Assembly (NCBI RefSeq): GCF_002024165.1
Contig: NZ_MWQN01000001.1
Coordinates: 620,001 to 684,000, forward strand
Direction of reading: 5' to 3'
Length of the DNA: 64,000 nt
Source: Embleya scabrispora
GTDB lineage: Bacteria; Actinomycetota; Actinomycetes; Streptomycetales; Streptomycetaceae
Below are positions 1 through 64,000 of this stretch, piece by piece (the first letter of the stretch is position 1; the number at the start of each line of letters is the position of its first letter). A model generated the notes under the pieces. It saw only the letters and a list, made by a program, of their open reading frames with translations, was not told where the DNA came from and ran no database searches. Made by a program: the position numbers and the translations under genes.

Positions 1-659
1 CGCTCGGCGTGTTCATCCTGCTGCCGCTGGCGCTGGCCGGCTACGTCGGCGAGGAGAAGATCGGGCTCGACCCGACCACGTTCTACGTCGGCGCGTTCAA
101 CGACCTGGTGGGCGGCGCGGCCGACCTGATGGTGGTCTTCCTGATCGCCTCGCTGCTGCTGATCATGATCACCGGCCTGGCCGACGGCTCGCGCGTGCTC
201 TACAACATGGGCAAGGAGGGCACCACGATCAAGCAGGTCGGCGTGCTCAACCGGCGCGGCGTGCCGGCGCGGGCGCTGATGATCGCCCTCGTGGTCAACG
301 TGGTCATCCTGATCGCGCTCAAGACCCCGCTCGCGATCATCGTGACCGGCAACCTGGGCTACATCCTCACCCACGTACTGGCCATCTCGGGCTTCGCCAT
401 GCTGCGCAGGGACCGCCCGGACCTGCCCCGACCGATCCGGCTGCCGAGCTTCTTCGTCCCGCTGGCCTGGCTGCTCGCCGCTTTCCTGGCCGTGGTGTTG
501 GTGGTCGGTGCGACCGGCTTCTCCATCACCGGCTACGGCGGCTTCAAGGAACTGGGCATCGCCTGCGGGGTGTTGATCGTCGGCGTGGCGCTCTGGCTCT
601 ACCGCACCAGGGTCCAGGACCCGCGCGACGCGGCACACGTGGGTACGGCCGAACGGTAG
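1..659 (+). CDS. APC-family amino acid permease, C-terminal part
   Basis: This is the 3' end of a gene cut by the left edge of the window; the reading frame is open from base 3, so the GTG at base 9 is probably internal. About 218 residues remain. Hydrophobic segments alternate with short polar loops; the loop 'SRVLYNMGKEG' is the kind found in the APC (amino acid-polyamine-organocation) superfamily, whose members import amino acids or amines across the plasma membrane. The protein ends in a short charged cytoplasmic tail. The substrate cannot be told from this part. The gene faces the CGNR regulator tail to tail, with only 34 bp between the stops. Confidence 0.75.
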   Translation, partial: LGVFILLPLALAGYVGEEKIGLDPTTFYVGAFNDLVGGAADLMVVFLIASLLLIMITGLADGSRVLYNMGKEGTTIKQVGVLNRRGVPARALMIALVVNVVILIALKTPLAIIVTGNLGYILTHVLAISGFAMLRRDRPDLPRPIRLPSFFVPLAWLLAAFLAVVLVVGATGFSITGYGGFKELGIACGVLIVGVALWLYRTRVQDPRDAAHVGTAER

Positions 660-693
660 TTCCGATCGGCCGGCCGCCGTTCGCGTCCCCGTT

Positions 694-1299
694 TCACGAG
701 GCGGTGTGCAGGTTCTGTTTCGGAGTTCGGCCCGTTTGCTTCTTTGCCCGGTTGCCGCAGGTGTTCATCGAGCACCAACGGCGGGTGCCGGGGCGGGATT
801 CGTCCAGGAACAGGGCTCCGCAGAGCGGGCCGGCGCAGGCTCTGACGCGGGTGATCGCGTCGGAGTCGACCAGGTCGATCGCGTCCCGGGCGACCAGCGA
901 CAGGGTGGCGGAGAGTGGGTCCGGCGCGCTCCAGCGCACCCGCCCCCACGCGTCCACCGCCGGGGCCGGGGTCACGGCGGCGGCGGCGCGGTTGACCCGC
1001 TCTCGGCCCACGGATCGCCAGGCGGCCAACCCCTCGCCCCGGCAGGCCACCACGATCAGTTCGTGGATGGCCTCGCGCAACTGCCGGGCGTCGGCCACCG
1101 ATACGGCGGCGAAGGGGGCGACGGCGACGATCCCGCCGCCCGGGCCGAACTGCCGTACCCACGCGAACAGGGCTTCCGCGTCCGGTAGTTCCTCGACCTC
1201 CTGCGGCGTACCCCGGCGGCTCAGGGTGCGGATGAAGTCCAGGGCGAGCCGGCCCGCTCCGTGGCGGAATCGACGGGTGTCGGCGGCGGATCGCGGCAT
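694..1299 (-). CDS. CGNR zinc-finger transcriptional regulator
   Basis: The product is 201 residues. The N-terminal part matches the ABATE-type ligand-binding region of stress-linked regulators, with 'GRLALDFIRTL' near residues 15-25. The C-terminus carries a CGNR zinc finger: a Cys pair in 'CAGPLCG' followed by 'RRWCSMNTCGNR', giving four zinc-ligand cysteines and the family's name motif. Family members are presumed DNA-binding regulators of neighbouring or stress genes. The ATG is chosen because family homology begins right after it ('MPRSAADTRRF'); the much longer open frame upstream is antisense noise over the HEAT gene. It lies 71 bp downstream of the HEAT gene on the same strand and may be co-transcribed. 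Its target is unknown. Confidence 0.8.
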   Translation of the reverse strand: MPRSAADTRRFRHGAGRLALDFIRTLSRRGTPQEVEELPDAEALFAWVRQFGPGGGIVAVAPFAAVSVADARQLREAIHELIVVACRGEGLAAWRSVGRERVNRAAAAVTPAPAVDAWGRVRWSAPDPLSATLSLVARDAIDLVDSDAITRVRACAGPLCGALFLDESRPGTRRWCSMNTCGNRAKKQTGRTPKQNLHTAS

Positions 1300-1370
1300 A
1301 CCCGACAGCGTACTCGCGAACCGGTTTGACCGGTATGGCCCGGAACGCCGGCGCGGAGTACCGCGACCGG

Positions 1371-4300
1371 CTATTCGGGGGCCGCCGCGATCCGGTCGCG
1401 CAGTTCCAGATAGCGGCCGCGGCGATCCGGGCGGGCGTGCGCGGCGGCCTTGCGCAGTGCCGGCAGGACCGCGACCCCGATCCGGGCCAGGCCCTCGCCG
1501 GCGGCTTCGCGGATCACCGGGTCGGCGTCCGCGAACAGGGTGATCAGGGACGGCACGGCCGGCTGCCAACCGGCGTGCGACAGCGTGCGGATCGCGCCTC
1601 GGACGACGTCCCGTCGCGGATCGTCGAGCAACTGCTCGGTGTGTCGCAGGTATTCGGTGCGGTCGAGCACCCGCCGCGAGATCCGGTGTGCGTGCAGGCG
1701 CACACGCGGGTGCGCGTGACCGAGCAACTCGGCGACCAGGGCGCGTACTTCCGGATCGGCGCCGTGTTCGTCGGCGAGCCGGGACAGCGCCCGTCGGGCC
1801 TGCTCGGGGGCGTCGGCCCTTACCGTGGCGATCAGTCCGTCGCGGGTGGGGCGCTCGGCACCGGGCGGCACGGTCCGGGTGCGCAGCGACACCAGGGCAA
1901 GGCCGTTGCGATCGGGGCCGGGTGCGCGGAGTACGCCGCCGACCAGGGTCAATCGGTCGGCGAGCGCCATGCGCCCCTCGGCGCGCAGCCGGCGTACGGT
2001 CTCGGTCAGTTCCGGAGTGCGCCGCATCGTGCGATCGAGCAGCAGGTCGAGGCAGCCCAGGGCGCCGGCGTCCAGTCGGGCGCGGAGGGCTTCGGCGAGG
2101 ACGTCGGCGGACATCGCGCGGGTGGCGGAGAGTACCGCCGCCCGCACCGTGGGCGTGCCCTGCTCCCACCACGAGACGAGCTGCGGAGCCGCGCGTTCCA
2201 GGTCCTCCGGGGCCATGACCGCGCACAGTCGCGCGGCCCGGGTACGGGCGAGGTCGGCGTCCGGGCGGGTGAGCACGCCGGCGGGGTCGGTGTCGTCGAC
2301 GAGGTCGAGCAGGGTGGTGGCGAGGGGTCGCAGGAGGTGCGCGGGCAGGTCGACGGCGCCGCGCAGGTGGGCGTCCAGGACCACGCGTCGGGTGGCCGGC
2401 TCGGCCCAGTCGCACAGGGTCTCGGCGGCGGCCGTGCGGCGGCGCGGGTCGGCGGCGGCGAGCAGGGCCACCAGACGCTCGCGTTGCGGGGTCGAGCGTG
2501 GCTGGTCGAGGTCCTCCGCGTGCGGGAGACGGGTGGCGGCACCGGTGCGGGCGGACCGCCGGGCCCGGGCGGCCCGTTCGGCCGACATCCACGGCGGCGC
2601 GTCGATCGGCTGGAGTCGGGTCAGCCAGTCGAGCAGGGGTGCGCGGGTGTCGGGCGCGGCGCTCGGGAACGCGTCGATCAGGGCGGCGAGCCGCGTCCGG
2701 GAGTCCGGGTCGGCGGCGGTCTCGGTCTCGGCCCGGAACGCGGCGAGCGTCTGCGGCGAGCGCACGGCGGCATCGAGCCCGGACCGCCAGGCATCGAGCA
2801 GCGCGACCCGTTCGAGGTCCCGGGCCCCGGAGCCGCCGGCGTCCGGCCCACCCTCCGGTCGGAACGCCTCGTCGAGCAGCGCGACTTCGGCCTCCCAGGG
2901 GTTCGCTCCCGACCGCGCTCCGGCGAGTGCGCGCTCCACGTCCTCGCGAGTGCGGACGGCTCCGCAACCTCGCAGCACCGCCAGAGGGGCCCGGCCCGCG
3001 AAGGCCGGGTCCGGCAATGCGCGGATCCGGCGGGCGAGGTCGAACGCGGCGATCTCGGCCAACGAGCCCGCGATCGCCTCCAGGATCGCGCCGACTCCGT
3101 CCACCGTGCCGAGTTCGGCCGCGAGCACGTCGTATGCGTCGGCGAACGCGGCGCGTTCGGCATCCGACCACGGCGCGGGACAGGCCGCCACCACGAACCG
3201 CAACACCGCCGCCCGATCGGCCGGCCGGCACCGCGCCAGAGCGAGCATCTGCGGCAACGCCCTTCGCAGGACCGCCTGTTGGTCGAGCGTCGCCGCCTTC
3301 GGCCCACGCCGGACCAACCGCACCACGGCCGGCACGTCGTGGTCGCGCCGGCGGGCCGGGGTGAGCAGATCGGCCCGGAGTTCCCGGTCCTCCTCCGACA
3401 CCTCGGCCGCCGGCTTCGGCACCGTGATGTCGTGGGCCGCGAACTCCTCGGCCAGGTCCGGGAGGCCGCCGTCCCGCAGTTCGAAGTCCCCTCGCGCCAA
3501 CCCGGCAAGCATCGGCTCCGCGACCGGCGAGCCTCGGCGCACCAGCGCCGCCATCGCACCGGTGGACCACTCCCGGTCCAGGGCCTGGATCAGCAGCGCA
3601 CGTTCTCGCGCATGCGTCGCCCGCTCCGCCGCCTCCAGGACCCGTGCCCGGTACGCCGGTCCGAGCACCGCCCCGAGCGCCGCGGTCAACGAGTCGCGCA
3701 GACCGGGGTTGTCGTGCCGCCCGAGCCACCCGAGCAGCGCCGAGACCTGCCTCGGCGTGCCGGCGTCGATCAGCGCCTCCGCCGCCGTCTTCGCGACGTT
3801 CATCACCGGATGCTCCAGGCACGCCGCGATCGCCTCCCCCGCCCATCGGGCCCGCATCCGGCCCAGCGCGCGCAGGGCCTGACGCACCGTTCGCGGATCC
3901 GCGGAGGCGGTGAGCGGGATCAGGCTCGCGGACAACGAACGGGCGGCGTCCGGGTCCCGGGCGAGCAGCGCGATGGCGTGCTTCCGCACGTCCGGGTCGC
4001 GGTGCCGGATCAGGCGGTGGATACGGTCCTTGACGCCGGGCCGAGCCCGATGCGTACCGCACCCGGTCGCCTCGTGGCCCCGGGACAGCAGTTCGAGCAG
4101 GACGACCAGTTCGGCGTCGGTGACGCCCTCGCGGTCGATCACATCCAGCGTGATGCCGCGGACGAGTTCGGCGCGCGCCGCCTTCGGGTCGGTCGCGGCG
4201 AGCAGATACACCGGACGCAACGCACTGCGCCGGTACAGGCGTTCGCCGAGCCCGCCGATCGCCTCGACCACCTCGTCCGGCACCACCGGCTCGGCGATCT

Positions 4301-5969
4301 CCTCGCCCCGGTTCGCCACCAGGTCGCTCACCACCCGCAGCAGCAGGTCGGCGAGCGCCGGAATGGTCCGCGCGTCGCCGTTGCGGGCGATCCGGCACAG
4401 TGCGGCGACCGGACGGTCCGCGTCGATGTCCGCGGTGAGCAGGGCGAGTTCGTCCGGGTCCGGCATCCCGAGGTCGGCCGCGATCCGCTCGGGCAGTGCC
4501 CGTCGGTCGAGTCGGGCCCGCAACTCCCGGCGCCGGTGCGGATCGTCGGTGAGGTGCCACGACACCTCCAGCGCGAGGTCGGCCACCCCGCGCAGATGCG
4601 GCACCACCACCCCGCCCGGGTCGGCCACCCCCAGCCCTTCGCGCAACGCCGTGACCGTACGCGGCCCGCCGATCGCCTCCAACGCGCGCAACGCGGCCCG
4701 GGGCGCCCGGGGCAACGCGGCCAGTACGGCCTCCTCCGCGCCCGTGTACCGCAACGCGCGAAGGGCGGCCAGTACGGGCTCCGGCCGACCGTCACCGGCC
4801 AACCGAGCGGTCAGCATGTCGCCGACCGGCAGATCGGGGGCGCCCTGCGCGGCCAGCGCGGACAGCAGTTCCACGCATCGGGGCCAATCCGGGTGATCGT
4901 CCGCGACGGCGCTCAGCACCCGCAGCACCTCGTGCCGCACCGTGTACAGCACGATCGCCACGTCGACCGCGGCAACGCGGTGGTCGGCGAGCGCCATGGT
5001 GATCACGGCGGGCACGTCCTCGTCCCGGACGAAGTGCCCGCGCCGATGCATCGCCCCCAGACAGGCCACGATCGACTCTGCGAACAGCAGCGGATCCGCC
5101 TCGGCGATTCCCAACAGCTCGCCCACATCGCCGCGTTCGGCGAAGTCACCGATCGCGGCGAGGGCGCGCTGCCGCTGTCGTCCCGGCAACCCGGGATCCG
5201 CGGCCACCTCACGCAGCAGGCCGATCGTCCCGAAGCGCGCGGCGACCTCCACCGCGTCCGGAAACTCCGGCAGCAGTCGGCGCAGCGCCCGCTCCATCCC
5301 GGCCGGGATCTCCTCGGCGGCCCACGGCGCGGCCAACTCCGCCAACGCCCCCGCCACCACCTCGGCACCGGCGGCCGGATCCAGCAACTCGACCAGCCTG
5401 GCGCGGGCCTGCCCGGGCCCGATCAACGCATCGGCCAACGCCTGCCGCACCACCCGCAGCGCCGCCGCGCGCAACACCGGATCCGGCCGCGCCGACAGCC
5501 CGTCCAGCAGGGCCCCGACGTCGTCCACCGCGCCGGCGTCGATCCCCTCGACCGCCCGGTACAACTCCTCCCCCGCCGGCTCGGCCCGCACCGTCGCCTC
5601 GGGCCGGGCAAGGATCTCCGCCCGCAGCCAGGCGATCCGCACCCGGGCCGGCCACCCCGCGGCGCGCCGGTCCGGGAGGGGGACACGCAACCGCGCGTAC
5701 ACCTCGGCGAGCACCAAAGCCGCCTCGGCCGATCCGGCCGACACATGCGGCAACAAAGCCGCCGCCTCGCCGTCCGCACCACCCCCGGGCCGCCCGACCC
5801 GCTCCCGAAGCAACACCACCCCGAGGTGTCGCAGCGTCGGGTCCCCGTGCGCGACCAGGACCCGCAGCACCGGAATCGGGCACGGAACCCCGTCGAAGTA
5901 CGCCGAGAGCCACGCGGCGCCGGCCCGCGCCACGGCAAGCGACACGGCGTCCTGCCCGGGGATCGTCAT
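1371..5969 (-). CDS. large HEAT-repeat protein
   Basis: This 1,532-residue protein consists almost wholly of alpha-helical HEAT/PBS-lyase-like repeats. Examples are 'DPDVRKHAIALLARDPDAA', 'DPRTVRQALRALGRM' and, near the C-terminus, 'DPVIREAAGEGLARIGVAV'. No signal peptide or membrane segment is visible, so it should be cytoplasmic. Such solenoids are scaffolds for protein binding, and no catalytic motif is seen. Proteins of this kind and length recur in Streptomyces but have no assigned role that I know of. The start ATG lies in a leaderless-looking context, just downstream of a divergent intergenic region shared with the acetyltransferase gene. The coding sequence has strong GC3 bias, which creates very long false frames on both strands. 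Confidence 0.85.
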   Translation of the reverse strand: MTIPGQDAVSLAVARAGAAWLSAYFDGVPCPIPVLRVLVAHGDPTLRHLGVVLLRERVGRPGGGADGEAAALLPHVSAGSAEAALVLAEVYARLRVPLPDRRAAGWPARVRIAWLRAEILARPEATVRAEPAGEELYRAVEGIDAGAVDDVGALLDGLSARPDPVLRAAALRVVRQALADALIGPGQARARLVELLDPAAGAEVVAGALAELAAPWAAEEIPAGMERALRRLLPEFPDAVEVAARFGTIGLLREVAADPGLPGRQRQRALAAIGDFAERGDVGELLGIAEADPLLFAESIVACLGAMHRRGHFVRDEDVPAVITMALADHRVAAVDVAIVLYTVRHEVLRVLSAVADDHPDWPRCVELLSALAAQGAPDLPVGDMLTARLAGDGRPEPVLAALRALRYTGAEEAVLAALPRAPRAALRALEAIGGPRTVTALREGLGVADPGGVVVPHLRGVADLALEVSWHLTDDPHRRRELRARLDRRALPERIAADLGMPDPDELALLTADIDADRPVAALCRIARNGDARTIPALADLLLRVVSDLVANRGEEIAEPVVPDEVVEAIGGLGERLYRRSALRPVYLLAATDPKAARAELVRGITLDVIDREGVTDAELVVLLELLSRGHEATGCGTHRARPGVKDRIHRLIRHRDPDVRKHAIALLARDPDAARSLSASLIPLTASADPRTVRQALRALGRMRARWAGEAIAACLEHPVMNVAKTAAEALIDAGTPRQVSALLGWLGRHDNPGLRDSLTAALGAVLGPAYRARVLEAAERATHARERALLIQALDREWSTGAMAALVRRGSPVAEPMLAGLARGDFELRDGGLPDLAEEFAAHDITVPKPAAEVSEEDRELRADLLTPARRRDHDVPAVVRLVRRGPKAATLDQQAVLRRALPQMLALARCRPADRAAVLRFVVAACPAPWSDAERAAFADAYDVLAAELGTVDGVGAILEAIAGSLAEIAAFDLARRIRALPDPAFAGRAPLAVLRGCGAVRTREDVERALAGARSGANPWEAEVALLDEAFRPEGGPDAGGSGARDLERVALLDAWRSGLDAAVRSPQTLAAFRAETETAADPDSRTRLAALIDAFPSAAPDTRAPLLDWLTRLQPIDAPPWMSAERAARARRSARTGAATRLPHAEDLDQPRSTPQRERLVALLAAADPRRRTAAAETLCDWAEPATRRVVLDAHLRGAVDLPAHLLRPLATTLLDLVDDTDPAGVLTRPDADLARTRAARLCAVMAPEDLERAAPQLVSWWEQGTPTVRAAVLSATRAMSADVLAEALRARLDAGALGCLDLLLDRTMRRTPELTETVRRLRAEGRMALADRLTLVGGVLRAPGPDRNGLALVSLRTRTVPPGAERPTRDGLIATVRADAPEQARRALSRLADEHGADPEVRALVAELLGHAHPRVRLHAHRISRRVLDRTEYLRHTEQLLDDPRRDVVRGAIRTLSHAGWQPAVPSLITLFADADPVIREAAGEGLARIGVAVLPALRKAAAHARPDRRGRYLELRDRIAAAPE

Positions 5970-6142
5970 CGCTCGATCCTAGGCAGGCCCCGCAGCACGC
6001 GACGAGCGGGTTTTCCCACCCGCCCCGATGCTTGCCGTCGACACGCCGCGCCGGCTAGGTTCGCCGTCCGACCGCCGAAGACCCACAACACCGCGCACAG
6101 GGGACCGCCCACCAAAACACCAGGCACCAAGCAAGCACGAAA

Positions 6143-6167
6143 GCACCGAGCACCGAGCACCGAGCAC
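6143..6167. repeat. 7-bp microsatellite (caccgag type)
   Basis: Three and a half tandem copies of a GCACCGA heptamer lie in the 214-bp divergent gap between the HEAT and GNAT genes, ending about 7 bp before the GNAT ribosome-binding site. Apart from this repeat I see nothing distinct in the gap. Confidence 0.8.
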
Positions 6168-6183
6168 CACCCCTGGAGCCCCC

Positions 6184-7092
6184 TTGCCGACGACCTACCT
6201 CACCCCGCTGACCGACCCGAAACGGAGCCCCAGCGCCCACCGCCTGGCCTGGCTGGCCGCCGACACCAACGGCATCCCACGCGGCTCCGCCTTCCTGCGG
6301 CTGTTCGACAAACCCGGCCAGGACCACCTGGCCGAGGTGGAGGTACACGTACACCCGGCCGAGCGCCGCGACGGCGTCGGCACCGCTCTGCTCCACGCGG
6401 CCGTCGAGGCCGCCCGACAGGCGGGCCGCCGCTCTCTGCTCGCCCAGGCCGAGGCGGACTCGCCGGGCGCGGCGTTCCTGTCCGAGCGGGGATTCCGGGA
6501 CGTGCTGACCCTGATCTACGCCCGGCTGCCGCTGACCGACCACGAGCCCGACGACGCGGCGTGGGCCACGATCACCGAGCGGGACCACCCCGGCTACCGG
6601 CTGCGCTCCTGGGACGGCACCGTCCCGGACGCGCTGGCCGAGACCTTCGCCGCGTCCCGCCGCGCGATGGACGACATGCCGATGGGCGAGACCGACTACG
6701 GAACGGTCGTCTGGGACGTGGAGCGCGTCCGTGCGGCGGCCCGGGCCATCGCCGATCGCGGCGAGCTGCTGCATACGGTCGTCGCGATCGACACGGCCGA
6801 CGGCACCATCGCCGGCTTCACCGAACTGGTCGTACCCGGCGACGGCAAGGGCGACGGTCAGCACTACAGCACGGGTGTCCTGCCCGAACACCGAGGCCGC
6901 GGCCTGGGCCTGTGGATGAAGGCCGAGGCCATCCGGCAGGCCAGGGAACGCCACCCCGACCTCACCGCGCTGCTGACCGACACCGCCGACGCCAACCACG
7001 CGATGCGCGCCATCAACGACGCCCTCGGCTACCGACCGACCCACCGGTCGACCGAGTACCAACTCGACCTACCGGTGGGCCGATCGCATTGA
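6184..7092 (+). CDS. double-domain GNAT N-acetyltransferase
   Basis: The 302-residue protein has two GNAT folds. The N-terminal one has an acetyl-CoA-binding motif A of the form 'VHPAERRDGVGTALL', and the C-terminal one has 'VLPEHRGRGLGLWMKAEAI', which keeps the R/Q-x-x-G-x-G/A pattern. Two-domain GNATs of this size in actinobacteria acetylate small amines, often in mycothiol-like or antibiotic chemistry, but the substrate here is unknown. The TTG start is preferred: GGAG lies 5 nt before it, and the frame upstream of it is low-complexity with no homology-like content. The gene is divergent from the HEAT gene and converges on the chitinase gene with 22 bp between stops. Confidence 0.8.
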   Translation: MPTTYLTPLTDPKRSPSAHRLAWLAADTNGIPRGSAFLRLFDKPGQDHLAEVEVHVHPAERRDGVGTALLHAAVEAARQAGRRSLLAQAEADSPGAAFLSERGFRDVLTLIYARLPLTDHEPDDAAWATITERDHPGYRLRSWDGTVPDALAETFAASRRAMDDMPMGETDYGTVVWDVERVRAAARAIADRGELLHTVVAIDTADGTIAGFTELVVPGDGKGDGQHYSTGVLPEHRGRGLGLWMKAEAIRQARERHPDLTALLTDTADANHAMRAINDALGYRPTHRSTEYQLDLPVGRSH

Positions 7093-7114
7093 CCGGAGCC
7101 GGCGCGGCGGAGAA

Positions 7115-8350
7115 TCAGCAGGGCCCCAGGTCCTGCCACACCCCCCACTGCCCGGTCGTCCCCGGCTCCTCACCCTGCGTCCACCACTTGGCCTTCCACG
7201 AATGACCCTTGTATGAAACGGAGTTGCCACTCTGGTAGACCGCCGTGCGATCCCACGCCGCGATCGTGCAGTTGCCCGGCGGGGTGGTCGTCGGAGGGGC
7301 CGTGGTCGGCGGGGTCGTGGGCGGCGTGGCGCCCGCGAACCGTACCGAGAACTTGGTGAAGTCCCAGGGTGCCTGCGCAACACTGCTGCACACGCCCGAC
7401 GTTCGTCCGCCGTTGTCCGGAGGCGTGCACTGCCGGTCGCGATTGACCGACCAGTTGGTGAAGCGCGCCATGTGATGGCTGATCGCGTAGTCGTAGACCG
7501 TCTGGAAGTCCGCCTGGTAGAAGTACTCGCCCGTGTCGCTGCGCCCGTTCATCTGCGAAATGCCTTCGTGGGCATAGGCGGTGGCGGCGTCCCAGCCGAA
7601 CGTGCTGCGCAGGATCGAGTTGAAGTTGGTCAGCGCGGAGGTCTGCGCCGCCGCTCCGTTGAAGCCGCCGTCGAACGGCATGATCGAGAAGTTGTCCGGC
7701 GTGAAGCCCTGCGCCTTGGCCTCGTTGAGCATCTGCTTGCCGAACCAGCCGGTGCCGTCGGCGGTGCCGGCGGTGGTCACCGAGATGTAGATGCCGGGAT
7801 TCTTCTGCTGGAGGATCTTGGCCGCGCCGATCTCGTTGTGGATGGCCGCGCTGTTCTCGTACTCCGGCTCCTCGAGGTCGAAGTCGAGCGCCTTGAGCCC
7901 GTACTTGTCGACCACCTGCTGGTACGCGGCGGCGGTCGCCTCCGGCGTGCCGCAGGTCTGACCGAGCTTGGTGCCGCCGTAGCCGCCGATGGACACCGAG
8001 ACGTCACCGCCCTTGGCTCGGATCGCGGCGATCACGCCCGCCACCGCGGTATCGGTGGCGACCGGCTTCGTACCGTCCCAAGTCGGCGTACAACCACCGC
8101 CGTTGGGCGCGAGGATGAACGCGAGTTGGAACGCCTTCAGGCCGGTGGCGTCCATGACCGCTCCGGCGTCCGGCGGGTCGTTGTCGAGCGGCATGAGGTA
8201 GGGGGCGGCGGCATACCAGTTGCTCCCGACGCCACCCGGCGCGGACGCGGCGGGTCCGGCGGCGGTGGCTCCACCGGTGAGCGCGAACATCGAAAGCAAC
8301 CCGGCGGACGCGGCGGCAGCGGCAAGTATGGGGACGAAACGACGTGCCAC
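7115..8350 (-). CDS. secreted GH18 chitinase with CBM5/12 chitin-binding domain
   Basis: This 411-residue enzyme hydrolyses beta-1,4-GlcNAc chains outside the cell. It has a cleavable signal peptide (residues 1-31, 'MARRFVPILAAAAASAG' start), a GH18 barrel (about 40-318) and a Pro/Thr linker rich in PPTT repeats. A C-terminal CBM5/12 module follows (about 355-411), with the usual aromatic pattern AWD...Y..G..VSY.G..W.AKWWT. The catalytic signature reads D156-F-D158-L-E160, with E160 the likely proton donor; the first Asp of the canonical DxxDxDxE is Lys here, as in some GH18 subgroups. Two DasR-type operators lie upstream, so expression is probably repressed by DasR and released by GlcN-6-P. 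The neighbouring GntR, ROK and SIS genes fit one amino-sugar unit. Confidence 0.9.
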   Translation of the reverse strand: MARRFVPILAAAAASAGLLSMFALTGGATAAGPAASAPGGVGSNWYAAAPYLMPLDNDPPDAGAVMDATGLKAFQLAFILAPNGGGCTPTWDGTKPVATDTAVAGVIAAIRAKGGDVSVSIGGYGGTKLGQTCGTPEATAAAYQQVVDKYGLKALDFDLEEPEYENSAAIHNEIGAAKILQQKNPGIYISVTTAGTADGTGWFGKQMLNEAKAQGFTPDNFSIMPFDGGFNGAAAQTSALTNFNSILRSTFGWDAATAYAHEGISQMNGRSDTGEYFYQADFQTVYDYAISHHMARFTNWSVNRDRQCTPPDNGGRTSGVCSSVAQAPWDFTKFSVRFAGATPPTTPPTTAPPTTTPPGNCTIAAWDRTAVYQSGNSVSYKGHSWKAKWWTQGEEPGTTGQWGVWQDLGPC

Positions 8351-8370
8351 GGGGGACTCCTGTGGGGGAC

Positions 8371-8384
8371 TTGGTATAGACCAA
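8371..8384 (-). promoter_or_regulatory. DasR-type operator (dre) before chitinase, proximal
   Basis: The site is TTGGTATAGACCAA, matching the published dre core TGGTCTAGACCA at 11 of 12 positions and lying 20 bp before the chitinase start codon. Streptomyces chitinase genes carry such sites over their promoters, bound by the GntR-family repressor DasR. Binding here is inferred. Confidence 0.75.
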
Positions 8385-8426
8385 TGGCCAAAGCGTGGCC
8401 CTCCCCTTCCGCACCGTCAATACATT

Positions 8427-8440
8427 GGACTGGACCAATT
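8427..8440 (-). promoter_or_regulatory. DasR-type operator (dre) before chitinase, distal
   Basis: A second site, TTGGACTGGACCAA, matches the dre core at 10 of 12 positions and lies 56 bp (centre to centre) upstream of the proximal one. Paired repeats of this type are a known arrangement at Streptomyces chitinase promoters. Confidence 0.65.
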
Positions 8441-8564
8441 TCGCCACCCGTCGCACAACCACCCGGTCACCCCGCACCCCTCCCCGGACCCACCGGCCCC
8501 GGCCCGAACCGCGCGGACCTGCGCTCCCGCCGGCGGCCCCCGACACCTTCGACGGCTTCGGCTC

Positions 8565-8790
8565 TCATCCGACGACAGGCACATCACCCGGCCTCAACAC
8601 CGCGGGACCGGTCTCGATCACCTGGATCGGCTCGTCGGCCGAGATCGAGGTCCTGAAGTCCGGCGCCACGAGATCGTCCGTCTTGTGCACCGAATCGATC
8701 CGCACAGCCAACCCCGACGGCGCCTTGCCCTCCTCCACACTGTGGAGGGCGCGACGGCGGCCGCGGAGCTCGTTCCCGAATGTTCGTGCG
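8565..8790 (-). pseudogene. possible gene remnant, C-terminal end only
   Basis: Most of the 800-bp gap between the chitinase and the GntR gene has no gene. In this stretch the minus strand reads about 70 codons with protein-like composition and normal GC3 bias, ending in 'PAVLRPGDVPVVG' and a TGA stop. No plausible start with a ribosome-binding site is visible, and the sequence upstream of it looks random. I do not recognise the family. It may be the end of a decayed gene or chance. Confidence 0.25.
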
Positions 8791-9040
8791 GGCGTTTCCG
8801 GGGGGAGCAAACCAGGTCGTCGGGGGGACTCCGCCGTGGCGCAGGATCGAGGGCGAGGCCTCGTCGGGAGTGTGGTCCGAGCGTGAGCGCCGCCGGAAAC
8901 CGACCAGACGTTCGGCTCTCCCGTGATTCCCTCACCCCACATCCGCCGCCCCGGCGGGGTGTGCCTTCGCGCAGGTCGAGCAGGAGGGTGTCGCGGCGCA
9001 TGTGGCGATGTGAGACAGGTCACCGGGAAGTTCATCCGAC

Positions 9041-9054
9041 TTGGTCTGGACCTT
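9041..9054 (+). promoter_or_regulatory. DasR-type operator (dre) before GntR gene
   Basis: TTGGTCTGGACCTT matches the dre core at 10 of 12 positions, about 95 bp upstream of the GntR gene's GTG. An AT-rich TATATT about 18 bp downstream could be the -10 box, so the site would sit where a repressor acts. Auto- or cross-regulation by a DasR-like protein is inferred. Confidence 0.55.
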
Positions 9055-9149
9055 TCGTGGTCCGGCGCGGTTATATTCAACCGTCTTTAGTAAACCGAGC
9101 ATGCAATAAATCCGCGCCGCACAGGCGTCGGAGAGCCGAGGGGGCGTCC

Positions 9150-9905
9150 GTGAGCAGCATGGCGACAATGCCGGACGAGACGGCGGTCTTCGGCGAGCCC
9201 AAGTACTGGCAACTGCGCACCTCGCTGCTCAAGGCGATCGACGAGGACTTCAACTCCGGCGACATCCTCCCCAACGAGCGCGACCTCGCCGCGCGCTTCG
9301 GGGTCGCCCGGGCCACCCTTCGACACGCCCTGGAGCAGTTGGAGCTCGAAGGCCGCCTGGTCCGCAAGCGCGGCGCCGGCACCACGGTCGCCGGCCCCCG
9401 CGTCGACGTCTCCCTCGGCGCCGACGGCGAGGGCTGGCCGGGCGTGGACCTGCGCGACCGCGAGGTGATCGACTGCGCCACCGTGCCGGTCACCGAGGAG
9501 TTCGCCGACACCCTCAAGGGCCGCCCCTCGGCCCTGGTCCACCGCCTGCGCCGGCGCCAGTTCTCCATGCGCCAGGTGGTCGGCCTGGAATGCCTCTACG
9601 TCTCGCGTGCCGTCGTACCCTCCCTCTCCACCCGCGTCCCGAACTTCGAGCGCGCGTCGCTGATGTTGCGTCAGCTGCGCGGCCACCGCCTCGAAGGGCG
9701 CCACCGCGCGGTCGAGTTGGCCGTGGCCGAGGCCGAGGAGGCGCGCTACCTGGAGCGTCCGCCGGGTACCGCCGTCCTGGTCGTGACGACGACGTACACC
9801 GCGCTCGGCCGTACGGCCGCGGTCACCGTGGCCACCTACCGCGCCGACACCTGCCGGCTCGCCTTCGCCGAGGCCGGGCCGACCGCACTGCGCCCCGCGT
9901 CCTGA
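9150..9905 (+). CDS. GntR/HutC-family transcriptional regulator (DasR-like)
   Basis: The 251-residue protein has an N-terminal winged helix (about 18-85): 'YWQLRTSLLKAI', then 'ILPNERDLAARFGVARATLR' and 'EGRLVRKRGAGTTVAGP'. This is followed by a UTRA effector-binding domain (about 100-245) of the HutC subfamily. DasR of Streptomyces has the same architecture and binds GlcN-6-P, but this protein is clearly divergent from DasR and is better called a paralogue. The GTG start has a GAGGGGG ribosome site 5-6 nt upstream. It is followed 109 bp later by the ROK gene on the same strand. A dre-like site in its promoter and its position beside a chitinase suggest control of amino-sugar use. Confidence 0.8.
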   Translation: MSSMATMPDETAVFGEPKYWQLRTSLLKAIDEDFNSGDILPNERDLAARFGVARATLRHALEQLELEGRLVRKRGAGTTVAGPRVDVSLGADGEGWPGVDLRDREVIDCATVPVTEEFADTLKGRPSALVHRLRRRQFSMRQVVGLECLYVSRAVVPSLSTRVPNFERASLMLRQLRGHRLEGRHRAVELAVAEAEEARYLERPPGTAVLVVTTTYTALGRTAAVTVATYRADTCRLAFAEAGPTALRPAS

Positions 9906-10014
9906 TCCGACCCGAAATCCGGGTACCATCCGCGCCTGGCGACGACGGCGTGCACGACGGGCGCGGCGGCCCGGACGAACGTCCCGTGTGCGACGCGGGG
10001 AGAGGACACGAGCT

Positions 10015-11178
10015 GTGGCACAGGCGACCGGCGGGGATTCCTCCGTGGTCCGGCGGATCAATTCCGCGGCGACCCTGCGTGCGTTGCGCGGCGGCGAGGT
10101 GCTGACGGTGACCGCCCTGATGGAGGCCACCGGTCTGTCCCGACCCACCGTCGAGGGCGTCGTCGACGGGCTGCTCGCCGAGGGCCTGGTCGTGGAGACC
10201 ACCACCGCCGAGGGCGAGGACGGCAGCCGTCCGCGCGGCCGTCCCGCCCGGCGCTTCCGGTTCCACGCGGAGGCCGGCCACCTGCTCGGCATCGACGTCG
10301 GCGTACACCGCATCCGGGTCGTCCTCGCCGATCTCGGCGGCACCATCATCGGCCGCGCCGCGCGCACCGTCGAGGAGGGCTGCGAGGCCGAGGACCGCCT
10401 GGAACGGGTCCGCGCCGCGGTCAGCGAGACCCTGCGGCGGGCCCAGGTCTCCCGCAATTCGCTCTGGGGCGTGGGCGTCGGCACTCCCGGCATCGTGGAC
10501 ACCGAGGGTGTGGTCACCCTGTCCTCGGCGATGCCCGGCTGGACCGGCCTGGACCTCGGCGGCCGGCTCGGCCGCTCGTTCAGCTGTCCGGTCCAGGTGG
10601 AGAACGACGCCAACCTGGCCGCGATCGGCGAGCGCTGGAAGGGCGTGGCGGTCGGCTCCGACGACATCGTCTACGTGATGGCCGGCCTCAGCCCCGGTGC
10701 CGGCTCGTTCATCAACGGTCGGCTGCACCGCGGCTTCGGCGGCGCGGCCGGCGAGATCGGCGCACTGCACCTGCTCGGCCGCCAGGTCACCCCGGAGAAC
10801 CTGCTCTCCACCACGGGCACCCCCCTGCCGCCGCTGGACGAGGCGGCGGTCGGCGAGGTGTTCCGGCACGCGGCCGAGGGCGACCGCACCGCGGGAGAGG
10901 CGGTGGACCGCTTCGTCCAGCGCCTGATCCACGACGTCACCGCGCTGGTCCTGGCCCTCGATCCGGAGATCGTGGTGATCGGCGGCTGGGCGGCCGGCCT
11001 CGCCGACGCCGTCCCGCCCCTGACCGCCGAACTGCGGCGCCTGTGCCTGCGCATGCCGCGCGTCGAACTGTCCGCCCTCGGCGCCGACGGCGTGGCCCTG
11101 GGCGCCGTCCGCGTGGCCCTCGACCGCGCCGAACACCGCCTCTTCGCCGTCGAACACACCGGCTCGGCACGGGCCTAG
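10015..11178 (+). CDS. ROK-family protein with N-terminal winged helix
   Basis: The 387-residue protein combines a winged-helix segment (about 10-75, with 'TVTALMEATGLSRPTVEGVV') and a ROK sugar-kinase fold (about 85-380). In the latter, 'LLGIDVGVHRIRVVLADLGG' is the phosphate-binding start, 'GVGVGTPGIVD' follows, and 'VENDANLAAIGE' holds the catalytic-type Asp. The family zinc motif CxCGxxGCxE that normally follows 'GGAAGEIG' is absent; 'ALHLLGRQVTPENLL' stands in its place. This favours a sugar-sensing repressor (NagC/XylR class) over an active kinase, though kinase activity cannot be excluded. The GTG start follows a GGGGAGAGGA box; a GTG at 9988 is possible but has no such box. Its neighbours suggest GlcNAc sensing. 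Confidence 0.75.
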   Translation: MAQATGGDSSVVRRINSAATLRALRGGEVLTVTALMEATGLSRPTVEGVVDGLLAEGLVVETTTAEGEDGSRPRGRPARRFRFHAEAGHLLGIDVGVHRIRVVLADLGGTIIGRAARTVEEGCEAEDRLERVRAAVSETLRRAQVSRNSLWGVGVGTPGIVDTEGVVTLSSAMPGWTGLDLGGRLGRSFSCPVQVENDANLAAIGERWKGVAVGSDDIVYVMAGLSPGAGSFINGRLHRGFGGAAGEIGALHLLGRQVTPENLLSTTGTPLPPLDEAAVGEVFRHAAEGDRTAGEAVDRFVQRLIHDVTALVLALDPEIVVIGGWAAGLADAVPPLTAELRRLCLRMPRVELSALGADGVALGAVRVALDRAEHRLFAVEHTGSARA

Positions 11179-11347
11179 GCCGGGTCCGCGCCGCCCGGTA
11201 CCGCGCCTCGCCGCACCAAAAAACAGAATCAGTTGCGGCCCCTTGCCCGGCACGCCGATACACGTCACCGCACGCGCCCGCCCGAGGGCGTCCCCGACCG
11301 CAAACCGATCGGCGAGACGCCCACGACCCGGTCCGCGCACGCCCCAC

Positions 11348-11794
11348 CTACCCCGCGTCGCCCACCCGCTCGATGATCACCACCGGAATCTCCCGAGCCG
11401 TGCCCTCCTGATAGGCGCGATACGACGGCATCGCCGCCACCATCGACGCCCACAGCCGCGGCTTCTCCGCCGGCGTCGCGGTCCGGGCCCGGGCGGCGAA
11501 GGCCTGCCCGCCGATCTCGACCGTCACCCTCGGCTCCGCGACCAGGTTGAGGTACCAAGCCGGATGCCGATCGGCCCCCCGGTTCGACCCGGTCACGATC
11601 CACCGGCCACCGTCGCGCACGTACACCAGCGCGGTCCGCCGCAGCAGCCCCGACCGGCGCCCGCGCGTGGTCAGCAGCAGGTCGTCCACGCCCTCCCGGG
11701 CCTGCCCGCCGGTCGCCACCAGGCGCCGGATGTGGTCGGCCACCCACGGGTCGGGGCTGTCCACCCCACGCTCGCCGGCCGGCCGCCCGGTCAT
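11348..11794 (-). CDS. deazaflavin-dependent nitroreductase (DDN-like, F420)
   Basis: The 148-residue protein belongs to the split-barrel DDN/nitroreductase group that uses reduced cofactor F420. Typical motifs are 'LLLTTRGRRSGLLRRTALVYV', the 'WIVTGSNRGADRHPAWYLNL' region and the end 'REIPVVIIERV'. Family members reduce quinones, nitro compounds and similar substrates at the membrane face. The start overlaps the stop of the upstream NmrA-like gene by 4 bp (ATGA), so the two are translationally coupled. The pair is divergent from an HxlR regulator, a common arrangement for redox or electrophile detoxification genes. Confidence 0.8.
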   Translation of the reverse strand: MTGRPAGERGVDSPDPWVADHIRRLVATGGQAREGVDDLLLTTRGRRSGLLRRTALVYVRDGGRWIVTGSNRGADRHPAWYLNLVAEPRVTVEIGGQAFAARARTATPAEKPRLWASMVAAMPSYRAYQEGTAREIPVVIIERVGDAG

Positions 11795-12429
11795 CGGCCG
11801 TCCTCGATCCCGACGTGCACGCCGTGCAGGGTGGGGGTGTCCACCTCGTCGAGCAGCGCGATGGCGAAGTCCGGGTAGGAGACCCGGCTTTCGGCGGCAC
11901 CGTCGGCCCGCCGCCACACGCCGGTGCGCGTACCGGCGTGGTCGAAGTCCCCGGCCGGGCTCAACACGACCCAGTCCGGGCCGCCGCCCGCCTCGCGCAG
12001 CACCGCGTTGCCCTCCCCGTGCGCCAGGTAGAACTGCCGGTACTCCTGCGGATATCCCGCCGTGTCCATCAACAGCACGCCGGACGCCGTCGGCAACACC
12101 GAGGCCAGCCCCACCCACACCAGCCGCCGTACGCCCGCCCGGTCGAGCCCTTCGCGCAGCGCCCGCACGGCGCGCGGAAAGAAGTCCGCGGTCGGCGCCG
12201 CCGGGTCGTACACCGCCGCGATCGCTCCGTCGTGACCCGCCGCGAGGTCGGCCACCGCGTCCGCGTCCGTCACGTCACCGGCGACCACCCGCACCCGCGC
12301 CCGGGCCGGATCCCCGTACTTCGCCGGATCACGCACCACCGCGGTGACCCCGTGCCCGCGCCGCAGCGCCTCGGCGATCGCGGCCCGACCGGTCCGACCA
12401 CCCGCGCCGAAGACGATGATGTCGCTCAT
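11791..12429 (-). CDS. NmrA-like NAD(P)-binding oxidoreductase
   Basis: The 212-residue protein is an atypical short-chain dehydrogenase. The Rossmann motif 'IIVFGAGGRTGRAAI' (GxxGxxG) opens the protein, and later segments ('VRRLVWVGLASVLP', 'DFAIALLDEVDTP') are typical of the NAD(P)H-binding NmrA/YwnB group. The catalytic Tyr-x3-Lys is not obvious, so it may sense or bind cofactor rather than catalyse. ATG at 12429 is used; an ATG 9 bp upstream is possible. It is the first gene of a two-gene operon with the DDN-like reductase and is divergent from the HxlR gene, which probably controls both. Confidence 0.75.
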   Translation of the reverse strand: MSDIIVFGAGGRTGRAAIAEALRRGHGVTAVVRDPAKYGDPARARVRVVAGDVTDADAVADLAAGHDGAIAAVYDPAAPTADFFPRAVRALREGLDRAGVRRLVWVGLASVLPTASGVLLMDTAGYPQEYRQFYLAHGEGNAVLREAGGGPDWVVLSPAGDFDHAGTRTGVWRRADGAAESRVSYPDFAIALLDEVDTPTLHGVHVGIEDGR

Positions 12430-12497
12430 CCAATACACCCCGTATATCCGGGTCGATCCCTGCGTCGACCACCGCCACGCACGCTATCCGGGGGCGT

Positions 12498-12524
12498 GGT
12501 TACCTCCCGGGTACCGACTACGGT
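12498..12524 (+). promoter_or_regulatory. leaderless promoter and candidate HxlR operator
   Basis: Two near-identical heptamers, GGTTACC and GGGTACC (11-bp spacing), overlap the -35 zone. TACGGT ends 7 bp before the HxlR ATG and would give a leaderless transcript. HxlR regulators commonly bind such repeats in the gap to a divergent redox gene; binding here is inferred. Confidence 0.4.
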
Positions 12525-12530
12525 GGACCC

Positions 12531-12932
12531 ATGAGCGAGGCCACGAGGGAACCCACGGGGGAACCACTGCGGGCGGACATGTTCGACCCGGTCTGCCCGT
12601 CGAACCTGTCCCCGATCCGGTTCGGCGACAAGTGGGCGGGGATGATCATCCGCTGCCTGGAGGGCGGCCCGCGCCGCTTCTCCGAGTTGCGCGTCCCGAT
12701 GCACGGCGTCACCGCGAAGGTGCTCACCCAGTCCCTGCGCGCGCTCGAACGCGACGGCCTGATCAGCCGCACCGCGTCCGAGACCCCGGTCCGCCGGGTG
12801 ACCTACGCCCTCACCCCGCTGGGTCGCGGCATGCTGGTCCCGATGGCCGCGGCCTGCGCGTGGGCCGCGGCCAACTGGGACGAACTGCTGGACGCCCGCG
12901 AGGCATCGACGGTCCTGGACCGTACCGCCTGA
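12531..12932 (+). CDS. HxlR-family transcriptional regulator
   Basis: The 133-residue protein is a single winged-helix domain of the HxlR/MarR-like family. It has 'CPSNLSPIRFGDKWAGMIIR' (Cys near residue 22, the position used for redox or electrophile sensing in several members), then 'GPRRFSELRVPMHGVTAKVL' as the recognition region and 'VRRVTYALTPLGRGM' as the wing. The transcript is probably leaderless. It is divergent from the NmrA/DDN pair, its likely target, and faces the SIS gene tail to tail. Confidence 0.85.
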   Translation: MSEATREPTGEPLRADMFDPVCPSNLSPIRFGDKWAGMIIRCLEGGPRRFSELRVPMHGVTAKVLTQSLRALERDGLISRTASETPVRRVTYALTPLGRGMLVPMAAACAWAAANWDELLDAREASTVLDRTA

Positions 12933-12936
12933 AAAA

Positions 12937-12965
12937 GGGCCCGGGCCGCCACTCCGCCCGAGCCC
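12937..12965 (-). terminator. intrinsic terminator of SIS gene
   Basis: The stem is GGGCCCGGGC / GCCCGAGCCC (9 of 10 pairs) with a 9-nt loop. Read on the minus strand it is followed by five T, so it ends the SIS gene; it also lies right after the HxlR stop and may serve both. Confidence 0.75.
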
Positions 12966-12972
12966 GCCACGC

Positions 12973-14022
12973 CTACCGCGTCTGCGTCACCTTCGCCAGC
13001 GCCCGCGGCGCGTCCGGGTCGCACCCGCGCCCCAACGCGATCTCGCGCGCCAGCAGTTGCAGCGGCAGGATCTCCAGGATCGGCGACACCTCCTCGGCCA
13101 CCCCGCCCGGCAGCACGAAGCCCCGGCCGTACTCGGCCACCGGCTCGGCCGCGCCGACCAGGAACAGGTCCGCTCCGCGCTCGCGCAGCCGGTCCAGCAC
13201 CGGCCGCAGTGCCCGCCCGCCCGCACCCTCCGGCGCCACCGCCAGGACCGGCCAGCCCGGGTCCACGATCGCGAGCGGCCCGTGCATCAGGTCCGCGCCC
13301 GAGAACGCCTGGGCGCCGATGTAGCTGGTCTCCATGATCTTCAACGCCGCCTCGCACGCGGTCGGATACCCGTAGCCGCGCGCCGTCGCCACGAGCCGGT
13401 CCGCGAACCGGTACCGCTCGGCCGGTGCCTCGATCTCGGCCTGCCGCTCCAGGACCGCCCGGGCCGCGGCGGGCAACCCCTGGGCCGCCTCCCCCGTACC
13501 GCCCCTGATGTGGTCCACGAGCAGGAACAGCGTGAGCAGTTCGGCCGTGTATGTCTTGGTCGCGGGCAGCGCGAGTTCGGGGCCGGCCAGTACGTCCAGG
13601 TGCAGATCGGACTCCTGGGCCAGCACCGAGTCGGCGTTGTTGGTCACCGCGAGGGTGAACGCGCCGTCCTCGCGGGCCTGCCGGGCGGAGGCGATCAGGT
13701 CCGGCGAACCCCCCGACTGACTCACCGTCACGACCAGACAGTCGGCCAGTCGCTGCCGGGCGCGGTATGCGGTCGTGGTGGACATCGAGGTGAGCCCGGC
13801 GGGCAGGCCGAGCAGGACCTCGGTGAGATAGCGCGCGTACAGCCCGGCGTTGTCGGACGTCCCGCGCCCGGTGAACAGGACGAACTTCGGGTCGCGGGCC
13901 CGGATCTCGGCCGCGGCCGCCCGGATCGGCCCGAGCCCGTCGGCCAGGATCCGGGCCAGCCCCTCGGGTTGCGCCGCGATCTCGCGGGCCATCACCGACC
14001 CGGGCACGGGGGAATCGAGCAT
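12973..14022 (-). CDS. double-SIS GlcN-6-P deaminase/isomerase (NagB-II / AgaS-like)
   Basis: The 349-residue protein contains two tandem SIS (sugar isomerase) domains, equivalent to the isomerase half of GlmS without the glutaminase part. Domain 1 has 'FVLFTGRGTSDNAGLYA' and 'LVVTVSQSGGSPD'; domain 2 has 'YPTACEAALKIMETSYIGA' and 'GADLMHGPLAIVDPG'. Stand-alone proteins of this build convert GlcN-6-P to Fru-6-P plus ammonia (NagB-II) or act on related amino-sugar phosphates. This step feeds chitin-derived GlcNAc into glycolysis. The ATG has GGAGGT 9 nt upstream. A perfect 12/12 dre core 152 bp upstream ties the gene to DasR control and to the chitinase, GntR and ROK genes. Confidence 0.8.
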   Translation of the reverse strand: MLDSPVPGSVMAREIAAQPEGLARILADGLGPIRAAAAEIRARDPKFVLFTGRGTSDNAGLYARYLTEVLLGLPAGLTSMSTTTAYRARQRLADCLVVTVSQSGGSPDLIASARQAREDGAFTLAVTNNADSVLAQESDLHLDVLAGPELALPATKTYTAELLTLFLLVDHIRGGTGEAAQGLPAAARAVLERQAEIEAPAERYRFADRLVATARGYGYPTACEAALKIMETSYIGAQAFSGADLMHGPLAIVDPGWPVLAVAPEGAGGRALRPVLDRLRERGADLFLVGAAEPVAEYGRGFVLPGGVAEEVSPILEILPLQLLAREIALGRGCDPDAPRALAKVTQTR

Positions 14023-14172
14023 GTGGGTGGTACCTCCGGACTGCGACGAAGCGGAGTACGAGGCGAGGGCGGTACGGGCGAACTCCCCGCCTCCGACCCG
14101 CCTCGACCCGCCCCGGAACGACCTCCGGCGCGGTGCCCCGAAGGTATCCACCGCGCCGAGCAGCGGGCAATA

Positions 14173-14186
14173 TTGGTCTAGACCAC
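14173..14186 (-). promoter_or_regulatory. perfect DasR operator (dre) before SIS gene
   Basis: TTGGTCTAGACCAC contains the full palindromic core TGGTCTAGACCA with no mismatch. It lies 152 bp upstream of the SIS ATG, and the AT-rich CAATATT next to it may be part of the promoter, so the SIS mRNA would have a leader of over 100 nt. Confidence 0.8.
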
Positions 14187-14200
14187 TATCGAAGGCAGAC

Positions 14201-14231
14201 AAAAGCGGGCACGCGCCCCGCGCATGCCCGC
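14201..14231 (-). terminator. intrinsic terminator of rhomboid-like gene
   Basis: A perfect 7-bp stem GCGGGCA / TGCCCGC is followed on the minus strand by TTTT. It lies 18 bp after the stop of the rhomboid-like gene and separates it from the SIS promoter. Confidence 0.75.
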
Positions 14232-14248
14232 TTCCTCCGCCGATCCGG

Positions 14249-15316
14249 CTACGCGTTCTCGCGTGCCCGCCCGGCGACGACCCGGTCCGGATCGGCCTTG
14301 CGCAGATCCACCCTGCCCACCGGTACCGCCGTCGACTCGCGTCGCGCCTGTCGCCTGGCCCGCAGCCACACACCCGGCATCGCACCGAACGTACGCACCC
14401 GGGCCACCGGTACGGCCACCACCGCCCGCACCCGCTCCCGGGGCCCGTCCGTCCAGGCCAACCACCCCGGCCGGGTCCGCCCCGCGAGCAGACCGAGCAC
14501 GATCGCCGCACCCACCGCGATCAGGTGCTCACGGCCGGCGAGGTTGGGCAGGATGATCGACTCCAGAACCATCGACCCGCCGGTGATGGTGAAGAGTATG
14601 GGCGCGCGGTGGATGATCGACAGGTACGTGAACAGGCCCACCACCGCCGCCGAAGGGCCGGTGTCCAGCACGTGCGCCGCCGAGGACGGCAGGCCGAGCG
14701 CGTGGTCCGGGCCGATCGCGATCATGATCCGGGCGCCCATCGTGCCCGCGAGCGTGGTCACGTACGCGACCATCAGCGTGCGGCCCGCGCCGAGCGAGAG
14801 CTGGGCGATCGCGAATGCCAGGAAGAGCTGGGTGATGCCGGCCCACACCGGCAGGTTCAGCGCGGGCACGAACAACGAGATCGGCGTGCGCAGCAGCGCC
14901 AACCACAGCGGCAGGTCGGCACTGACCCCGCCGACGAGGCGGACCACGGTCTTGCCGGCCGGGGTCTGCCCGATCGCGTGGAAGAAGATCACCGCCGAGC
15001 TGGCCACCACGGCGAGCGTGAGACCCTTGCCGCGACTGCGCCACAACTGACGCACCGGGTCGGCCACGATGCCGCGCCACTCGCCGCACAACGTGCGCCA
15101 CAGGAAGAGGAGCAGCTGCCACGGTGCGGACCACAGCGCGCCGCGGACACCGCCGCGATCCGCCGTCGAGACGGTCCGGGTCGTCGTGTCGGCCCCGCCG
15201 GTCGTCTCCGTCGCGGCGGGCCGCCGTGACTCGACGAGGGTGCCGGTGGGTGCGGACCCGCCGCCGGCGGCGACGTCGTCGCCGTCGTCCCGGCGATCGT
15301 CGAGAACGCGCAACAC
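14249..15316 (-). CDS. rhomboid-like polytopic membrane protein
   Basis: The 355-residue protein has a disordered, Thr/Gly-rich N-terminus (about 1-55), then six or seven membrane segments (about 95-300) and a basic cytoplasmic tail. 'DTGPSAAVVGLFTY' could hold the rhomboid catalytic Ser, and 'REHLIAVGAAIVLGLLAG' a His in the last helix, the pair expected of an intramembrane serine protease. The canonical GxSG is not exact, so it may be one of the inactive or uncharacterised rhomboid-like proteins of actinobacteria. The GTG start is preceded by a GGGGG stretch at a slightly long spacing; a TTG follows immediately. No partner gene is adjacent. Confidence 0.55.
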   Translation of the reverse strand: MLRVLDDRRDDGDDVAAGGGSAPTGTLVESRRPAATETTGGADTTTRTVSTADRGGVRGALWSAPWQLLLFLWRTLCGEWRGIVADPVRQLWRSRGKGLTLAVVASSAVIFFHAIGQTPAGKTVVRLVGGVSADLPLWLALLRTPISLFVPALNLPVWAGITQLFLAFAIAQLSLGAGRTLMVAYVTTLAGTMGARIMIAIGPDHALGLPSSAAHVLDTGPSAAVVGLFTYLSIIHRAPILFTITGGSMVLESIILPNLAGREHLIAVGAAIVLGLLAGRTRPGWLAWTDGPRERVRAVVAVPVARVRTFGAMPGVWLRARRQARRESTAVPVGRVDLRKADPDRVVAGRARENA

Positions 15317-15837
15317 TGCTGATCAACCCCCAACGACTCGTCGAGTCCGACAGCCCCGGACCCGAGCCGGTGGCGATGTGGTGTTCACCAAGCCCTGCCC
15401 TCTGCAGCGTCATCGTAGGACGAGGACACGACACACCGGTCGGGTGGTTTGACGCAGGGCGGGCGCTCCGCGGTTGCGACAGGTTCCGGTCGACCGGGCG
15501 ATGCGGGGGGTGGTGAACCGCTGTTCCGTCTCACAGATTACCGACTTTCGCCGCCGGCCACTGTCAACCGAATCGATGACATGACCGGGGCGGCGTCATC
15601 ATCTGGTCGTACGTTGCGTCTCCTCTCCCCCTCCCACCTGCACGTATGCGGAACGCGCGGCTTCGGTACCGCCGCAATCGCCCGCCCCCTCCCGTCGGTT
15701 GGCGGGTCTGCGGCGGCAGAGGAATTCCCGACGCGGGGCCCACACGTGGCGAAACCGCCCGAACTCGGAGGGTGATATCCGCGATCGGGCGGTCTCGTCG
15801 ACGGTCGGTGGCGCGAGTCTGCGGGCGCGATGGTGAA
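15317..15837. other. gene-free interval
   Basis: Between the rhomboid-like start and the 11-bp repeat array I see no credible gene: open frames here lack ribosome sites, homology-like content and codon bias. The stretch 15,535-15,640 is less GC-rich than its surroundings and may hold a promoter. Confidence 0.5.
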
Positions 15838-15881
15838 ACCTTGCCCAGCCGACACCCAGGAATTGCCCAGCCTTTGCCCAG
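15838..15881 (-). repeat. four 11-bp direct repeats (CTGGGCA heptamers)
   Basis: Read on the minus strand, four units begin exactly 11 bp apart: CTGGGCAAAGG, CTGGGCAATTC, CTGGGTGTCGG and CTGGGCAAGGT. Heptamer repeats phased by one helical turn are the usual target of OmpR/PhoB-type response regulators or SARP activators. They lie 45 bp after the stop of the FtsX permease gene, and no gene start is evident within 500 bp downstream on that strand. Confidence 0.7.
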
Positions 15882-15925
15882 TCCCACCCGATCGGCGGCC
15901 GGCCGGGGCTCCGCCGTGCCCTCGA

Positions 15926-17161
15926 TCAGGCCCCGTTCAGCGCCTCCGTGGGTGGCAGTCGCGCCGCGCGTCCGGCCGGGTACAACCCCGCCAGTGCGCC
16001 GATCGCCACCGATGCCGCGACACCGCCCAGGATGGCCGGCCACGGCAGCACCAGCGGCCACCCCTTCGCGTGCGCGTACCCGCTCGTCACGATCAGCCCG
16101 AGCAGCACGCCGGCCACGCCGCCGAGGCCGGACAGGGTCACCGCCTCGGTCAGGAACTGGAGGCGGATCTGCCCGCGCCCGGCGCCCAGCGCACGCCGCA
16201 GGCCGATCTCCTGGCGGCGTTCCAGTACGGAGATGACCATCGTGTTGGCCACCCCGACCCCGCCGACGAGCAGCGCCACCGCGCCGAGTCCGACGAACAG
16301 GCCGGTGAAGGTGTTCTTGGCGGCCAACTGCGCCTCCAGCGCGTCCGACGGACGACTCACCTTGACCGCGCCGGGATCGGCCGGGTTGGCCGTCGCCGCG
16401 AGCACGTTGCGGACATCGGCGACCGCGTTCTCGTCGGAGCGCTCGTAGATCCGGGTCGGGTGCCCGTCGAAGCCGAGCAGGTCCTTGGCGGCCTGCCAGC
16501 CGACCAGCGCGGATCGGTCCACCTCGGGGGCCAGCGGCACCGGCTTCAGCACGCCGATCACGGTGAACCAGCGGTCGCCGATCCACACCTGCCGGTTCGG
16601 CCCGTCGACCCCGAGCAGCTCCGCCGCCCGCGCGCCGAGCACGACCGTGGGATAGCGGGAGGTGGCCGCGTTGAACCACTGCCCCTTGCCGACCCGGCCG
16701 CCGATCGTGCCGAGCAGATCCTCGCGGGCGGCCGCGACGGTGATGCCCTTGGTCTCGCGCGGGTCGATCCGGTCGGTGCGGCGTACGCTCCGGCCCTCGA
16801 GGTGGGCGGTCGCGCTCGCCGAGGTCACCGGACCGATCCGGCGCACCATGTCCACGGCCTCCTCGGGCAGTTGCAGCCGGGTACCGAACATGGTCTCGCC
16901 CGGTCCGACCGAGAGCATGTTCGTGCCCAGGCTGCGGATCTGGTCCATCAACCGGGCCTGGCTGGCCGCGCCGATGCCCAGGACCGCGACCATCGCGGCG
17001 ATCCCGATGGCGATGCCCAGACCGGACAGGATCGCGCGCATCGGGCGCCCGCGCACGCCGAGCAGGCCGACCCGGACCACGTCGACCGGACCGAGCCGGG
17101 CGGTGTCCGGCAGCGGGACGAGGGTGGATCGCGGGCCCGGGTCCCGGCCGAGGATCACCAT
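15926..17161 (-). CDS. MacB/FtsX-type ABC transporter permease
   Basis: The 411-residue permease has one membrane helix near residue 45, a MacB-type periplasmic domain (about 65-290) and three C-terminal helices (FtsX domain, about 295-400). The latter shows '[20 protein letters not shown]' and '[16 protein letters not shown]', the coupling and end motifs of this family. With the ATPase and the HlyD-like adaptor it should form a mechanotransmission or efflux complex at the cell envelope. Its ATG overlaps the ATPase stop by 7 bp. It is the last gene of a four-gene operon divergent from a two-component system that probably controls it. The substrate is unknown. Confidence 0.88.
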
Positions 17162-17928
17162 CCGGCCACCCCCGCCGGCTGCGCGCTCGGCACGCCGCTG
17201 TCCGCGTGGATGCGACCGTCCAGGATCTCCACCCGCCGGGGCAACGACCGGGCGATGCCCGGGTCGTGCGTGATCACCACGATCGTGGTGCCGTCCGCGT
17301 GCAGTTCGTGCAGCAGCCGCATCACCGTCGCACCGGAACGCGAGTCCAGCGCACCGGTCGGCTCGTCCGCCAACACCAGGGCGGGACGGGCCACCAGCGC
17401 GCGGGCGATGGCCACCCGCTGCCGCTCGCCGCCGGACAACTCCCTCGGGACGTGGTCGAGCCGACTGCCGAGGCCGACCCTGGCCAGCGCATCGGCCGCG
17501 CGTTCGCGCCGCTCGCGGACCGGGATCCCGTGGTAGTAGAGGCCGTTGGCGACGTTGTCCACGGCGGTGAAGTGATCGGTCAGGAAGAACTGCTGGAACA
17601 CGAAGCCGATCCAGTTCGCCCGCACGCCGGAGAGTTGACGATCCGTCAAGCCGGCGATGTCGTGGGCGAGCAGGCGCACCGTGCCCTCGGTCGGCCGGTC
17701 GAGGGTGCCCATCAGTTGCAGCATCGTCGACTTGCCGGACCCGGACGGCCCCACCACCGCGAGCAGTTCGCCCGCCTCGATGGTCAGGTTCGCGTCGATC
17801 AGGGCGTGCACGCCACCCGGGTAGGACCGGCCGACGCCGTCGAGTTCGATCACGGGCGCCGCGCCGCCGGGGCCGGCGGCCGAGGCCGACTCGGCCGCGC
17901 CCGACGAGCTTTTGCGGTACCTCCTCAT
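17155..17928 (-). CDS. MacB-type ABC transporter ATPase
   Basis: The 257-residue ATPase has Walker A 'GPSGSGKST', Q-loop region 'FVFQQFFL', signature '[15 protein letters not shown]', Walker B '[13 protein letters not shown]' and H-loop 'VVITHD', all intact. It belongs to the LolD/MacB group that powers FtsX-type permeases. The first 25 residues are Ser/Ala/Gly-rich and lie before the nucleotide-binding domain. The ATG overlaps the stop of the adaptor gene (ATGA), and the downstream permease overlaps in turn, so the three are tightly coupled. Confidence 0.92.
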
Positions 17929-19343
17929 GCCTTGGGCACCCCGACCTTCAGTCCCTCGGTCACACCGTCGCCGGTGACCTCGACCCGTCCGTTGGCGAAC
18001 ATGCCGAGTTCGACCTTCAACAGCCGGGTGCCACCGTCGGGTTCGACCGCCTCGACGCCGTAGCCGCCCTCGGTGAGCGCGAGCAGCGCGTTGACCGGGA
18101 CGGTGAGCACGCCCTTCTTCTCCTTGCCGGTGAACCCCACGGTGACCGGCGCGCCGTCCAACGTGCCGGCGTCCTTGGGCTGGTCGAGGGCGATGTCCAC
18201 GGGGATGGTGGCCTTGTCGCCGCCCGACGGCGCGCCCGGGGTCTGGTCGCCCTCCTTGGCCACCGTGCCGACCTGGGTGATCGTGCCGCTCGCGGTCTTG
18301 CCGCCGGGCAGGGTGACCTGGACCTTGGCGCCCTTCGTGGCGAGCGTCTGCTTGTTCACGGGCAGGTTCACGGTGACCCGGCGGCCGGTGCCGCTCGCCT
18401 TGAGCAGGGGCCCCTGCGAACTCGCGCCGAGCGTGGCGGTGACCTCGCCGACCCGGACCGAGTCGGGCAGCACCACCGCGTCGCCGGGATCGAACCGGCC
18501 GGTCTGCTTGTGGCCCGTGTCCTTTTGCCACTTCTTCAGCGCGGTGGCGGTCGCGTCGGTGAACTTCTCGTCCACGGTGAATCCGCCGTAACCGAGCGCC
18601 TGGAGGTTCTGCTCCAGTTCGCGGACGTCCACACCCTTGTCGACGCCGACCGACAACGCCCGCCAGAACGGCGTCTCGCCGTAGAACAGCGGCACCTTGG
18701 TACCGTCCCGGCCGTAGACGCGGTCGCCGCGCACGAGGGTGTCGCCGACGCCGGGGAGCCAGGTGATGGTGCCGGGGCCGGGGTTGTTGCCGCCGTCGGG
18801 GGGTGCGTTGCCGGTGCCGGGCGCGTTGCCGGTGCCGGATGAGGTGCCGCCGCCGGTTGCGGAGCCTCCACCTCCACCTGATGTCGAGCCTGTGCCGGGG
18901 CCCTTGCCCGTGCCCGGGTTCGCGCCGGGGTTGCTGCCCGAACCCGCGCTCTGGCCGGAGTTGCCGCCGCCGCCGGATCCGCCCTGCGGTTTGTTGGCAC
19001 CGCCGCCCGGCGTCTCCGGGTCCGCGCCGGGTGCCGCCGCGTTCACCGAGTAGGTGCCCGCGTAGCCGAGCTTGCCGTCCACGTTCTGCCGGTCGACCAG
19101 ATCGGCGCGGGTCACCGGTACGGCGTCCAGCTTCGTGCGGTTCGCGGATGCGTCGGAGCCATCACCGCCGTCGGACAGCAGTACCGCCGCCGCGCCGCCC
19201 GCCGAGGCCAGGACCAGCGCCGCCGCCAGTGCGCGCCGCCGCCGGCGCCGGCGCCGCTCGCGCGGGTACGCCGTGCGATCGGGGGCCACCGGCCGCGGCG
19301 TGCTCTCCTCCTCGAACTGCTGCGGGGTGTCGATCGAAACCAC
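17925..19343 (-). CDS. HlyD-like adaptor with peptidoglycan-binding-like domain
   Basis: The 472-residue protein has a cytoplasmic Arg-rich start, one signal-anchor helix (about 38-60) and a short barrel strand region. A long Gly/Ser/Pro/Asn linker (about 100-185) follows, then a PG_binding_1-like helical domain ('[20 protein letters not shown]', with '[10 protein letters not shown]') and a C-terminal beta-barrel region. This is the actinobacterial form of the membrane-fusion adaptor for MacB-type exporters, in which the insert probably contacts cell wall. GTG start with a GGGG stretch 8 nt upstream. It is 10 bp after the lipoprotein gene and overlaps the ATPase gene. Confidence 0.8.
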
Positions 19344-19353
19344 GAGGCGGCCC

Positions 19354-19944
19354 CTACTTCTGCTTCTCGAACGGCGGGACCTTCTTGTTGCATATCTCGA
19401 TCGCCTTCATGACCTTGTCGTCACTCGCGTCGATCGTCACCGCGGCGGCACCGCCGCCACCGTCGTCCATGTTCTCCACGCCGTTCTCCCGCATGCAGGC
19501 CGCCCGTTTGGCCTGCCACTCCTTGAACTTGGGGTCGTTGGGGTCGAAGTCCAGCTTGGGCTGGAACTTCTCGCACGCCTTCATCGCGTTCTCGGTCTTG
19601 CTCATGTCGCCGTCCATGGTCATCGCCGGCATCCGCATCGCGCCGCCCTCGCCCTGCTCCGGGTCGGGCATGTCGATGCCGTTCTCGCGCATGCAGCTCG
19701 CGAACTTGACCATCTGCTCGTAGCGCGCCTTGGCGTCGTCCTTGCCGGCGCCCTGCTGACCGCCCGCCTTCTGGTCCTTGCCGGCGCTGCCGCCGCCCGA
19801 GGCCACCTTGTTCTTCGCCGACCCGCCGTCGTCGCCCCCGCACCCGGCCGTGGTCAAGGCGAGGCCGCCCACCAGAACCATGCAGGCCGCCCACCGCAAC
19901 ACCAGGGGCCGTCCCGATCCCGTGCGCCCGAACCTCGTCATCAC
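19354..19944 (-). CDS. lipoprotein of the MacB-type operon
   Basis: The 196-residue protein has a lipobox (L-T-T-A-G-Cys near residue 35), so it is exported and anchored to the membrane outer face. After a Gly/Ser/Lys linker it repeats a short motif twice, 'FASCMRENGIDMPDP' and 'RAACMRENGVENM', each with a Cys; these may be metal- or peptide-binding or form a disulfide. Lipoproteins with this motif pair are found with HlyD/MacB exporters and two-component systems in actinobacteria. The start is GTG or the ATG directly after it; GGGAG lies just upstream. It is the first gene of the four-gene operon, divergent from the response regulator. Confidence 0.75.
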   Translation of the reverse strand: MMTRFGRTGSGRPLVLRWAACMVLVGGLALTTAGCGGDDGGSAKNKVASGGGSAGKDQKAGGQQGAGKDDAKARYEQMVKFASCMRENGIDMPDPEQGEGGAMRMPAMTMDGDMSKTENAMKACEKFQPKLDFDPNDPKFKEWQAKRAACMRENGVENMDDGGGGAAAVTIDASDDKVMKAIEICNKKVPPFEKQK

Positions 19945-20008
19945 TGCCGCTCCCGCCTGTGGTCCCCGCCGTCGTCCGGCCCGGTGGTCCGGACGTCCGG
20001 TCGCACGT

Positions 20009-20032
20009 CCCGCCCACGGCGTCGTGGGCGGG
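20009..20032. promoter_or_regulatory. 24-bp hairpin/palindrome in divergent promoter region
   Basis: A perfect 10-bp inverted repeat with a 4-nt centre (CCCGCCCACG / CGTGGGCGGG) lies in the 304-bp gap between the lipoprotein and response-regulator genes. There is no T tract on either strand, so an operator or leader hairpin is more likely than a terminator. It is a candidate site for the adjacent OmpR-type regulator. Confidence 0.4.
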
Positions 20033-20248
20033 GTGTGTGCGACAGCAGGTCTACGTGGCGGCGGGTTTCCCGGCCGTCACCCGAATTGGTTATCCGGAGC
20101 TAACACGGGGTCGCGTATAAACGGTGGGGGTCGACTCGAAGTCGGCCATTTCCCCCCAACCCCCGTCCCCCATTCCTCACCACTTGCCTTGTCCACCGGC
20201 CTGATCGACTCATCCGTCCACCGGGCCCCGAAGCGGAGCGACGAAACC

Positions 20249-20902
20249 TTGCGAGTCCTGGTGACCGAGGACGAGGAACTGCTTGCCGACCTGGTGGCCC
20301 GAGGGCTGCGCCGGGCGGCGATCGCGGTCGATGTGGCGTACGACGGCGAGAGCGCGTTGGAGCGGCTGGCGGTCAACGACTACGACGTGCTCGTGCTCGA
20401 CCGCGACCTGCCCGGCACGCACGGTGACGAGGTCTGCCGGCGGGTGGTGGCCGGGCGGCTGCGTACCCGGATCCTGATGCTGACCGCCGCCGGGACCGTG
20501 CCCGAGCGGGTGGCCGGGCTGCGCCTCGGCGCCGACGACTACCTGCCCAAGCCGTTCGAGTTCGCCGAACTGCTGGCGCGCGTGCAGGCGTTGGGACGGC
20601 GAGCGGCGCCGGCGGTGCCGCCGGTGCTGGAGAAGCACGGCATCGTGCTGGACAGCGCGCGGCGCCAAGTCACCCGCAACGGCGAGTACGTTCGGCTCGC
20701 GCACAAGGAATTCGCGGTGCTGGCGACGCTGATGGCGGCCGACGGCGCGGTGGTCAGCGCCGAGGAACTGCTGGAGCGGGTCTGGGACGAGAACATCGAC
20801 CCGTTCTCCAACACCGTGCGGGTGACCATGTCCAAGCTGCGGGCCAAGCTCGGCGACCCCCAGGTGATCCGGACCGTGCCGGGCTCGGGATACCTGATAT
20901 GA
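20249..20902 (+). CDS. OmpR/PhoB-type response regulator
   Basis: The 217-residue regulator has a receiver domain (about 1-115; acidic pair in 'TEDEEL', phospho-acceptor Asp in 'DVLVLDRDLPG', 'LTAAG', Lys in 'YLPKPF'). This is followed by an OmpR-type winged helix (about 125-217, 'VRLAHKEFAVLATLM' to 'TVPGSGYLI'). TTG start with GGAG 10 nt upstream; the receiver fold begins at once. The downstream kinase overlaps by 4 bp. The pair is divergent from the lipoprotein/ABC operon, a standard arrangement in which it regulates that operon. Confidence 0.88.
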   Translation: MRVLVTEDEELLADLVARGLRRAAIAVDVAYDGESALERLAVNDYDVLVLDRDLPGTHGDEVCRRVVAGRLRTRILMLTAAGTVPERVAGLRLGADDYLPKPFEFAELLARVQALGRRAAPAVPPVLEKHGIVLDSARRQVTRNGEYVRLAHKEFAVLATLMAADGAVVSAEELLERVWDENIDPFSNTVRVTMSKLRAKLGDPQVIRTVPGSGYLI

Positions 20903-22212
20903 GCGGCGTGGTGGCGATGCGCAGCCTGGCGGGCGATCTGCGACTGCTCCGGCGGGCGGTGTTCCGGCGGCCGTCGGCGCGGGCGCGACTGGCGCTCATG
21001 TACGGCGGCATGTCGCTGGTGGTGGGGACGGTGCTGTTGGGCATCGTGTACTGGTTCGTCGATCAGCGTGTGTCCCAGCGGCTGCCGACGGCGATGGCCA
21101 GGACGTTGGCGATCGACGCCTCGGGCGACACGACCACGTACGGCCCGGCCGCCCCCGTACAGGCCGCACCGGCGCAGCCGGCCGAGCCGGGGGCGTACGC
21201 CCAGACCTCGTTGCCCCTGGAGCGGATCCGCCGGGCCAGTTCGGTCGGCCAGGACGTGACGATGAGCCAGCTGCTGACCGTACTCGGGGCCGCCCTCCTC
21301 CTCCTCGCGGCGGCCTCGATCCTGGTCGGGTGGTGGATGTCGGGGCGCGTACTGCGCCCGGTGCACGGCATCACCGCGACCGCGCGCCGGTTGTCCGAAC
21401 ACAATCTGCACGAGCGGATCGCGATGCCCGGGCCGGACGACGAACTCAAGGAACTCGCCGACACGTTCGACGGGATGCTGGATCGGCTGGAGAAGTCCTT
21501 CGACAGTCGGCGGCTGTTCGTCGCCAACGCCTCACACGAGTTGCGCACCCCACTCACGATCCAGCGCACGGCGATCGAGATCGGCCTCGCCGATCCGCAC
21601 TCGCCGGCGGACATCGTCGAGACCCGCGAGCACCTGCTGGCGCTGAACCGGCGCACGGAGCGGCTGATCGACGGGCTGTTGAACCTGGCGGTGAGCGAGC
21701 GCGGGAACGTCCGGGTGACGCCGGTCGCACTGGACGAACTGACCGCCGACGTCCTGCGCCAAACCCGTCCGGCGGCCGAGCGGGCAGGGGTCCGGGTGGA
21801 CGCGAACCTGGCCGGGAGCACGGTCGCCGGCGACCCCCTGCTGCTTCGCCAACTGGTCACGAATCTCATCGAAAACGCGGTCCGCCACAACCACGCGGGC
21901 GGCTTCATCACGATCGGCGTCTCCCCGGGCTCGTTCCGCATCCGCAACACCGGCCCGGTCATCCCCGCCGCCCGCATCCCCGACCTCTTCGAACCCTTCC
22001 ACCGCTTCCGCCCCAACCGCACCGGCTCCGCCAAGGGTTCCGGCCTGGGCCTCTCCATAGTCCAAGCCATAGCCCACGCCCACGCGGCCCGAATCACCAC
22101 AACAGCCAATCAGCACGGCGGCCTGTCCATAGCAATAGCCCTCCCCACCCCCCGAACCCCTTGCCGAGCCAAAGCCCCGAAGCCGAAGGCATCGAACACT
22201 CACCCGAGTTGA
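20899..22212 (+). CDS. sensor histidine kinase
   Basis: The 437-residue kinase has two membrane helices (about 33-55 and 128-150) flanking a small extracellular domain of about 70 residues. A HAMP domain follows, then HisKA with the phospho-acceptor in 'NASHELRTPLTIQ', and HATPase_c with N box 'LIENAVRHN' and G boxes ending 'GSGLGLSIV'. The extracellular part is Pro/Ala-rich and has no recognised ligand fold. It is co-translated with the response regulator. The likely output is the divergent lipoprotein/HlyD/MacB operon. Confidence 0.9.
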   Translation: MSGVVAMRSLAGDLRLLRRAVFRRPSARARLALMYGGMSLVVGTVLLGIVYWFVDQRVSQRLPTAMARTLAIDASGDTTTYGPAAPVQAAPAQPAEPGAYAQTSLPLERIRRASSVGQDVTMSQLLTVLGAALLLLAAASILVGWWMSGRVLRPVHGITATARRLSEHNLHERIAMPGPDDELKELADTFDGMLDRLEKSFDSRRLFVANASHELRTPLTIQRTAIEIGLADPHSPADIVETREHLLALNRRTERLIDGLLNLAVSERGNVRVTPVALDELTADVLRQTRPAAERAGVRVDANLAGSTVAGDPLLLRQLVTNLIENAVRHNHAGGFITIGVSPGSFRIRNTGPVIPAARIPDLFEPFHRFRPNRTGSAKGSGLGLSIVQAIAHAHAARITTTANQHGGLSIAIALPTPRTPCRAKAPKPKASNTHPS

Positions 22213-22312
22213 CGACGCCCGGCAAGAACTACGGGCGAAACCCAAACACCTGCACACAGCCCTCCGCCAACAGGGACAACACCCCCAACACCCCCGGCCA
22301 CCCCACCCGCCC

Positions 22313-22730
22313 TCAGCCCGACCGCCGCTTGAGGCCACCCAACACAACCGGACACCCAACACCGGCCAAAACACTTCGCCCGGCCACTACCTCCGGCCGA
22401 TCCGCCTCCCACAAAGCCCACACCCTCCAGCCCGGCCGGCGCTTGAGGCCACCCCAACGCAACCAGACACCCGACGCCGGCCAAAACACCCAGCCCGGCC
22501 ACTACCCCCGGCCGATCCGCCTCCCACAAAGCCCACACCCTCCAGCCCGGCCGGCGCTTGAGGCCACCCCAACGCAACCAGACACCCGACGCCGGCCAAA
22601 ACACCCAGCCCGGCCACTACCCCCGGCCGATCCGCCTCCCACAAAGCCCACATCCTTCAGCCCGGCCGGCGCTTGAGGCCACCCCAACGCAACCAGACAC
22701 CCGACGCCGGCCAAAACACTTCGCCCGGCC
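22313..22730. repeat. tandem repeat, 3.6 copies of a 114-115 bp unit
   Basis: The segment GCTTGAGGCC recurs at 22,327, 22,441, 22,556 and 22,671, each followed by a nearly identical 105-bp sequence; the middle copies differ at only a few bases and the first is the most diverged. Each unit contains AGCCCGGCCGGCGCTTGAGG, which resembles a dispersed intergenic element common in Streptomyces genomes. No gene lies between 22,213 and 22,803. Confidence 0.9.
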
Positions 22731-22803
22731 AAGACCCCGAAATCCGAGTGGACGGAGGCACACGCCCGACGGCCCACCCGGGCACGACCACGACCCCGTC
22801 GGC

Positions 22804-23361
22804 TCAGCCGTCCGCGCCCACGCGCCGCGCCACCGCCGTCGGCAGCGGATACGGCTTTTCCGGCGGCAACAAGCGCTGCGCCTGGGCAACCCGCCCGTCC
22901 TTCACCAATCCGGCCAACCGCCGCACCAGCGGCGTCAGATCGGTGATCCCGACGACCCACTCCTCGTTGAAGGTCCGGATCAGCCCGCGCCCGATCCCCA
23001 CCTGAATGCTGTAGTGGTTCAGCGCCGCCCCGCGCACCGACCGCTCCGGATCCCACTGCACATGCACATCGGCGCCCGCCACCGACCCCTCGGTCGACAC
23101 CGCCCGCGCCAACGCCTCCTCGAACCCGGCCCGAGTCATCCGCACCGCCAACACCCGTTCCTGGCCCGCCTTGCGCCCCCAGTCACTGCGGTGCATCAAC
23201 CACCGAAACGACGGCTTGATCCAGGTCATCCGCCCGAACGAGAACGGCGCCACGAACCGCCCCTCCCGCAACGCCGGTTCGGCGATGGCCAGCGCATACG
23301 CCTGGTACACCACCAACGAACGCGCATCGAAGTCGGCCCGAATCCGACGCAACATCACCAT
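22804..23361 (-). CDS. DUF4291 family protein
   Basis: The 185-residue protein matches DUF4291 closely. Marker segments are '[17 protein letters not shown]', '[20 protein letters not shown]', '[19 protein letters not shown]' and '[20 protein letters not shown]'. The family is found in bacteria and fungi and has no assigned function. ATG at 23,361 and the ATG 6 bp further in are both possible; a GGGG stretch suits the second better. It is divergent from the first FG-GAP gene and lies beside the tandem repeat. Confidence 0.85.
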
Positions 23362-23424
23362 GCCCCGACACGCTGCCGGCCCCACCCTCCCCCGGCCACG
23401 CATTTTCCCCGTCCAACGCGATGT

Positions 23425-23627
23425 GCCATCTCTCACTACAACCTCTGACCCTGCTCGATCGTCGAACCGACCTCCAAACCACCCGAATCGACGGATCCCG
23501 CGACCGGAGGCAACTCTTCGCATGTCTTCGACAACTCTCCGCACAGCAGTGGCATTCGATTGCCCTTGCAGGTGTCCCAGGCACCTGGTTGCCTTCCTCC
23601 GCCCGGTAATCCCGGCAACACGAGGAG
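23425..23627 (+). promoter_or_regulatory. conserved leader of FG-GAP gene, copy 1
   Basis: Two blocks are shared with the region before the FG-GAP paralogue at 35 kb. The first is a 19-bp block around CTCACTACAACCTC, about 200 bp before the start codon. The second, about 57 bp long, runs from GGTGTCCCAG to the GAGGAG ribosome site. The second block can fold through GTTGCC / GGCAAC just upstream of that site, and the other copy keeps the stem with a G-U pair. A regulatory leader is plausible; I do not recognise a riboswitch class. Confidence 0.4.
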
Positions 23628-23634
23628 CGCACCC

Positions 23635-25365
23635 ATGCCGATGCCCCGAAGGAAACCAATCCACAACCGTCGACTCACCGTCCTCACAGGCGGGATCGCC
23701 ACCGCGATCCTGGCCTCCGGACTGCTCGCCGCACCCGCCTCCGCCGCATCCACGGCAATAGCCAGTCCCACCAACCTGCGGATGCAGCGGGCCCCGATCA
23801 ACGGTTCGGGGGACAGTTGCGGATTCCTCGGTGCGATCGGCTCGTCCAGCACACTCGATCTCTTCGCAACGATCGGCGAACCGAACGGCCCGCTGATCGG
23901 CGCGCACTTCGAGGTCCACGAGGTCGGCAATGGCAACCCGACCGTGTGGGACGGTGGTTGGGACTCGGAGTGGCAGGGAACGCACGAGGCGATCGCACGT
24001 GTCCCGGGTGCCGTCCTCACCAACGGCAAGACCTACGCCTGGAGCGTCGAGGCAGGGCTCGCAAACCAACCCGACCCGGCACGCACCGTCGGCTGCACAT
24101 TCACTTACGACGACACCCGACCCGGCACTCCGACCATCACCAGCACGGACTTCCCCGTGAACGGCGGGGGCAAGTACGTCGGGCAGGAAGGCGTCTTCAT
24201 CTTCGACGTAGGTTCCGCAGGCCCCGACCTGACAGGGGTCGAGTACGCGCTCGACACCTCGCTGCCGGTCGGTGGGGGACGAAAGGCGATCTACGACGCG
24301 CCCTCGGGAACCTGGCGGACCCCACCCCTGACCTTTGGCCAGTGGGGGACCAACAATCTGTCGGCACAGACCATCGACCACGCGGGCAACCGTTCCTGGA
24401 CCATGACGTACACGTTCTTCGTCCCGAGCAATCCCAATCCGCCCGCCCCCAAACCCGGTGACATCAACCGCGACGGCAAGGTGGACATCCTCTCCGTGGA
24501 CGCCGCCGGCGCACTACGCTTCCACAGCGCAGGCGACAACCCGACAGCGGGCGGTCGAATCGCAGCGGCGGCCAACGCAGGGCTCGCGGAGGATGCCGGA
24601 GGACACCGCACGTGGGCCGGCACCCTCACCACGCACCGCGGCGGGGACGCCGCCGACAACCTCTACGCGCATGCGAACTCGTCACTGGGCGCATACCGCA
24701 ACTTCCCCGGCCCACTTCCGGAGGACGGATTCTTCCTCACGAAGCGCAAGAGCGTCGTGGTCCGCCCGCAGACGTGTGTGGACCCTGCAGCGGTCGACGG
24801 AACCTGCACCGGGTACGCCGACTCCTGGTCCCAGGTGAAGCAACTCGTGGCTGCCGGCGATGTCGACGGCGTGGCCACCGGTGGTTCCAATGCCTCCACC
24901 CGAGACCTGTTCACGGTTGAGACCGACGCCGCCGGCAACGCGCAGCTCTGGTTGTTCAGCGGCACGATCCTTCCCAGCTCGTTCGACCACGCAACCCCCA
25001 TCGGCCCCGCCACCCGGCAGAACCAGGACATCATGGTCCCCGGCGACGTCACCGGCGACGGACTGCCCGAGTTGTGGATCCGCGACCGCACCAACGGCAA
25101 CGTCTACCAATACGCGTCCGTGAGGAAGGCCGACGGCACCGCCGACCTCGACGCCTACACCGCCACCCCGACGCTGATCGGCACCGGCTTCGACACCACC
25201 ACCTACCCCAAGGTCTCCACCGACGGCGACTTCGACGCCGACGGCCACGCCGACCTGTGGGCCCGCACCCCCAACGGCAACGTCCACACCTTCCCCGGCG
25301 GCAACACCCCCGACCCGGCAACCGGCAACACCTTCGGCCCCGCCCAACTCATCGCCGGCAACTGA
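23635..25365 (+). CDS. secreted FG-GAP/VCBS repeat protein, copy 1
   Basis: The 576-residue protein has a signal peptide (about 1-42, ending 'LLAAPASA'). Immunoglobulin-like segments follow, including '[15 protein letters not shown]' and a typical '[10 protein letters not shown]', and then a C-terminal FG-GAP/VCBS part with Asp-rich calcium-type loops ('[15 protein letters not shown]', '[15 protein letters not shown]', '[14 protein letters not shown]'). Such proteins are exported and often bind surfaces or carbohydrates; no catalytic domain is visible. ATG with GAGGAG 7 nt upstream. The last 118 residues equal those of the paralogue at 33-35 kb because the DNA is identical there. Confidence 0.82.
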
Positions 25366-25392
25366 CCCACCCACACAATCGGGGCCACCCCC
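24998..25392 (+). repeat. 395-bp perfect inverted repeat, left arm
   Basis: Base-by-base comparison shows this block to be identical to the reverse complement of 33,413-33,807. It covers the last 365 coding bases of the FG-GAP gene, its stop codon and the first side of the terminator stem. Similarity drops sharply at both ends. Confidence 0.92.
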
Positions 25393-25411
25393 TGCCATGG
25401 AGGCGGCCCCG
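25380..25411. terminator. terminator between FG-GAP copy 1 and aceE
   Basis: The stem CGGGGCC / GGCCCCG with a G/C-rich inner part lies 14 bp after the FG-GAP stop. The aceE gene ends 151 bp further on in the opposite direction. Confidence 0.6.
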
Positions 25412-25562
25412 GTCGTATCGGCGTCAGATGCCGACGTATTCGAATACCGCGCCGTCCGGGTGCCGCAATACCGCGCGGCGACCGTTCGGGGTCGGGGCCG
25501 GTGCGGCGATCGATTCGGCCCCACAGTCTCCCGCGCGGGCACGACGACCACCGCACCGGTCG

Positions 25563-28247
25563 TCATCCCGACGATCGGCCGTAGCGCCGCATCGCCTCCT
25601 CGGGCGCCCCGGGCCTGACCCTGCCCCGGCGGGCCAGCATCCGCAGAGTACGGATCACGATCGACGGGGCGTCCACCGCGAAGTGGGTGCGGGTCGCGGC
25701 TCGGGTGTCGGACAGGCCGAAGCCGTCCGTGCCGAGCGAGGTCCACTCCTGCCGGACCCATGGCGCGATCTGGTCGGGGACGGTGCGCATCCAGTCGCTC
25801 ACCGCCACCACCGGCCCGGTCGCGTCCGCCAAGGCTGCGGTGACATACGGGACTTGGTCCTCCCCGGCGGCCAGCGCCTCGCGGCGCAGCTCGGTCCAGG
25901 AGGTCACCGACCACACCTGGGCCCGCACATCCCAGTCCTCGGCCAGCAGCCGCTGCGCCTCCAGCGCCCACCGCACCGCCGTGCCACTGGCGAGCAGTTC
26001 GGCGTCGGCCTCCGCGTCGGCGACGGGCGCGCAGCAGTGCATGCCCCGCAGGATCCCCTCGGCCGCCCCGATCCCGGGCATCGCGGGCTGCGGCAGCGGC
26101 TCGTTGTACACCGTCAGGTAATAGAAGACGTCCTCACCCGTGGGGTGCTCGGGCGTGGCCGTGAGCATCCGCCGCAACCCCTCCCGCACCACGACCGCGA
26201 TCTCGTACGCGAAAGCCGGGTCGTACGACACGCACGCCGGGTTCGTCGACGCGATCAACTGGGAGTGGCCGTCCGCGTGTTGCAGCCCCTCGCCGGTCAT
26301 CGTGGTCCGGCCCGCGGTCGCGCCGATCAGGAATCCGCGCCCCATCTGGTCGGCCAGCGCCCACAGTTGGTCGGCCACCCGCTGCCACCCGAACATCGAG
26401 TAGAAGACGTAGAACGGGATCATCGGCTCGCCGTGCGTCGCGTACGCGGTGGCCGCCGCCGTGAACGAGGCGACCGCGCCGGCCTCGGTGATGCCCTCGT
26501 TGAGGATCTGGCCGTCCACCGCCTCCCGGTAGGAGAGCAGCAGTTCGCGGTCCACCGCGTCGTAGGTCTGCCCGTGCGGCGAGTAGATCCCGGCCGTCGG
26601 GAACATCGACTCCATTCCGAACGTGCGCGCCTCGTCCGGCACGATCGGCACCCAGCGCCGACCCACGACGGGGTCGCGCATCAGGTCCTTGGCCAGCCGG
26701 ACGAACGCCATCGTGGTGGCGATCTCCTGCTTCCCCGACCCCTCGAGCAGCGCCGCGAACGGCGCCGACGTCAGCGCCGGCGGCTCCGGCAGCGGGGTGA
26801 ACGCGGTACGCCGGGCCGGGACCGGCCCGCCGAGCGCGCGCCGCCGGTCGGCCAGGTAGCGGGCCTCGGGCGAGTCCGGCCCCGGGTGCAGGTACGGCGG
26901 CAACTCGCCGGCCAGGTCGGCGTCGGACACCGGCAGGTCGAGCCGGTCGCGCATCACCCGGAATTCGTCCTGGCGCAGCTTCTTCATCTGGTGGTTGGCG
27001 TTGCGCGCCTCGAAGCCGGGTCCGAGCGTCCAGCCCTTGACCGTCTGCACGAGCACCACGCTCGGGCCGCCGCGGTGGTCGACCGCGGCCCGATAGGCCG
27101 CGTGTACCTTGCGGGGTTCGTGTCCCGCCCGCGAGAACCCGACCACCTCGGCGAGCCGCGCGTCGGCCAAGTGCGCGGCCACGTCGCGCAGATCGGGAGA
27201 GCCGCCGAGCAGGTTGTCCCGGATGTAGGCGCCGGCCGCGGCCGAGTAGGTCTGGAACTGGCCGTCGGGCGTGCGTTCCAGACGGCGGATCAGCTCGCCG
27301 TCGTGGTCGCGTGCGAACAGGTCGTCCCAGTCCCGGCCCCACAGCGCCTTGACCACATGCCAGCCGGCGCCGGCGAATACGCCCTCCAACTCCTGGACCA
27401 CCCGCCCGTTTCCGCGTACCGGGCCGTCCAGGCGTTGCAGGTTGCAGTTGATCACGAAGACCAGGTTGTCCAGCCCCTCGCGGGCGGCCAGGGTCAGCGC
27501 CGCGGTGGCCTCGGGCTCGTCCATCTCGCCGTCGCCGAGGAAGGCCCAGACCCGGCTGCGCGACGTGTCCTTGATGCCGCGGTGGTGCAGATAGCGGTTG
27601 AACCTGGCCTGGTAGACCGCGGCCAGCGGGCCCAGACCCATCGATACGGTCGGGAACTCCCAGAAGCCGCCCGACGATCGTGGATGCGGATAGGAGGGCA
27701 ACCCGCCGCCGCCCACCTCGCGCCGGAACCGATCCAGCTGGTCGACCGTCAGGCGCCCCTCCAGGAAGGCCCGCGCGTACACACCGGGCGAAGCGTGTCC
27801 CTGGAAGTAGATCTGGTCGCCGGGACCGCCGTCGGCCCGCCCTCGGAAGAAGTGCTCGAACCCGACCTCGTACAGCCAGGCCGCCGACGCGTAGGTGGCC
27901 ATGTGTCCGCCGAGGCCGAAGCGGCTTGCCCGGGTGACCATCGCGGCGGCGTTCCACCGGTTGTACGCGGTGATCCGCTCCTCGAGGGCGAGGTCGCCGG
28001 GGTAGGCCGGCTCGGCCGCGGTCGGCACGGTGTTGACGTACGGGGTACGCGTCACCGGCGGCAGGTCGAGGCCGTGGTGCGCGCCGTGTTCGAGGAGGCG
28101 GGCCAGCAGCAGGCGGGCTCGGCCGGGGCCGGCGGCGCGTACGACGGCGTCGAGCGATTCGGCCCATTCCGCGGTTTCCTCGGGGTCCCGGTCGGGGAGC
28201 TGGTCGAGCTGCCCGGGCGGGATTCGGCTCGACGTGTGGGGTGACAT
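25563..28247 (-). CDS. aceE: pyruvate dehydrogenase E1 component, homodimeric (AceE)
   Basis: The 894-residue enzyme is the thiamine-diphosphate-dependent E1 of the pyruvate dehydrogenase complex, in the single-chain form used by actinobacteria. It decarboxylates pyruvate and passes the acetyl group to the lipoyl domain of E2. The ThDP/magnesium motif is intact (GDGEMDEPE at 238-246, NCNLQ at 267-271). The length is normal and conserved blocks continue to the end ('FGLSDTRAATRTHF'). ATG with GGAGG 8 nt upstream. No E2 or E3 gene is nearby, which is usual in this group. A GntR regulator is divergent, with a 24-bp palindrome between them that probably serves as shared operator. Confidence 0.95.
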   Translation of the reverse strand: MSPHTSSRIPPGQLDQLPDRDPEETAEWAESLDAVVRAAGPGRARLLLARLLEHGAHHGLDLPPVTRTPYVNTVPTAAEPAYPGDLALEERITAYNRWNAAAMVTRASRFGLGGHMATYASAAWLYEVGFEHFFRGRADGGPGDQIYFQGHASPGVYARAFLEGRLTVDQLDRFRREVGGGGLPSYPHPRSSGGFWEFPTVSMGLGPLAAVYQARFNRYLHHRGIKDTSRSRVWAFLGDGEMDEPEATAALTLAAREGLDNLVFVINCNLQRLDGPVRGNGRVVQELEGVFAGAGWHVVKALWGRDWDDLFARDHDGELIRRLERTPDGQFQTYSAAAGAYIRDNLLGGSPDLRDVAAHLADARLAEVVGFSRAGHEPRKVHAAYRAAVDHRGGPSVVLVQTVKGWTLGPGFEARNANHQMKKLRQDEFRVMRDRLDLPVSDADLAGELPPYLHPGPDSPEARYLADRRRALGGPVPARRTAFTPLPEPPALTSAPFAALLEGSGKQEIATTMAFVRLAKDLMRDPVVGRRWVPIVPDEARTFGMESMFPTAGIYSPHGQTYDAVDRELLLSYREAVDGQILNEGITEAGAVASFTAAATAYATHGEPMIPFYVFYSMFGWQRVADQLWALADQMGRGFLIGATAGRTTMTGEGLQHADGHSQLIASTNPACVSYDPAFAYEIAVVVREGLRRMLTATPEHPTGEDVFYYLTVYNEPLPQPAMPGIGAAEGILRGMHCCAPVADAEADAELLASGTAVRWALEAQRLLAEDWDVRAQVWSVTSWTELRREALAAGEDQVPYVTAALADATGPVVAVSDWMRTVPDQIAPWVRQEWTSLGTDGFGLSDTRAATRTHFAVDAPSIVIRTLRMLARRGRVRPGAPEEAMRRYGRSSG

Positions 28248-28359
28248 CCGGGCCGCCTCCTTCGTATCGGTGAAGTCGGTGAAGGCTTCTGCGCGGGCCT
28301 CCGGGAGGCCGCTGCGTGCGGGCTTCCGGTCGAAGTCCGGCGGCGAAGCCCCTTCATTC

Positions 28360-28383
28360 TGCGCAATGATCGATCATTGCGCA
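28360..28383. promoter_or_regulatory. 24-bp perfect palindrome, operator of aceE/GntR
   Basis: TGCGCAATGATC is followed directly by its exact reverse complement. The right end overlaps the expected -35 region of the GntR promoter, whose -10 box TACACT (28,402-28,407) ends 6 bp before the ATG; on the other side it lies 113 bp before aceE. FadR-subfamily GntR proteins bind such palindromes, so autoregulation plus control of aceE is likely. Confidence 0.75.
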
Positions 28384-28413
28384 AAAGCCGCCTCCCCCAC
28401 CTACACTGGCGCG

Positions 28414-29082
28414 ATGACCGAGCCGCGCCCGATCGCCGAGCCGCCCCGCCCGACCCTGGAGCGCCGTCCGCTGCGCGAACAGATCCGTCAGTACGTCACC
28501 GAGGCCGTGGTCGCGGGCCGTTGGGCCCCCGGCGAGCGCATCGTCGAACGCCGCGTCGCGGTCGAGCTGGGCGTCAGCCAGGCCCCCGTGCGCGAGGCGC
28601 TGCGCGAGCTGGAACAGCTGGGCCTGGTCGAGTCGGAGCCGAACAAGGGCGTACGCGTGCGCTCCTTCAGCGAGGCCGATCTGCGCGAGATCTACCCGGT
28701 CCGGGCCGGCCTCGAGGAGACCGCGGCCCGGCTTGCGCTGCCGAGGATCGACGACGCACGACTCGCCGCGCTCGATCGCCACGTCGCCGCGCTGCACGCG
28801 GCCTCGACGGCCGGGGACGCCGCCGCGCAGGTCCGGCACGGGGTGGCCTTCCACCGCGAGATCGTCGCCGCGTCCGGCAACGCGCTGCTCGGCTCGGTAT
28901 GGGAGGCGCTGGGCATCGAGGTCTGGACGACGCTGTCGATCCGCGTGTACCGCATGGACCTGCACGAGAACGCGGCCGACCACGAGCCGATCGTCGCCGC
29001 CTTCCGCCGCCGCGACCCGGCCACGGGCGAACTACTGCGCGAACACGTCCTGGGCTACGGCGGCTGCGCGCTCTTGCCGTAG
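28414..29082 (+). CDS. GntR-family (FadR/FCD) regulator, likely of aceE
   Basis: The 222-residue regulator has a winged helix (about 18-85: 'LREQIRQYVTEAVVAG', 'ERRVAVELGVSQAPVREALR', 'VESEPNKGVRVRSF'). An all-helical FCD effector domain follows, with 'REIYPVRAGLEETAARLA' and the metal-binding His region 'VAFHREIVAASGN', and a later 'HEPIVAAF'. FCD domains bind small organic acids, and E. coli PdhR, which senses pyruvate and controls aceEF, has the same build. By position and operator this protein is a functional counterpart. The transcript appears leaderless. Confidence 0.85.
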   Translation: MTEPRPIAEPPRPTLERRPLREQIRQYVTEAVVAGRWAPGERIVERRVAVELGVSQAPVREALRELEQLGLVESEPNKGVRVRSFSEADLREIYPVRAGLEETAARLALPRIDDARLAALDRHVAALHAASTAGDAAAQVRHGVAFHREIVAASGNALLGSVWEALGIEVWTTLSIRVYRMDLHENAADHEPIVAAFRRRDPATGELLREHVLGYGGCALLP

Positions 29083-29156
29083 GCACGGCGGGGTACAGGG
29101 CACGCCGCGGCGCATCGGGTACGTGCGCCCCGCCCCTCCGGCCACGCCCCGCGCCC

Positions 29157-29543
29157 TCACCGCAGGACGCCGCGCTCCGCGCGCATATGCGGCGCGACCA
29201 CATTGCGCGGCCGGTTGAACAGGATCACCGTCAGCTCGACCACCGCGACCGCGAGCGCCACCATGAACGCGATCAGCGACAGGTAGCCCCAGAACGCCGC
29301 CGGACTCTCCCCGTCCGCCGCGAACCACGGCGACACCGCGATCACTATGGACATGCACCACATCTGGATCGCCACCAGCGCCATCGCCCGCACCAGTCCG
29401 CGCCGCGCGGGATCGCTCAGCGGCAGCGCCCGGAACGCGAGCATGACGTCGTCGGCCACACGCGCGCTGCGCCACACGTCGCTCGTACGGTTCGTCAGAC
29501 CCACCGAGGACATGAACGCGAGATAGGTCAGCCACAGCCGCAT
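29157..29543 (-). CDS. small integral membrane protein
   Basis: The 128-residue protein has about three hydrophobic helices ('WLTYLAFMSSVGL', 'ALVAIQMWCMSIVIAV', 'YLSLIAFMVALAVAVVELTVI') and a short basic tail. I recognise no family. ATG at 29,543 is chosen because GAGG lies about 8 nt upstream; a GTG 6 bp earlier would sit too close to it. It converges on the GntR gene. Confidence 0.55.
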   Translation of the reverse strand: MRLWLTYLAFMSSVGLTNRTSDVWRSARVADDVMLAFRALPLSDPARRGLVRAMALVAIQMWCMSIVIAVSPWFAADGESPAAFWGYLSLIAFMVALAVAVVELTVILFNRPRNVVAPHMRAERGVLR

Positions 29544-29719
29544 GCGCACAACCTCTTCCCCCGCGACCCGCCGTGTGGCTCCGTGTCACACGTGTCACCA
29601 CCATTGTCGCCCAGCCCCTTCGGCCCACGCACAGGGCCTCCGGTCAAACGCGGGGCTTCCGGTCAAAAGGGACAACAGGGTGGTACGCGGGGTGGGATCG
29701 CCGCCGGGAGCGGCCCGCG

Positions 29720-29926
29720 CTACTCGGTGACCGGGTTGCGCCGCTCGCGCTCCTCGACCGTACGCCGGTGCTCCTCGACGTTGCCGGTCAGCGCCTCGGT
29801 GCGGTGTCCGCGGGCGATGTAGTCCAGGACGACCGCCTCGATCGCGTCCTGCGCGTTGCGGACGCCGGACAGGACCATGACCTCGATCACGGCGTTCGCG
29901 TCCAGGCTGATGTTGACCTTGGCCAT
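29720..29926 (-). CDS. VapB-like ribbon-helix-helix antitoxin, no toxin adjacent
   Basis: The 68-residue protein starts '[20 protein letters not shown]', a beta strand followed by helices as in VapB/MazE-like DNA-binding antitoxins ('KVNISLD' is typical of the ribbon). A charged helical tail follows. GGGAG lies 6 nt before the ATG. No toxin gene (PIN or MazF type) lies beside it; the next gene on the strand is a membrane protein 176 bp away. It may be an orphan DNA-binding protein. Confidence 0.55.
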
Positions 29927-30191
29927 CGACGACTCCCTCGACTCGACCCGCTCCACACGATCGCACGACTGCCCGCCCGTCGGCGCGACCGCTCCGCCGC
30001 CGAACCGCCTGCGGATTCCCGGGGTATCGCACGCACACGACCGTCGGATCACCCGCGAGAGGGGACTCTATCGGCCGTTAGGGGGGTTGGCGTCGTCGGT
30101 GCGACTGAATATGTCCCGAGTGGGTGGATCCTCCGGGCATGTGCGCTTGCGTACGGACCCTGCCCCCGTGTCGAAGGCGAGTCGGATACCT

Positions 30192-30938
30192 GTGACCTCG
30201 GAAGACCCCCTCGTCGTTCTCTCCGGCGTGAACAAACACTTCGGGTCGCTGCACGTGCTCCGCGACATCGACCTGACGGTGGCCCGCAACGAGGTGGTCG
30301 TCCTGATCGGCCCCTCCGGCTCCGGCAAGTCCACGCTGTGCCGCACGATCAACCGCCTGGAGCCGATCGACTCCGGCACGATCACCATCGACGGCCGGCC
30401 ACTGCCCGCCGAGGGACGCGGACTGGCCCGGCTGCGCTCCGAGGTCGGCATGGTGTTCCAGTCCTTCAACCTGTTCGCGCACAAGACGGTCCTGGAGAAT
30501 CTGACCCTCGCTCAGCTCAAGGTGCGCAAGCGCAGCAAGGCCGAGGCGGAGAAGAAGGCCCGCGAACTCCTGGCCCGGGTCGGACTCGCCGACCAGGCGC
30601 CCAAGTATCCGGCGCAACTCTCCGGCGGCCAGCAACAACGGGTCGCGATCGCCCGGTCGTTGGCGATGGATCCCAAGGTCATGCTGTTCGACGAGCCGAC
30701 CTCCGCGCTCGACCCGGAGATGATCAACGAGGTCCTGGAGGTCATGCGCTCGCTCGCCGTCGAGGGCATGACGATGGTCGTGGTCACCCACGAGATGGGC
30801 TTCGCCCGCTCGGCGGCCAACCGGGTCGTGTTCATGGCCGACGGACGGATCATGGAATCGCGCACGCCCGAGGAGTTCTTCGACAACCCGGAGACCGACC
30901 GGGCCAAGGACTTCCTGTCCAAGATCCTCAAGCACTGA
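30192..30938 (+). CDS. gluA: glutamate ABC transporter ATPase GluA
   Basis: The 248-residue ATPase belongs to the polar amino acid uptake family. It shows Walker A '[18 protein letters not shown]', Q-loop '[18 protein letters not shown]', signature '[15 protein letters not shown]', Walker B '[14 protein letters not shown]' and H-loop '[12 protein letters not shown]'. The Cys in '[11 protein letters not shown]' is characteristic of actinobacterial GluA. The GTG start gives the usual length; a GTG 24 bp upstream is possible and neither has a strong ribosome site. It leads the gluABCD operon, which takes up glutamate and related amino acids. Confidence 0.9.
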
Positions 30939-30951
30939 CGGGGGGTCGGAC

Positions 30952-31914
30952 ATGCGCACCCACACCGCCTCCGCCGACGCGGGCACCGCAGCCCGCACCG
31001 GCGCGCCGCCGCGCCGCCGGCCCCGGTCCGCCGTCGTGCCGCTCGCGGCCCTGCTCGCCGTCGTGTTGCTCGCCGCGTGCGGCAAATCCGGTACGCCCCC
31101 GCCCAAGGGCCCCAAACCCAAGGACCTGCCGTCGTATCAGGTCGCCACCGACGTGAACCTCGACTCGCCCACGTTCCGATCGGCCAAGTCGCGCGGCAAG
31201 TTGGTCGTCGGCACCAAGGCGGACCAGCCCTACGTCGCGGCGCAGGACCCGGCGACCGGCTACTACTCGGGCTTCGACGTCGAGATCGCCAAGATGATGG
31301 CCGCGTCGCTGGGCTTCGGGGTGGACCGCATCGAGTTCAAGACGATCACCTCCGCCAACCGCGAGACCTCGTTGCAGAACGGCGAAGTCGACTACTACGT
31401 CGGGACGTACACGATCAACGACAACCGCAAGAAGCTGGTCGGCTTCGCCGGGCCGTACTACATCGCCGGCCAGGCGCTGCTGGTCCGCAAGGACGACAAG
31501 TCCATCAACGGCCCCCAGGACCTGGCCGGCAAGAAGGTCTGCTCGGTCGCCGGATCCACGCCGTACCAGCGGATCGTGGCCAACTACCCCAAGGCCACCG
31601 CCGTCGCCTACGACAGCTACTCGGTGTGCGTGGACAACCTGATCAGCCTTCAGGTCGACGCGGTGACCACCGACGACACCATCCTCAAGGGTTATGCCGC
31701 GAAGGTGCCGGACCAACTCCGGCTCGCGGGCGAGCCGTTCTCCAAGGAGCCGTACGGGATCGGCGTACCGCGCGGCGATCGCACCTTCCGACTCGCCCTG
31801 GACGACGCGATCGTCGCGCACGAACAAAACGGCGACTGGAAACGCGCCTACGACTCGACCCTCGGCCTCTCCGGCGTACCGGCTCCCCCGCCGCCGCCCG
31901 TGGACCGGTACTAG
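30952..31914 (+). CDS. gluB: glutamate-binding lipoprotein GluB
   Basis: The 320-residue substrate-binding protein has a basic start, a signal helix and a lipobox 'LLAACGK' (Cys near 44). A short Pro/Lys linker leads into a type 3 periplasmic-binding fold: 'GKLVVGTKADQPYVA', 'GFDVEIAKMMAASLGF', 'VDYYVGTYTINDNRKKLVGF' and 'YGIGVPRGDRTFRLALDDAI'. The last motifs carry the Arg/Asp contacts for the amino acid's carboxylate and amine. It lies 13 bp after gluA, with a GGGGGG stretch before its ATG. Anchored outside the membrane, it delivers glutamate to GluC/GluD. Confidence 0.9.
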   Translation: MRTHTASADAGTAARTGAPPRRRPRSAVVPLAALLAVVLLAACGKSGTPPPKGPKPKDLPSYQVATDVNLDSPTFRSAKSRGKLVVGTKADQPYVAAQDPATGYYSGFDVEIAKMMAASLGFGVDRIEFKTITSANRETSLQNGEVDYYVGTYTINDNRKKLVGFAGPYYIAGQALLVRKDDKSINGPQDLAGKKVCSVAGSTPYQRIVANYPKATAVAYDSYSVCVDNLISLQVDAVTTDDTILKGYAAKVPDQLRLAGEPFSKEPYGIGVPRGDRTFRLALDDAIVAHEQNGDWKRAYDSTLGLSGVPAPPPPPVDRY

Positions 31915-31929
31915 CGGAAGGCGTCGACC

Positions 31930-32574
31930 ATGAATGTCCTGTTCGACAACTTCACCCTGTTCCGCAAGGGCTTCGTCGGTACCGTCGAACTGACCCTGGC
32001 CGCCGGGCTGATCGCACTGGTGGTGGGCGTGCTGATGGCCGGGTGCCGGGTCTCGCCGGTGCGGCCGATGCGGCTGATCGGCGGCGCGTGGGTGACCGTA
32101 CTGCGCAACACCCCGCTTACGCTGCTGTTCTTCGCGGTGGTCCTGGGGTTGCCGCGATTCGGCGTGGTACTTCCCTTCTTCACCCTCGCCGTGCTCGCCC
32201 TGGGCTGCTACACCTCGGCCTTCGTCTGCGAGGCGGTGCGGGCCGGCATCAACACCGTGCCGGTCGGTCAGGGCGAGGCGGCCCGGAGTCTGGGCATGAA
32301 CTTCGGCCAGACGCTCAGCCTGATCGTGCTGCCGCAGGCGGTGCGCGCGGTGATCCCGCCGGTCGGCAGCACGCTGATCGCACTCGCCAAGAACAGCGCC
32401 ATCGCCGGTTCGTTCAGCGTGGTCGAACTGCTCGGCACGTACCGCACGCTCAACGAACTCGGCTACGACATCGTCGCCACGTTCCTGTGGATCGCGGTCG
32501 GCTACCTGATCATCACGCTGACGCTCAGCGCGGTGTTCCGGATCCTGGAGAAGCGTCTGGAGGTGGCCCGATGA
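31930..32574 (+). CDS. gluC: glutamate ABC transporter permease GluC
   Basis: The 214-residue permease has five hydrophobic helices and the HisM/GlnP-type signature: 'GTVELTLAAGLIALVVG', 'LRNTPLTLLFFAVVLGLP' and the coupling loop 'GQGEAARSLGMNFGQTLSLI'. It pairs with GluD to form the membrane pore. It is 15 bp after gluB and overlaps gluD by 4 bp (ATGA). Confidence 0.9.
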   Translation: MNVLFDNFTLFRKGFVGTVELTLAAGLIALVVGVLMAGCRVSPVRPMRLIGGAWVTVLRNTPLTLLFFAVVLGLPRFGVVLPFFTLAVLALGCYTSAFVCEAVRAGINTVPVGQGEAARSLGMNFGQTLSLIVLPQAVRAVIPPVGSTLIALAKNSAIAGSFSVVELLGTYRTLNELGYDIVATFLWIAVGYLIITLTLSAVFRILEKRLEVAR

Positions 32575-33380
32575 GTGTCGAGGCGTCGGCGCTGTACGAC
32601 ATCCCCGGCCCGAAGGCACTGGCCCGGCACCGTACTTACGGCCTGATCGCCACCGTCGTACTGCTCGGCGTGCTGGCCTGGGTGATCTACAAGCTGATCG
32701 ACACGGGCCAGTTCGCGGGCGACAAGTGGGCGCCCTTCGAATACGTGGGCGTGCAGAAGCTGTTGCTGCGCGGTCTGTGGCACACGATCCAGGTCTTCGC
32801 GTGGGCGGCGGTGTTGTCCCTGGCGTTCGGCGCGTTCTTTGCCGCGGGGCGGCTGTCCGACCATCGGGTGGTCCGCTGGTTCGCGGGCCTGGTGGTGGAG
32901 TTCTTCCGGGCCATGCCGGTGCTGGTGATGATCTTCTTCATCTTCATCGCGATGAAGGTCGAACCCCGCCTGGCCCTGATCGCCGGCCTGACCCTGTACA
33001 ACGGCTCGGTACTGGCGGAGGTCTTCCGGGGCGGGGTCAACGCGGTCCCCAAGGGCCAGAGCGAGGCGGCCTACGCGCTGGGCATGCGCAAGACCTCGGT
33101 GATGATCCACGTCCTGATCCCGCAGGCCGTGCGCACCATGCTGCCCACGATCATCAGCCAGTTGGTGGTCACGCTCAAGGACACCTCGCTCGGATACCTG
33201 ATCTCCTACGAGGAGTTCCTCTACGCCGGCAAGCAGATCGCCACGAACCTCGACTACAGCCTCCCCTTCATCCCGGTGGTCATCGTGATCGCCCCGATCT
33301 ACATCGGCATGTGCATGCTCCTGTCCGGCCTGGCCCGCTACCTCGAAAGCCGGAGACGGCGACAGCACAGGGGCACCTGA
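32571..33380 (+). CDS. gluD: glutamate ABC transporter permease GluD
   Basis: The 269-residue permease has an extra N-terminal helix (about 25-45) and then the same permease domain as GluC: 'GLWHTIQVFAWAAVLSL', 'FFRAMPVLVMIFFIFI' and coupling loop 'GQSEAAYALGMRKTSVMIHV'. It ends with a basic tail. It is the last gene of the operon; a stem-loop shared with the converging FG-GAP gene follows 11 bp after the stop. Confidence 0.9.
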   Translation: MSVEASALYDIPGPKALARHRTYGLIATVVLLGVLAWVIYKLIDTGQFAGDKWAPFEYVGVQKLLLRGLWHTIQVFAWAAVLSLAFGAFFAAGRLSDHRVVRWFAGLVVEFFRAMPVLVMIFFIFIAMKVEPRLALIAGLTLYNGSVLAEVFRGGVNAVPKGQSEAAYALGMRKTSVMIHVLIPQAVRTMLPTIISQLVVTLKDTSLGYLISYEEFLYAGKQIATNLDYSLPFIPVVIVIAPIYIGMCMLLSGLARYLESRRRRQHRGT

Positions 33381-33391
33381 CCCCGCCCGAG

Positions 33392-33427
33392 ATCGGGGCC
33401 GCCTCCATGACTGGGGGTGGCCCCGAT
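33392..33427. terminator. bidirectional terminator gluD / FG-GAP copy 2
   Basis: A 9-bp stem ATCGGGGCC / GGCCCCGAT with a partly paired interior lies between the stops of gluD and the second FG-GAP gene, 12-13 bp from each. Its FG-GAP side belongs to the 395-bp inverted repeat. Confidence 0.7.
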
Positions 33428-33807
33428 TGTGTGGGTGGGTCAGTTGCCGGCGATGAGTTGGGCGGGGCCGAAGGTGTTGCCGGTTGCCGGGTCGGGGGTG
33501 TTGCCGCCGGGGAAGGTGTGGACGTTGCCGTTGGGGGTGCGGGCCCACAGGTCGGCGTGGCCGTCGGCGTCGAAGTCGCCGTCGGTGGAGACCTTGGGGT
33601 AGGTGGTGGTGTCGAAGCCGGTGCCGATCAGCGTCGGGGTGGCGGTGTAGGCGTCGAGGTCGGCGGTGCCGTCGGCCTTCCTCACGGACGCGTATTGGTA
33701 GACGTTGCCGTTGGTGCGGTCGCGGATCCACAACTCGGGCAGTCCGTCGCCGGTGACGTCGCCGGGGACCATGATGTCCTGGTTCTGCCGGGTGGCGGGG
33801 CCGATGG
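33413..33807 (-). repeat. 395-bp perfect inverted repeat, right arm
   Basis: This arm is identical, in reverse complement, to 24,998-25,392. The two arms enclose 8,020 bp with aceE, its regulator, two small genes and gluABCD. Confidence 0.92.
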
Positions 33808-35161
33808 CGATGGCGCGGTCGAAGGAGCCGGAGCTCACAGTGCCGGTGAGCAACCAGAGCTGTTGGTTCCCGTTGCCATCGTCTTCCACGGTGAACACGT
33901 CGTCCGAGGACTCGCCGACTTGACCGGTCGGGACACCGTCCACGTCGCCGGCCGCGACGACCTGCTTCGTCCTATCCCAATCGGTGCCATACGTCGTGCA
34001 GGCACCAAGCGCCGACCCGGATTCGATGCATGTGTCGGGACGGAAGACCACCGAGCTGTCCTGGCTTGCGAAGTAGCCCTTGGCGGGCGTCGCACCAGGA
34101 GTATTGCTGTAGAAGTAGAGGGTGCCATCGGCATATGCGTACAGATCATCACCCGACTGGCCGCCTCGGTGGGTTATGAGGGCGCCGGTCCAGGTGCGCT
34201 TCCCCGCCGGCGTTTCGATCGGGCCGTTGTAGACCGTCGATACGACAACGCCGCCCGAGCCGGGAGTAGTTGCCGAGCTGTAGCCCTTGAGGGCACCTGT
34301 GGCGTCGGCAACGAGCACGTCGATCCTGCCGTCGTGGGTGACGTCGCCGGGCTTGGGTGCGGGCGGGTTGGGGTCACTCGGCGTATGGAAGCTGTAGGTC
34401 GTTTGTTGCGAACGGTTGCCGGCACGGTCGACCGTTTGGGCGAAGAGGTGGTTGGTTCCCCACTGTGCCACCGTGAGGGGTGGGGTGCGCCAGGTGCCGG
34501 AGGTTGGGTCGTAGATGGCTCGTGCGGCTCCGCCGACGGGGATGGTGCCGTTGAGGGAATATTCGACGGCGACTGCGTCGGGGGTGGTGGCGAAGAGGAA
34601 CACCCCTGCCTGGCCGGCGTATTTGCCGCCGCCGTCGATCGGGAAGTCGGTGCTGGTGATCGTCGGCGGAGCGGCCGCCGTGCGGTCGTAGGTGAAGGTG
34701 CAGCCCGTGGCCCAGGTCGGGTCGGGGGCGTCGGCGCGGCCGGACCGGACGCTCCAGGCGTAGGTCTTGCCGTCGGTGAGCAGGGTGGCCGGGATGTACG
34801 CCTGGGCCTCGTGGGTGCCGTACGACTCCGAGACCCAGCCGCTGTCGAAGGTGGTCGGGTCGCCGTTGCCGACCTCGTGCAGTTCGAAGTGGGCGCCGAT
34901 CAGCGGACCGTCGGCCTCGCCGACCGTCGCGAACAGGCCGAGCGAGCCGACCGGACCAAGCGCGCCGACGTAACCGCAGTCGCCCGTCGAGCCGTCGACC
35001 GGCACCGGGTTCATCCGCAGGTTCGTCGGACCGCCGGCCGCCGACGCGGGGGACGCCGGGACGGTCAACAAGCCGCCGGCCAGGACCGCGGTGGCAATGC
35101 CGCCCACCAGGGCGGGGAACCTACGGCGGTCGCGTGTGGGTTTCCTTCGGAACATGGCCAT
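33440..35161 (-). CDS. secreted FG-GAP/VCBS repeat protein, copy 2
   Basis: The 573-residue protein is a paralogue of the one at 23.6 kb, with the same order of parts. It has a signal peptide (about 1-40), an N-terminal region starting 'GGPTNLRMNPVPVDG', Ig-like segments ('VEYSLNGTIPVGGAARAIYD') and C-terminal FG-GAP loops ('GDVTHDGRIDVLVAD' and '[14 protein letters not shown]'). The middle is clearly diverged but the last 118 residues are identical, so conversion of the 3' ends is recent. ATG with GAGGAG 7 nt upstream; family similarity begins at this start. It lies 291 bp after the alpha/beta hydrolase gene on the same strand with its own conserved leader. Confidence 0.82.
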   Translation of the reverse strand: MAMFRRKPTRDRRRFPALVGGIATAVLAGGLLTVPASPASAAGGPTNLRMNPVPVDGSTGDCGYVGALGPVGSLGLFATVGEADGPLIGAHFELHEVGNGDPTTFDSGWVSESYGTHEAQAYIPATLLTDGKTYAWSVRSGRADAPDPTWATGCTFTYDRTAAAPPTITSTDFPIDGGGKYAGQAGVFLFATTPDAVAVEYSLNGTIPVGGAARAIYDPTSGTWRTPPLTVAQWGTNHLFAQTVDRAGNRSQQTTYSFHTPSDPNPPAPKPGDVTHDGRIDVLVADATGALKGYSSATTPGSGGVVVSTVYNGPIETPAGKRTWTGALITHRGGQSGDDLYAYADGTLYFYSNTPGATPAKGYFASQDSSVVFRPDTCIESGSALGACTTYGTDWDRTKQVVAAGDVDGVPTGQVGESSDDVFTVEDDGNGNQQLWLLTGTVSSGSFDRAIAIGPATRQNQDIMVPGDVTGDGLPELWIRDRTNGNVYQYASVRKADGTADLDAYTATPTLIGTGFDTTTYPKVSTDGDFDADGHADLWARTPNGNVHTFPGGNTPDPATGNTFGPAQLIAGN

Positions 35162-35168
35162 GGATGCA

Positions 35169-35383
35169 CTCCTCGTGTCGCCGGGATCACCGGACGACGG
35201 AAGGCAACCAGTCGACTGGGACACCCGCAACGGAGATGTGGTGTCGCCGAGTCGGCGCGGTTCCGGATGGTCACGGACGGGTTTCGACGGGTTACTGCAA
35301 GCCGCCTGTATCCACCGGTATGGGCGGTCCGTGGCTCACCGCGACGATTGGCGGTGACGGGAGGTTGTAGTGAGGGATGCCAC
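35169..35383 (-). promoter_or_regulatory. conserved leader of FG-GAP gene, copy 2
   Basis: On the minus strand this carries GGCATCCCTCACTACAACCTC about 200 bp before the start and a block from GGTGTCCCAG to GAGGAG matching the leader of copy 1, while the 130 bp between the two blocks is not alike. The stem near the ribosome site is GTTGCC / GGCGAC here. Confidence 0.4.
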
Positions 35384-35452
35384 AGGTTCGCGGCTCGGGC
35401 GGGTGGGGTGGCCGGGCCCGGGCCGACTGTGGCCGCCCCACCCGCCGGCGCG

Positions 35453-37057
35453 TCAGTTGCGTATCGGGATCGTGAGCGTCGAGGGGTCGTACTGCGGCGA
35501 TGTGAAGGTGAGTTGGCTGCTGAGGGGGTTGTGTTCGAGGTAGAGGGGGTCGACTGTGTCGATCACCGCGGCCAGGCTGTGGCCTGCCGGGACGTCGTAG
35601 GACGTGGCGGTCAGGTCGAGGCTAATCGGGAAGGGGGTGCCTGGGGTTTTGGCGTGGAAGGTGTACGGGGCGTGGGTGACGAGTTTGCCGATGCCCAGGG
35701 GGCCTACGTCGTATAGGTAGGCGAAGATCGTTCCGCTTTCGTGGGATGCGGTGATCGTGGTGTGCAGCTTTGTGGTGCCGCGGACCCTGGTTGGCGTGCT
35801 GTAGCGGTCGGATTGCCAGACGGCGGCGAAGGCCCTGGGCAGGAGCGGGATCGAGGCCGTGGGTGGGGCCTTGAGGAACTGGTCGAGGATGCTGGACAGG
35901 AAGATCGTGCCGCCGTCGGCCCCGGAGTCGATGCCGGTCAGGATGCGGCGGCTGTCGGTGAGTGCGAGGGTGCGGGTCGAGTTCGCCGCGGCGGGCCAGT
36001 TCGGGTAGCCCTCGTAGCCGCCGCCGGTGCGGGATTTCAGCTGTACCGCCGGCTCCCGGTCGATGCCGTTGTCGATGCCCCTGAGATGGTGGTCGAGCCA
36101 GCGGGTCGAGTCGGCCCAGACGTCGTTGGGCAGGCCGAGCAGGCCGCCCGCCTCGGCGGTGGCGTGGTCGCCGGGGCGGAATTCGAGGCGCTTGGGACCG
36201 GTCAACCGGCCGAAGAAGTCGGCGTATTGGTCGGGCGGGAAGAGCGAGTCGCCCCACGCGTTGCCGAGCATGATCGCGGGGGCGTTGGCGTTGATCCGGT
36301 CGAGGTGGGTCACCGGCGAGCGTTTGGCACCCCACGCCAGCATCTCCGGCTCCTTGGCGAGATTGCCGGAGAGGAAGTTCTTCAGGATTTCGGTGAGTTC
36401 GGCACTGGGCCGCCCGGTGAGGAAGCCGGCACCGCCCAACAGCGCGGCGGCCTGAGCGTGTTCGGTCCGGCCGGCGTATATCGACTCGATCAGGTCGGCC
36501 CAGCCGCTCATCGCGACGACGGCCTTGATCCTGGGGTCGAACGCGGAGGCGAGGAGGCTGATCCCGGCGCCGTAGGAGACGCCGGCCATGCCGATCCGGG
36601 CCGGGTCGGCGGGCGTGTTGGCCAGCGCCCAGTCGATCACCCTGGACGCGTCGGCGATGTCCGGCGGCCCGGCGGTCTCGATCTCGCCGCCCGATTGCCA
36701 GAAGCCGCGCGAGTTGTAGCCGATCACGACGTAGCCGCGCTCGGCGAGTTGTCGTGCCGGGACGACGTACTCGATCTGCGGCATCGCCCAACTGGTCGGC
36801 AGTACGACGACCGGGTAGCGGGTGCCGGGCGCGCCGCCGGTGGGGGTGATGATGTTGGCGGCCAGCTTGGTGCCGCCGTCGCCGGGGATGTCGACGAAGC
36901 GCAGGGACGAGCCGGCGGCGGACTGCACGACCGCCGCTGTGGTGGGGGCCGGGGCGGCGCCCGCCGGGGCGGCCGGGCCGAGGGCGGTCCCGGCGAGGAT
37001 CGCGGCCGAGACGACGGCGGCCGCACGAGCGCGTGGGCGCAGGCGGAATCGACCCAT
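35453..37057 (-). CDS. secreted alpha/beta hydrolase, CocE/X-prolyl-peptidase type
   Basis: The 534-residue enzyme has a signal peptide (about 1-35, ending 'GPAAPAGA') and an alpha/beta-hydrolase domain with the nucleophile elbow 'GVSYGAG' (Ser near 157). It has 'SWAMPQIEYVVPARQLAERG' and a Gly-Asp-His block 'RPGDHATAEAG' that may provide the catalytic His. A C-terminal jelly-roll region (about 370-534) ends with 'DVPAGHSLAAVIDTVDPLYL', as in X-Pro dipeptidyl-peptidase and CocE esterases. It should cleave an ester or peptide outside the cell. ATG with AGGAG about 6 nt upstream. It is divergent from the CHAT gene. Confidence 0.8.
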   Translation of the reverse strand: MGRFRLRPRARAAAVVSAAILAGTALGPAAPAGAAPAPTTAAVVQSAAGSSLRFVDIPGDGGTKLAANIITPTGGAPGTRYPVVVLPTSWAMPQIEYVVPARQLAERGYVVIGYNSRGFWQSGGEIETAGPPDIADASRVIDWALANTPADPARIGMAGVSYGAGISLLASAFDPRIKAVVAMSGWADLIESIYAGRTEHAQAAALLGGAGFLTGRPSAELTEILKNFLSGNLAKEPEMLAWGAKRSPVTHLDRINANAPAIMLGNAWGDSLFPPDQYADFFGRLTGPKRLEFRPGDHATAEAGGLLGLPNDVWADSTRWLDHHLRGIDNGIDREPAVQLKSRTGGGYEGYPNWPAAANSTRTLALTDSRRILTGIDSGADGGTIFLSSILDQFLKAPPTASIPLLPRAFAAVWQSDRYSTPTRVRGTTKLHTTITASHESGTIFAYLYDVGPLGIGKLVTHAPYTFHAKTPGTPFPISLDLTATSYDVPAGHSLAAVIDTVDPLYLEHNPLSSQLTFTSPQYDPSTLTIPIRN

Positions 37058-37258
37058 CAGGGTCTCCTGACGTCATGGTCGGGGCGTGGCCCGACCCGCG
37101 GGAAGGCATGGTGAGACGACGCCTGGGGACGGCGTCGGAGGGTGACTCACGAGTAAGTTACGCGCCGGTAAACCAAGACGGAAGTACCACGCGACGATCG
37201 ACTGAGGCACCCCCGCCCACCCGAGTACGGTGGTCCCGGCACGTGGGGGCAAGCGGGG

Positions 37259-39193
37259 GTGAACGTGGAGCGCGCGCAACACACCGAACGCGCCGCGGGA
37301 GTCGAGGACATCGGCACCGGCGCCGACGCCGAACGCGCAGCGCGGGTCGAGGACGCCGACGCCGAAACCCGCCGCGCCTGGGACCGAGGCGAACGCGGCC
37401 TGCTCCGCTGCATGGAGGCATCGGCGGCCGACGCGGCCCACCGCATCCTGCCCGGGGCCGCGGAAACGACCGGCGGGCCGCACGCAGTCGGCGGGCCGAA
37501 CGCAGTCCACGGGCCGCAGGCGACCGACGGGCGAACCGCGCCCGGCGAGGCGAACACGGGCGGCGGCCCGGGCGGGACCGGCCGAGCGGAAGAGACCGCT
37601 GGGCCGGACGTGCCCGCCGGCCGAGGAACGACCGTCGGTCCCGGGCCGACCAAGCGCCCGGACATGGCCGGCGACCCGGGCGGAGCCGCCTGCCCGGCCG
37701 CCTCCACCCCGGGGGCCGTCTCCGACTCGGGAACCGCCTCCGCCCCGAACAGGATCGACCACCCCGGCGGCATCACCGGTTCGGCCGGACCTCCCACGCC
37801 GACTACTCCCGGCGGCCGGACCACGCACGACCGCCCCGGCACCACCCCCACCTCACGCCCGACGCCCGACTCGGCCGGATCCTCCGCGCCGACCGCGTCT
37901 GCCGGCTCGGGCACGACCGGCGGCCCGACGGCTCCCGGCGGTTCGGGCATCCCGAATACGACCGATCGCCCCGAAGTGACCACCGGCTCGGGCGGATCCG
38001 CCCCTCCGGCCACCACGAGGCCCGGATCGGGGCCCACCCGGGCCTCGGCCACGAGCGGTCGCCCGGGTCCCACCGTCGGCGCAAGCGCAGCCCCCGCCCA
38101 CGGCCCCGACGTGGTCTCCGGCCCTCCCGTTCACGCCCTCCCCGAAGCCCTCACCCTCCTCACCGAAGCCCTCGCCGCCCTTCCCACCGACGATGCGCGC
38201 TGGCCGGAATTCGCCTACGCCGCCGGCGTCGCGTATGGCGTTCAGGCGGACCACGACGGCGACCCCCATACCCGCGACCAGGCTCGGATCTGCTTCCGGC
38301 GGGCCCGCCGTGCCGCGCCGGCGGATGCCCGCCTGTTTCGGGCCGCCACCCACGTGGGTGAGGCCCGCGTCGGCGCCGGCCCGGCCGGCGGTGAGTGGCG
38401 TGCCCTCCTCGACCCGCCCCCGGCCGCCGAAATCGCCGTCGCGCTGCGCCGGCTCGGAGCCGACGCGCTGGTCCAGCTCGTCCCCGGCGCCGCCGTCGTC
38501 AGCGGCGTCGACGGCTCGACCCGGCTGCTCGACCTGCCCGAACTCGACTACGGCCTGGACCTGCCCGGGAGCGATCGGGAGCTCCTGTCCGACTTCCTGG
38601 ACGTGCTCTGCGCCTGGGCCTGGGACGCGGTGATGGCCCCCGTACTCGCCGCCGTCCCCGGCGCGTCCGGCCGCACACCGTCCCTGGTCCTGCTCCCCGC
38701 CGGCCTGTTCGACTCGGTGCCCTGGCACGCCGCGTGGTCGACCGTCGACGGCCGCCGCCGACACGCGCTCCAGGTCGCGCAGATCTCGTACACCGCCTCG
38801 CCCCGCCTGCTGTGCGACGTCGCCGCGCGCCCGCCGGCCGCCCCGCACCGCCCGATCGAAATCGGCCACGCCGCCGGCGACCCGATCGTGTTCGCCCCCG
38901 ATCGCGCCGCAGGGTCCGCCGCCGAGCACCTGGCCGCCGGCGCCCACACCGTGGTGTCCACCCTCTGGCCCGTGGGCCCGACCACCGCCGCGCTGGTCCT
39001 GTACATGGCCCACCACTACCTCAACCGCCGCGACCTCCCGCCCGCCCAGGCGCTGCGCACCGCCCAACTCTGGATGCGCGACCCCAAACGCGGGATCCCC
39101 ACCGCGATGCCCGCCGAACTCGCCGCGCACGCCCGGGAGATCACCCCGAACGACCTCACCGGCTGGGCCGCCTTCACCCACTCGGGCCGGTGA
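37259..39193 (+). CDS. CHAT-family protein with a shortened, non-catalytic core
   Basis: The 644-residue protein has a charged start, then about 240 residues of Pro/Gly/Thr low-complexity sequence, a short helical TPR-like part (about 300-360) and a CHAT-like C-terminus (about 370-644). Typical pieces are present: 'ALRRLGADALVQLVPG', 'LVLLPAGLFDSVPWHAAW', 'QISYTASPRLL', 'HLAAGAHTVVSTLWPV', 'LRTAQLWMRDP' and 'LTGWAAFTHSG'. Between 'YTASPRLL' and 'HLAAGAHTVV' only about 40 residues remain, where the family has roughly 140 including the catalytic His (GCHG-like) and Cys (SC-like) motifs. It is therefore probably inactive as a caspase-like protease. GTG start after GGGGG; no frameshift is evident, so the loss is in frame. 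Confidence 0.65.
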   Translation: MNVERAQHTERAAGVEDIGTGADAERAARVEDADAETRRAWDRGERGLLRCMEASAADAAHRILPGAAETTGGPHAVGGPNAVHGPQATDGRTAPGEANTGGGPGGTGRAEETAGPDVPAGRGTTVGPGPTKRPDMAGDPGGAACPAASTPGAVSDSGTASAPNRIDHPGGITGSAGPPTPTTPGGRTTHDRPGTTPTSRPTPDSAGSSAPTASAGSGTTGGPTAPGGSGIPNTTDRPEVTTGSGGSAPPATTRPGSGPTRASATSGRPGPTVGASAAPAHGPDVVSGPPVHALPEALTLLTEALAALPTDDARWPEFAYAAGVAYGVQADHDGDPHTRDQARICFRRARRAAPADARLFRAATHVGEARVGAGPAGGEWRALLDPPPAAEIAVALRRLGADALVQLVPGAAVVSGVDGSTRLLDLPELDYGLDLPGSDRELLSDFLDVLCAWAWDAVMAPVLAAVPGASGRTPSLVLLPAGLFDSVPWHAAWSTVDGRRRHALQVAQISYTASPRLLCDVAARPPAAPHRPIEIGHAAGDPIVFAPDRAAGSAAEHLAAGAHTVVSTLWPVGPTTAALVLYMAHHYLNRRDLPPAQALRTAQLWMRDPKRGIPTAMPAELAAHAREITPNDLTGWAAFTHSGR

Positions 39194-39265
39194 GCCGCCG
39201 CGCGCCCACCCCCACCCCGCCTTCCCAAGCCGCCCGCCGGGAGCGTACTGTTCGCCACGCCATCG

Positions 39266-39382
39266 CGGGAGCTCGGACCAACCGGGCTGAGAGGGCGGCA
39301 TGGGGTGTCGGCGGCAAGCCGGCGCACACCCCGGGGCCACCGACCGCTTGAACCTGTCCGGGTAATGCCGGCGTAGGGAGAG
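39266..39382 (+). ncRNA. TPP riboswitch (THI element)
   Basis: The aptamer hallmarks are CGGGCTGAGAGGGCGG (39,283-39,298), a long variable P3 hairpin, and ACCGCTTGAACCTGTCC (39,349-39,365) followed by GGGTAATGCCGGCGTAGGGAG. These are the conserved pyrophosphate- and pyrimidine-binding helices. It ends about 12 bp before the cytX start, so thiamine diphosphate probably blocks translation initiation. Confidence 0.95.
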
Positions 39383-39393
39383 CAGGTAGAGCC

Positions 39394-40761
39394 ATGTCGG
39401 CTCCAGCAGTGGACGACGCGCGCCCCGCCACGGCACACACGGCCGCCGAGGCTCCGCTGGTCCTGGACACCGCGCCGCCGCGCACACTCGGCTTCCGCGA
39501 CCAGGCCGCGTTCTGGGCCAACCTCGGAGTGAGCCTCCTCGGCTTCTCCGGCGCCCTGTTCGTACTGGCCCCGGCCGGCTATCCACAACTGTCCATGGTC
39601 GCCGCGATCGTCGCGGCGATCGGCGGCACGCTGCTCGGCACGCTCATGGTCGCGATCGCCGGCATCCCCGGCGCCCGCAGCGGCGCGCCCGCGATGACGG
39701 TGCTGCGCGGGTTGTTCGGCACGAAGATCTCGTACGTGCCGACCGTGTTCAACATCGTCCAGTGCATCGGCTGGGGCACCTTCGAGCTGTTGGTCATCTC
39801 GCTCGGCATCGAGGCGATGACCGACGGCGACGGCCCGCACTGGCTCTACATCGTCGCCGCCGGCACGGTCACCACCGCGATGACCCTGCGCCCACTCGGC
39901 ATGCTGCGCATCCTGCGCCGCTACGTGACGATCGCGGTGGGCATCGCGATGCTCTACTTCTCGGTCCAGTTGTGGCGCGAGGGGCTGCCGCCGATGACCG
40001 AGGGCTCGTGGTCCGGCTTCTTCCCGGCAATGGACGCGGCGCTCGCGGTCGCGGTCTCGTGGGTACCGCTCGCCTCCGACTACACCCGCCACTCGCGCGG
40101 CACCAAGCCCGCGTTCTGGGCGGCGCTCGGCGGATTCTCCGTCACCAGCATCTGGTGCTACCTGCTCGGCCTGGTCGCCCTCGCCCAGGTGGGCGGCGAC
40201 GCGGACAAGATCTTCGACTCGTTCCTGGGCGTCACCGCCGGGTGGGTCTTCTTCGCGGTCCTGGTCATCCGCGAGGTCGACCAGAGCTTCGCCAACGTCT
40301 ACAGCACCGCGATGTCGATCCAGAACCTCGCGCCGCGCATCGACCGCCGGATCCTCTGCCTGGGCGTGGGCGCGCTGGTCACGGCATTCGCGCTGATGGT
40401 GAACGACTTCGACACCTACGCGAGCTTCCTGTCCCTGATCGGCTCGATCTTCATCCCGCTGCTCGGCGTACTGGCGGTGGACCTGTTCGCCGGCCGCGGC
40501 CGCTCCGGTTGGGACCTGGGCGACCGCTCGCCGGCCCGCTGGGTGATGCTCGCCCCGTGGCTGCTCGGCTTCTGCATGTACCAGCTGATCAACCCCGGCA
40601 CGGTCGAGTGGTGGGTGGACTTCTGGACCCCGATCCAGGACACCCTGCACATCCACGCCCAACGCTGGACCTCGGCCTCCCTGTTCTCCTTCGCCCTCGC
40701 CGGCGCCACCGCGTACATCGCGGTCGCGTGGGACCGCCGACGGGCGGTCGCGACGCGCTGA
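39394..40761 (+). CDS. cytX: NCS1-family transporter CytX, hydroxymethylpyrimidine uptake
   Basis: The 455-residue protein has about twelve membrane helices and NCS1 (cytosine/allantoin permease) motifs: 'FWANLGVSLLGFSGALFVL', 'GIPGARSGAPAMTVLRGLFG', 'VQCIGWGTFELLVI' and 'PLASDYTRHSRGT'. The TPP riboswitch directly upstream identifies it as CytX, the importer of the thiamine pyrimidine precursor HMP, rather than a cytosine permease. GGAG-rich sequence (GGGAGAGCAGGTAGAGCC) precedes the ATG within the riboswitch expression platform. It converges on the oxidoreductase gene with 15 bp between stops. Confidence 0.9.
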   Translation: MSAPAVDDARPATAHTAAEAPLVLDTAPPRTLGFRDQAAFWANLGVSLLGFSGALFVLAPAGYPQLSMVAAIVAAIGGTLLGTLMVAIAGIPGARSGAPAMTVLRGLFGTKISYVPTVFNIVQCIGWGTFELLVISLGIEAMTDGDGPHWLYIVAAGTVTTAMTLRPLGMLRILRRYVTIAVGIAMLYFSVQLWREGLPPMTEGSWSGFFPAMDAALAVAVSWVPLASDYTRHSRGTKPAFWAALGGFSVTSIWCYLLGLVALAQVGGDADKIFDSFLGVTAGWVFFAVLVIREVDQSFANVYSTAMSIQNLAPRIDRRILCLGVGALVTAFALMVNDFDTYASFLSLIGSIFIPLLGVLAVDLFAGRGRSGWDLGDRSPARWVMLAPWLLGFCMYQLINPGTVEWWVDFWTPIQDTLHIHAQRWTSASLFSFALAGATAYIAVAWDRRRAVATR

Positions 40762-40776
40762 GCCGAACCGGCCGGG

Positions 40777-41412
40777 TCAGCGGGCGATGGCAACGGCGAA
40801 CGGGCGGAAGCCGTGCCGGCGCATGATGTGCGGTACCACCAGGATCATCGCCTCGGTGGCGCGAGCCGTGCCGATGCCACCAAGATCCTCGATCCATTCG
40901 GGCCGCCATCCCAGGTCGCCGAGCAGACCCGCCATGATCTCCTTCGCCTGCTCGTCGTCGCCCGACAGATAGGCGGTCGGCGGAGTGGCCAGGGTTTCGG
41001 GCGCGGTCATGACCATGAACAGCATGGTGTTGAGCGTCTTGACCACCCGCGTGTCGGGCAGCGCGGCCTGAAGTCGCTCGGCGAGGCTGCCGTCGCGGTA
41101 GACCAGCTCACCGGGCAGCCCGTCGTCGGCATCGCGGGTCGCGTTGGAAACGTCGACCAGGATCTTTCCGGCGAGTTCGGCGCGCAGGTCGGATAGCCGT
41201 TCCAGGGCGGTGTCCCCGGGCGTCGCGTTGATCACGACGTCCGCGTTGCGGGCGGTGGTGCGCTGGTCGGCGAAAGAGACGCGGGGGTCGGCGCCGGCGG
41301 CGTCCTCCGGCGAGCTCCGGTGGCCCAGGGTGACGCGGTGCCCGGCCGCGGCGAACTTGTGGGCCAGGTTCGCGCCGACGCGGCCGGCGCCCAGGATGCC
41401 GATGTTGGTCAT
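40777..41412 (-). CDS. NAD(P)-binding oxidoreductase, F420-dependent NADP reductase-like
   Basis: The 211-residue protein has a Rossmann fold opening 'IGILGAGRVGANLAHKFA' (GxGxxG), 'VTLGHRSSPED' (Arg for the NADP phosphate), 'ADVVINATPGDTALERL' and 'KILVDVSNATRD', and ends in a helical C-terminus. It matches the NADPH-dependent F420 reductase / pyrroline-5-carboxylate reductase-like group. The acceptor (F420 or another) is not determined. It is 59 bp downstream of the inositol-monophosphatase-like gene in the same direction and probably co-transcribed. Confidence 0.75.
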   Translation of the reverse strand: MTNIGILGAGRVGANLAHKFAAAGHRVTLGHRSSPEDAAGADPRVSFADQRTTARNADVVINATPGDTALERLSDLRAELAGKILVDVSNATRDADDGLPGELVYRDGSLAERLQAALPDTRVVKTLNTMLFMVMTAPETLATPPTAYLSGDDEQAKEIMAGLLGDLGWRPEWIEDLGGIGTARATEAMILVVPHIMRRHGFRPFAVAIAR

Positions 41413-41471
41413 GAGGTGATGCTCCTAGCGGTATTGGCGGGAAACGAACAGCGGTGAAGCCCGGGGCCCGC

Positions 41472-42284
41472 TCAGGCGACCGCCGACAGCACCCCAAGCG
41501 CCGCAGCGTGAATACCGGGCGCAGCGGCCAGGAAGTCCGGACTGCCCGTGGTCCACGGCTCACCCGCCAGGTCGGTGACGACGCCCCCGGCCTCGGCGAC
41601 CAACAAAGCGCCGGCGACCAGCCCGGACCGAACATCGGAGAACTGCCAGAACGCGTCCATGCCCCCGCCGGCGACGTGAATGAGCTGCAAGGTCGCCGGC
41701 ACGGACACCCGTACGACAAGACCGTTGACCAGCATCGCGGTAACCGATTCACCGATCCGCCGGAACGTGTCCCCGTCCTCCCCCGGCCTGGCCTGGCCGG
41801 TCCCGGTGAGCGCGGCGCCGAGGTCGGTCTTGGCGGACACTCGCAAAGGACGCCCATCGAGCCACGCGCCCCCGCCCGCGGTGGCGGTGTACGTGTCACC
41901 GGTCAGCGGCAGGTGGACCACGGTCAGCACCGGCCGGTTGTCCCGCACCAGGGTGGCCGTAACACCCCAGTCGGGCATCCCGTGTACGTGGTTGATGTTG
42001 CCCTCGGCCGGGTCGACGACCCACCACTCCCCGACCGGGAGCGGACCCCCGGCCAACTCGTCCTCGGCCCACCGCGATCCACGCCGCGCCCGCAGCAGCG
42101 GCTCACGCAGCACGTTCAGCACCGCGTCGTCGTTGGCGTGGATCTCCTCGACGATCTCGCTCGGACTCACGGCTCGGGCGTGCGGGGTGTAGCGGTCGCG
42201 CAGGGTCGCTCCGGCGGTCCGCACCGCGGCGGTCACCGTCGGCATCAGCGTCGTGTCGGCGTCGAAGGGCAGGGCTGTAGTCAC
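41472..42284 (-). CDS. inositol-monophosphatase-like protein with altered metal motif
   Basis: The 270-residue protein has the fold markers of the IMPase family: 'VEEIHANDDAVLNVL', 'RWAEDELAGG' (first metal Glu) and 'WWVVDPAEGNINHVHG'. It ends with 'AGALLVAEAGGVVTDLAGEPW'. In the canonical DPIDGTxN motif the second Asp is Glu and the Thr is Asn here, so magnesium binding may be changed. It may be a phosphatase on an unusual sugar phosphate, or a non-catalytic homologue. GTG start. It is divergent from a LysR regulator and heads a two-gene operon with the oxidoreductase. Confidence 0.75.
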   Translation of the reverse strand: MTTALPFDADTTLMPTVTAAVRTAGATLRDRYTPHARAVSPSEIVEEIHANDDAVLNVLREPLLRARRGSRWAEDELAGGPLPVGEWWVVDPAEGNINHVHGMPDWGVTATLVRDNRPVLTVVHLPLTGDTYTATAGGGAWLDGRPLRVSAKTDLGAALTGTGQARPGEDGDTFRRIGESVTAMLVNGLVVRVSVPATLQLIHVAGGGMDAFWQFSDVRSGLVAGALLVAEAGGVVTDLAGEPWTTGSPDFLAAAPGIHAAALGVLSAVA

Positions 42285-42387
42285 GATCGGCTCCCGGGTT
42301 TCGATGGTCGCGGCGCGGCTTCCGCTCGCGGCGCACTTCGAAGCTAGAACCCCGATCGATTAACAACAAGTGCATGCTTCTCACTCG

Positions 42388-42393
42388 TAGAGT
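42388..42393 (+). promoter_or_regulatory. -10 box of leaderless lysR promoter
   Basis: TAGAGT ends 7 bp before the LysR ATG and would start transcription at the start codon. The 116-bp divergent gap also holds AGTGCATGCTT, a partial palindrome that could be a LysR site. Confidence 0.4.
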
Positions 42394-42400
42394 TACTCCC

Positions 42401-43312
42401 ATGCAACTGGATCTCAACCTGCTCACGGCCCTGGACGCGCTCCTCGAAGAGGGCAGTGTCGCCGGCGCCGCGGCCCGTCTCCACGTGACCGCCCCGGCGA
42501 TGAGCCGCTCGCTGGGGCGTATCCGCAAGGTCACCGGCGACCAGATCCTGGTCCGCACCGGGCGCCACATGGTCCCCACCACCCGTGCGCTGGCCATGCG
42601 AGCCCAGGTCCACGTACTCGTGCAGCAGGCCCACCACCTGCTGTCCACGCAACAGGAACTCGAACTGCCGGACCTGCGGCGCGTGTTCACCGTGCGCTGG
42701 CACGACGCCCTGGCCGACGCCTGCGGCACGGACCTGATCGCCGCCGTGCACCGCCAAGCCCCCGGCGTACAGGTGCGGCTGTCCGCCGAGCCCGGCACGG
42801 ACACCCCGGAACTGCGCCGGGGCGAGGTCGACCTCGACTCCGCGTCCGCCCGGCCGACCCTCCCCGACATCCGCCACCGCCTCATCGGCAGGGACCGGCT
42901 CGTGGTCGCCGTCCGCCCCGGCCACCCGCTCACCGAAGGCCCCGTGAGCGTCGAGCGCTACTCGGCCGCCGACCACGTCACCGTCTCGCGGCGGGGGCGC
43001 CTGCGCGATCCGATCGACGACGCCCTGACCACACTCGGCCACGAACGACGCGTCGTCGCCGCCGCACCCACGGCCGCCCTCGCGATGCGACTCGCCCTGG
43101 ACATCGGCCTGGCGGTCTGCCTCCCGGACGCGGTCACCCGCGCGGCCCGCGACCGAATGGGCCTGATCACCCTGCCCCTGCCGGTCCCGATGCCGGCCAC
43201 ACCCCTGTACCTGCTGTGGCACCAACGCCACGACGACGACCCCGCCCACACCTGGCTACGCAACCTGGCCACCGAAACCGTCCAGACACTATTCCGGCCG
43301 ACGACCGGGTAG
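42401..43312 (+). CDS. LysR-family transcriptional regulator
   Basis: The 303-residue regulator has an N-terminal winged helix ('DLNLLTALDALLEEGSVAGA', then 'LHVTAPAMSRSLGRIRK') and a two-lobed substrate-binding effector domain ('GRDRLVVAVRPGHPLTEGP', 'LDIGLAVCLPDAVTRAA'). It begins right at 'MQLDLNLL', as usual for the family; the ATG 27 bp upstream is not needed. It is divergent from the IMPase-like/oxidoreductase pair and probably controls it. Confidence 0.87.
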   Translation: MQLDLNLLTALDALLEEGSVAGAAARLHVTAPAMSRSLGRIRKVTGDQILVRTGRHMVPTTRALAMRAQVHVLVQQAHHLLSTQQELELPDLRRVFTVRWHDALADACGTDLIAAVHRQAPGVQVRLSAEPGTDTPELRRGEVDLDSASARPTLPDIRHRLIGRDRLVVAVRPGHPLTEGPVSVERYSAADHVTVSRRGRLRDPIDDALTTLGHERRVVAAAPTAALAMRLALDIGLAVCLPDAVTRAARDRMGLITLPLPVPMPATPLYLLWHQRHDDDPAHTWLRNLATETVQTLFRPTTG

Positions 43313-43380
43313 CGGGCGAAGGGGGCGGCGTCGCGTGGCCCGAAGGGCCTTCCCGGGTGGGTCAGGCGCTTTCGGCCGAC

Positions 43381-43590
43381 GTTGCGCGTTCGGCTGCGGG
43401 GGACCGGTGCGGGGTCGGTCCGAGTCGGTGATGGGCCGCCGCCGGCGTTCGGGGCTCCAAGACTCGAAACCTCCCGACGAGACGCCCGCATTGCTCACCG
43501 AAAACCGGCTGGCAACAGGGGCAGGCAGGGCGCTCGGGTCGAGTCGCCCGAGGGGCCTTCCCGAGTGGGTCGGGTGGCTTCGGGTGCGTT
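43381..43590 (+). repeat. imperfect inverted repeat, left arm (about 210 bp)
   Basis: This arm matches the reverse complement of 43,945-44,158 at roughly four of five bases. Runs such as GAAAACCGGCTGGCAAC and GAGTGGGTCGGGTGGCTTCG are identical. Part of it (43,540-43,583) also recurs as a direct repeat at 43,333-43,375. Confidence 0.8.
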
Positions 43591-43944
43591 TGCGGAGGGG
43601 TCGGAGTCCGGAATCGGATCCCGGTGGGGTGGTTGCGAGCTTCGAGCTTCGGTGACCTGCGGTTTTGCGGTGTCGGGGTGAAAAGTCGGGCGTCGAACGC
43701 CGGTTCCGTGTGCTCCAGCCGCCCCCGCACAGGAAGGGAGACCGAAACCATCGCATTGCAACCGGCTTCGGAAACTACAACTCCACAGAGGCCATCGAGA
43801 AGACCAAAAGTGCCCAGCAAAGGCCGAAACCGGATCCCGAAGCACCCCGATCGGCCCCCGCCCGCACCGACCTGCGGCTTTCGCTCACACCGAGGCAACA
43901 GCACCCACGCGATCCGGGTTCGTGAACTTCCGTCACCCTCACGC

Positions 43945-44158
43945 CCACCGCACCCGAAGCCACCCGACCCACTCGGAAGGGCCCCTCGGACGACCCGACC
44001 CGATTGCCCTCCCGCTCCACCGTTGCCAGCCGGTTTTCGCCGAGCAAGGCGCCCGTCTCGCCGGAGGTTCCAAGTCTTGGACCCCCGAACGCTGGCGGCG
44101 GCCCACCATCGACTCGGACAGACCCCGCACCAGCCACCCGCAACCAAAAGCGCAAGCC
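43945..44158 (-). repeat. imperfect inverted repeat, right arm (about 214 bp)
   Basis: This is the partner of 43,381-43,590; the 354-bp centre between the arms is not obviously repeated. No transposase frame or target duplication is seen. Confidence 0.8.
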
Positions 44159-44250
44159 TCAGTGAAGGGGATTGGAGGCACTGCAACTCCATGGCTTTCG
44201 CATGCGGAGGTCCGTGACGAGAGCCGTCCATGCCTCGGGAGCGACGGATA

Positions 44251-45249
44251 TCACTGCGGATTCCGGAAGTTCGGCGTCCCGGATGCCCAGGGTAGCGCCG
44301 ACGATCGAAGCTTCGCTGCGACCGTCATTTCCGGTGTGATGGGACTTGAACCCACCAGACTTGCACTGAACTCGATGGAACGGCGCAACTCCTGCCGCCA
44401 GCTGGTGATCGTGGCGTGGGAAGCCATCTGGGACAACGCAGATGTATGAAGGCGATCGAAGGTGGTTCCGAGGCGTTCAACATCATCCGGCTTGTCAACC
44501 ACGAGGGAGCCTACGAATTGTTCCAACCAGGCGGCATATCTACCTCGCTTGGGCTCCACGATCAGGCATGGAGCGGGTGCCACGAATCCCGCACCGTGCG
44601 GGAGGATTTGCACCCTGATGTGTGGATTCTCCGAGACGACTCTCACGAGGTGGTCGAGCTGATTCGCCAGAATCTCCGGGCTCCCGAACGGATTGTAGAG
44701 AGCATTCTCGGCGATGATGAACCAGGCGGGTCGGCCTTCGCGAAACAGTCGTTGCGCTCTGTCCATTCGCAGTTGCTGTCTCTCACCGGCTTCTGCGACG
44801 GAGAGCGTCGGGTCGAGCATGAGGATGACGGCGAGCGCATATTCCGCAGTTTGGAGCCGCCCGGGAATGAACGTCGTCTCGTAGCTGCGGAAACTGGCCG
44901 AACCCTGCTCCAGTTGGGTCAGCCGACGAAGACGCTCGGCTCCGTCCGTGATCAGGCCGGGCCACGCATGACTCGATTGCCCATCGGGCATCCCATCCAA
45001 GGCGGCAAACCCAAGCGCACTCAGCGGTCTCCCGAACAAATCCTCCAGTACGCGTTCATAGTCCGGGGTCGGATACGGCGGATCCGCGCTCTCCCACCGT
45101 CGGACCTGGCGCACGCTCACCGCCAAGCGCATGCCCATCGTGCGGGCGTGTTCCTCGAAGGCGTCGGCGAAACCGGCCTGGGAGTGCAGGCCGAGGGCGC
45201 GGCGGGCGGAGACCAACTTGGCGTTGGCTCCGAGCGGTCGTGCGGACAT
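44251..45249 (-). CDS. XRE-family regulator with DUF5753
   Basis: The 332-residue protein has an N-terminal helix-turn-helix ('LVSARRALGLHSQAGFAD', with 'VSVRQVRRWESADP') and a DUF5753 domain (about 115-290). The latter shows 'SASFRSYETTFIPGRLQTAEYA', 'AWFIIAENALYNPFGSPEIL' and 'HIRVQILPHGAGF'. In Streptomyces such regulators normally sit next to a small DUF397 protein; none is found here. The last 40 or so residues have no family character and are read from a stretch resembling the 3' end of a tRNA, so the C-terminus may be altered by an insertion or deletion. ATG with GGAG 5 nt upstream. Confidence 0.8.
   Translation of the reverse strand: MSARPLGANAKLVSARRALGLHSQAGFADAFEEHARTMGMRLAVSVRQVRRWESADPPYPTPDYERVLEDLFGRPLSALGFAALDGMPDGQSSHAWPGLITDGAERLRRLTQLEQGSASFRSYETTFIPGRLQTAEYALAVILMLDPTLSVAEAGERQQLRMDRAQRLFREGRPAWFIIAENALYNPFGSPEILANQLDHLVRVVSENPHIRVQILPHGAGFVAPAPCLIVEPKRGRYAAWLEQFVGSLVVDKPDDVERLGTTFDRLHTSALSQMASHATITSWRQELRRSIEFSASLVGSSPITPEMTVAAKLRSSALPWASGTPNFRNPQ
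44331..44363 (-). other. tRNA-3'-end-like sequence inside the XRE gene
   Basis: On the minus strand, GTGGGTTCAAGTCCCAT has the form of a T-arm (GTGGG / CCCAT stem, TTCAAGT loop), followed by CACACCG, the size of an acceptor strand. The matching 5' half of a tRNA (CGGTGTG about 65 nt upstream) is missing. tRNA 3' ends are favoured integration sites, so this may be an att-site relic; chance cannot be excluded. Confidence 0.3.
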
Positions 45250-45393
45250 GGCAGCTCCGATTGATCCATCCCTACGCGCCCGCCCCGGTGTTCGCGTATG
45301 CGGGGATCGCAGGATGGCGAAATCACGCGCACACAAGGTAGCGAATCAGACACGCATCATGCGCCCGTATACCGGAGAAAGAGCCCTGCGGCC

Positions 45394-45424
45394 TTGACAT
45401 CAAGTTCGCTTGAAGTTCTACGTT
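45394..45424 (+). promoter_or_regulatory. MerR-type promoter before PPOX gene
   Basis: TTGACA (45,394-45,399) and TACGTT are separated by 19 bp instead of 17, and the spacer holds the palindrome TCAAG-TTCG-CTTGA. This is the layout of promoters activated by MerR/SoxR-family proteins, which untwist the long spacer. No merR gene is adjacent. Confidence 0.6.
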
Positions 45425-45468
45425 CGAGGTGAACGCTCCCGGCGGGGGAGCCTCCGGAGGGAGTGCCG

Positions 45469-45879
45469 ATGGCGAGCTATACCGAGGTCGAACGTGCGTA
45501 CCTGATCGGGCAGAGCCTCGGGCGGCTCGCCACCGTTGGGCCGAAGGGCGCGCCGCATGTGCGGCCCGTCGGGTTTCGGCTGAACGACGACGGGACCATC
45601 GACATCGGGGGGCCGAATCTCAGTGCGAGTCAGCGGTGGCGCAATGTCGAGCGCAATCCGGGCGTCTCCTTCGTCGTGGACGACATGACGCCGGACGAGC
45701 CGGGAGCGTACAAGCCGGGCTGGGGGCGCGGGGTCGAGATTCGGGGCCGGGTCGAACTGCTGCGGGACCACGAACCGCCGCTGCCCCTCGACTTCTTCAG
45801 CCGCGAGGTGATGCGCATCCACCCCGAGCGCGTCATGGGCTGGAACCTGGAGGACCCGCCGGGCGGCAGCGGATCCTGA
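45469..45879 (+). CDS. PPOX-class split-barrel flavin/F420 enzyme
   Basis: The 136-residue protein has the pyridoxamine-5'-phosphate-oxidase-like split barrel: 'YLIGQSLGRLATVGPKGAPH' then 'VRPVGFRLNDDGTIDIGG', 'NVERNPGVSFVVDD' and 'RGVEIRGRVELL'. Actinobacterial proteins of this subgroup mostly bind F420. The ATG is preferred over the GTG 6 bp upstream because GGAGGGAG lies 5 nt before it. A MerR-type promoter precedes it and a strong stem-loop follows, so it is a single-gene unit. Confidence 0.8.
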   Translation: MASYTEVERAYLIGQSLGRLATVGPKGAPHVRPVGFRLNDDGTIDIGGPNLSASQRWRNVERNPGVSFVVDDMTPDEPGAYKPGWGRGVEIRGRVELLRDHEPPLPLDFFSREVMRIHPERVMGWNLEDPPGGSGS

Positions 45880-45887
45880 CCGGGCGC

Positions 45888-45921
45888 GCCGACATCGCCC
45901 GCCTGCTCGGGCGATGTCGGC
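45888..45921 (+). terminator. terminator of PPOX gene
   Basis: A perfect 14-bp stem GCCGACATCGCCCG / CGGGCGATGTCGGC with a 6-nt loop begins 8 bp after the stop codon. There is no T tract, as often in this group. Confidence 0.75.
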
Positions 45922-45942
45922 CCTCGCGCCTACCCTGGCCGC

Positions 45943-46317
45943 ATGAAGATCCGCCGCGTCGTACCCAGCGTCACCGCCACCGATCTCGGCCCCAGTCGGG
46001 AGTTCTATCAGGACTTCCTCGGCTTCGAGGCCGGCATGGACGAGCCCGGTTTCCTGATGTTCCGCTCGCCGAGCAACCCCACCGCCCAGGTGATGGTGGT
46101 CGTCCCCGACCAGTGCGACTGGGACGCGCAGTCCGGTCGCACGGCGATGTCCATCGAGGTCGAGGACGTCGACGCGGCCTATGCGCAGGCGCGCGAGCGG
46201 GGCTACGAGATCGTGTACCCGATCACGAACGAGGCGTGGGGCGTGCGGCGCTTCTTCGTCCGCGATCCCAACGGCAAGGTCCTCAACATCAACATGCACA
46301 TCGACCGGTCGAGCTGA
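45943..46317 (+). CDS. VOC/glyoxalase-fold protein
   Basis: The 124-residue protein is one vicinal-oxygen-chelate unit made of two beta-alpha-beta-beta-beta modules: 'VVPSVTATDLGPSREFYQDFLGF' and 'EVEDVDAAYAQARERGYEIV', ending 'VRRFFVRDPNGKVLNINMHI'. Such proteins are dioxygenases, glyoxalases or drug-binding resistance proteins; the metal ligands are not complete enough to choose. TACCCT ends 6 bp before the ATG, so the mRNA is probably leaderless. It faces the monooxygenase gene tail to tail, 18 bp apart. Confidence 0.8.
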   Translation: MKIRRVVPSVTATDLGPSREFYQDFLGFEAGMDEPGFLMFRSPSNPTAQVMVVVPDQCDWDAQSGRTAMSIEVEDVDAAYAQARERGYEIVYPITNEAWGVRRFFVRDPNGKVLNINMHIDRSS

Positions 46318-46335
46318 CGCGGGCGAGACCGCGAA

Positions 46336-47478
46336 TCACCGCGCGCCGATCGCCGCCCCCAGCGCGTGCCCGCCGAAGCCGTCGTCGGCATGCTGGGCCG
46401 CCCACCAGTCGACCATGCGTTCGGGGGTCATCGTGGTCCAGTCCGGGGTGTCCTCGACCATCGCGTAGCCCATCGAGCGGGCGACCCGCACCAGGTCCGC
46501 GCCCGCCGGGTGGCGCTCGGCCTCATAACGCGCCAACACGTCGTCCCACGACCCGGCCGGTCCCACCTCCCGGCACGCCGCCTCGAAGGCCACCGCGTCC
46601 TGGATGCCCTTGACCGCGCCGCTGGCCACATGCGGCCGAGCGATCGCCGCCGCGTCCCCGGCGACCAGCATGCGGCCGCTCGTGAACCGGTCCACCACGA
46701 GGTCGTTGATCGGCTGGATCAGCGTGTCGCTCTCGGGCGTCGAGGTGACCAGGTCGGCCCAGAACGGCGGAAAGTACGTGCGGGCCAGTGCCAACAACGC
46801 CGGACGCGGGTCGGCCGTGCCGCCCACCGCGCTGTACAGCCCCCACGAGATCCGGTCTCCCCCGCTGCTCGGGATCCGGTACATCACCCCCTGGCCGTTC
46901 GGGATGCAGATCGAGATCAGGTTGTCGATCGGCTCGTGGTTCCACGCGCAACTGCCTCGCCACATCACATAACCGGCGTACTGCGGCCGGATCTGCGGGA
47001 ACACCGCCGTACGCACCGCCGAGCCGTAGCCGTCCGCGCCCACCACCACGTCGTAGCGCTCGCTCGTGCCGTCGGGCAGGTGGATCTCGCCGTCCGTACC
47101 GACCGTGACCGGTGTACCGCCGCGATAGTCGACCTCGGCCGGCACCCGGCGGCGCAGTCCGGCCCACAGCTGGCCCCAGTTGTACATCCGGAACGCGGCG
47201 GGCTGGTCCCACAACGACCGGCCGCGTGCCGACTCGCCGTCGTCGAGCAGCCAGGTGCGCCCGTTCACGTTGCGCCAGGGCGTGGTGTCGTCGAGGTAGC
47301 CGGCGGCGACCAGTTCGGCGTAGCGGTCCACGTGCAGCGCGATGCCCACTCCCCGGTCGGCGAGTTCGCCGGTGGTGCGCTCGTACACGGTGACCTCGGC
47401 CCCACTCCGTGCCGCCGCGAGCGCGAAGGCGCAGCCCGTGATGCTTCCGCCGACCACTGCGACCCGACCTATCGGCAT
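46336..47478 (-). CDS. FAD-dependent monooxygenase
   Basis: The 380-residue enzyme belongs to the PHBH-fold aromatic hydroxylases. It has 'VAVVGGSITGCAFALAAARSG' (GxGxxG with one Ser) for FAD, 'YDVVVGADGYGSAVR' (the DG motif that contacts FAD and NADPH) and 'GRMLVAGDAAAIARPHVASG' (GD motif). It would hydroxylate an aromatic or related substrate with NAD(P)H and oxygen. The inner ATG is used because AGGGAG lies 6 nt upstream of it, whereas the ATG at 47,484 abuts that box. It is 67 bp downstream of the second HEAT gene. Confidence 0.85.
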   Translation of the reverse strand: MPIGRVAVVGGSITGCAFALAAARSGAEVTVYERTTGELADRGVGIALHVDRYAELVAAGYLDDTTPWRNVNGRTWLLDDGESARGRSLWDQPAAFRMYNWGQLWAGLRRRVPAEVDYRGGTPVTVGTDGEIHLPDGTSERYDVVVGADGYGSAVRTAVFPQIRPQYAGYVMWRGSCAWNHEPIDNLISICIPNGQGVMYRIPSSGGDRISWGLYSAVGGTADPRPALLALARTYFPPFWADLVTSTPESDTLIQPINDLVVDRFTSGRMLVAGDAAAIARPHVASGAVKGIQDAVAFEAACREVGPAGSWDDVLARYEAERHPAGADLVRVARSMGYAMVEDTPDWTTMTPERMVDWWAAQHADDGFGGHALGAAIGAR

Positions 47479-47545
47479 GCCCATCTCCCTTGGTTCACAT
47501 CCGACTTCGCACAGGCGTCCGGACCGGGCCGGACCCGGAAGGACC

Positions 47546-48991
47546 CTACGGGATGGCGGTCGCGATCCGATCACGTACACCGACCAGTTGTGCCCGGCGC
47601 GTCTCGTCGAAGGCGATCTCGGCCTCGGCGCTGCCCACATGAGCGGTGAGCCGGGCATGGTCGTCGATCAACGCGCTCAGGCACGGCAGCGCACCGGCGG
47701 CGTGTCCGCCCATGTCGGCGAGGACCTGAAGGGCGAGTTCGCCGACATACTGATCACCCGCCACGGCCGACATCTCGGCGACCAGGCGCGCGGTGAACTC
47801 GGCGTCTCCAGGCCCCAGATGCCGCCACAGGACACCCGCCACCTCGTACTTGCGCACCCTCTCCCGCTCGAACAGGCACATCGCCTGCCGAACCTGACGC
47901 TCGGTCAATCCACCGTGCGCGACCAGCCCCATCAGCGTGCGTGCCACCCGACGCTCGGACGAGCCGGGCTCGACCGGTTGTTCGGCCAACCAGCCATCGG
48001 CCTCCGCGCGGCCGTCGGGCAGGCGCTGTGCCGCGAAGACCGCCTCCAGATCCGGCGGCGGCAACAACCCGCGGGGTTCGCCCAGTTCTGCCGACAATCG
48101 CCGCGCCGCCGCGTCGTCCCGCCGGGCCCATCGCCCCGCCGCCGCCCGCCACACGTCGCGCGACAGACGCAACACCCGCAGACTCTCGGCACGCAGCGCG
48201 TCATCAGCGGCGTCGGCCTCCTCGGCCACCCCCGCCAACGCCGGCAGCAGTTCCGTCGGCCCGGTACGCCACAGCCGGATCGCCGCCGCCGCCATGTCCA
48301 CGCCGACCCACCGCACGTCCCGGTCCTCGGCGGTCAGCAACGACCGCGCGATCTCGTGGCACTCCTCCTCGTCCCCGAGCAGCCGCCAGGCCCACTCCGA
48401 GCCCACCCGCACGTCCATCGGCCCACCATCGCGCCGCAACCGCCGCACCGCGTGCCCGAGATCGGCCCGGATCGCCTCGCACATCGCCCGCCGCCAAGCC
48501 CAGGGAAGGTCCCCGTCCCCGAGCAGGACCAGCGCCGCCGTCACCCGCACCGCCGGATCGGCGTCCTCGGTCAGGACCATGGCCGCGTCGTCGAACTCCC
48601 GCCCACGGCCGAGCAGCGCGATCGTGCCCGCCACCCGCACATCCGGATCGGCCGCCTCCGGCAACCACGCCGCCACGGTCTCGACCTCGGCCGTCGCCAC
48701 GAACAACCGGGCCGCCGCGACCCGGACGCCCGATTCGGCATCCGTCAGCCACGACCGCGCATACGCGGCCACCGACGGCCAGGTCTCGCCGAACGGCGCC
48801 GAATCACGGAGCAGTTCGATCGCCCGCAGCCGGTTGTCGGCGGGGCCCGCCTCGGCAAGTCGCCACAGCAGCCGGACCGTCGGGCCGTCACGCTCGGCCC
48901 GAACCGCGTCGAAGATCGCCGTCCGCTCCGGCCCGGAGCTCGCCGCGATCCCCGACGCCACCGCACGCACGCACACATGTTCGTCGATCAC
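47546..48991 (-). CDS. HEAT-repeat protein
   Basis: The 481-residue protein is a helical-repeat solenoid: 'ESGVRVAAARLFVATAEVET', 'DPDVRVAGTIALLGRG', 'DPAVRVTAALVLLGDG' and further weaker units. There is no signal peptide, membrane helix or catalytic motif. It is a smaller cousin in style, not clearly a homologue, of the 1,532-residue HEAT protein at the start of the window. GTG start. No functional partner is evident from its neighbours. Confidence 0.75.
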   Translation of the reverse strand: MIDEHVCVRAVASGIAASSGPERTAIFDAVRAERDGPTVRLLWRLAEAGPADNRLRAIELLRDSAPFGETWPSVAAYARSWLTDAESGVRVAAARLFVATAEVETVAAWLPEAADPDVRVAGTIALLGRGREFDDAAMVLTEDADPAVRVTAALVLLGDGDLPWAWRRAMCEAIRADLGHAVRRLRRDGGPMDVRVGSEWAWRLLGDEEECHEIARSLLTAEDRDVRWVGVDMAAAAIRLWRTGPTELLPALAGVAEEADAADDALRAESLRVLRLSRDVWRAAAGRWARRDDAAARRLSAELGEPRGLLPPPDLEAVFAAQRLPDGRAEADGWLAEQPVEPGSSERRVARTLMGLVAHGGLTERQVRQAMCLFERERVRKYEVAGVLWRHLGPGDAEFTARLVAEMSAVAGDQYVGELALQVLADMGGHAAGALPCLSALIDDHARLTAHVGSAEAEIAFDETRRAQLVGVRDRIATAIP

Positions 48992-49119
48992 CGGCCCACC
49001 GTGTCACACCCCGCAGCGCGGACCGAGCCGTTTGCGACCGAGAACCCCTGCACGAGCCCCGGCCTTTCACGACAACCGGCGGCGCCCGACGCCCCACGGC
49101 ATCCGGCACAAGCGCGCCG

Positions 49120-49647
49120 TCAGTGCAATTCACCCTCCGTCTCCGAGTGCCCCACAACCTCGGCCGGGACCACCCCCGTCGACGCGGGCAAATGCATCGT
49201 CATCCGCACCACCACGCCCTCGGCACACTCGGCCACCTCGACCTCGTCGCACAGCGCCCGCGCTATCCACAGTCCACGTCCCGGCGTCTCCTGCTTGTCG
49301 GTCAGCCGAGGAAACGCGCGTCGACGGCAACCGCCGTCGCTACGACCGGCGTTCGCTCCGCCCCCCTCGTCCCCGATCGCGTGGATCTCACAGACCACCC
49401 GTCCGTCCCTGGGCACACAGCGCAGCAGCGCGGGCCGGGAGTCCGGGGTGACGGCGCACGCGGCGATCTCGTGTACCGCGAGCACCAGGCAGTCGGGGCG
49501 GTCGTCATCCAGGCCGACGGCGTCGGCGTGCCGGCGCACCACGGCGCGGACCAGACACAGGTCGGACGCGCCGAACGGCAGCACCTCCACCGGTCCGGCA
49601 CCGATCCGCGCACGGGCGTGGGCGCGATCACGGTTCGGGCCGGTCAC
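49120..49647 (-). CDS. anti-sigma-factor-type ATPase (RsbW-like), degenerate N box
   Basis: The 175-residue protein has a GHKL ATPase fold as in serine-kinase anti-sigma factors: 'LCLVRAVVRRHADAVGLDDD', then 'CLVLAVHEIAACAV' where active members have E-L-V-T-N-A, and 'ETPGRGLWIARALCDEVEVAE' as the G2 box. The missing Asn of the N box argues against normal ATP hydrolysis. Its GTG overlaps the stop of the MEDS-STAS gene by 4 bp, so the two are coupled and likely form a partner-switching pair. Confidence 0.75.
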   Translation of the reverse strand: MTGPNRDRAHARARIGAGPVEVLPFGASDLCLVRAVVRRHADAVGLDDDRPDCLVLAVHEIAACAVTPDSRPALLRCVPRDGRVVCEIHAIGDEGGGANAGRSDGGCRRRAFPRLTDKQETPGRGLWIARALCDEVEVAECAEGVVVRMTMHLPASTGVVPAEVVGHSETEGELH

Positions 49648-50552
49648 TGCGCTCCCCCACTACACTCCCCGGAAGGTCGGTCCTCGTCCAGGATCAGGCC
49701 GCCGGCCCCACTCCACCCGAGCAGGTCGACCACCTTGCGGACCGCCGGTCCCGCGGCCCGCAGGACCAGGTGCCGGTCCGGGCCGAGCGCGGTGGCGGCC
49801 CGATACAACGACTCCATCGTGCCGAGGTCGGCGAACTCCAGTGCGGACAGGTCGACGACCAGGTCCCGGCCCGAGTGGGCCATCGCGCGCCGCAGTGCGT
49901 CCTCCAGCAGGTCCCGGGTGCCCACGTCCGCCTCACCGACCAGGCGCAGTCCCTTGGTGGTGTCGGTGACCTGGAGGGTGGGCGGACGCGCGCGCCCGGT
50001 GCCGGCGACGAGCGGGTGCAGCCGTTCCTGGGCGTCGATCTGTACCGAACTGAACTCGCGCGGATCGTACAGGCAAATGCCCATCGCCCGGCGGCTCGGC
50101 AGGCCGAGGCCGGCGAGGCGTTCGAATTCGAGCAGGGCCGCGTGTTCGACGCCACCTGCTCGACCCCACGTCATGTCGCCGCATACGCGCAGACCGCGAA
50201 AGCCGTCGGCGAGGGCCTGATCCACCGCCGCGAAGAACGTCTCGGCCATTCCCTCGGGCGTGAACTCGCCCTCCCACAACGGCGTTCGGCCGACATCGAC
50301 GACCACGAGCGAGCCGTCGGCCTCGCGGTCGTCGGGTCGGGTGGGACCTTCGGACAGCGTACTCATCAGCCAGGCCCGGTCGCGCCTGCCGAGCAGGCAC
50401 AACACCCGGTCCTCGGCGGACAGTCCGTCCCTGATGTAGCTGTGCACCGCGAGCCGCGTGACAGCCTCGTCGGCCGACACGAAGCAGCAATGGCTGCCGT
50501 ACTCCATCGCTCCCACCGCGGCCACCGTGGCCCCGGCCTGGGAAGTGTCCAT
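49644..50552 (-). CDS. MEDS-STAS regulator (anti-sigma antagonist type)
   Basis: The 302-residue protein has an N-terminal MEDS (DcmR-like sensory) domain (about 15-185: 'GSHCCFVSADEA', 'YIRDGLSAEDRVLCLLG') and a C-terminal STAS domain (about 200-300). The usual STAS phospho-site D-S-S-G is replaced by 'FADLGTMESLY', so a Ser phosphorylation switch of the standard kind is not possible; the Thr might serve. It is co-translated with the RsbW-like ATPase. 'AGGGGGC' lies about 9 nt before the ATG. Similar pairs regulate sigma-B-type stress responses in Streptomyces. Confidence 0.8.
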   Translation of the reverse strand: MDTSQAGATVAAVGAMEYGSHCCFVSADEAVTRLAVHSYIRDGLSAEDRVLCLLGRRDRAWLMSTLSEGPTRPDDREADGSLVVVDVGRTPLWEGEFTPEGMAETFFAAVDQALADGFRGLRVCGDMTWGRAGGVEHAALLEFERLAGLGLPSRRAMGICLYDPREFSSVQIDAQERLHPLVAGTGRARPPTLQVTDTTKGLRLVGEADVGTRDLLEDALRRAMAHSGRDLVVDLSALEFADLGTMESLYRAATALGPDRHLVLRAAGPAVRKVVDLLGWSGAGGLILDEDRPSGECSGGAQ

Positions 50553-51070
50553 CTGCGTATGCCCCCTGGTCGTGACGCGCCCCGGGCCGGGCCCGGGGCC
50601 CCCGTCTCGCACCAGACCGTAGTACCCGACGGGCACACCACCGGGCGCGAACAGTCAAGAAAGCTTCTTTCGGGGGCACCAACCCACCGGGCAGGGCACA
50701 ATCTTTGGTTTCCGGCCGGCACCTCGGCCGGAGCGGCACCGGACCGGCCACCCGACCGGGGGGAACCGGACACGGGATGCGGCGGCCCCGACCCGGACCG
50801 CCCGGCGGCAGGCCCGTCGCGTCGTCGACCGCGCCGGCCGGCCGATCGTGAACCCGATCGGGTGACACCGGCATCGGTTGGCCCAATACCGCGTGGGTGA
50901 CGGTCGTACGGCGACTAGCGTCCTGACGAATCCCACTCGTCCCAGGGAAGACATTGACCACGCATGCCCCGGCGCAGCGCGCCATCGGGCCCGACTCGCC
51001 GCGCGTCGACACCGTCGACGTGACGTCCCGTCAGGCCACGTGTGAACACCTGCAAGGAGTTGGCTGAGCC
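50553..51070. other. gene-free divergent interval
   Basis: These 518 bp separate the MEDS-STAS and reductase/wax-synthase genes. Part of it (50,650-50,720) is less GC-rich and contains AAGAAAGCTTCTTTC, a near-palindrome. It should hold both promoters; I cannot place -35 and -10 boxes with confidence. Confidence 0.4.
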
Positions 51071-53296
51071 ATGCGCGTCGCCATCACCGGAGCCACCGGA
51101 TTCCTCGGTCTCCATCTGCTCCGCGAATTGCTGGACCGCCACCGTACGATCACCGTCCTGTCCCCCGCCGGCTCGCGCGGCGCCCTCGACCGGATCCGGG
51201 CCTTTCTGGAAGTCACCGCCGCTCCCGACGAGTTGGTGCGGCGACTCCCCGAGCGGCTGCGGATCGTCGAGACCGATCCGACCTTGCCGCGACTGGGCCT
51301 GGCCGGGCCCGAGTTCACCTCGCTGGCCGACTCGATCGATGTGATCTGGCACTGCGCGGGCGACCGCCGACCCGACGCCACGATGGCCGAGTTGTGGCCC
51401 GACACGGTTGAAGGCACCCGCCACCTGCTCCAGTTGGCCGAGGCGGGTCGGCGGCGTCCGCGCGTGTTGCACATCGGCACCGCCTATGTCGCGGGCGCCC
51501 GTCGCGAGGGCACGATCAAGGAGCAGCCGGCGGACGACTCGGCGGGGTTCGAGAACGACTACGAGCGGGCCCAGTACGAGGCGGAGACGCTGGTCCGGGA
51601 CTGGGCGGCACGGCTGGGGCGTTCGGCGTTGATCCTGCGGCCGACCACGCTGGTCTCGGATCGTCCCGGGGTGCCGGCAAGCTCGCTGCGGCACGTGGTG
51701 GAGCGGGCCGAGGCGACCGGCGGGTGTGCGGCGTTCGGCTGGGCGGCTCGGCTGCCGGGGCGGCTGCGGCCGGTGTTGCGGTTGCCGGCTGCGCCGGACG
51801 GCCGGCTCAACTTCATGCCGGCGCACGAGGCGGCGCGGGTGATGACGCGGTTGGCCGATCTGACCGGCTCCGGCGGAGTGGACACCTACCACGTACGGCA
51901 TCCGCACGACGTCCCGGTCGACGTGGTGCGCGAGGTGCTGGCCGAATTCCTGCCGGTGCGGCTGCGATTCGTCGCCGAGCCGCCCGTGAAGCCGAATGGC
52001 GTGGAACGGCTCGCGGAGGTGCACGCGGCGTGCACGCCGTATCTGACGCACCGTCGGGGCTATGACGACTCGGGGGTGCGGGCGTTGCTCGGCGAGCCGA
52101 GGTCGGCGACCGCGGTGGACCGGGACTACCTGGTGGACTGCGTCCGGCCCGGTCGCGGCGGGCGGCGCGACACGGCGTTGGAGCGGGCGTATCGCGATCC
52201 CGGTCGGGCCGGCCGGGCCGGATCGGTCGAACTCGGCGCCGTACTGCGCTTTCGCGGCCTGGCGCCGACCGTGGCGGACCTGCGTCAGGCGGTGGCGGCC
52301 CGGTTGTGGCGGGTACCGGTGCTGGCCTACCGCTCGGATGGCTCGTTTCGGCGGCGCGGGCCGGTGGACCCGGATCGGCATGTGCACGTGTATCCGGTCG
52401 GCCCGGGACGACTCGGCGCGGCGGTCGACGCGGCGTTGGCGGATCGGCTGCCCCGGGACCGTCCGGCGTGGGAGGCGCGGCTCGTGCACGGCTACGCGGG
52501 CGACGAGTGGGCGGTGGTGTTCAAGGCGCACCACGCGCTGCTCGACGACGCGTCGGTGGTCGAGGTGGCCCGGCGGCTGTTCGGGGTGGAGCCGATCGAG
52601 GCGGCGACGGTGACCGCGCTCGGGCCCGCGGTGCTCGGTGTCCGCGGCCACGCGCGCCGGCTGTCGCCGCCGTCCACCCGGCCGTTCGCGACCCGGGGGG
52701 CGACCGGCACGCGGCGGATGGCCTGGCTGGACCTGGACCCGGAACGCCTGCACGCGGCGTCGCGCCACCGTCGCGGGGTCGGCCCGGACGACGTCTTCCT
52801 GGCCGCGCTCGCGGGCGCGCTGCGCATGTGCCCCGGCGTACCGTGGCGGCGCGGAGTGCGGCCGGTCCGGGCGCTGGTGCCCTCCCCGTCCGGTGCGATG
52901 GGCGCCCCGGAGCCGGGCAATTCCGCCCGGCCGGCCCGGGTCCGTCTGCCGTGCGATCAGGCGGACCCGATCCGTCGCCTGCACCTGGTCGCCGAGGACA
53001 AGGCCCCGCCCGTCGACCGCTGGGGCTTTCGTACCGCCATGTCCCCCTGGCAGGTCGACCTGGCCGCCGGCTTCGTCCACGACTGGCCCCGGCACTCGTA
53101 CGCCTTCCGCGGCTCCCCGGTGTTCGACGCGATCCCCCTCGGCGGAGTACCGCGCAGCGCCCCGATCGGCGTCTTCCTCGGTTCCTTCGACGGCACGATG
53201 CACATCACGGCCCTGGTCGACACGTGTCTCCCGGCCGGGTTGGCGGACGATCTGTGCGCGGCGTGGTCGGACTCCCTGGCCGAGCTTTCCCCATAG
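51071..53296 (+). CDS. fusion of acyl-reductase-like SDR and wax-ester synthase/DGAT domains
   Basis: The 741-residue protein joins two enzyme types. Residues 1 to about 340 form an extended NAD(P)-binding domain like carboxylic-acid/fatty-acyl reductases: GATGFLG at 7-13, 'IDVIWHCAGDRRP', 'GTRHLLQLAEAG', 'LHIGTAYVAG' and 'FENDYERAQYEAE'. The catalytic Tyr is Y164 but the Lys four residues on is Gln (Q168). Residues about 365-741 match WS/DGAT acyltransferases: HHALLD at 487-492, 'GPDDVFLAALAGALR', 'PEPGNSARPARVRLPC' and a typical C-terminal 'GVFLGSFDGTMHITALVD'. Acyl reduction to alcohol followed by esterification would give wax esters, but the Lys loss makes the first activity doubtful. AAGGAG lies 11 nt before the ATG. 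It is a single-gene unit with a strong terminator. Confidence 0.7.
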   Translation: MRVAITGATGFLGLHLLRELLDRHRTITVLSPAGSRGALDRIRAFLEVTAAPDELVRRLPERLRIVETDPTLPRLGLAGPEFTSLADSIDVIWHCAGDRRPDATMAELWPDTVEGTRHLLQLAEAGRRRPRVLHIGTAYVAGARREGTIKEQPADDSAGFENDYERAQYEAETLVRDWAARLGRSALILRPTTLVSDRPGVPASSLRHVVERAEATGGCAAFGWAARLPGRLRPVLRLPAAPDGRLNFMPAHEAARVMTRLADLTGSGGVDTYHVRHPHDVPVDVVREVLAEFLPVRLRFVAEPPVKPNGVERLAEVHAACTPYLTHRRGYDDSGVRALLGEPRSATAVDRDYLVDCVRPGRGGRRDTALERAYRDPGRAGRAGSVELGAVLRFRGLAPTVADLRQAVAARLWRVPVLAYRSDGSFRRRGPVDPDRHVHVYPVGPGRLGAAVDAALADRLPRDRPAWEARLVHGYAGDEWAVVFKAHHALLDDASVVEVARRLFGVEPIEAATVTALGPAVLGVRGHARRLSPPSTRPFATRGATGTRRMAWLDLDPERLHAASRHRRGVGPDDVFLAALAGALRMCPGVPWRRGVRPVRALVPSPSGAMGAPEPGNSARPARVRLPCDQADPIRRLHLVAEDKAPPVDRWGFRTAMSPWQVDLAAGFVHDWPRHSYAFRGSPVFDAIPLGGVPRSAPIGVFLGSFDGTMHITALVDTCLPAGLADDLCAAWSDSLAELSP

Positions 53297-53308
53297 GCAC
53301 CGCCCGCC

Positions 53309-53345
53309 GGTTCGATGGCACCGACCGGGTCGGTGCCATCGAACC
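53309..53345. terminator. bidirectional terminator, 17-bp perfect stem
   Basis: GGTTCGATGGCACCGAC pairs perfectly with GTCGGTGCCATCGAACC around a 3-nt loop, 12 bp after the fusion gene stop and 44 bp from the stop of the converging gene. Confidence 0.85.
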
Positions 53346-53389
53346 CCGTGGCCCCGTCGTACCGCGCCGCAGCGCCGGGCTCGGCGCGG

Positions 53390-53968
53390 CTACCGCGGCG
53401 TAAAGGTCGCGAGCACTCCCCGCACGGCCGTCCCGTCCGGCCGGGTCCAGCCGGCGACCAGGCCGCCCGACGGCCCTTCCCCGGCCTCGACGGGTCGCAG
53501 GACCCGGTTCACCCGAACATCGAGCACACCGGCCGAGGCGCCGCCGTGCACCGTCACGCTCGGGTCCGGGGTGTCGCTCTCGCTCTGGTGTTGCGGCGTC
53601 GCCTCCCCGCGCAGGACCGCGTGCAACTGCCCCATCACCACCGGGTCCCGCACGCCGTCGTAGATCCACCGGGTACCGAGCACGCCATGCTCGGAGGTAC
53701 CGATCAGCGCGTCGTCGGGGGCTCCGTCCCGCGCCGCGCCGCGATAGGCCAACGGCACGAGATACGCGGCCGATTCCGGGGCACCGGCGTCCACCACGAT
53801 CATGAACTCGATCCCGACCTCGCCCTCCGGGTCGTCCAACCGGAATCCACCGGCCCGGAGCGGCGCCGGCGCCTCGGCCCCGCCGGCGTACCAACTCTGC
53901 CGGGGCAGCCAGTCGGCGAGCAGTTCCAGTTTTCCGGGCGTCATCGTGGTGTGGTGGATCGAGGCCAT
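53390..53968 (-). CDS. maltokinase N-terminal cap-like protein
   Basis: The 192-residue protein resembles the N-terminal cap domain of actinobacterial maltokinases, here without the kinase. The opening 'MASIHHTTMTPGKLELLADW' and 'RQSWYAGG', then 'YLVPLAYRG' and 'GTSEHGVLGTRWIYDGVRDP', are typical of stand-alone homologues. These have no assigned reaction; a role in glycogen or trehalose metabolism is only suggested by the fold. ATG start. No sugar gene is adjacent. Confidence 0.7.
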   Translation of the reverse strand: MASIHHTTMTPGKLELLADWLPRQSWYAGGAEAPAPLRAGGFRLDDPEGEVGIEFMIVVDAGAPESAAYLVPLAYRGAARDGAPDDALIGTSEHGVLGTRWIYDGVRDPVVMGQLHAVLRGEATPQHQSESDTPDPSVTVHGGASAGVLDVRVNRVLRPVEAGEGPSGGLVAGWTRPDGTAVRGVLATFTPR

Positions 53969-54024
53969 GCGTATTCCTCACACATCGGTTCGGTATCGAA
54001 TCCGATCGAATCTATCCCGCCCCG

Positions 54025-55257
54025 CTACACCAGCAGCCGCCACACGTCCCGGTCGGCGGTGCTGCTCCAGACCGGGTCGCCGTGGCCGTAGTCGGGGATC
54101 ACCGTGAAGGTCACCTTCGGATTGCCGCCGTCCCGGATCAGGTTCGCGCCTTGGGGGTGATCGCCGCGGCCCAGGGCGGTGTTGATCCAGGTGACCTCGG
54201 CGCCGATCGCCGACCAGTCGATGCGGTACACCGATTCCTCGCCCGCCCAGATCGCGGTGAGGTCGCGCAGCAGCGCGATCGGGATCAGACCGCCGCCGAA
54301 GCGGGCGGTGGCGTCGGCCCAGGTCGCGAGCGGGGTGTGGGTCAGGGCGTACCGGTCGTCGGACGGTGTCGCGCCGAAGGCGAAGGTGCCTGCGGCGAAG
54401 CCCTGTTCGTAGATCCAGTTGGTCGCCCCGGGCAGCTTGGCGGTGTGGACCAGGGCGAAGTGCGCGAGAGCGGCATGGGTGAACCGACTCGCCGGATCGA
54501 CCGGACGAGGGACCGCGGAGGCGCCGTTCGGGTCGCCCACGGCACGCGCCAACAGGCCTTTCAGGCCCGGGTCGTTCGCGTACACCCCGCTCGCGAGTTG
54601 CGCGTCCAGCGCCGCCCTGGTCCGCGCGGCGCGGACGGCGAGGTCGCCCTCGTACGGGCCGGTCGTGTCCAGCACCATCACCCGGCGCGGCCCCGGCGCC
54701 CGATCCGCCGCCAGGTCGAGGGCGAGCGCGGCACCGGCGGAGTGGCCGAGCAGGTCGTACGGCACCCGCAGCGCAGCGTCGACCGCGTCGATCACCTTGC
54801 GGGCGTCCCGCTTGTGCGCGGCCAGGCCCCACTCGGCGGTGAGGTCGGCGGCGGTCGCGCCGTTCTCGCGTGGCGAGATGCCGACCACCAGGTAGCCGCG
54901 CGTGCGCAGGTGATGGGCGAGGTTGTGGGCGGTGGGTGTGAAGAAGTTCGACGCGAAGTCGAGGCCGCCGCCGGGAAGCAGATAGGCGACGCGCCGGGGC
55001 ACGTGCCCGGTGTCCGCGACCACATCGACCACCAACGGCACGGCCGCGTCGCGCAGTTCGAGGGTGGTACGGATCCAGCCGGGCCCGTGTTCGCGGCCGC
55101 GCGCGACGAGTTCACCGCCCGAGTCGCCCAGCGCGCCCCCGATCCGCTCGACCGCGGATGCCGCCGGATCCCGCGTCCCCGCTCGCGCGCCGCCCGCCGT
55201 GCCCGCGCCGAGCAGCACCGGTGCCGCCAACGCCGCCAACACTGTTCTTCGCCGCAT
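54025..55257 (-). CDS. Tat-exported alpha/beta hydrolase
   Basis: The 410-residue protein begins 'MRRRTVLAALAAPVLLGAGT', a twin-arginine-type signal, so it is probably exported folded. The hydrolase domain has the oxyanion region 'AYLLPGGGLDFASNFF' and the nucleophile elbow 'LLGHSAGAALAL'. A His near the C-terminus, in 'VIPDYGHGDPVW', completes a plausible Ser-Asp-His triad. The substrate is unknown; esterase or lipase activity is likely. ATG with GGGGGA about 5 nt upstream; longer frames upstream lack a signal-like start. Confidence 0.78.
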   Translation of the reverse strand: MRRRTVLAALAAPVLLGAGTAGGARAGTRDPAASAVERIGGALGDSGGELVARGREHGPGWIRTTLELRDAAVPLVVDVVADTGHVPRRVAYLLPGGGLDFASNFFTPTAHNLAHHLRTRGYLVVGISPRENGATAADLTAEWGLAAHKRDARKVIDAVDAALRVPYDLLGHSAGAALALDLAADRAPGPRRVMVLDTTGPYEGDLAVRAARTRAALDAQLASGVYANDPGLKGLLARAVGDPNGASAVPRPVDPASRFTHAALAHFALVHTAKLPGATNWIYEQGFAAGTFAFGATPSDDRYALTHTPLATWADATARFGGGLIPIALLRDLTAIWAGEESVYRIDWSAIGAEVTWINTALGRGDHPQGANLIRDGGNPKVTFTVIPDYGHGDPVWSSTADRDVWRLLV

Positions 55258-55388
55258 GTGGGTCCCCCGACTCCCGATTCGACCTGCCCGCCCGCACGCG
55301 GACCGGCCTTCAGCCTGCCGACCGCACCCGATCGCGGTCAACGACCGGGCACGGGACATCCGCCCGACGGGCCGGCATCATCGTCACC

Positions 55389-55721
55389 ATGGAAAGACCT
55401 GGTGACGGATGGTTGACGATCACGGCGTATCGGAACCTGCGGGGCTGCCTCGGACCGGCGGCGGCCGTACGCGCTTGACTGCGTGAGCGCGGCATCGACT
55501 GGATGCCGTTCGCCGACGAGGAGATCTACATCGGGCTCCTGTGCGGAGTCGGCCCCGACGGTGGTTGGCAATGCTGGTACGACATCCGCGTGCCCCCCGA
55601 GGCGCTGCGCCGGCTCGGCCTGCATCCGGATCAGCCGTCCGCCGAGGTCACCGGTCCGTCGCCGCCGCGCTGGTGGCACGCGGCGGCCGAACGCCACGCC
55701 CGGGGGCACGGCGGCTGGTAG
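55389..55721 (+). pseudogene. small gene interrupted by an in-frame TGA
   Basis: From ATG at 55,389 the frame reads 'MERPGDGWLTITAYRNLRG...AAAVRA', meets TGA at 55,476-55,478 and continues without shift as 'LRERGIDWMPFADEEIYIG' to a stop at 55,719. Both halves have normal coding bias and join naturally, so one 110-residue protein with a nonsense mutation is the simplest reading. The second half could restart at the ATG at 55,503 to give a 72-residue protein, but I see no good ribosome site. The family is not recognised. Confidence 0.5.
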
Positions 55722-55799
55722 GGGGCATCCCGCGCCCGACCCGATCCGAGTGGACGCGGGCGGCCACACCGGGCCGGGTCGGGCGAGCCCGCCGGCCGG

Positions 55800-56225
55800 C
55801 TACCCGGGCTCGGGGCCGTCCTGCGTCCCCGCGAAGCGGGCCGCCGCGATCAGGTGGGGGTCGCCGGTACGGAGGGCGTCGGCGACCAGGGACATGGCCA
55901 GTGCCGGGTCGTGCCCGGTGATCCCGAGGTAGGGCAACGCGCGCAGTACGGCGCGGCGTTCGTGGGCGTCGCCGCGCCAGTACAGGGTGCGCAGGTGCGC
56001 GGACAGATCGTGGTGGGGCGTACGCGCCGCCAGTTCGGCCAGGGCCAGGACCCGGGCGGCGTCGTCGCAGGTCCAGCCGGGCAGGCCGATCAGCGGGGCC
56101 CGGCCGCAGGTGCGCCCGGCGGCGGCGAACACGGTGAAGTCGGCGAGGCTGGGCCAGTCCTGGCTGCCGGGTTTGGCGGAGGCGGTGAACGCGCTTCGCA
56201 GATCTGCGATCGGCGGGTGCGGCAT
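55800..56225 (-). CDS. EboA-like protein
   Basis: The 141-residue protein has the features of EboA-domain proteins: 'FAAAGRTCGRAPLIGLPGWT', 'DDAARVLALAELAA', 'LYWRGDAHERRAVLRALPYLG' and 'DALRTGDPHLIAAARFA'. EboA occurs in clusters for trafficking of secondary metabolites or their precursors; none of the other ebo genes is nearby, so its role here is open. ATG with GGAGG 8 nt upstream; the frame further upstream has no coding character. Confidence 0.6.
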   Translation of the reverse strand: MPHPPIADLRSAFTASAKPGSQDWPSLADFTVFAAAGRTCGRAPLIGLPGWTCDDAARVLALAELAARTPHHDLSAHLRTLYWRGDAHERRAVLRALPYLGITGHDPALAMSLVADALRTGDPHLIAAARFAGTQDGPEPG

Positions 56226-56655
56226 GGGCGGATCCTCCCGAGGGCCGGTGGCGCGGGGTACGCACGTGTCCTGTGCAGTGCGTTCCCCATCCGGGAAGGT
56301 CCCCAATCGACAAACGCCGGGATCCCACGCCCACGATGTCACCGTGCCCACAACGGAGTTCCACCGCAGGTACCCGGCGGGGCCGCCGCAACCGCACGGG
56401 CGCCCCGCGCCGTCCCACGCCGCCCGCGAAACCGCGACCCCGCCCGTGGCGCCCGCCGTCGACACCGGCCGACCCGCTCCGTCCCGACGCGCCGCCCCGC
56501 TCCTCCCGACCGTCCCCCGCGCCTCTCCCTTTGTGCCCGCCGGAGCCGGCCCCCTTTCCGGGGGCGCGCGGGGGCGCACGGGGGTGGTGCAGTCTTGACC
56601 TTCAGCGGACCGTTCGTGGGCTGACGTGGGCGTTCGTGAGATCTACGGTTGCTTC

Positions 56656-57090
56656 ATGGTCCGTGAACCGCTCGTCGAGGTCAGTGTCGTGATCGCCGCG
56701 CCCACCGAGGCCGTGTGGCATGCCCTCGTGGATCCGGACACGCGCGCCATGTGGTGGAGCTACCTCGACCTGGACGCACGGGTGAACGGCCGGCTCTCGG
56801 AGCGCTGGAGCGGGGCCGACGGCGAGGCGCGGTTGACCACCGGCCGGGTCGAGACGCTCGACCCCTGCCGACTGCTGCGCTTCACCTGGGCCGACGACGA
56901 CTGGGCGGTGTCCACGACGGTGACCATCGAACTGACCAGGGCCCGCCCCGGCACCCAACTCCGGGTCCGCGAGACCGGCTGGAGCCGCCTGCCCGACGCG
57001 GCGAGCCTGGCCGCCGCCCACCGCGACGGCTGGGGTACGCACGTCGAGGACCTGCGCCGCTTCGCCGAGGCCACCGGCGGCCCCCGCTGA
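56656..57090 (+). CDS. SRPBCC (AHSA1/polyketide-cyclase-like) domain protein
   Basis: The 144-residue protein is one START-like helix-grip domain: 'EVSVVIAAPTEAVWHALVDP', 'MWWSYLDLDARVNG', 'GRVETLDPCRLLRFTW' and 'GTQLRVRETGW', ending in the long C-terminal helix. Members bind hydrophobic ligands or act as co-chaperones. The ATG is chosen because homology starts there and TACGGT lies 6 bp upstream, giving a leaderless mRNA; a GTG 30 bp earlier is the alternative. Confidence 0.78.
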   Translation: MVREPLVEVSVVIAAPTEAVWHALVDPDTRAMWWSYLDLDARVNGRLSERWSGADGEARLTTGRVETLDPCRLLRFTWADDDWAVSTTVTIELTRARPGTQLRVRETGWSRLPDAASLAAAHRDGWGTHVEDLRRFAEATGGPR

Positions 57091-57100
57091 GCCCGCCGTC

Positions 57101-57385
57101 TCACCCCACCCGTACGTCCACGCTCCGCCCGTCGGGGTCGGTCAGCAGATGCCGCCCCCTCGGGAGCGGCGAGTCGACCAACACGAGCCCGAGCCGCAGA
57201 TAGCCGGTCAACCGGTCCGGACGCGCCGGATACAGCTCCACCACGGTGCCGTCGTCGAGCGTCGCGGCGTAGTGCTCGGGACCGCTCCCGTGCCGCTCCC
57301 GGACCAGGACCAGGCCGAGCGACGCGTAGAACTCGCGGCACGCGTCGAGGCGCGACGTATAGACAACGATGAGGCCGAGCGACAC
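57101..57385 (-). CDS. small VOC/glyoxalase-like protein
   Basis: The 94-residue protein is one short VOC module pair: 'LGLIVVYTSRLDACREFYAS', 'GPEHYAATLDDGTVVELYPA' and 'RGRHLLTDPDGRSVDVRV'. The Glu of 'VVELYP' is at the usual metal-ligand position. No substrate can be given. GTG start. It converges on the SRPBCC gene with 10 bp between stops. Confidence 0.7.
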   Translation of the reverse strand: MSLGLIVVYTSRLDACREFYASLGLVLVRERHGSGPEHYAATLDDGTVVELYPARPDRLTGYLRLGLVLVDSPLPRGRHLLTDPDGRSVDVRVG

Positions 57386-57608
57386 GCCGGCGAGTCAATC
57401 ACGATCGCGGCCCGCCCGGTAGCCGTGGCCCGCGCACCGGGCCGGGTCCTCCGTCCGAGGTACCCGGTCGCCGGGAGTCGACGCGAGGGCGGGCGGTAGG
57501 GTTGTCCCGCCGCTCGGACGACGAACGGCGGAGCGAGCCGTCTCCGGTTCGCGCCCTCGGTGCTGCCGAAGGCGCGGTCGGCCGGCTGCACCACCCTTGG
57601 GAGTCATC

Positions 57609-57764
57609 GTGTTGGACGCACTCGGCGCATTCGCCGAACTCACCCCTTTCCTCGCGGTCGCGGTCGGCTTCACGTTCGTGATCCGGGGCATCCTGCGCGC
57701 GGATCGGCGCGAGCGCGAGCACTACGCGAAGAAGGACGCCGAGACCCGCGCACACTCCTCCTGA
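57609..57764 (+). CDS. 51-residue single-span membrane protein
   Basis: This short gene reads 'MLDALGAFAELTPFLAVAV', one hydrophobic helix continuing 'GFTFVIRGILRA', and a charged tail 'DRREREHYAKKDAETR'. GTG start with GGGAG 6 nt upstream and consistent GC3 bias, so it is probably translated. It would sit in the membrane with a cytoplasmic C-terminus. Function unknown. Confidence 0.55.
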   Translation: MLDALGAFAELTPFLAVAVGFTFVIRGILRADRREREHYAKKDAETRAHSS

Positions 57765-58052
57765 CCGTCCGGAGGGCTGTCGGGAGGACCGGTTGCGAGA
57801 ACCGGCCGTAGGGGCCGCCGTGTCGGCCCACGCATCGGCCGCGTGTGCGCCCGCCGGATAATCCGCGCGCCGAACCGCCCTCCCGCGCTACGGTTTCGTC
57901 CGACCCCCGGTGCGCAGGTCGCGGATACTCCATGGAGCCCGCAAGGGCGGTGAAATGTACGGGGCCTCGAGTCCCGGTCTCCGCTGCCGCCTCGATCTCG
58001 GCGGGTCACCCACTCTTTCGGTATCCGCCCGAGGCCCGAGGCCGAAGCCGGC
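57765..58052. other. gene-free interval
   Basis: No gene is seen between the small membrane protein and the lipoprotein terminator; open frames here lack starts with ribosome sites. Confidence 0.45.
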
Positions 58053-58086
58053 CGCAGCCGCCGGGTCACCCGACCCGGCGGCTGCG
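58053..58086 (-). terminator. terminator of LppX-like lipoprotein gene
   Basis: A perfect 15-bp stem CGCAGCCGCCGGGTC / GACCCGGCGGCTGCG with a 4-nt loop begins 22 bp after the lipoprotein stop. Confidence 0.8.
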
Positions 58087-58108
58087 TTCGTCACGGCACC
58101 GGTCCGGG

Positions 58109-59062
58109 TCAGGCCGCCTTGGACCCGCCCCGCTCCTTGTCGATGAGCTCCTGGAAGTCCACCGTCGCGCTCGCCGGCGGCGGCGTCACGTCGACTTTGG
58201 TGCCCCAGTCCCGGTAGTCCACCGTGCTGCCCACCTCGCCGACCTTGGTCGGCGTGCTCACCGACTGCCGGACCGGGAGATCGGTCTTGGCGTCGATCCA
58301 CACCTCGATGGTCGACGACGTGGCTCCGATGGCCTCGTTCGCCGCGCGCAGGCTCTCCAGGGTCTTGGCACTCAACCCGAGTGCCTCCGCGCCGAGTCGA
58401 CTCGCCTTGGCCATGTCGACCGTGCCCTTGTAGTGCACGGTCGGCCGACCGGCCAGGTCCTCCCTGCCGACCTCGGCGATGTCGCCGGACCCCTTGAGCA
58501 ACGACAGTTGACTGGTGGGATCCTGCTGGCCGAGGCCCTTGTTCATCAGTTCGCCCACCGCCGCGAGGGCGCCGGTCTTGTCCAGCGAACCCAGGGCGGT
58601 GAAGTCCATCTTGAGCCAGGACTTGCCGCCGGTGTCGGCGGCGAGCGCCGAGCCCATGTTCATGTACATCGCGGTCGGCGTCACCAGCGTCTCGATCTTC
58701 GCCGGCATGCCCGGGACGGCGCCCTGCGGCATCGCCATGGTCATCCGCAGCCCGCCCGCGTCACCGAACTTGATCGCGCCCTGCGCGTTCGAGCCCTTGC
58801 CGCCGGGCAACTTCTGCTGCACCGTGATCGCGACCGATTCGGTGCCGTGCACCTTGTCCACTGCGGCGAAGACCGCCGCCGCGGGGCCGGCGTAAGCCTT
58901 GTTTCCGCCCCCGCTCCCGCCCGAACCCTCCTCGCCCGGGCTTCGATCGCCGAAGCCCGACCCCGACCCGTTCCCGCATGCGGCGGTCACCAGCAGCAGC
59001 GCCACGCCGCCGATCGCCGTACCCAGCCCCCGTCGCAAACGCGGTCGTGCGCGTCCGGTCAT
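58109..59062 (-). CDS. LppX/LprG-like lipoprotein
   Basis: The 317-residue protein has a signal helix and lipobox 'LLLVTAACGNG' (Cys near 29), a Gly/Ser linker, then a curved beta-sheet fold of the LppX/LprAFG or LolA-like kind. Segments include 'GAIKFGDAGGLRMTMAMPQG', 'AKIETLVTPTAMYMNMGS', 'GRPTVHYKGTVDMAKASRLG' and 'IEVWIDAKTDLPVRQSVSTP'. Such proteins carry lipids or lipoglycans across the cell envelope. AGGGGGA lies 8 nt before the ATG. It is divergent from the sensor/kinase/regulator genes, which may regulate it. Confidence 0.8.
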   Translation of the reverse strand: MTGRARPRLRRGLGTAIGGVALLLVTAACGNGSGSGFGDRSPGEEGSGGSGGGNKAYAGPAAAVFAAVDKVHGTESVAITVQQKLPGGKGSNAQGAIKFGDAGGLRMTMAMPQGAVPGMPAKIETLVTPTAMYMNMGSALAADTGGKSWLKMDFTALGSLDKTGALAAVGELMNKGLGQQDPTSQLSLLKGSGDIAEVGREDLAGRPTVHYKGTVDMAKASRLGAEALGLSAKTLESLRAANEAIGATSSTIEVWIDAKTDLPVRQSVSTPTKVGEVGSTVDYRDWGTKVDVTPPPASATVDFQELIDKERGGSKAA

Positions 59063-59379
59063 GTCTTCATCCCCCTGATGATCGACTACACCGATCAACC
59101 TACCAACGTGTTCACCGGACGGTGCGGGAGAGGCGCCGGAGGTCACGGGCCGAGTGCCGGCGGACCGGCGCCCCCGTGGCGACCGGTGAACACCGCGGCC
59201 GGCCGTCGACCCCCTACCCCGGTATCACTCGCGGGTTGGCGCCGCGGTGTGATGCCCACCCGGCGGCCCGCCTCCTAGCGTGGAGTCCAGGGCGCCGACC
59301 GAGCGCCCGCCGGCAACGAACCGGTACACCCCGGCCCCGCCGAAGCCCTCGCGCCCGGCGCCCACCCCAAGGACCCGCC
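59063..59379. promoter_or_regulatory. divergent promoter region, lipoprotein / sensor genes
   Basis: No gene lies in these 317 bp. GGTATCAC (59,221) and GTGATGCC (59,249) form an imperfect inverted repeat upstream of CTAGCGT, a possible -10 box (59,274-59,280). It could be a target for the NarL-type regulator encoded downstream; this is a guess from position. Confidence 0.3.
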
Positions 59380-59967
59380 ATGGCACCCACCGTCGTCCGC
59401 CCCGCCCCCGGCACCCGGCCCGCCTCGACCCCGACCCGGCCCCGCCGCCCGCTCCGCCGATTCGCCCCGGCCTCGGTGGCCGAGGCCGCCCGGCGCTCCG
59501 CGTACGCGTTCCTCGCGCTGCCGCTCGGCCTGATCGGCATCGTCCTGACGCTCGGCGGCCGTTCGTCCCGCGCCGCGCGCCTGCAACTCGCCGCGGCCCG
59601 CCGATTCCTGGACCCGCACACCGGTGGCGAGCACCACAGCGGTGCCACGACCGACCGGGGCGCCGCCGTCCCCGGCGCCGTCCGGGTGTTGCGGCACGCC
59701 GTCCTCGACACGGCGCTCGGTGTGCCCATGCCGGCCCTGGCCGCGTACGCCTACGGCAACACGATCCGCAACCTGACCTACCCGATCTGGTACGGCGACT
59801 CCGACTACCACGACGCGTGGGGCGGCCCCTCCCTGGCCGGGGTCTGGGCCGTGCACGCGGTCGGCGGCCTCGCCTTCTTCGCCGTCTGCCTGTGCCTGAT
59901 CCAGGGCCTCACCAACCTGCGGGCAGCCGGCGCGCGTCGCACCTTCCGCACCGAAAGCCGGGCCTGA
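59380..59967 (+). CDS. membrane sensor-domain protein, stand-alone
   Basis: The 195-residue protein matches the membrane sensor domain (the 'putative sensor' type) that often precedes histidine kinases in actinobacteria. It has an Arg/Pro-rich start, helices around 'SAYAFLALPLGLIGIVLTLG', a signature 'NLTYPIWYGDSDYHDAWGGP' and a last helix 'VWAVHAVGGLAFFAVCLCLI'. Here it is a separate protein. AAGGA lies 7 nt before the ATG. It is followed 63 bp later by the kinase gene, so it probably feeds signals to that kinase. Confidence 0.7.
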   Translation: MAPTVVRPAPGTRPASTPTRPRRPLRRFAPASVAEAARRSAYAFLALPLGLIGIVLTLGGRSSRAARLQLAAARRFLDPHTGGEHHSGATTDRGAAVPGAVRVLRHAVLDTALGVPMPALAAYAYGNTIRNLTYPIWYGDSDYHDAWGGPSLAGVWAVHAVGGLAFFAVCLCLIQGLTNLRAAGARRTFRTESRA

Positions 59968-60030
59968 GCCCACCCGAACCGACGCCGATCCCCATCCGGC
60001 CACTTCCCGCGCCGACCCCCGGACGCCACC

Positions 60031-61437
60031 ATGCACAACACCCTCGACGCCGACCCCGCCCCCGCCTCGTCCCACCGGCCGCCCCTTCCCGGCATACCAT
60101 CACCAACCGTGAAGATCGTTCGGCCGGCGGCGATCCGGTCCGCGCTGCGCCAGGCGGTGTCGCCCTCCTCGGTGGCCCCGCTCGCGCCCACGCGCCGCAC
60201 GGTGCGGGTGCTGACCCTGGCCGCCCTCGCGCTCACGGTCGTGGGGTGGCTCGACCTCCACCAGCACTACGACATGGGCGCCCCCGGAACCACGATCGCC
60301 GCGATCGCCCGCGCCGTCCCGGTCCTGCTGTGCCTGTACCGCCCGCTGCCGGCCTGGTGGTTGGCCCTGGCCGCGGCGATCGCCACCGCCGTACCCACCC
60401 ACCCGGTGTCCTCCGCCGAGCCGTGGCCGTGGGCGGTGACGTCGGTGTTCTCCCTGGTCGTGGTGCTCACCGTGGTCGCCCTGCGCGCCCCGCGCCGCGT
60501 GCTCGTCGTGTTGTGGCTGGCCCTGCTCGCCTCGGGCACCCTGCTCGCCGCGACGCGCGGCCCGATCCGGGTCGAGGAACTGCTGCCGATCACGATCCTT
60601 TCCGCACTGGCCCCGCTCACCGCCGAGGCGATCGGCAGCCGGGGCGACGCGCAGCGCCGACTGGTCCTGGTCGAGGAGATCGGCCGGGCCGAACACGCCC
60701 GACGCGCCCTCTTGGAGGAACGCACCCGCATCGCCCGCGAGTTGCACGACGTGGTCGCCCACCACATGTCGGTGATCACCGTGCAGGCGGACAGCGCGCC
60801 CTACCGGATCGCCGACCTGCCGCCCGCCGCCGTCGACGAGTTCGGCACGATCGCCGCCGAGGCACGTCGCTCGCTCACCGAGATGCGCCGACTGCTGCAC
60901 GTCCTGCGCCAGGACGCGGACACCGGCGCGGGAGCCGGCGGCCCCGGGGCGGAGCACAGCCCGCAACCCGGCCTGGCCGACCTGCCCGTACTGATCGAGA
61001 CCGCACACCGCGCCGGCCTGGGCGCGCACCTGTCCATCGCGGACACCGTGCCCGCGCCGGACCGGGTCCCGGTGGGCGTACAACTGTCCGCGTACCGCCT
61101 GGTCCAGGAATCGCTGAGCAACGTGGTCCGGCACGCGCCCGGCGCCACGGTCCGGGTGAGCCTGTCCGGCGACCCCTCGGCACTGCGCATCGACGTCCGC
61201 AACTCCGCGCCCACGCACGGCGGTCGGCCCGTCGAACCCGCCTCCGCCGAGGCCGACCCGGACCGGGGGCCCGCCGCCGGCGGCCAGGGTCTGATCGGCA
61301 TGCGCGAGCGAGTCGCCATGCTGGCCGGGGAGTTGCGTACCGAGGCGCTACCCGACGGCGGCTTCCACGTCGCCGCCGTGCTTCCCCTGCCGCCGGCCGA
61401 CGCCGGCTCGGCCCCGTCGACCCCTGGAGTGGCATGA
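60031..61437 (+). CDS. NarL-type sensor histidine kinase (HisKA_3)
   Basis: The 468-residue kinase has about five membrane helices (about 58-200) and a dimerisation/phospho-acceptor helix 'RIARELHDVVAHHMSVITVQ', with the His in ELHD. The HATPase_c domain has 'VQESLSNVVRHAPG' and 'GQGLIGMRERVAML'. ATG at 60,031 has no strong ribosome site; GTG at 60,109 is an alternative. It overlaps the response regulator by 4 bp. It forms a three-gene set with the sensor-domain protein and the regulator. Confidence 0.85.
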   Translation: MHNTLDADPAPASSHRPPLPGIPSPTVKIVRPAAIRSALRQAVSPSSVAPLAPTRRTVRVLTLAALALTVVGWLDLHQHYDMGAPGTTIAAIARAVPVLLCLYRPLPAWWLALAAAIATAVPTHPVSSAEPWPWAVTSVFSLVVVLTVVALRAPRRVLVVLWLALLASGTLLAATRGPIRVEELLPITILSALAPLTAEAIGSRGDAQRRLVLVEEIGRAEHARRALLEERTRIARELHDVVAHHMSVITVQADSAPYRIADLPPAAVDEFGTIAAEARRSLTEMRRLLHVLRQDADTGAGAGGPGAEHSPQPGLADLPVLIETAHRAGLGAHLSIADTVPAPDRVPVGVQLSAYRLVQESLSNVVRHAPGATVRVSLSGDPSALRIDVRNSAPTHGGRPVEPASAEADPDRGPAAGGQGLIGMRERVAMLAGELRTEALPDGGFHVAAVLPLPPADAGSAPSTPGVA

Positions 61438-62132
61438 CCACCGTATTGATCGCCGACGACCAGTCGATGATCCGCGCCGGCTTCGCCGCGTTGCTCGCGG
61501 CGCAGCCGGACCTGGAGGTGGTCGGCGAGGCGGCCGACGGACGTGAGGCGATCCGGCTGACCCGCGAGACGCGGCCCGACGTGGTGTTGATGGACGTACG
61601 CATGCCGGTCCTGGACGGCCTGGCCGCGACTCGCGAACTCCTGGGCGCGCCGGGCGAGTCCGGCCCGCTGCCGAGGGTGCTCATGCTGACCACGTTCGAC
61701 ATCGACGACTACGTGTACGAGGCGCTGCGCGCGGGCGCCAGCGGCTTCCTGCTCAAGGACGCGTCCCCGGCCGACCTGATCGCGGCGGTGCGCATCGTCG
61801 CGGCCGGCGACGCGCTCCTCGCGCCCTCGATCACCCGTCGGCTGATCGAGGACTTCGCCCGCAACCGCCCGATCACCCGGCCGAGTTCGACGCGCCTGGG
61901 CAAGCTCACCCCGCGCGAGACCGAGGTGCTGGGGCTGGTCGCGCAGGGGCGTTCCAACGGTGAGATCGCGGCCCATCTCTTTCTCGCCGAGCAGACCGTG
62001 AAGACCCACGTCAGCCGCATCCTCGACAAACTGGACCTCCGCGACCGGGCCCAGGCCGTCGTCTTCGCCTACGAGAGCGGCCTGATCGCCCCGGGCGGCA
62101 CGGGCCTGTCCCGCCCGCCGCAGCCGGGGTAG
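61434..62132 (+). CDS. NarL/FixJ-type response regulator
   Basis: The 232-residue regulator has a receiver domain ('VLIADDQSMIRAGFAALL', acceptor Asp in 'VVLMDVRMPVLDGL', Lys in 'GFLLKDASP') and a LuxR-type helix-turn-helix ('LTPRETEVLGLVAQGRSNGE', 'AEQTVKTHVSRILDKLDLRD'). Its start overlaps the kinase stop (ATGA). Activation by phosphotransfer from the kinase is expected. A strong stem-loop follows the gene. Confidence 0.92.
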   Translation: MTTVLIADDQSMIRAGFAALLAAQPDLEVVGEAADGREAIRLTRETRPDVVLMDVRMPVLDGLAATRELLGAPGESGPLPRVLMLTTFDIDDYVYEALRAGASGFLLKDASPADLIAAVRIVAAGDALLAPSITRRLIEDFARNRPITRPSSTRLGKLTPRETEVLGLVAQGRSNGEIAAHLFLAEQTVKTHVSRILDKLDLRDRAQAVVFAYESGLIAPGGTGLSRPPQPG

Positions 62133-62184
62133 CCGCCCGTCCCACTCCCGGCCCGGACGGGGACGGCGACCCGAGGCGCCGCGT

Positions 62185-62221
62185 GTCGACCCCGGGCGCC
62201 GTTCGCTCGCCCGGGGTCGAC
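62185..62221. terminator. bidirectional terminator, 14-bp perfect stem
   Basis: GTCGACCCCGGGCG pairs with CGCCCGGGGTCGAC around a 9-nt loop, between the converging response-regulator and sigma-factor genes. Confidence 0.8.
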
Positions 62222-62241
62222 CCCGCCTCCGGCTCCGGCAC

Positions 62242-63132
62242 CTACTCCGACCGCGGCTCCAGGTCCCGAAGCTCCGGGCGCTCCAGTCGCTGCGGGTCGG
62301 CGAGGATGTTGATCTCGACGATCCTGTCGCCCACGATGGTGAAGTCCATGACCCCCATCGGCCGGCCGTTCGGCGCGGTGAACAACCCCGGGGAGCCGTT
62401 GACCAGCACCGGCCGCGCGTACTGCGCCATCCGGGCGAAGGAGAGCGCCTGGGCGACCACCGCACGGGCGCCGCGCACGAGTTGCGACACCCCGAGCGCG
62501 CCGTCCCCGGTGTCGGCGCGCAGCAGTACGTCGGGGTCGAGCAGATCCAGCAGGGCTTGGAAGTCGCCGCCGCGCGACGCCGCGAGGAACGCGTCCACCA
62601 CCCGGCGCTGGCGCGGCAGATCGGGCTTGGGCGCCGTGCCCTGAACCCGACGGCGGGCCCGGCTGGCGAGCTGGCGCGTCGCGGCGGTGGACTTGTCCAC
62701 GATCGGGGCGATGTCGTCGAACGGCATCGCGAACATGTCGTGCAGCACGAACGCGAGCCGCTCGGCCGGCGGCAACGTGTCCAGGACCACGAGCATGGCC
62801 AACCCGACCGAGTCGGCCAGCACGGCCGACTCCTCGGGGTCGGCGCCGTCCACATCGGTCACGATCGGGTCCGGGACGTGCGTGTCCCACTCGTCCTCGC
62901 GCCGGGACTTGCGCGAGCGCAACATGTCGAGGCACACCCGGCCGACCACCGTGGTCAGCCAACCCGCAAGGTTCTCCACGCCGGAGATGTCGGAACGATC
63001 CAGCCGCAGCCACGCCTCCTGCACGGCGTCCTCGGCCTCGCTGAGCGAACCGAGCATGCGATAGGCCACCGCCCGCAGATGCGCCCGGTTCTCCTCGAAC
63101 CGCTCGGTCACCAATCCCTGCTCCGGAATCAT
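62242..63132 (-). CDS. ECF41-type RNA polymerase sigma factor with SnoaL-like C-terminus
   Basis: The 296-residue protein has sigma region 2 ('FEENRAHLRAVAYRMLGSLS', 'EAEDAVQEAWLRL'), region 4 ('LPPAERLAFVLHDMFAMPFD', 'ATRQLASRARRRV') and a C-terminal SnoaL-like domain of about 110 residues ending 'MGVMDFTIVGDRIVEINILA'. ECF41 factors use this fused domain, instead of an anti-sigma factor, to control activity. They are often encoded beside a carboxymuconolactone decarboxylase or DGPF/oxidoreductase gene; none is seen here within the window. ATG with GGGAG 7 nt upstream; ATG at 63,162 is the alternative. Confidence 0.87.
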   Translation of the reverse strand: MIPEQGLVTERFEENRAHLRAVAYRMLGSLSEAEDAVQEAWLRLDRSDISGVENLAGWLTTVVGRVCLDMLRSRKSRREDEWDTHVPDPIVTDVDGADPEESAVLADSVGLAMLVVLDTLPPAERLAFVLHDMFAMPFDDIAPIVDKSTAATRQLASRARRRVQGTAPKPDLPRQRRVVDAFLAASRGGDFQALLDLLDPDVLLRADTGDGALGVSQLVRGARAVVAQALSFARMAQYARPVLVNGSPGLFTAPNGRPMGVMDFTIVGDRIVEINILADPQRLERPELRDLEPRSE

Positions 63133-63320
63133 CCGCTTTCTCCCGTCCGGTTCCACCGCCATCACGATCACCGATTTCCAGACGATATGACACCAGCCCC
63201 CACGTCCCGAACAGCCCTCCCAACTCCCCGCGAATGCCTCGTCGGCCCCGCCTCCGAGCCGGGCGCGCCGATGCGCGGACGACGGTACGCCCGCCGCCGG
63301 AGGCCGGTCCGCGCAAACGG

Positions 63321-63386
63321 GACCACGAAGAACACCAGACCACGAAGAACACGGGACCACGAGAGAACGGGACCACGGGGACTACA
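63321..63386. repeat. 16-17 bp minisatellite (four units)
   Basis: Four tandem units begin GACCACGA or GACCACGG and run 17, 17, 16 and 16 bp (unit 1: GACCACGAAGAACACCA). They lie about 190 bp upstream of the sigma-factor start in a 310-bp gap without other visible features. Confidence 0.8.
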
Positions 63387-63442
63387 GAGCCACGAGGGCC
63401 GTCCGGGCCGGGTGCCGCACCCGAAGGCCGAATCCGCCCGCT

Positions 63443-63691
63443 TCAGCCGATCCACACCAGGTTGATCACGCTCACCATCACCCGGTTCTCCTGCACGATG
63501 TACGTCGCGAACCCGTGCGTGGCGAACGCCGCCTCCAGGGTGTCGCGCAGCCCGCCGCTCATCCGCGCCCCCACGGTCCACGGGTCGTGCCGCAGCCGCC
63601 GCTCCAACTCCACCCAGGCCCGCCGCGCGGCGGCCGGGAGCGTACGCCGGATCGCCTCCGCCTCGACGTGGTACTCCACGCCGTAGCTCAC
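63443..63691 (-). CDS. RelE/ParE-like small protein
   Basis: The 82-residue protein reads 'MSYGVEYHVEAEAIRRTLP', 'ARRAWVELERRLRHDPW', then 'ATYIVQENRVMVSVINLVWIG'. The layout of two helices followed by a beta hairpin ending in a hydrophobic strand resembles RelE/ParE-fold proteins common in Streptomyces. No antitoxin partner is adjacent, and key RelE catalytic residues cannot be identified, so toxicity is unproven. GTG start without a clear ribosome site. Confidence 0.5.
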   Translation of the reverse strand: MSYGVEYHVEAEAIRRTLPAAARRAWVELERRLRHDPWTVGARMSGGLRDTLEAAFATHGFATYIVQENRVMVSVINLVWIG

Positions 63692-64000
63692 CCCCGCACC
63701 CGCAACCACCGGCCGCCGGGGTGGATCGCGCGGCCGACGGCACCCGGATCTGCGGAAACGCTCATACACCCAAGCGTCGCACCACCCACACGGTCGCCCA
63801 CCCGAGACCGGGAATCCCGTGCGGGACGCCTCCGCGCCGCCGCGAAAAATGGATGTCGCGCACCCACCCCGCACGCCTAGGCTTCGAACGCGAAGCAACG
63901 CACCTCCCGGTGCGCAGACGAGCGGCTACTTCCTCTCCAGAAGTGGGACCTGGTCCCACCGCCGCGCGTCATCTCGATCTCGGGAGGATCAACGTCGGGG
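63692..64000. other. gene-free right end of window
   Basis: I see no complete gene. A GGGAGG box at 63,981-63,986 near the right edge could be the ribosome site of a plus-strand gene that starts beyond the window. Confidence 0.35.
63943..63959. promoter_or_regulatory. 17-bp palindrome, candidate operator
   Basis: GTGGGACC-T-GGTCCCAC is a perfect 8-bp inverted repeat around one base, about 25 bp before the possible ribosome site at the right edge. Its position suits a repressor site for a gene outside the window. Confidence 0.45.

Follow-up and report, generated by a model that had tools for sequence, protein, structure and literature searches.

A thioester-reductase-like SDR lacking its triad lysine is fused to a divergent WS/DGAT-like domain in Embleya

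The genome of Embleya scabrispora (G000; 11 Mb in 8 contigs, GC-rich chromosome) encodes a single 741-residue chain in which a thioester-reductase-like SDR is joined to a divergent WS/DGAT-like acyltransferase domain. The fusion is a new and narrowly distributed domain architecture in which both active sites are damaged to some degree. Our preferred reading, held tentatively at a probability of about 0.4, is that of a pseudo-reductase serving as a binding module that feeds a possibly active acyltransferase. The gene lies in the 64,000-nucleotide stretch of contig NZ_MWQN01000001.1 analysed in this work (positions 620,001 to 684,000, hereafter the window), with the following features in window coordinates:

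51071..53296, forward strand: the fusion gene, with an ATG start, 741 aa and the stop included in the coordinates; full-length orthologues in G001 and G002.
51071..52150, forward strand: N-terminal half, residues 1-360, a thioester-reductase-like SDR with GATGFLG (7-13), T137, Y164 and Q168 replacing Lys (Pfam NAD_binding_4 and alignments).
51572..51574, forward strand: codon 168, CAG, which encodes Gln at the position occupied by Lys in unfused relatives (alignment).
52151..52222, forward strand: the junction, residues 361-384, with poor conservation in G002 and an omega of 0.83 (orthologue comparison).
52223..53293, forward strand: C-terminal half, residues 385-741, a divergent WS/DGAT domain with the motif HHALLDD at 487-493 (Pfam; profile match to the solved WS/DGATs 7nxg and 6chj).
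53309..53345, no strand: perfect 18-bp inverted repeat between convergent genes, a probable terminator hairpin without a T-run (repeat and terminator scan).
50637..51070, no strand: intergenic region common to the fusion and the divergent MEDS-STAS gene, parts of it nearly identical in three species (alignment).
49644..50636, reverse strand: the divergent neighbour, encoding a MEDS-STAS protein, which accompanies the fusion in 3 genomes and was not found in G003 at E 1e-20 (Pfam; search of G003).

Full-length orthologues of the fusion were found in three of four Embleya genomes, namely the window strain, E. hyalina NBRC 13850 (G001; 95% identity) and one (G002; 72%) of two further Embleya genomes, the other being G003. 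The original prediction, made from the DNA letters, had described one chain with two domains, and this was confirmed: the open reading frame at 51071-53296 is uninterrupted, a profile search returned NAD_binding_4 and WS_DGAT_cat, one per half, and GATGFLG at 7-13, Y164-x3-Q168 and HHALLD at 487-492 all lie where they had been placed. The reading of two separate genes as one is excluded by the full-length orthologues in three genomes. A homologue search for the same two-domain order found it, again at full length, in G001 and G002 and in Embleya only among the samples scanned. No further fusion was detected in samples of 394 (family), 394 (class), 396 (phylum) and 391 (order) genomes, which overlap and include G000 and in which scoring covered the two best candidates of each genome at E limits of 1e-15 to 1e-60, and a search across genome contigs returned one fusion locus, that of E. 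hyalina. In G003, an assembly of 1650 contigs (99% complete and 7% contaminated), the order of the flanking genes is unchanged, but two of them are 3.5 kb apart vs 8.1 kb in the window, and this syntenic gap contained no fusion match below E 1.7. Neither a natural SDR-WS/DGAT fusion nor a report on this Embleya gene was found among the matches listed from the open-access literature.

The fusion gene is flanked by the divergent MEDS-STAS gene on one side and by a convergent Mak_N_cap gene on the other, with no same-strand partner. It had been predicted to stand alone and to end in a terminator with a 17-bp stem; it is indeed alone on its strand and the stem is real (18 bp perfect with a 1-nt centre, equal to a 17-bp stem with a 3-nt loop), but no T-run lies 3' of the stem and the terminator scan lists nothing at 53309-53345. 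Around the fusion, no pfaD or PKS match was found in stretches L028 (18 kb) and L029 (20 kb), nor by Pfam on ten window genes. G001 and G002 also carry the MEDS-STAS gene, which was not found in G003 at E 1e-20; with an anti-sigma-like HATPase gene it forms a pair (49120-50636, reverse strand) divergent from the fusion. A short inverted repeat, GAAAGCTTCTTTC, at 50659-50671 near the MEDS-STAS start is identical in three species. A stretch of about 45 bp (50965-51012) a short way 5' of the fusion gene is almost the same in the window, E. hyalina and G002, and a 20-base core of this stretch has an exact match once each in G000, G001 and G002, at the fusion locus, and none in G003. A structured leader element upstream was rejected, its folding being no better than that of shuffles (z -0.20) and Rfam giving no match. 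An alpha/beta-hydrolase-like gene further downstream (54025-55359, reverse strand) had no match in stretches L028, L029, L117 and L118 of other Embleya genomes.

The reductase half was matched by NAD_binding_4 (PF07993) at residues 5-197 (E 7e-35; 120.8 bits against a curated cut-off of 20.1), scored below the cut-off of NCBIfam TIGR01746 (98.6 vs 213.35 bits) and had the MxaA thioester reductase (4u7w) as best PDB sequence match. All three fusions carry the Gly-rich NADP motif GxxGxxG as GATGFLG at 7-13. The Ser/Thr-Tyr-Lys triad is incomplete, with T137 and Y164 kept and Lys replaced by Gln in the window and in E. hyalina (codon CAG in both) and by Arg in G002 (AGG). According to PMC2835699, the Lys aids proton transfer from the Tyr in R domains of this kind. 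Because CAG occurs in both the window and E. hyalina, Q168 is not a one-genome error, and a sequencing error or frameshift at this residue was rejected, given the same codon in two species, Arg in the third and open ORFs throughout. Conservation of the Gln itself, raised in the original prediction, is partial: it is kept in E. hyalina, reads Arg in G002, and Lys is found in none of the three fusions.

The Lys is otherwise nearly universal among the relatives sampled. Y-x3-K is present in 33/33 unfused rows of a 36-row SDR alignment, from which L034, L036, L037 and a weak fragment of L032 had been dropped before counting, and the three fused rows read Q, Q and R. With 7/7 further unfused loci and 3/4 more, the total rises to 43 of 44 unfused relatives. 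The lone exception is the unfused pfaD-locus SDR of G002 (L144, 8767-9950, reverse strand), which has Arg (YERSR) in an ORF split between two frames, for which a real loss and an assembly error are both possible. Since the Lys is missing from the fusions (0/3) and present in the unfused relatives, the reductase half has probably lost its activity or taken on another role, in line with the original prediction. Judged from these alignments, the loss of the Lys accompanies the fusion and is specific, yet it falls within one clade and thus represents one or two events. The rest of the fold is well retained: of the 49 columns invariant in 28 unfused relatives, the three fusions all preserve 41, the Gly motif, T137 and Y164 among them, and eight, including K168, are altered in at least one. 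For scale, of 70 columns that do not vary in the other 25 rows, the three unfused Embleya SDRs differ at 21, with K retained. We infer that the fused SDR half has lost its reductase activity, and the Arg of G002 could leave some of it in that orthologue.

The acyltransferase half is more divergent. WS_DGAT_cat (PF03007) matched residues 423-515 (E 2.5e-12; 47.6 bits vs a cut-off of 23.6), a partial match spanning profile positions 67-164 of 263, NCBIfam TIGR02946 remained below its cut-off (87.3 vs 309.95 bits), and WS_DGAT_C (PF06974) gave no Pfam match in the fusion at E up to 1. Profile A2 aligned with the C-terminal part of 7nxg and of 6chj, the 6chj match covering residues 46-424; this profile also contains one unfused relative (the G729 protein), and searches based on it therefore recover G729 kin as much as fusion kin. 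The HHxxxDG motif reads HHALLDD in the window and in E. hyalina, with H487, H488 and D492 kept and Gly493 replaced by Asp, and HPSLLDG in G002, where Pro takes the place of the second His. That second His is present in 32/32 unfused WS rows of the same alignment, in several of which the first His is replaced, and Ala replaces the motif Gly in four unfused rows (L094, L097, L137 and L140). Both motif His residues are essential, to go by the title of Stoveken 2009 as cited in PMC5407786. The later motifs of the family, also part of the original prediction, were found in part: GN is present at 616-617 and the ND position reads DD. Some unfused WS relatives (L119, L136) have a PLGPxExAFLxYE-like N-terminal stretch that is unrecognisable in the fusion. 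ALERAY (369-374), in a region poorly conserved in G002, may be a remnant of this motif, in which case the apparent absence of about 38 N-terminal residues would be less complete. The Pro at the second His position of G002 means that the three orthologues do not share acyl transfer as a function; the motif residues kept in the window strain make it possible there, as an activity unconserved across the orthologues.

The kinship of the SDR half is clear. Its 18 best unfused Streptomycetaceae relatives (45-49% identity) adjoin, in PUFA-synthase-like loci, a pfaD-like gene and a PKS with KS, AT, ACP, KR and DH domains, as annotated with Pfam on two loci, L080 and the window strain's own L033. A midpoint-rooted tree places the SDR half among the pfaD-linked SDRs, in a group of 31 rows with support 100/97; pfaD adjoins the SDR in all 28 unfused rows of that group and a PKS is seen in 27, the contig of L030 being too short. 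L095, L035, L096 and L144 were left out of the second SDR tree. By gene order, rather than by a KS tree, these loci may be likened to the Type L cluster, which, as described for Streptomyces coelicolor by Shulse and Allen 2011 (PMC3098273), carries pfaD at its 5' end and is placed among the types with uncharacterised products. An SDR lies beside pfaD in all 4 Embleya genomes (L030, L033, L144, L145), with a PKS in 3, the G003 contig measuring only 7.6 kb, and no WS/DGAT-like ORF was found in the four Embleya pfaD stretches. Elsewhere in the window strain (G000:C4:336113-346143; L025, L034), a same-type SDR and a WS/DGAT-like stretch are some 8 kb apart, next to a long PKS-like ORF.

A WS/DGAT-like gene adjoins the SDR at 12 of the 18 best unfused loci. 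Pfam recognised six of these neighbours at E up to 1e-5, and a BLASTP comparison with the WS half of the fusion recovered all 12 at E up to 2e-6, the neighbour at L080 lying just under the Pfam cut-off (22.9 vs 23.6 bits); among the six loci with no such neighbour, L074 ends within 0.8 kb of the SDR. A custom WS profile was trained on 11 neighbour proteins together with the WS halves of the three fusions, so its E-values for these sequences follow by construction. G345 (L073), fetched for its WS match beside the SDR, lies outside the 18, and the seven loci of family f20 (L120-L126) gave no WS match. Descent of the fused WS half from the SDR-neighbour WS genes of Streptomycetaceae was not borne out: in the third WS tree, from which one overlapping L142 ORF had been left out, it falls outside their 28-row group (95/91), and the two earlier trees, the second of them built without the second match of L089 and L093, do not settle its placement. 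The nearest rows by path are the WS genes of family f19, in which G729 has a WS gene directly before pfaD, with no SDR match in the stretch, and G868 and G883 have the order MMPL, WS, SDR, PKS in one direction, with no pfaD match and with SDRs outside the pfaD-linked group. The neighbours at 12 of 18 loci and the f19 arrangements thus indicate that the partnership of the two functions recurs. The relatives fetched have reductase and WS/DGAT as separate genes, bearing out the expectation that these are usually separate proteins, and PMC10351704 likewise describes separate SDR reductase genes adjoining WS/DGAT genes in Pseudomonadota. Base composition was unsupportive of import of one half, with GC3 of 0.89 and 0.91 in the two halves.

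Selection on the two halves was estimated as omega by the Nei-Gojobori method, with bootstrap intervals for the comparisons with G002. For the SDR half, omega was 0.18 against E. hyalina and 0.23 (0.17-0.32) against G002; for the WS half, the values were 0.23 and 0.50 (0.38-0.65), respectively. Around the HHxxxDG motif, omega against G002 rose to 1.04 over residues 481-540 and to 0.82 (interval 0.45-1.86) over residues 470-530. Nine neighbouring genes ranged from 0.09 to 0.47. Both halves are therefore constrained, the SDR as strictly as ordinary genes and the WS half more loosely, least of all at the motif.

These observations are best accommodated if a thioester-reductase-like SDR of the pfaD lineage and a WS/DGAT-like acyltransferase, lipid-tailoring proteins that elsewhere are neighbours in PKS-type lipid loci, became fused and the reductase was repurposed. 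The fused SDR, its Lys gone, would have been kept folded to bind an acyl thioester, perhaps with NADP, and would present or position the acyl chain for the fused acyltransferase, which in the window strain, with both motif His residues and the Asp, could esterify an acceptor. On sequence grounds we infer both the binding role and the residual acyl transfer. Probably, then, the protein has been repurposed for binding or works as an acyltransferase in a single step, and is not a two-step wax factory, because the SDR is without a key catalytic residue and the WS half is eroding. Against this stand the erosion of the WS half itself (Asp at G493, no recognisable N-terminal motif, Pro for the second His in G002), the lack of a PKS next to the fused gene, the position of the WS half, in one tree, outside the group of Streptomycetaceae SDR neighbours, and the Arg of G002, which could leave some reductase activity.

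In a slightly less probable alternative, both halves would be non-catalytic and the protein would act in trans, in the manner of plant CER2, as an acyl-chain adaptor or regulator of a lipid synthase such as that of the Embleya pfaD PKS locus on C3. Neither active site is intact across the three orthologues, yet both halves are under purifying selection (omega 0.18-0.50), and the pfaD-SDR locus is present in all four Embleya, with a PKS in three, while its stretches contain no WS/DGAT-like ORF. There is also a precedent, since the CER2 variants H166A and H166N fully complement the mutant and the catalytic His is dispensable, as reported in PMC5489795. Conversely, the HH and D of the motif are kept in the window strain, and the partner is a candidate only; the pfaD locus does not need the fusion, because G003 has the locus and lacks the fusion. 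The missing second His in G002 nevertheless makes a non-catalytic adaptor nearly as likely as the binding module with a possibly active acyltransferase. A more elaborate form of this idea, a two-domain pseudo-enzyme that has lost both chemistries and would sense acyl chains or set their length in trans as a bacterial counterpart of CER2, possibly controlled by the co-inherited divergent MEDS-STAS/anti-sigma-like pair, is distinctly doubtful.

It is more improbable still that the gene is a decaying relic of former lipid-pathway genes that persists only through the recency of their loss. The fast evolution of the WS half, most evident in the motif region, and the absence of the gene from the syntenic site in G003 would fit such decay, which is nevertheless made unlikely by 741 codons open in three species at 72% protein identity between the extremes and by omega values against G002 (0.50 for WS and 0.23 for SDR) to be read against the range of the nine neighbours; parts of the upstream DNA are also conserved. 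Least probable of all is a working bifunctional enzyme, with the SDR making an alcohol from an acyl thioester by reduction and passing it on to the WS/DGAT half, the channelling put forward in the original prediction: the two functions do co-occur as neighbours in lipid loci and the Rossmann motif, T137 and Y164 are retained, but channelling is left unsupported because the triad Lys, present in 43/44 unfused relatives, is absent from 3/3 fusions and the acyltransferase motif is damaged, as HHALLDD here and by Pro for the second His in G002.

The preferred reading of a pseudo-reductase feeding an acyltransferase can be set beside several known systems. The fused SDR shares its Rossmann motif, 45-49% identity (18 best rows) and its grouping (100/97) with the pfaD-beside SDRs of actinobacterial secondary-lipid PKS loci, but those are unfused, have the Lys and lie next to pfaD, whereas the Embleya fusion stands alone. 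It resembles the WS/DGAT family (PF03007; 7nxg, 6chj) in a profile match along most of the chain and in both motif His residues of the window strain, and differs in being fused to an SDR, in the Gly to Asp change, in the unrecognisable N-terminal motif, in giving no WS_DGAT_C match and in the loss of the second His in G002. Terminal R/TR domains of NRPS/PKS (MxaA, 4u7w) provide the best PDB match of the SDR half and have the same cofactor motif; the fusion lacks the triad Lys and is joined to an acyltransferase instead of a PKS/NRPS. A TR domain has been recruited by the zeamine secondary-lipid synthase, a PUFA-like synthase, according to PMC13291983. The likeness to plant CER2-like proteins, relatives of BAHD acyltransferases, lies in the retention of an acyltransferase-type protein though the catalytic His is lost, here in one orthologue; they belong to another family and kingdom and have no SDR half, and the comparison is an analogy only.

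Among the samples scanned, Embleya alone yielded a natural fusion between this type of reductase and a WS/DGAT-like domain. With one catalytic residue missing throughout the fused clade and the fold still under selection, it is a clean case, and the pseudo-enzyme hypothesis is therefore directly testable. The fusion is a sign that two proteins encoded side by side in secondary-lipid loci with uncharacterised products work together, and suggests that chain release in these loci may be reductive and accompanied by esterification.
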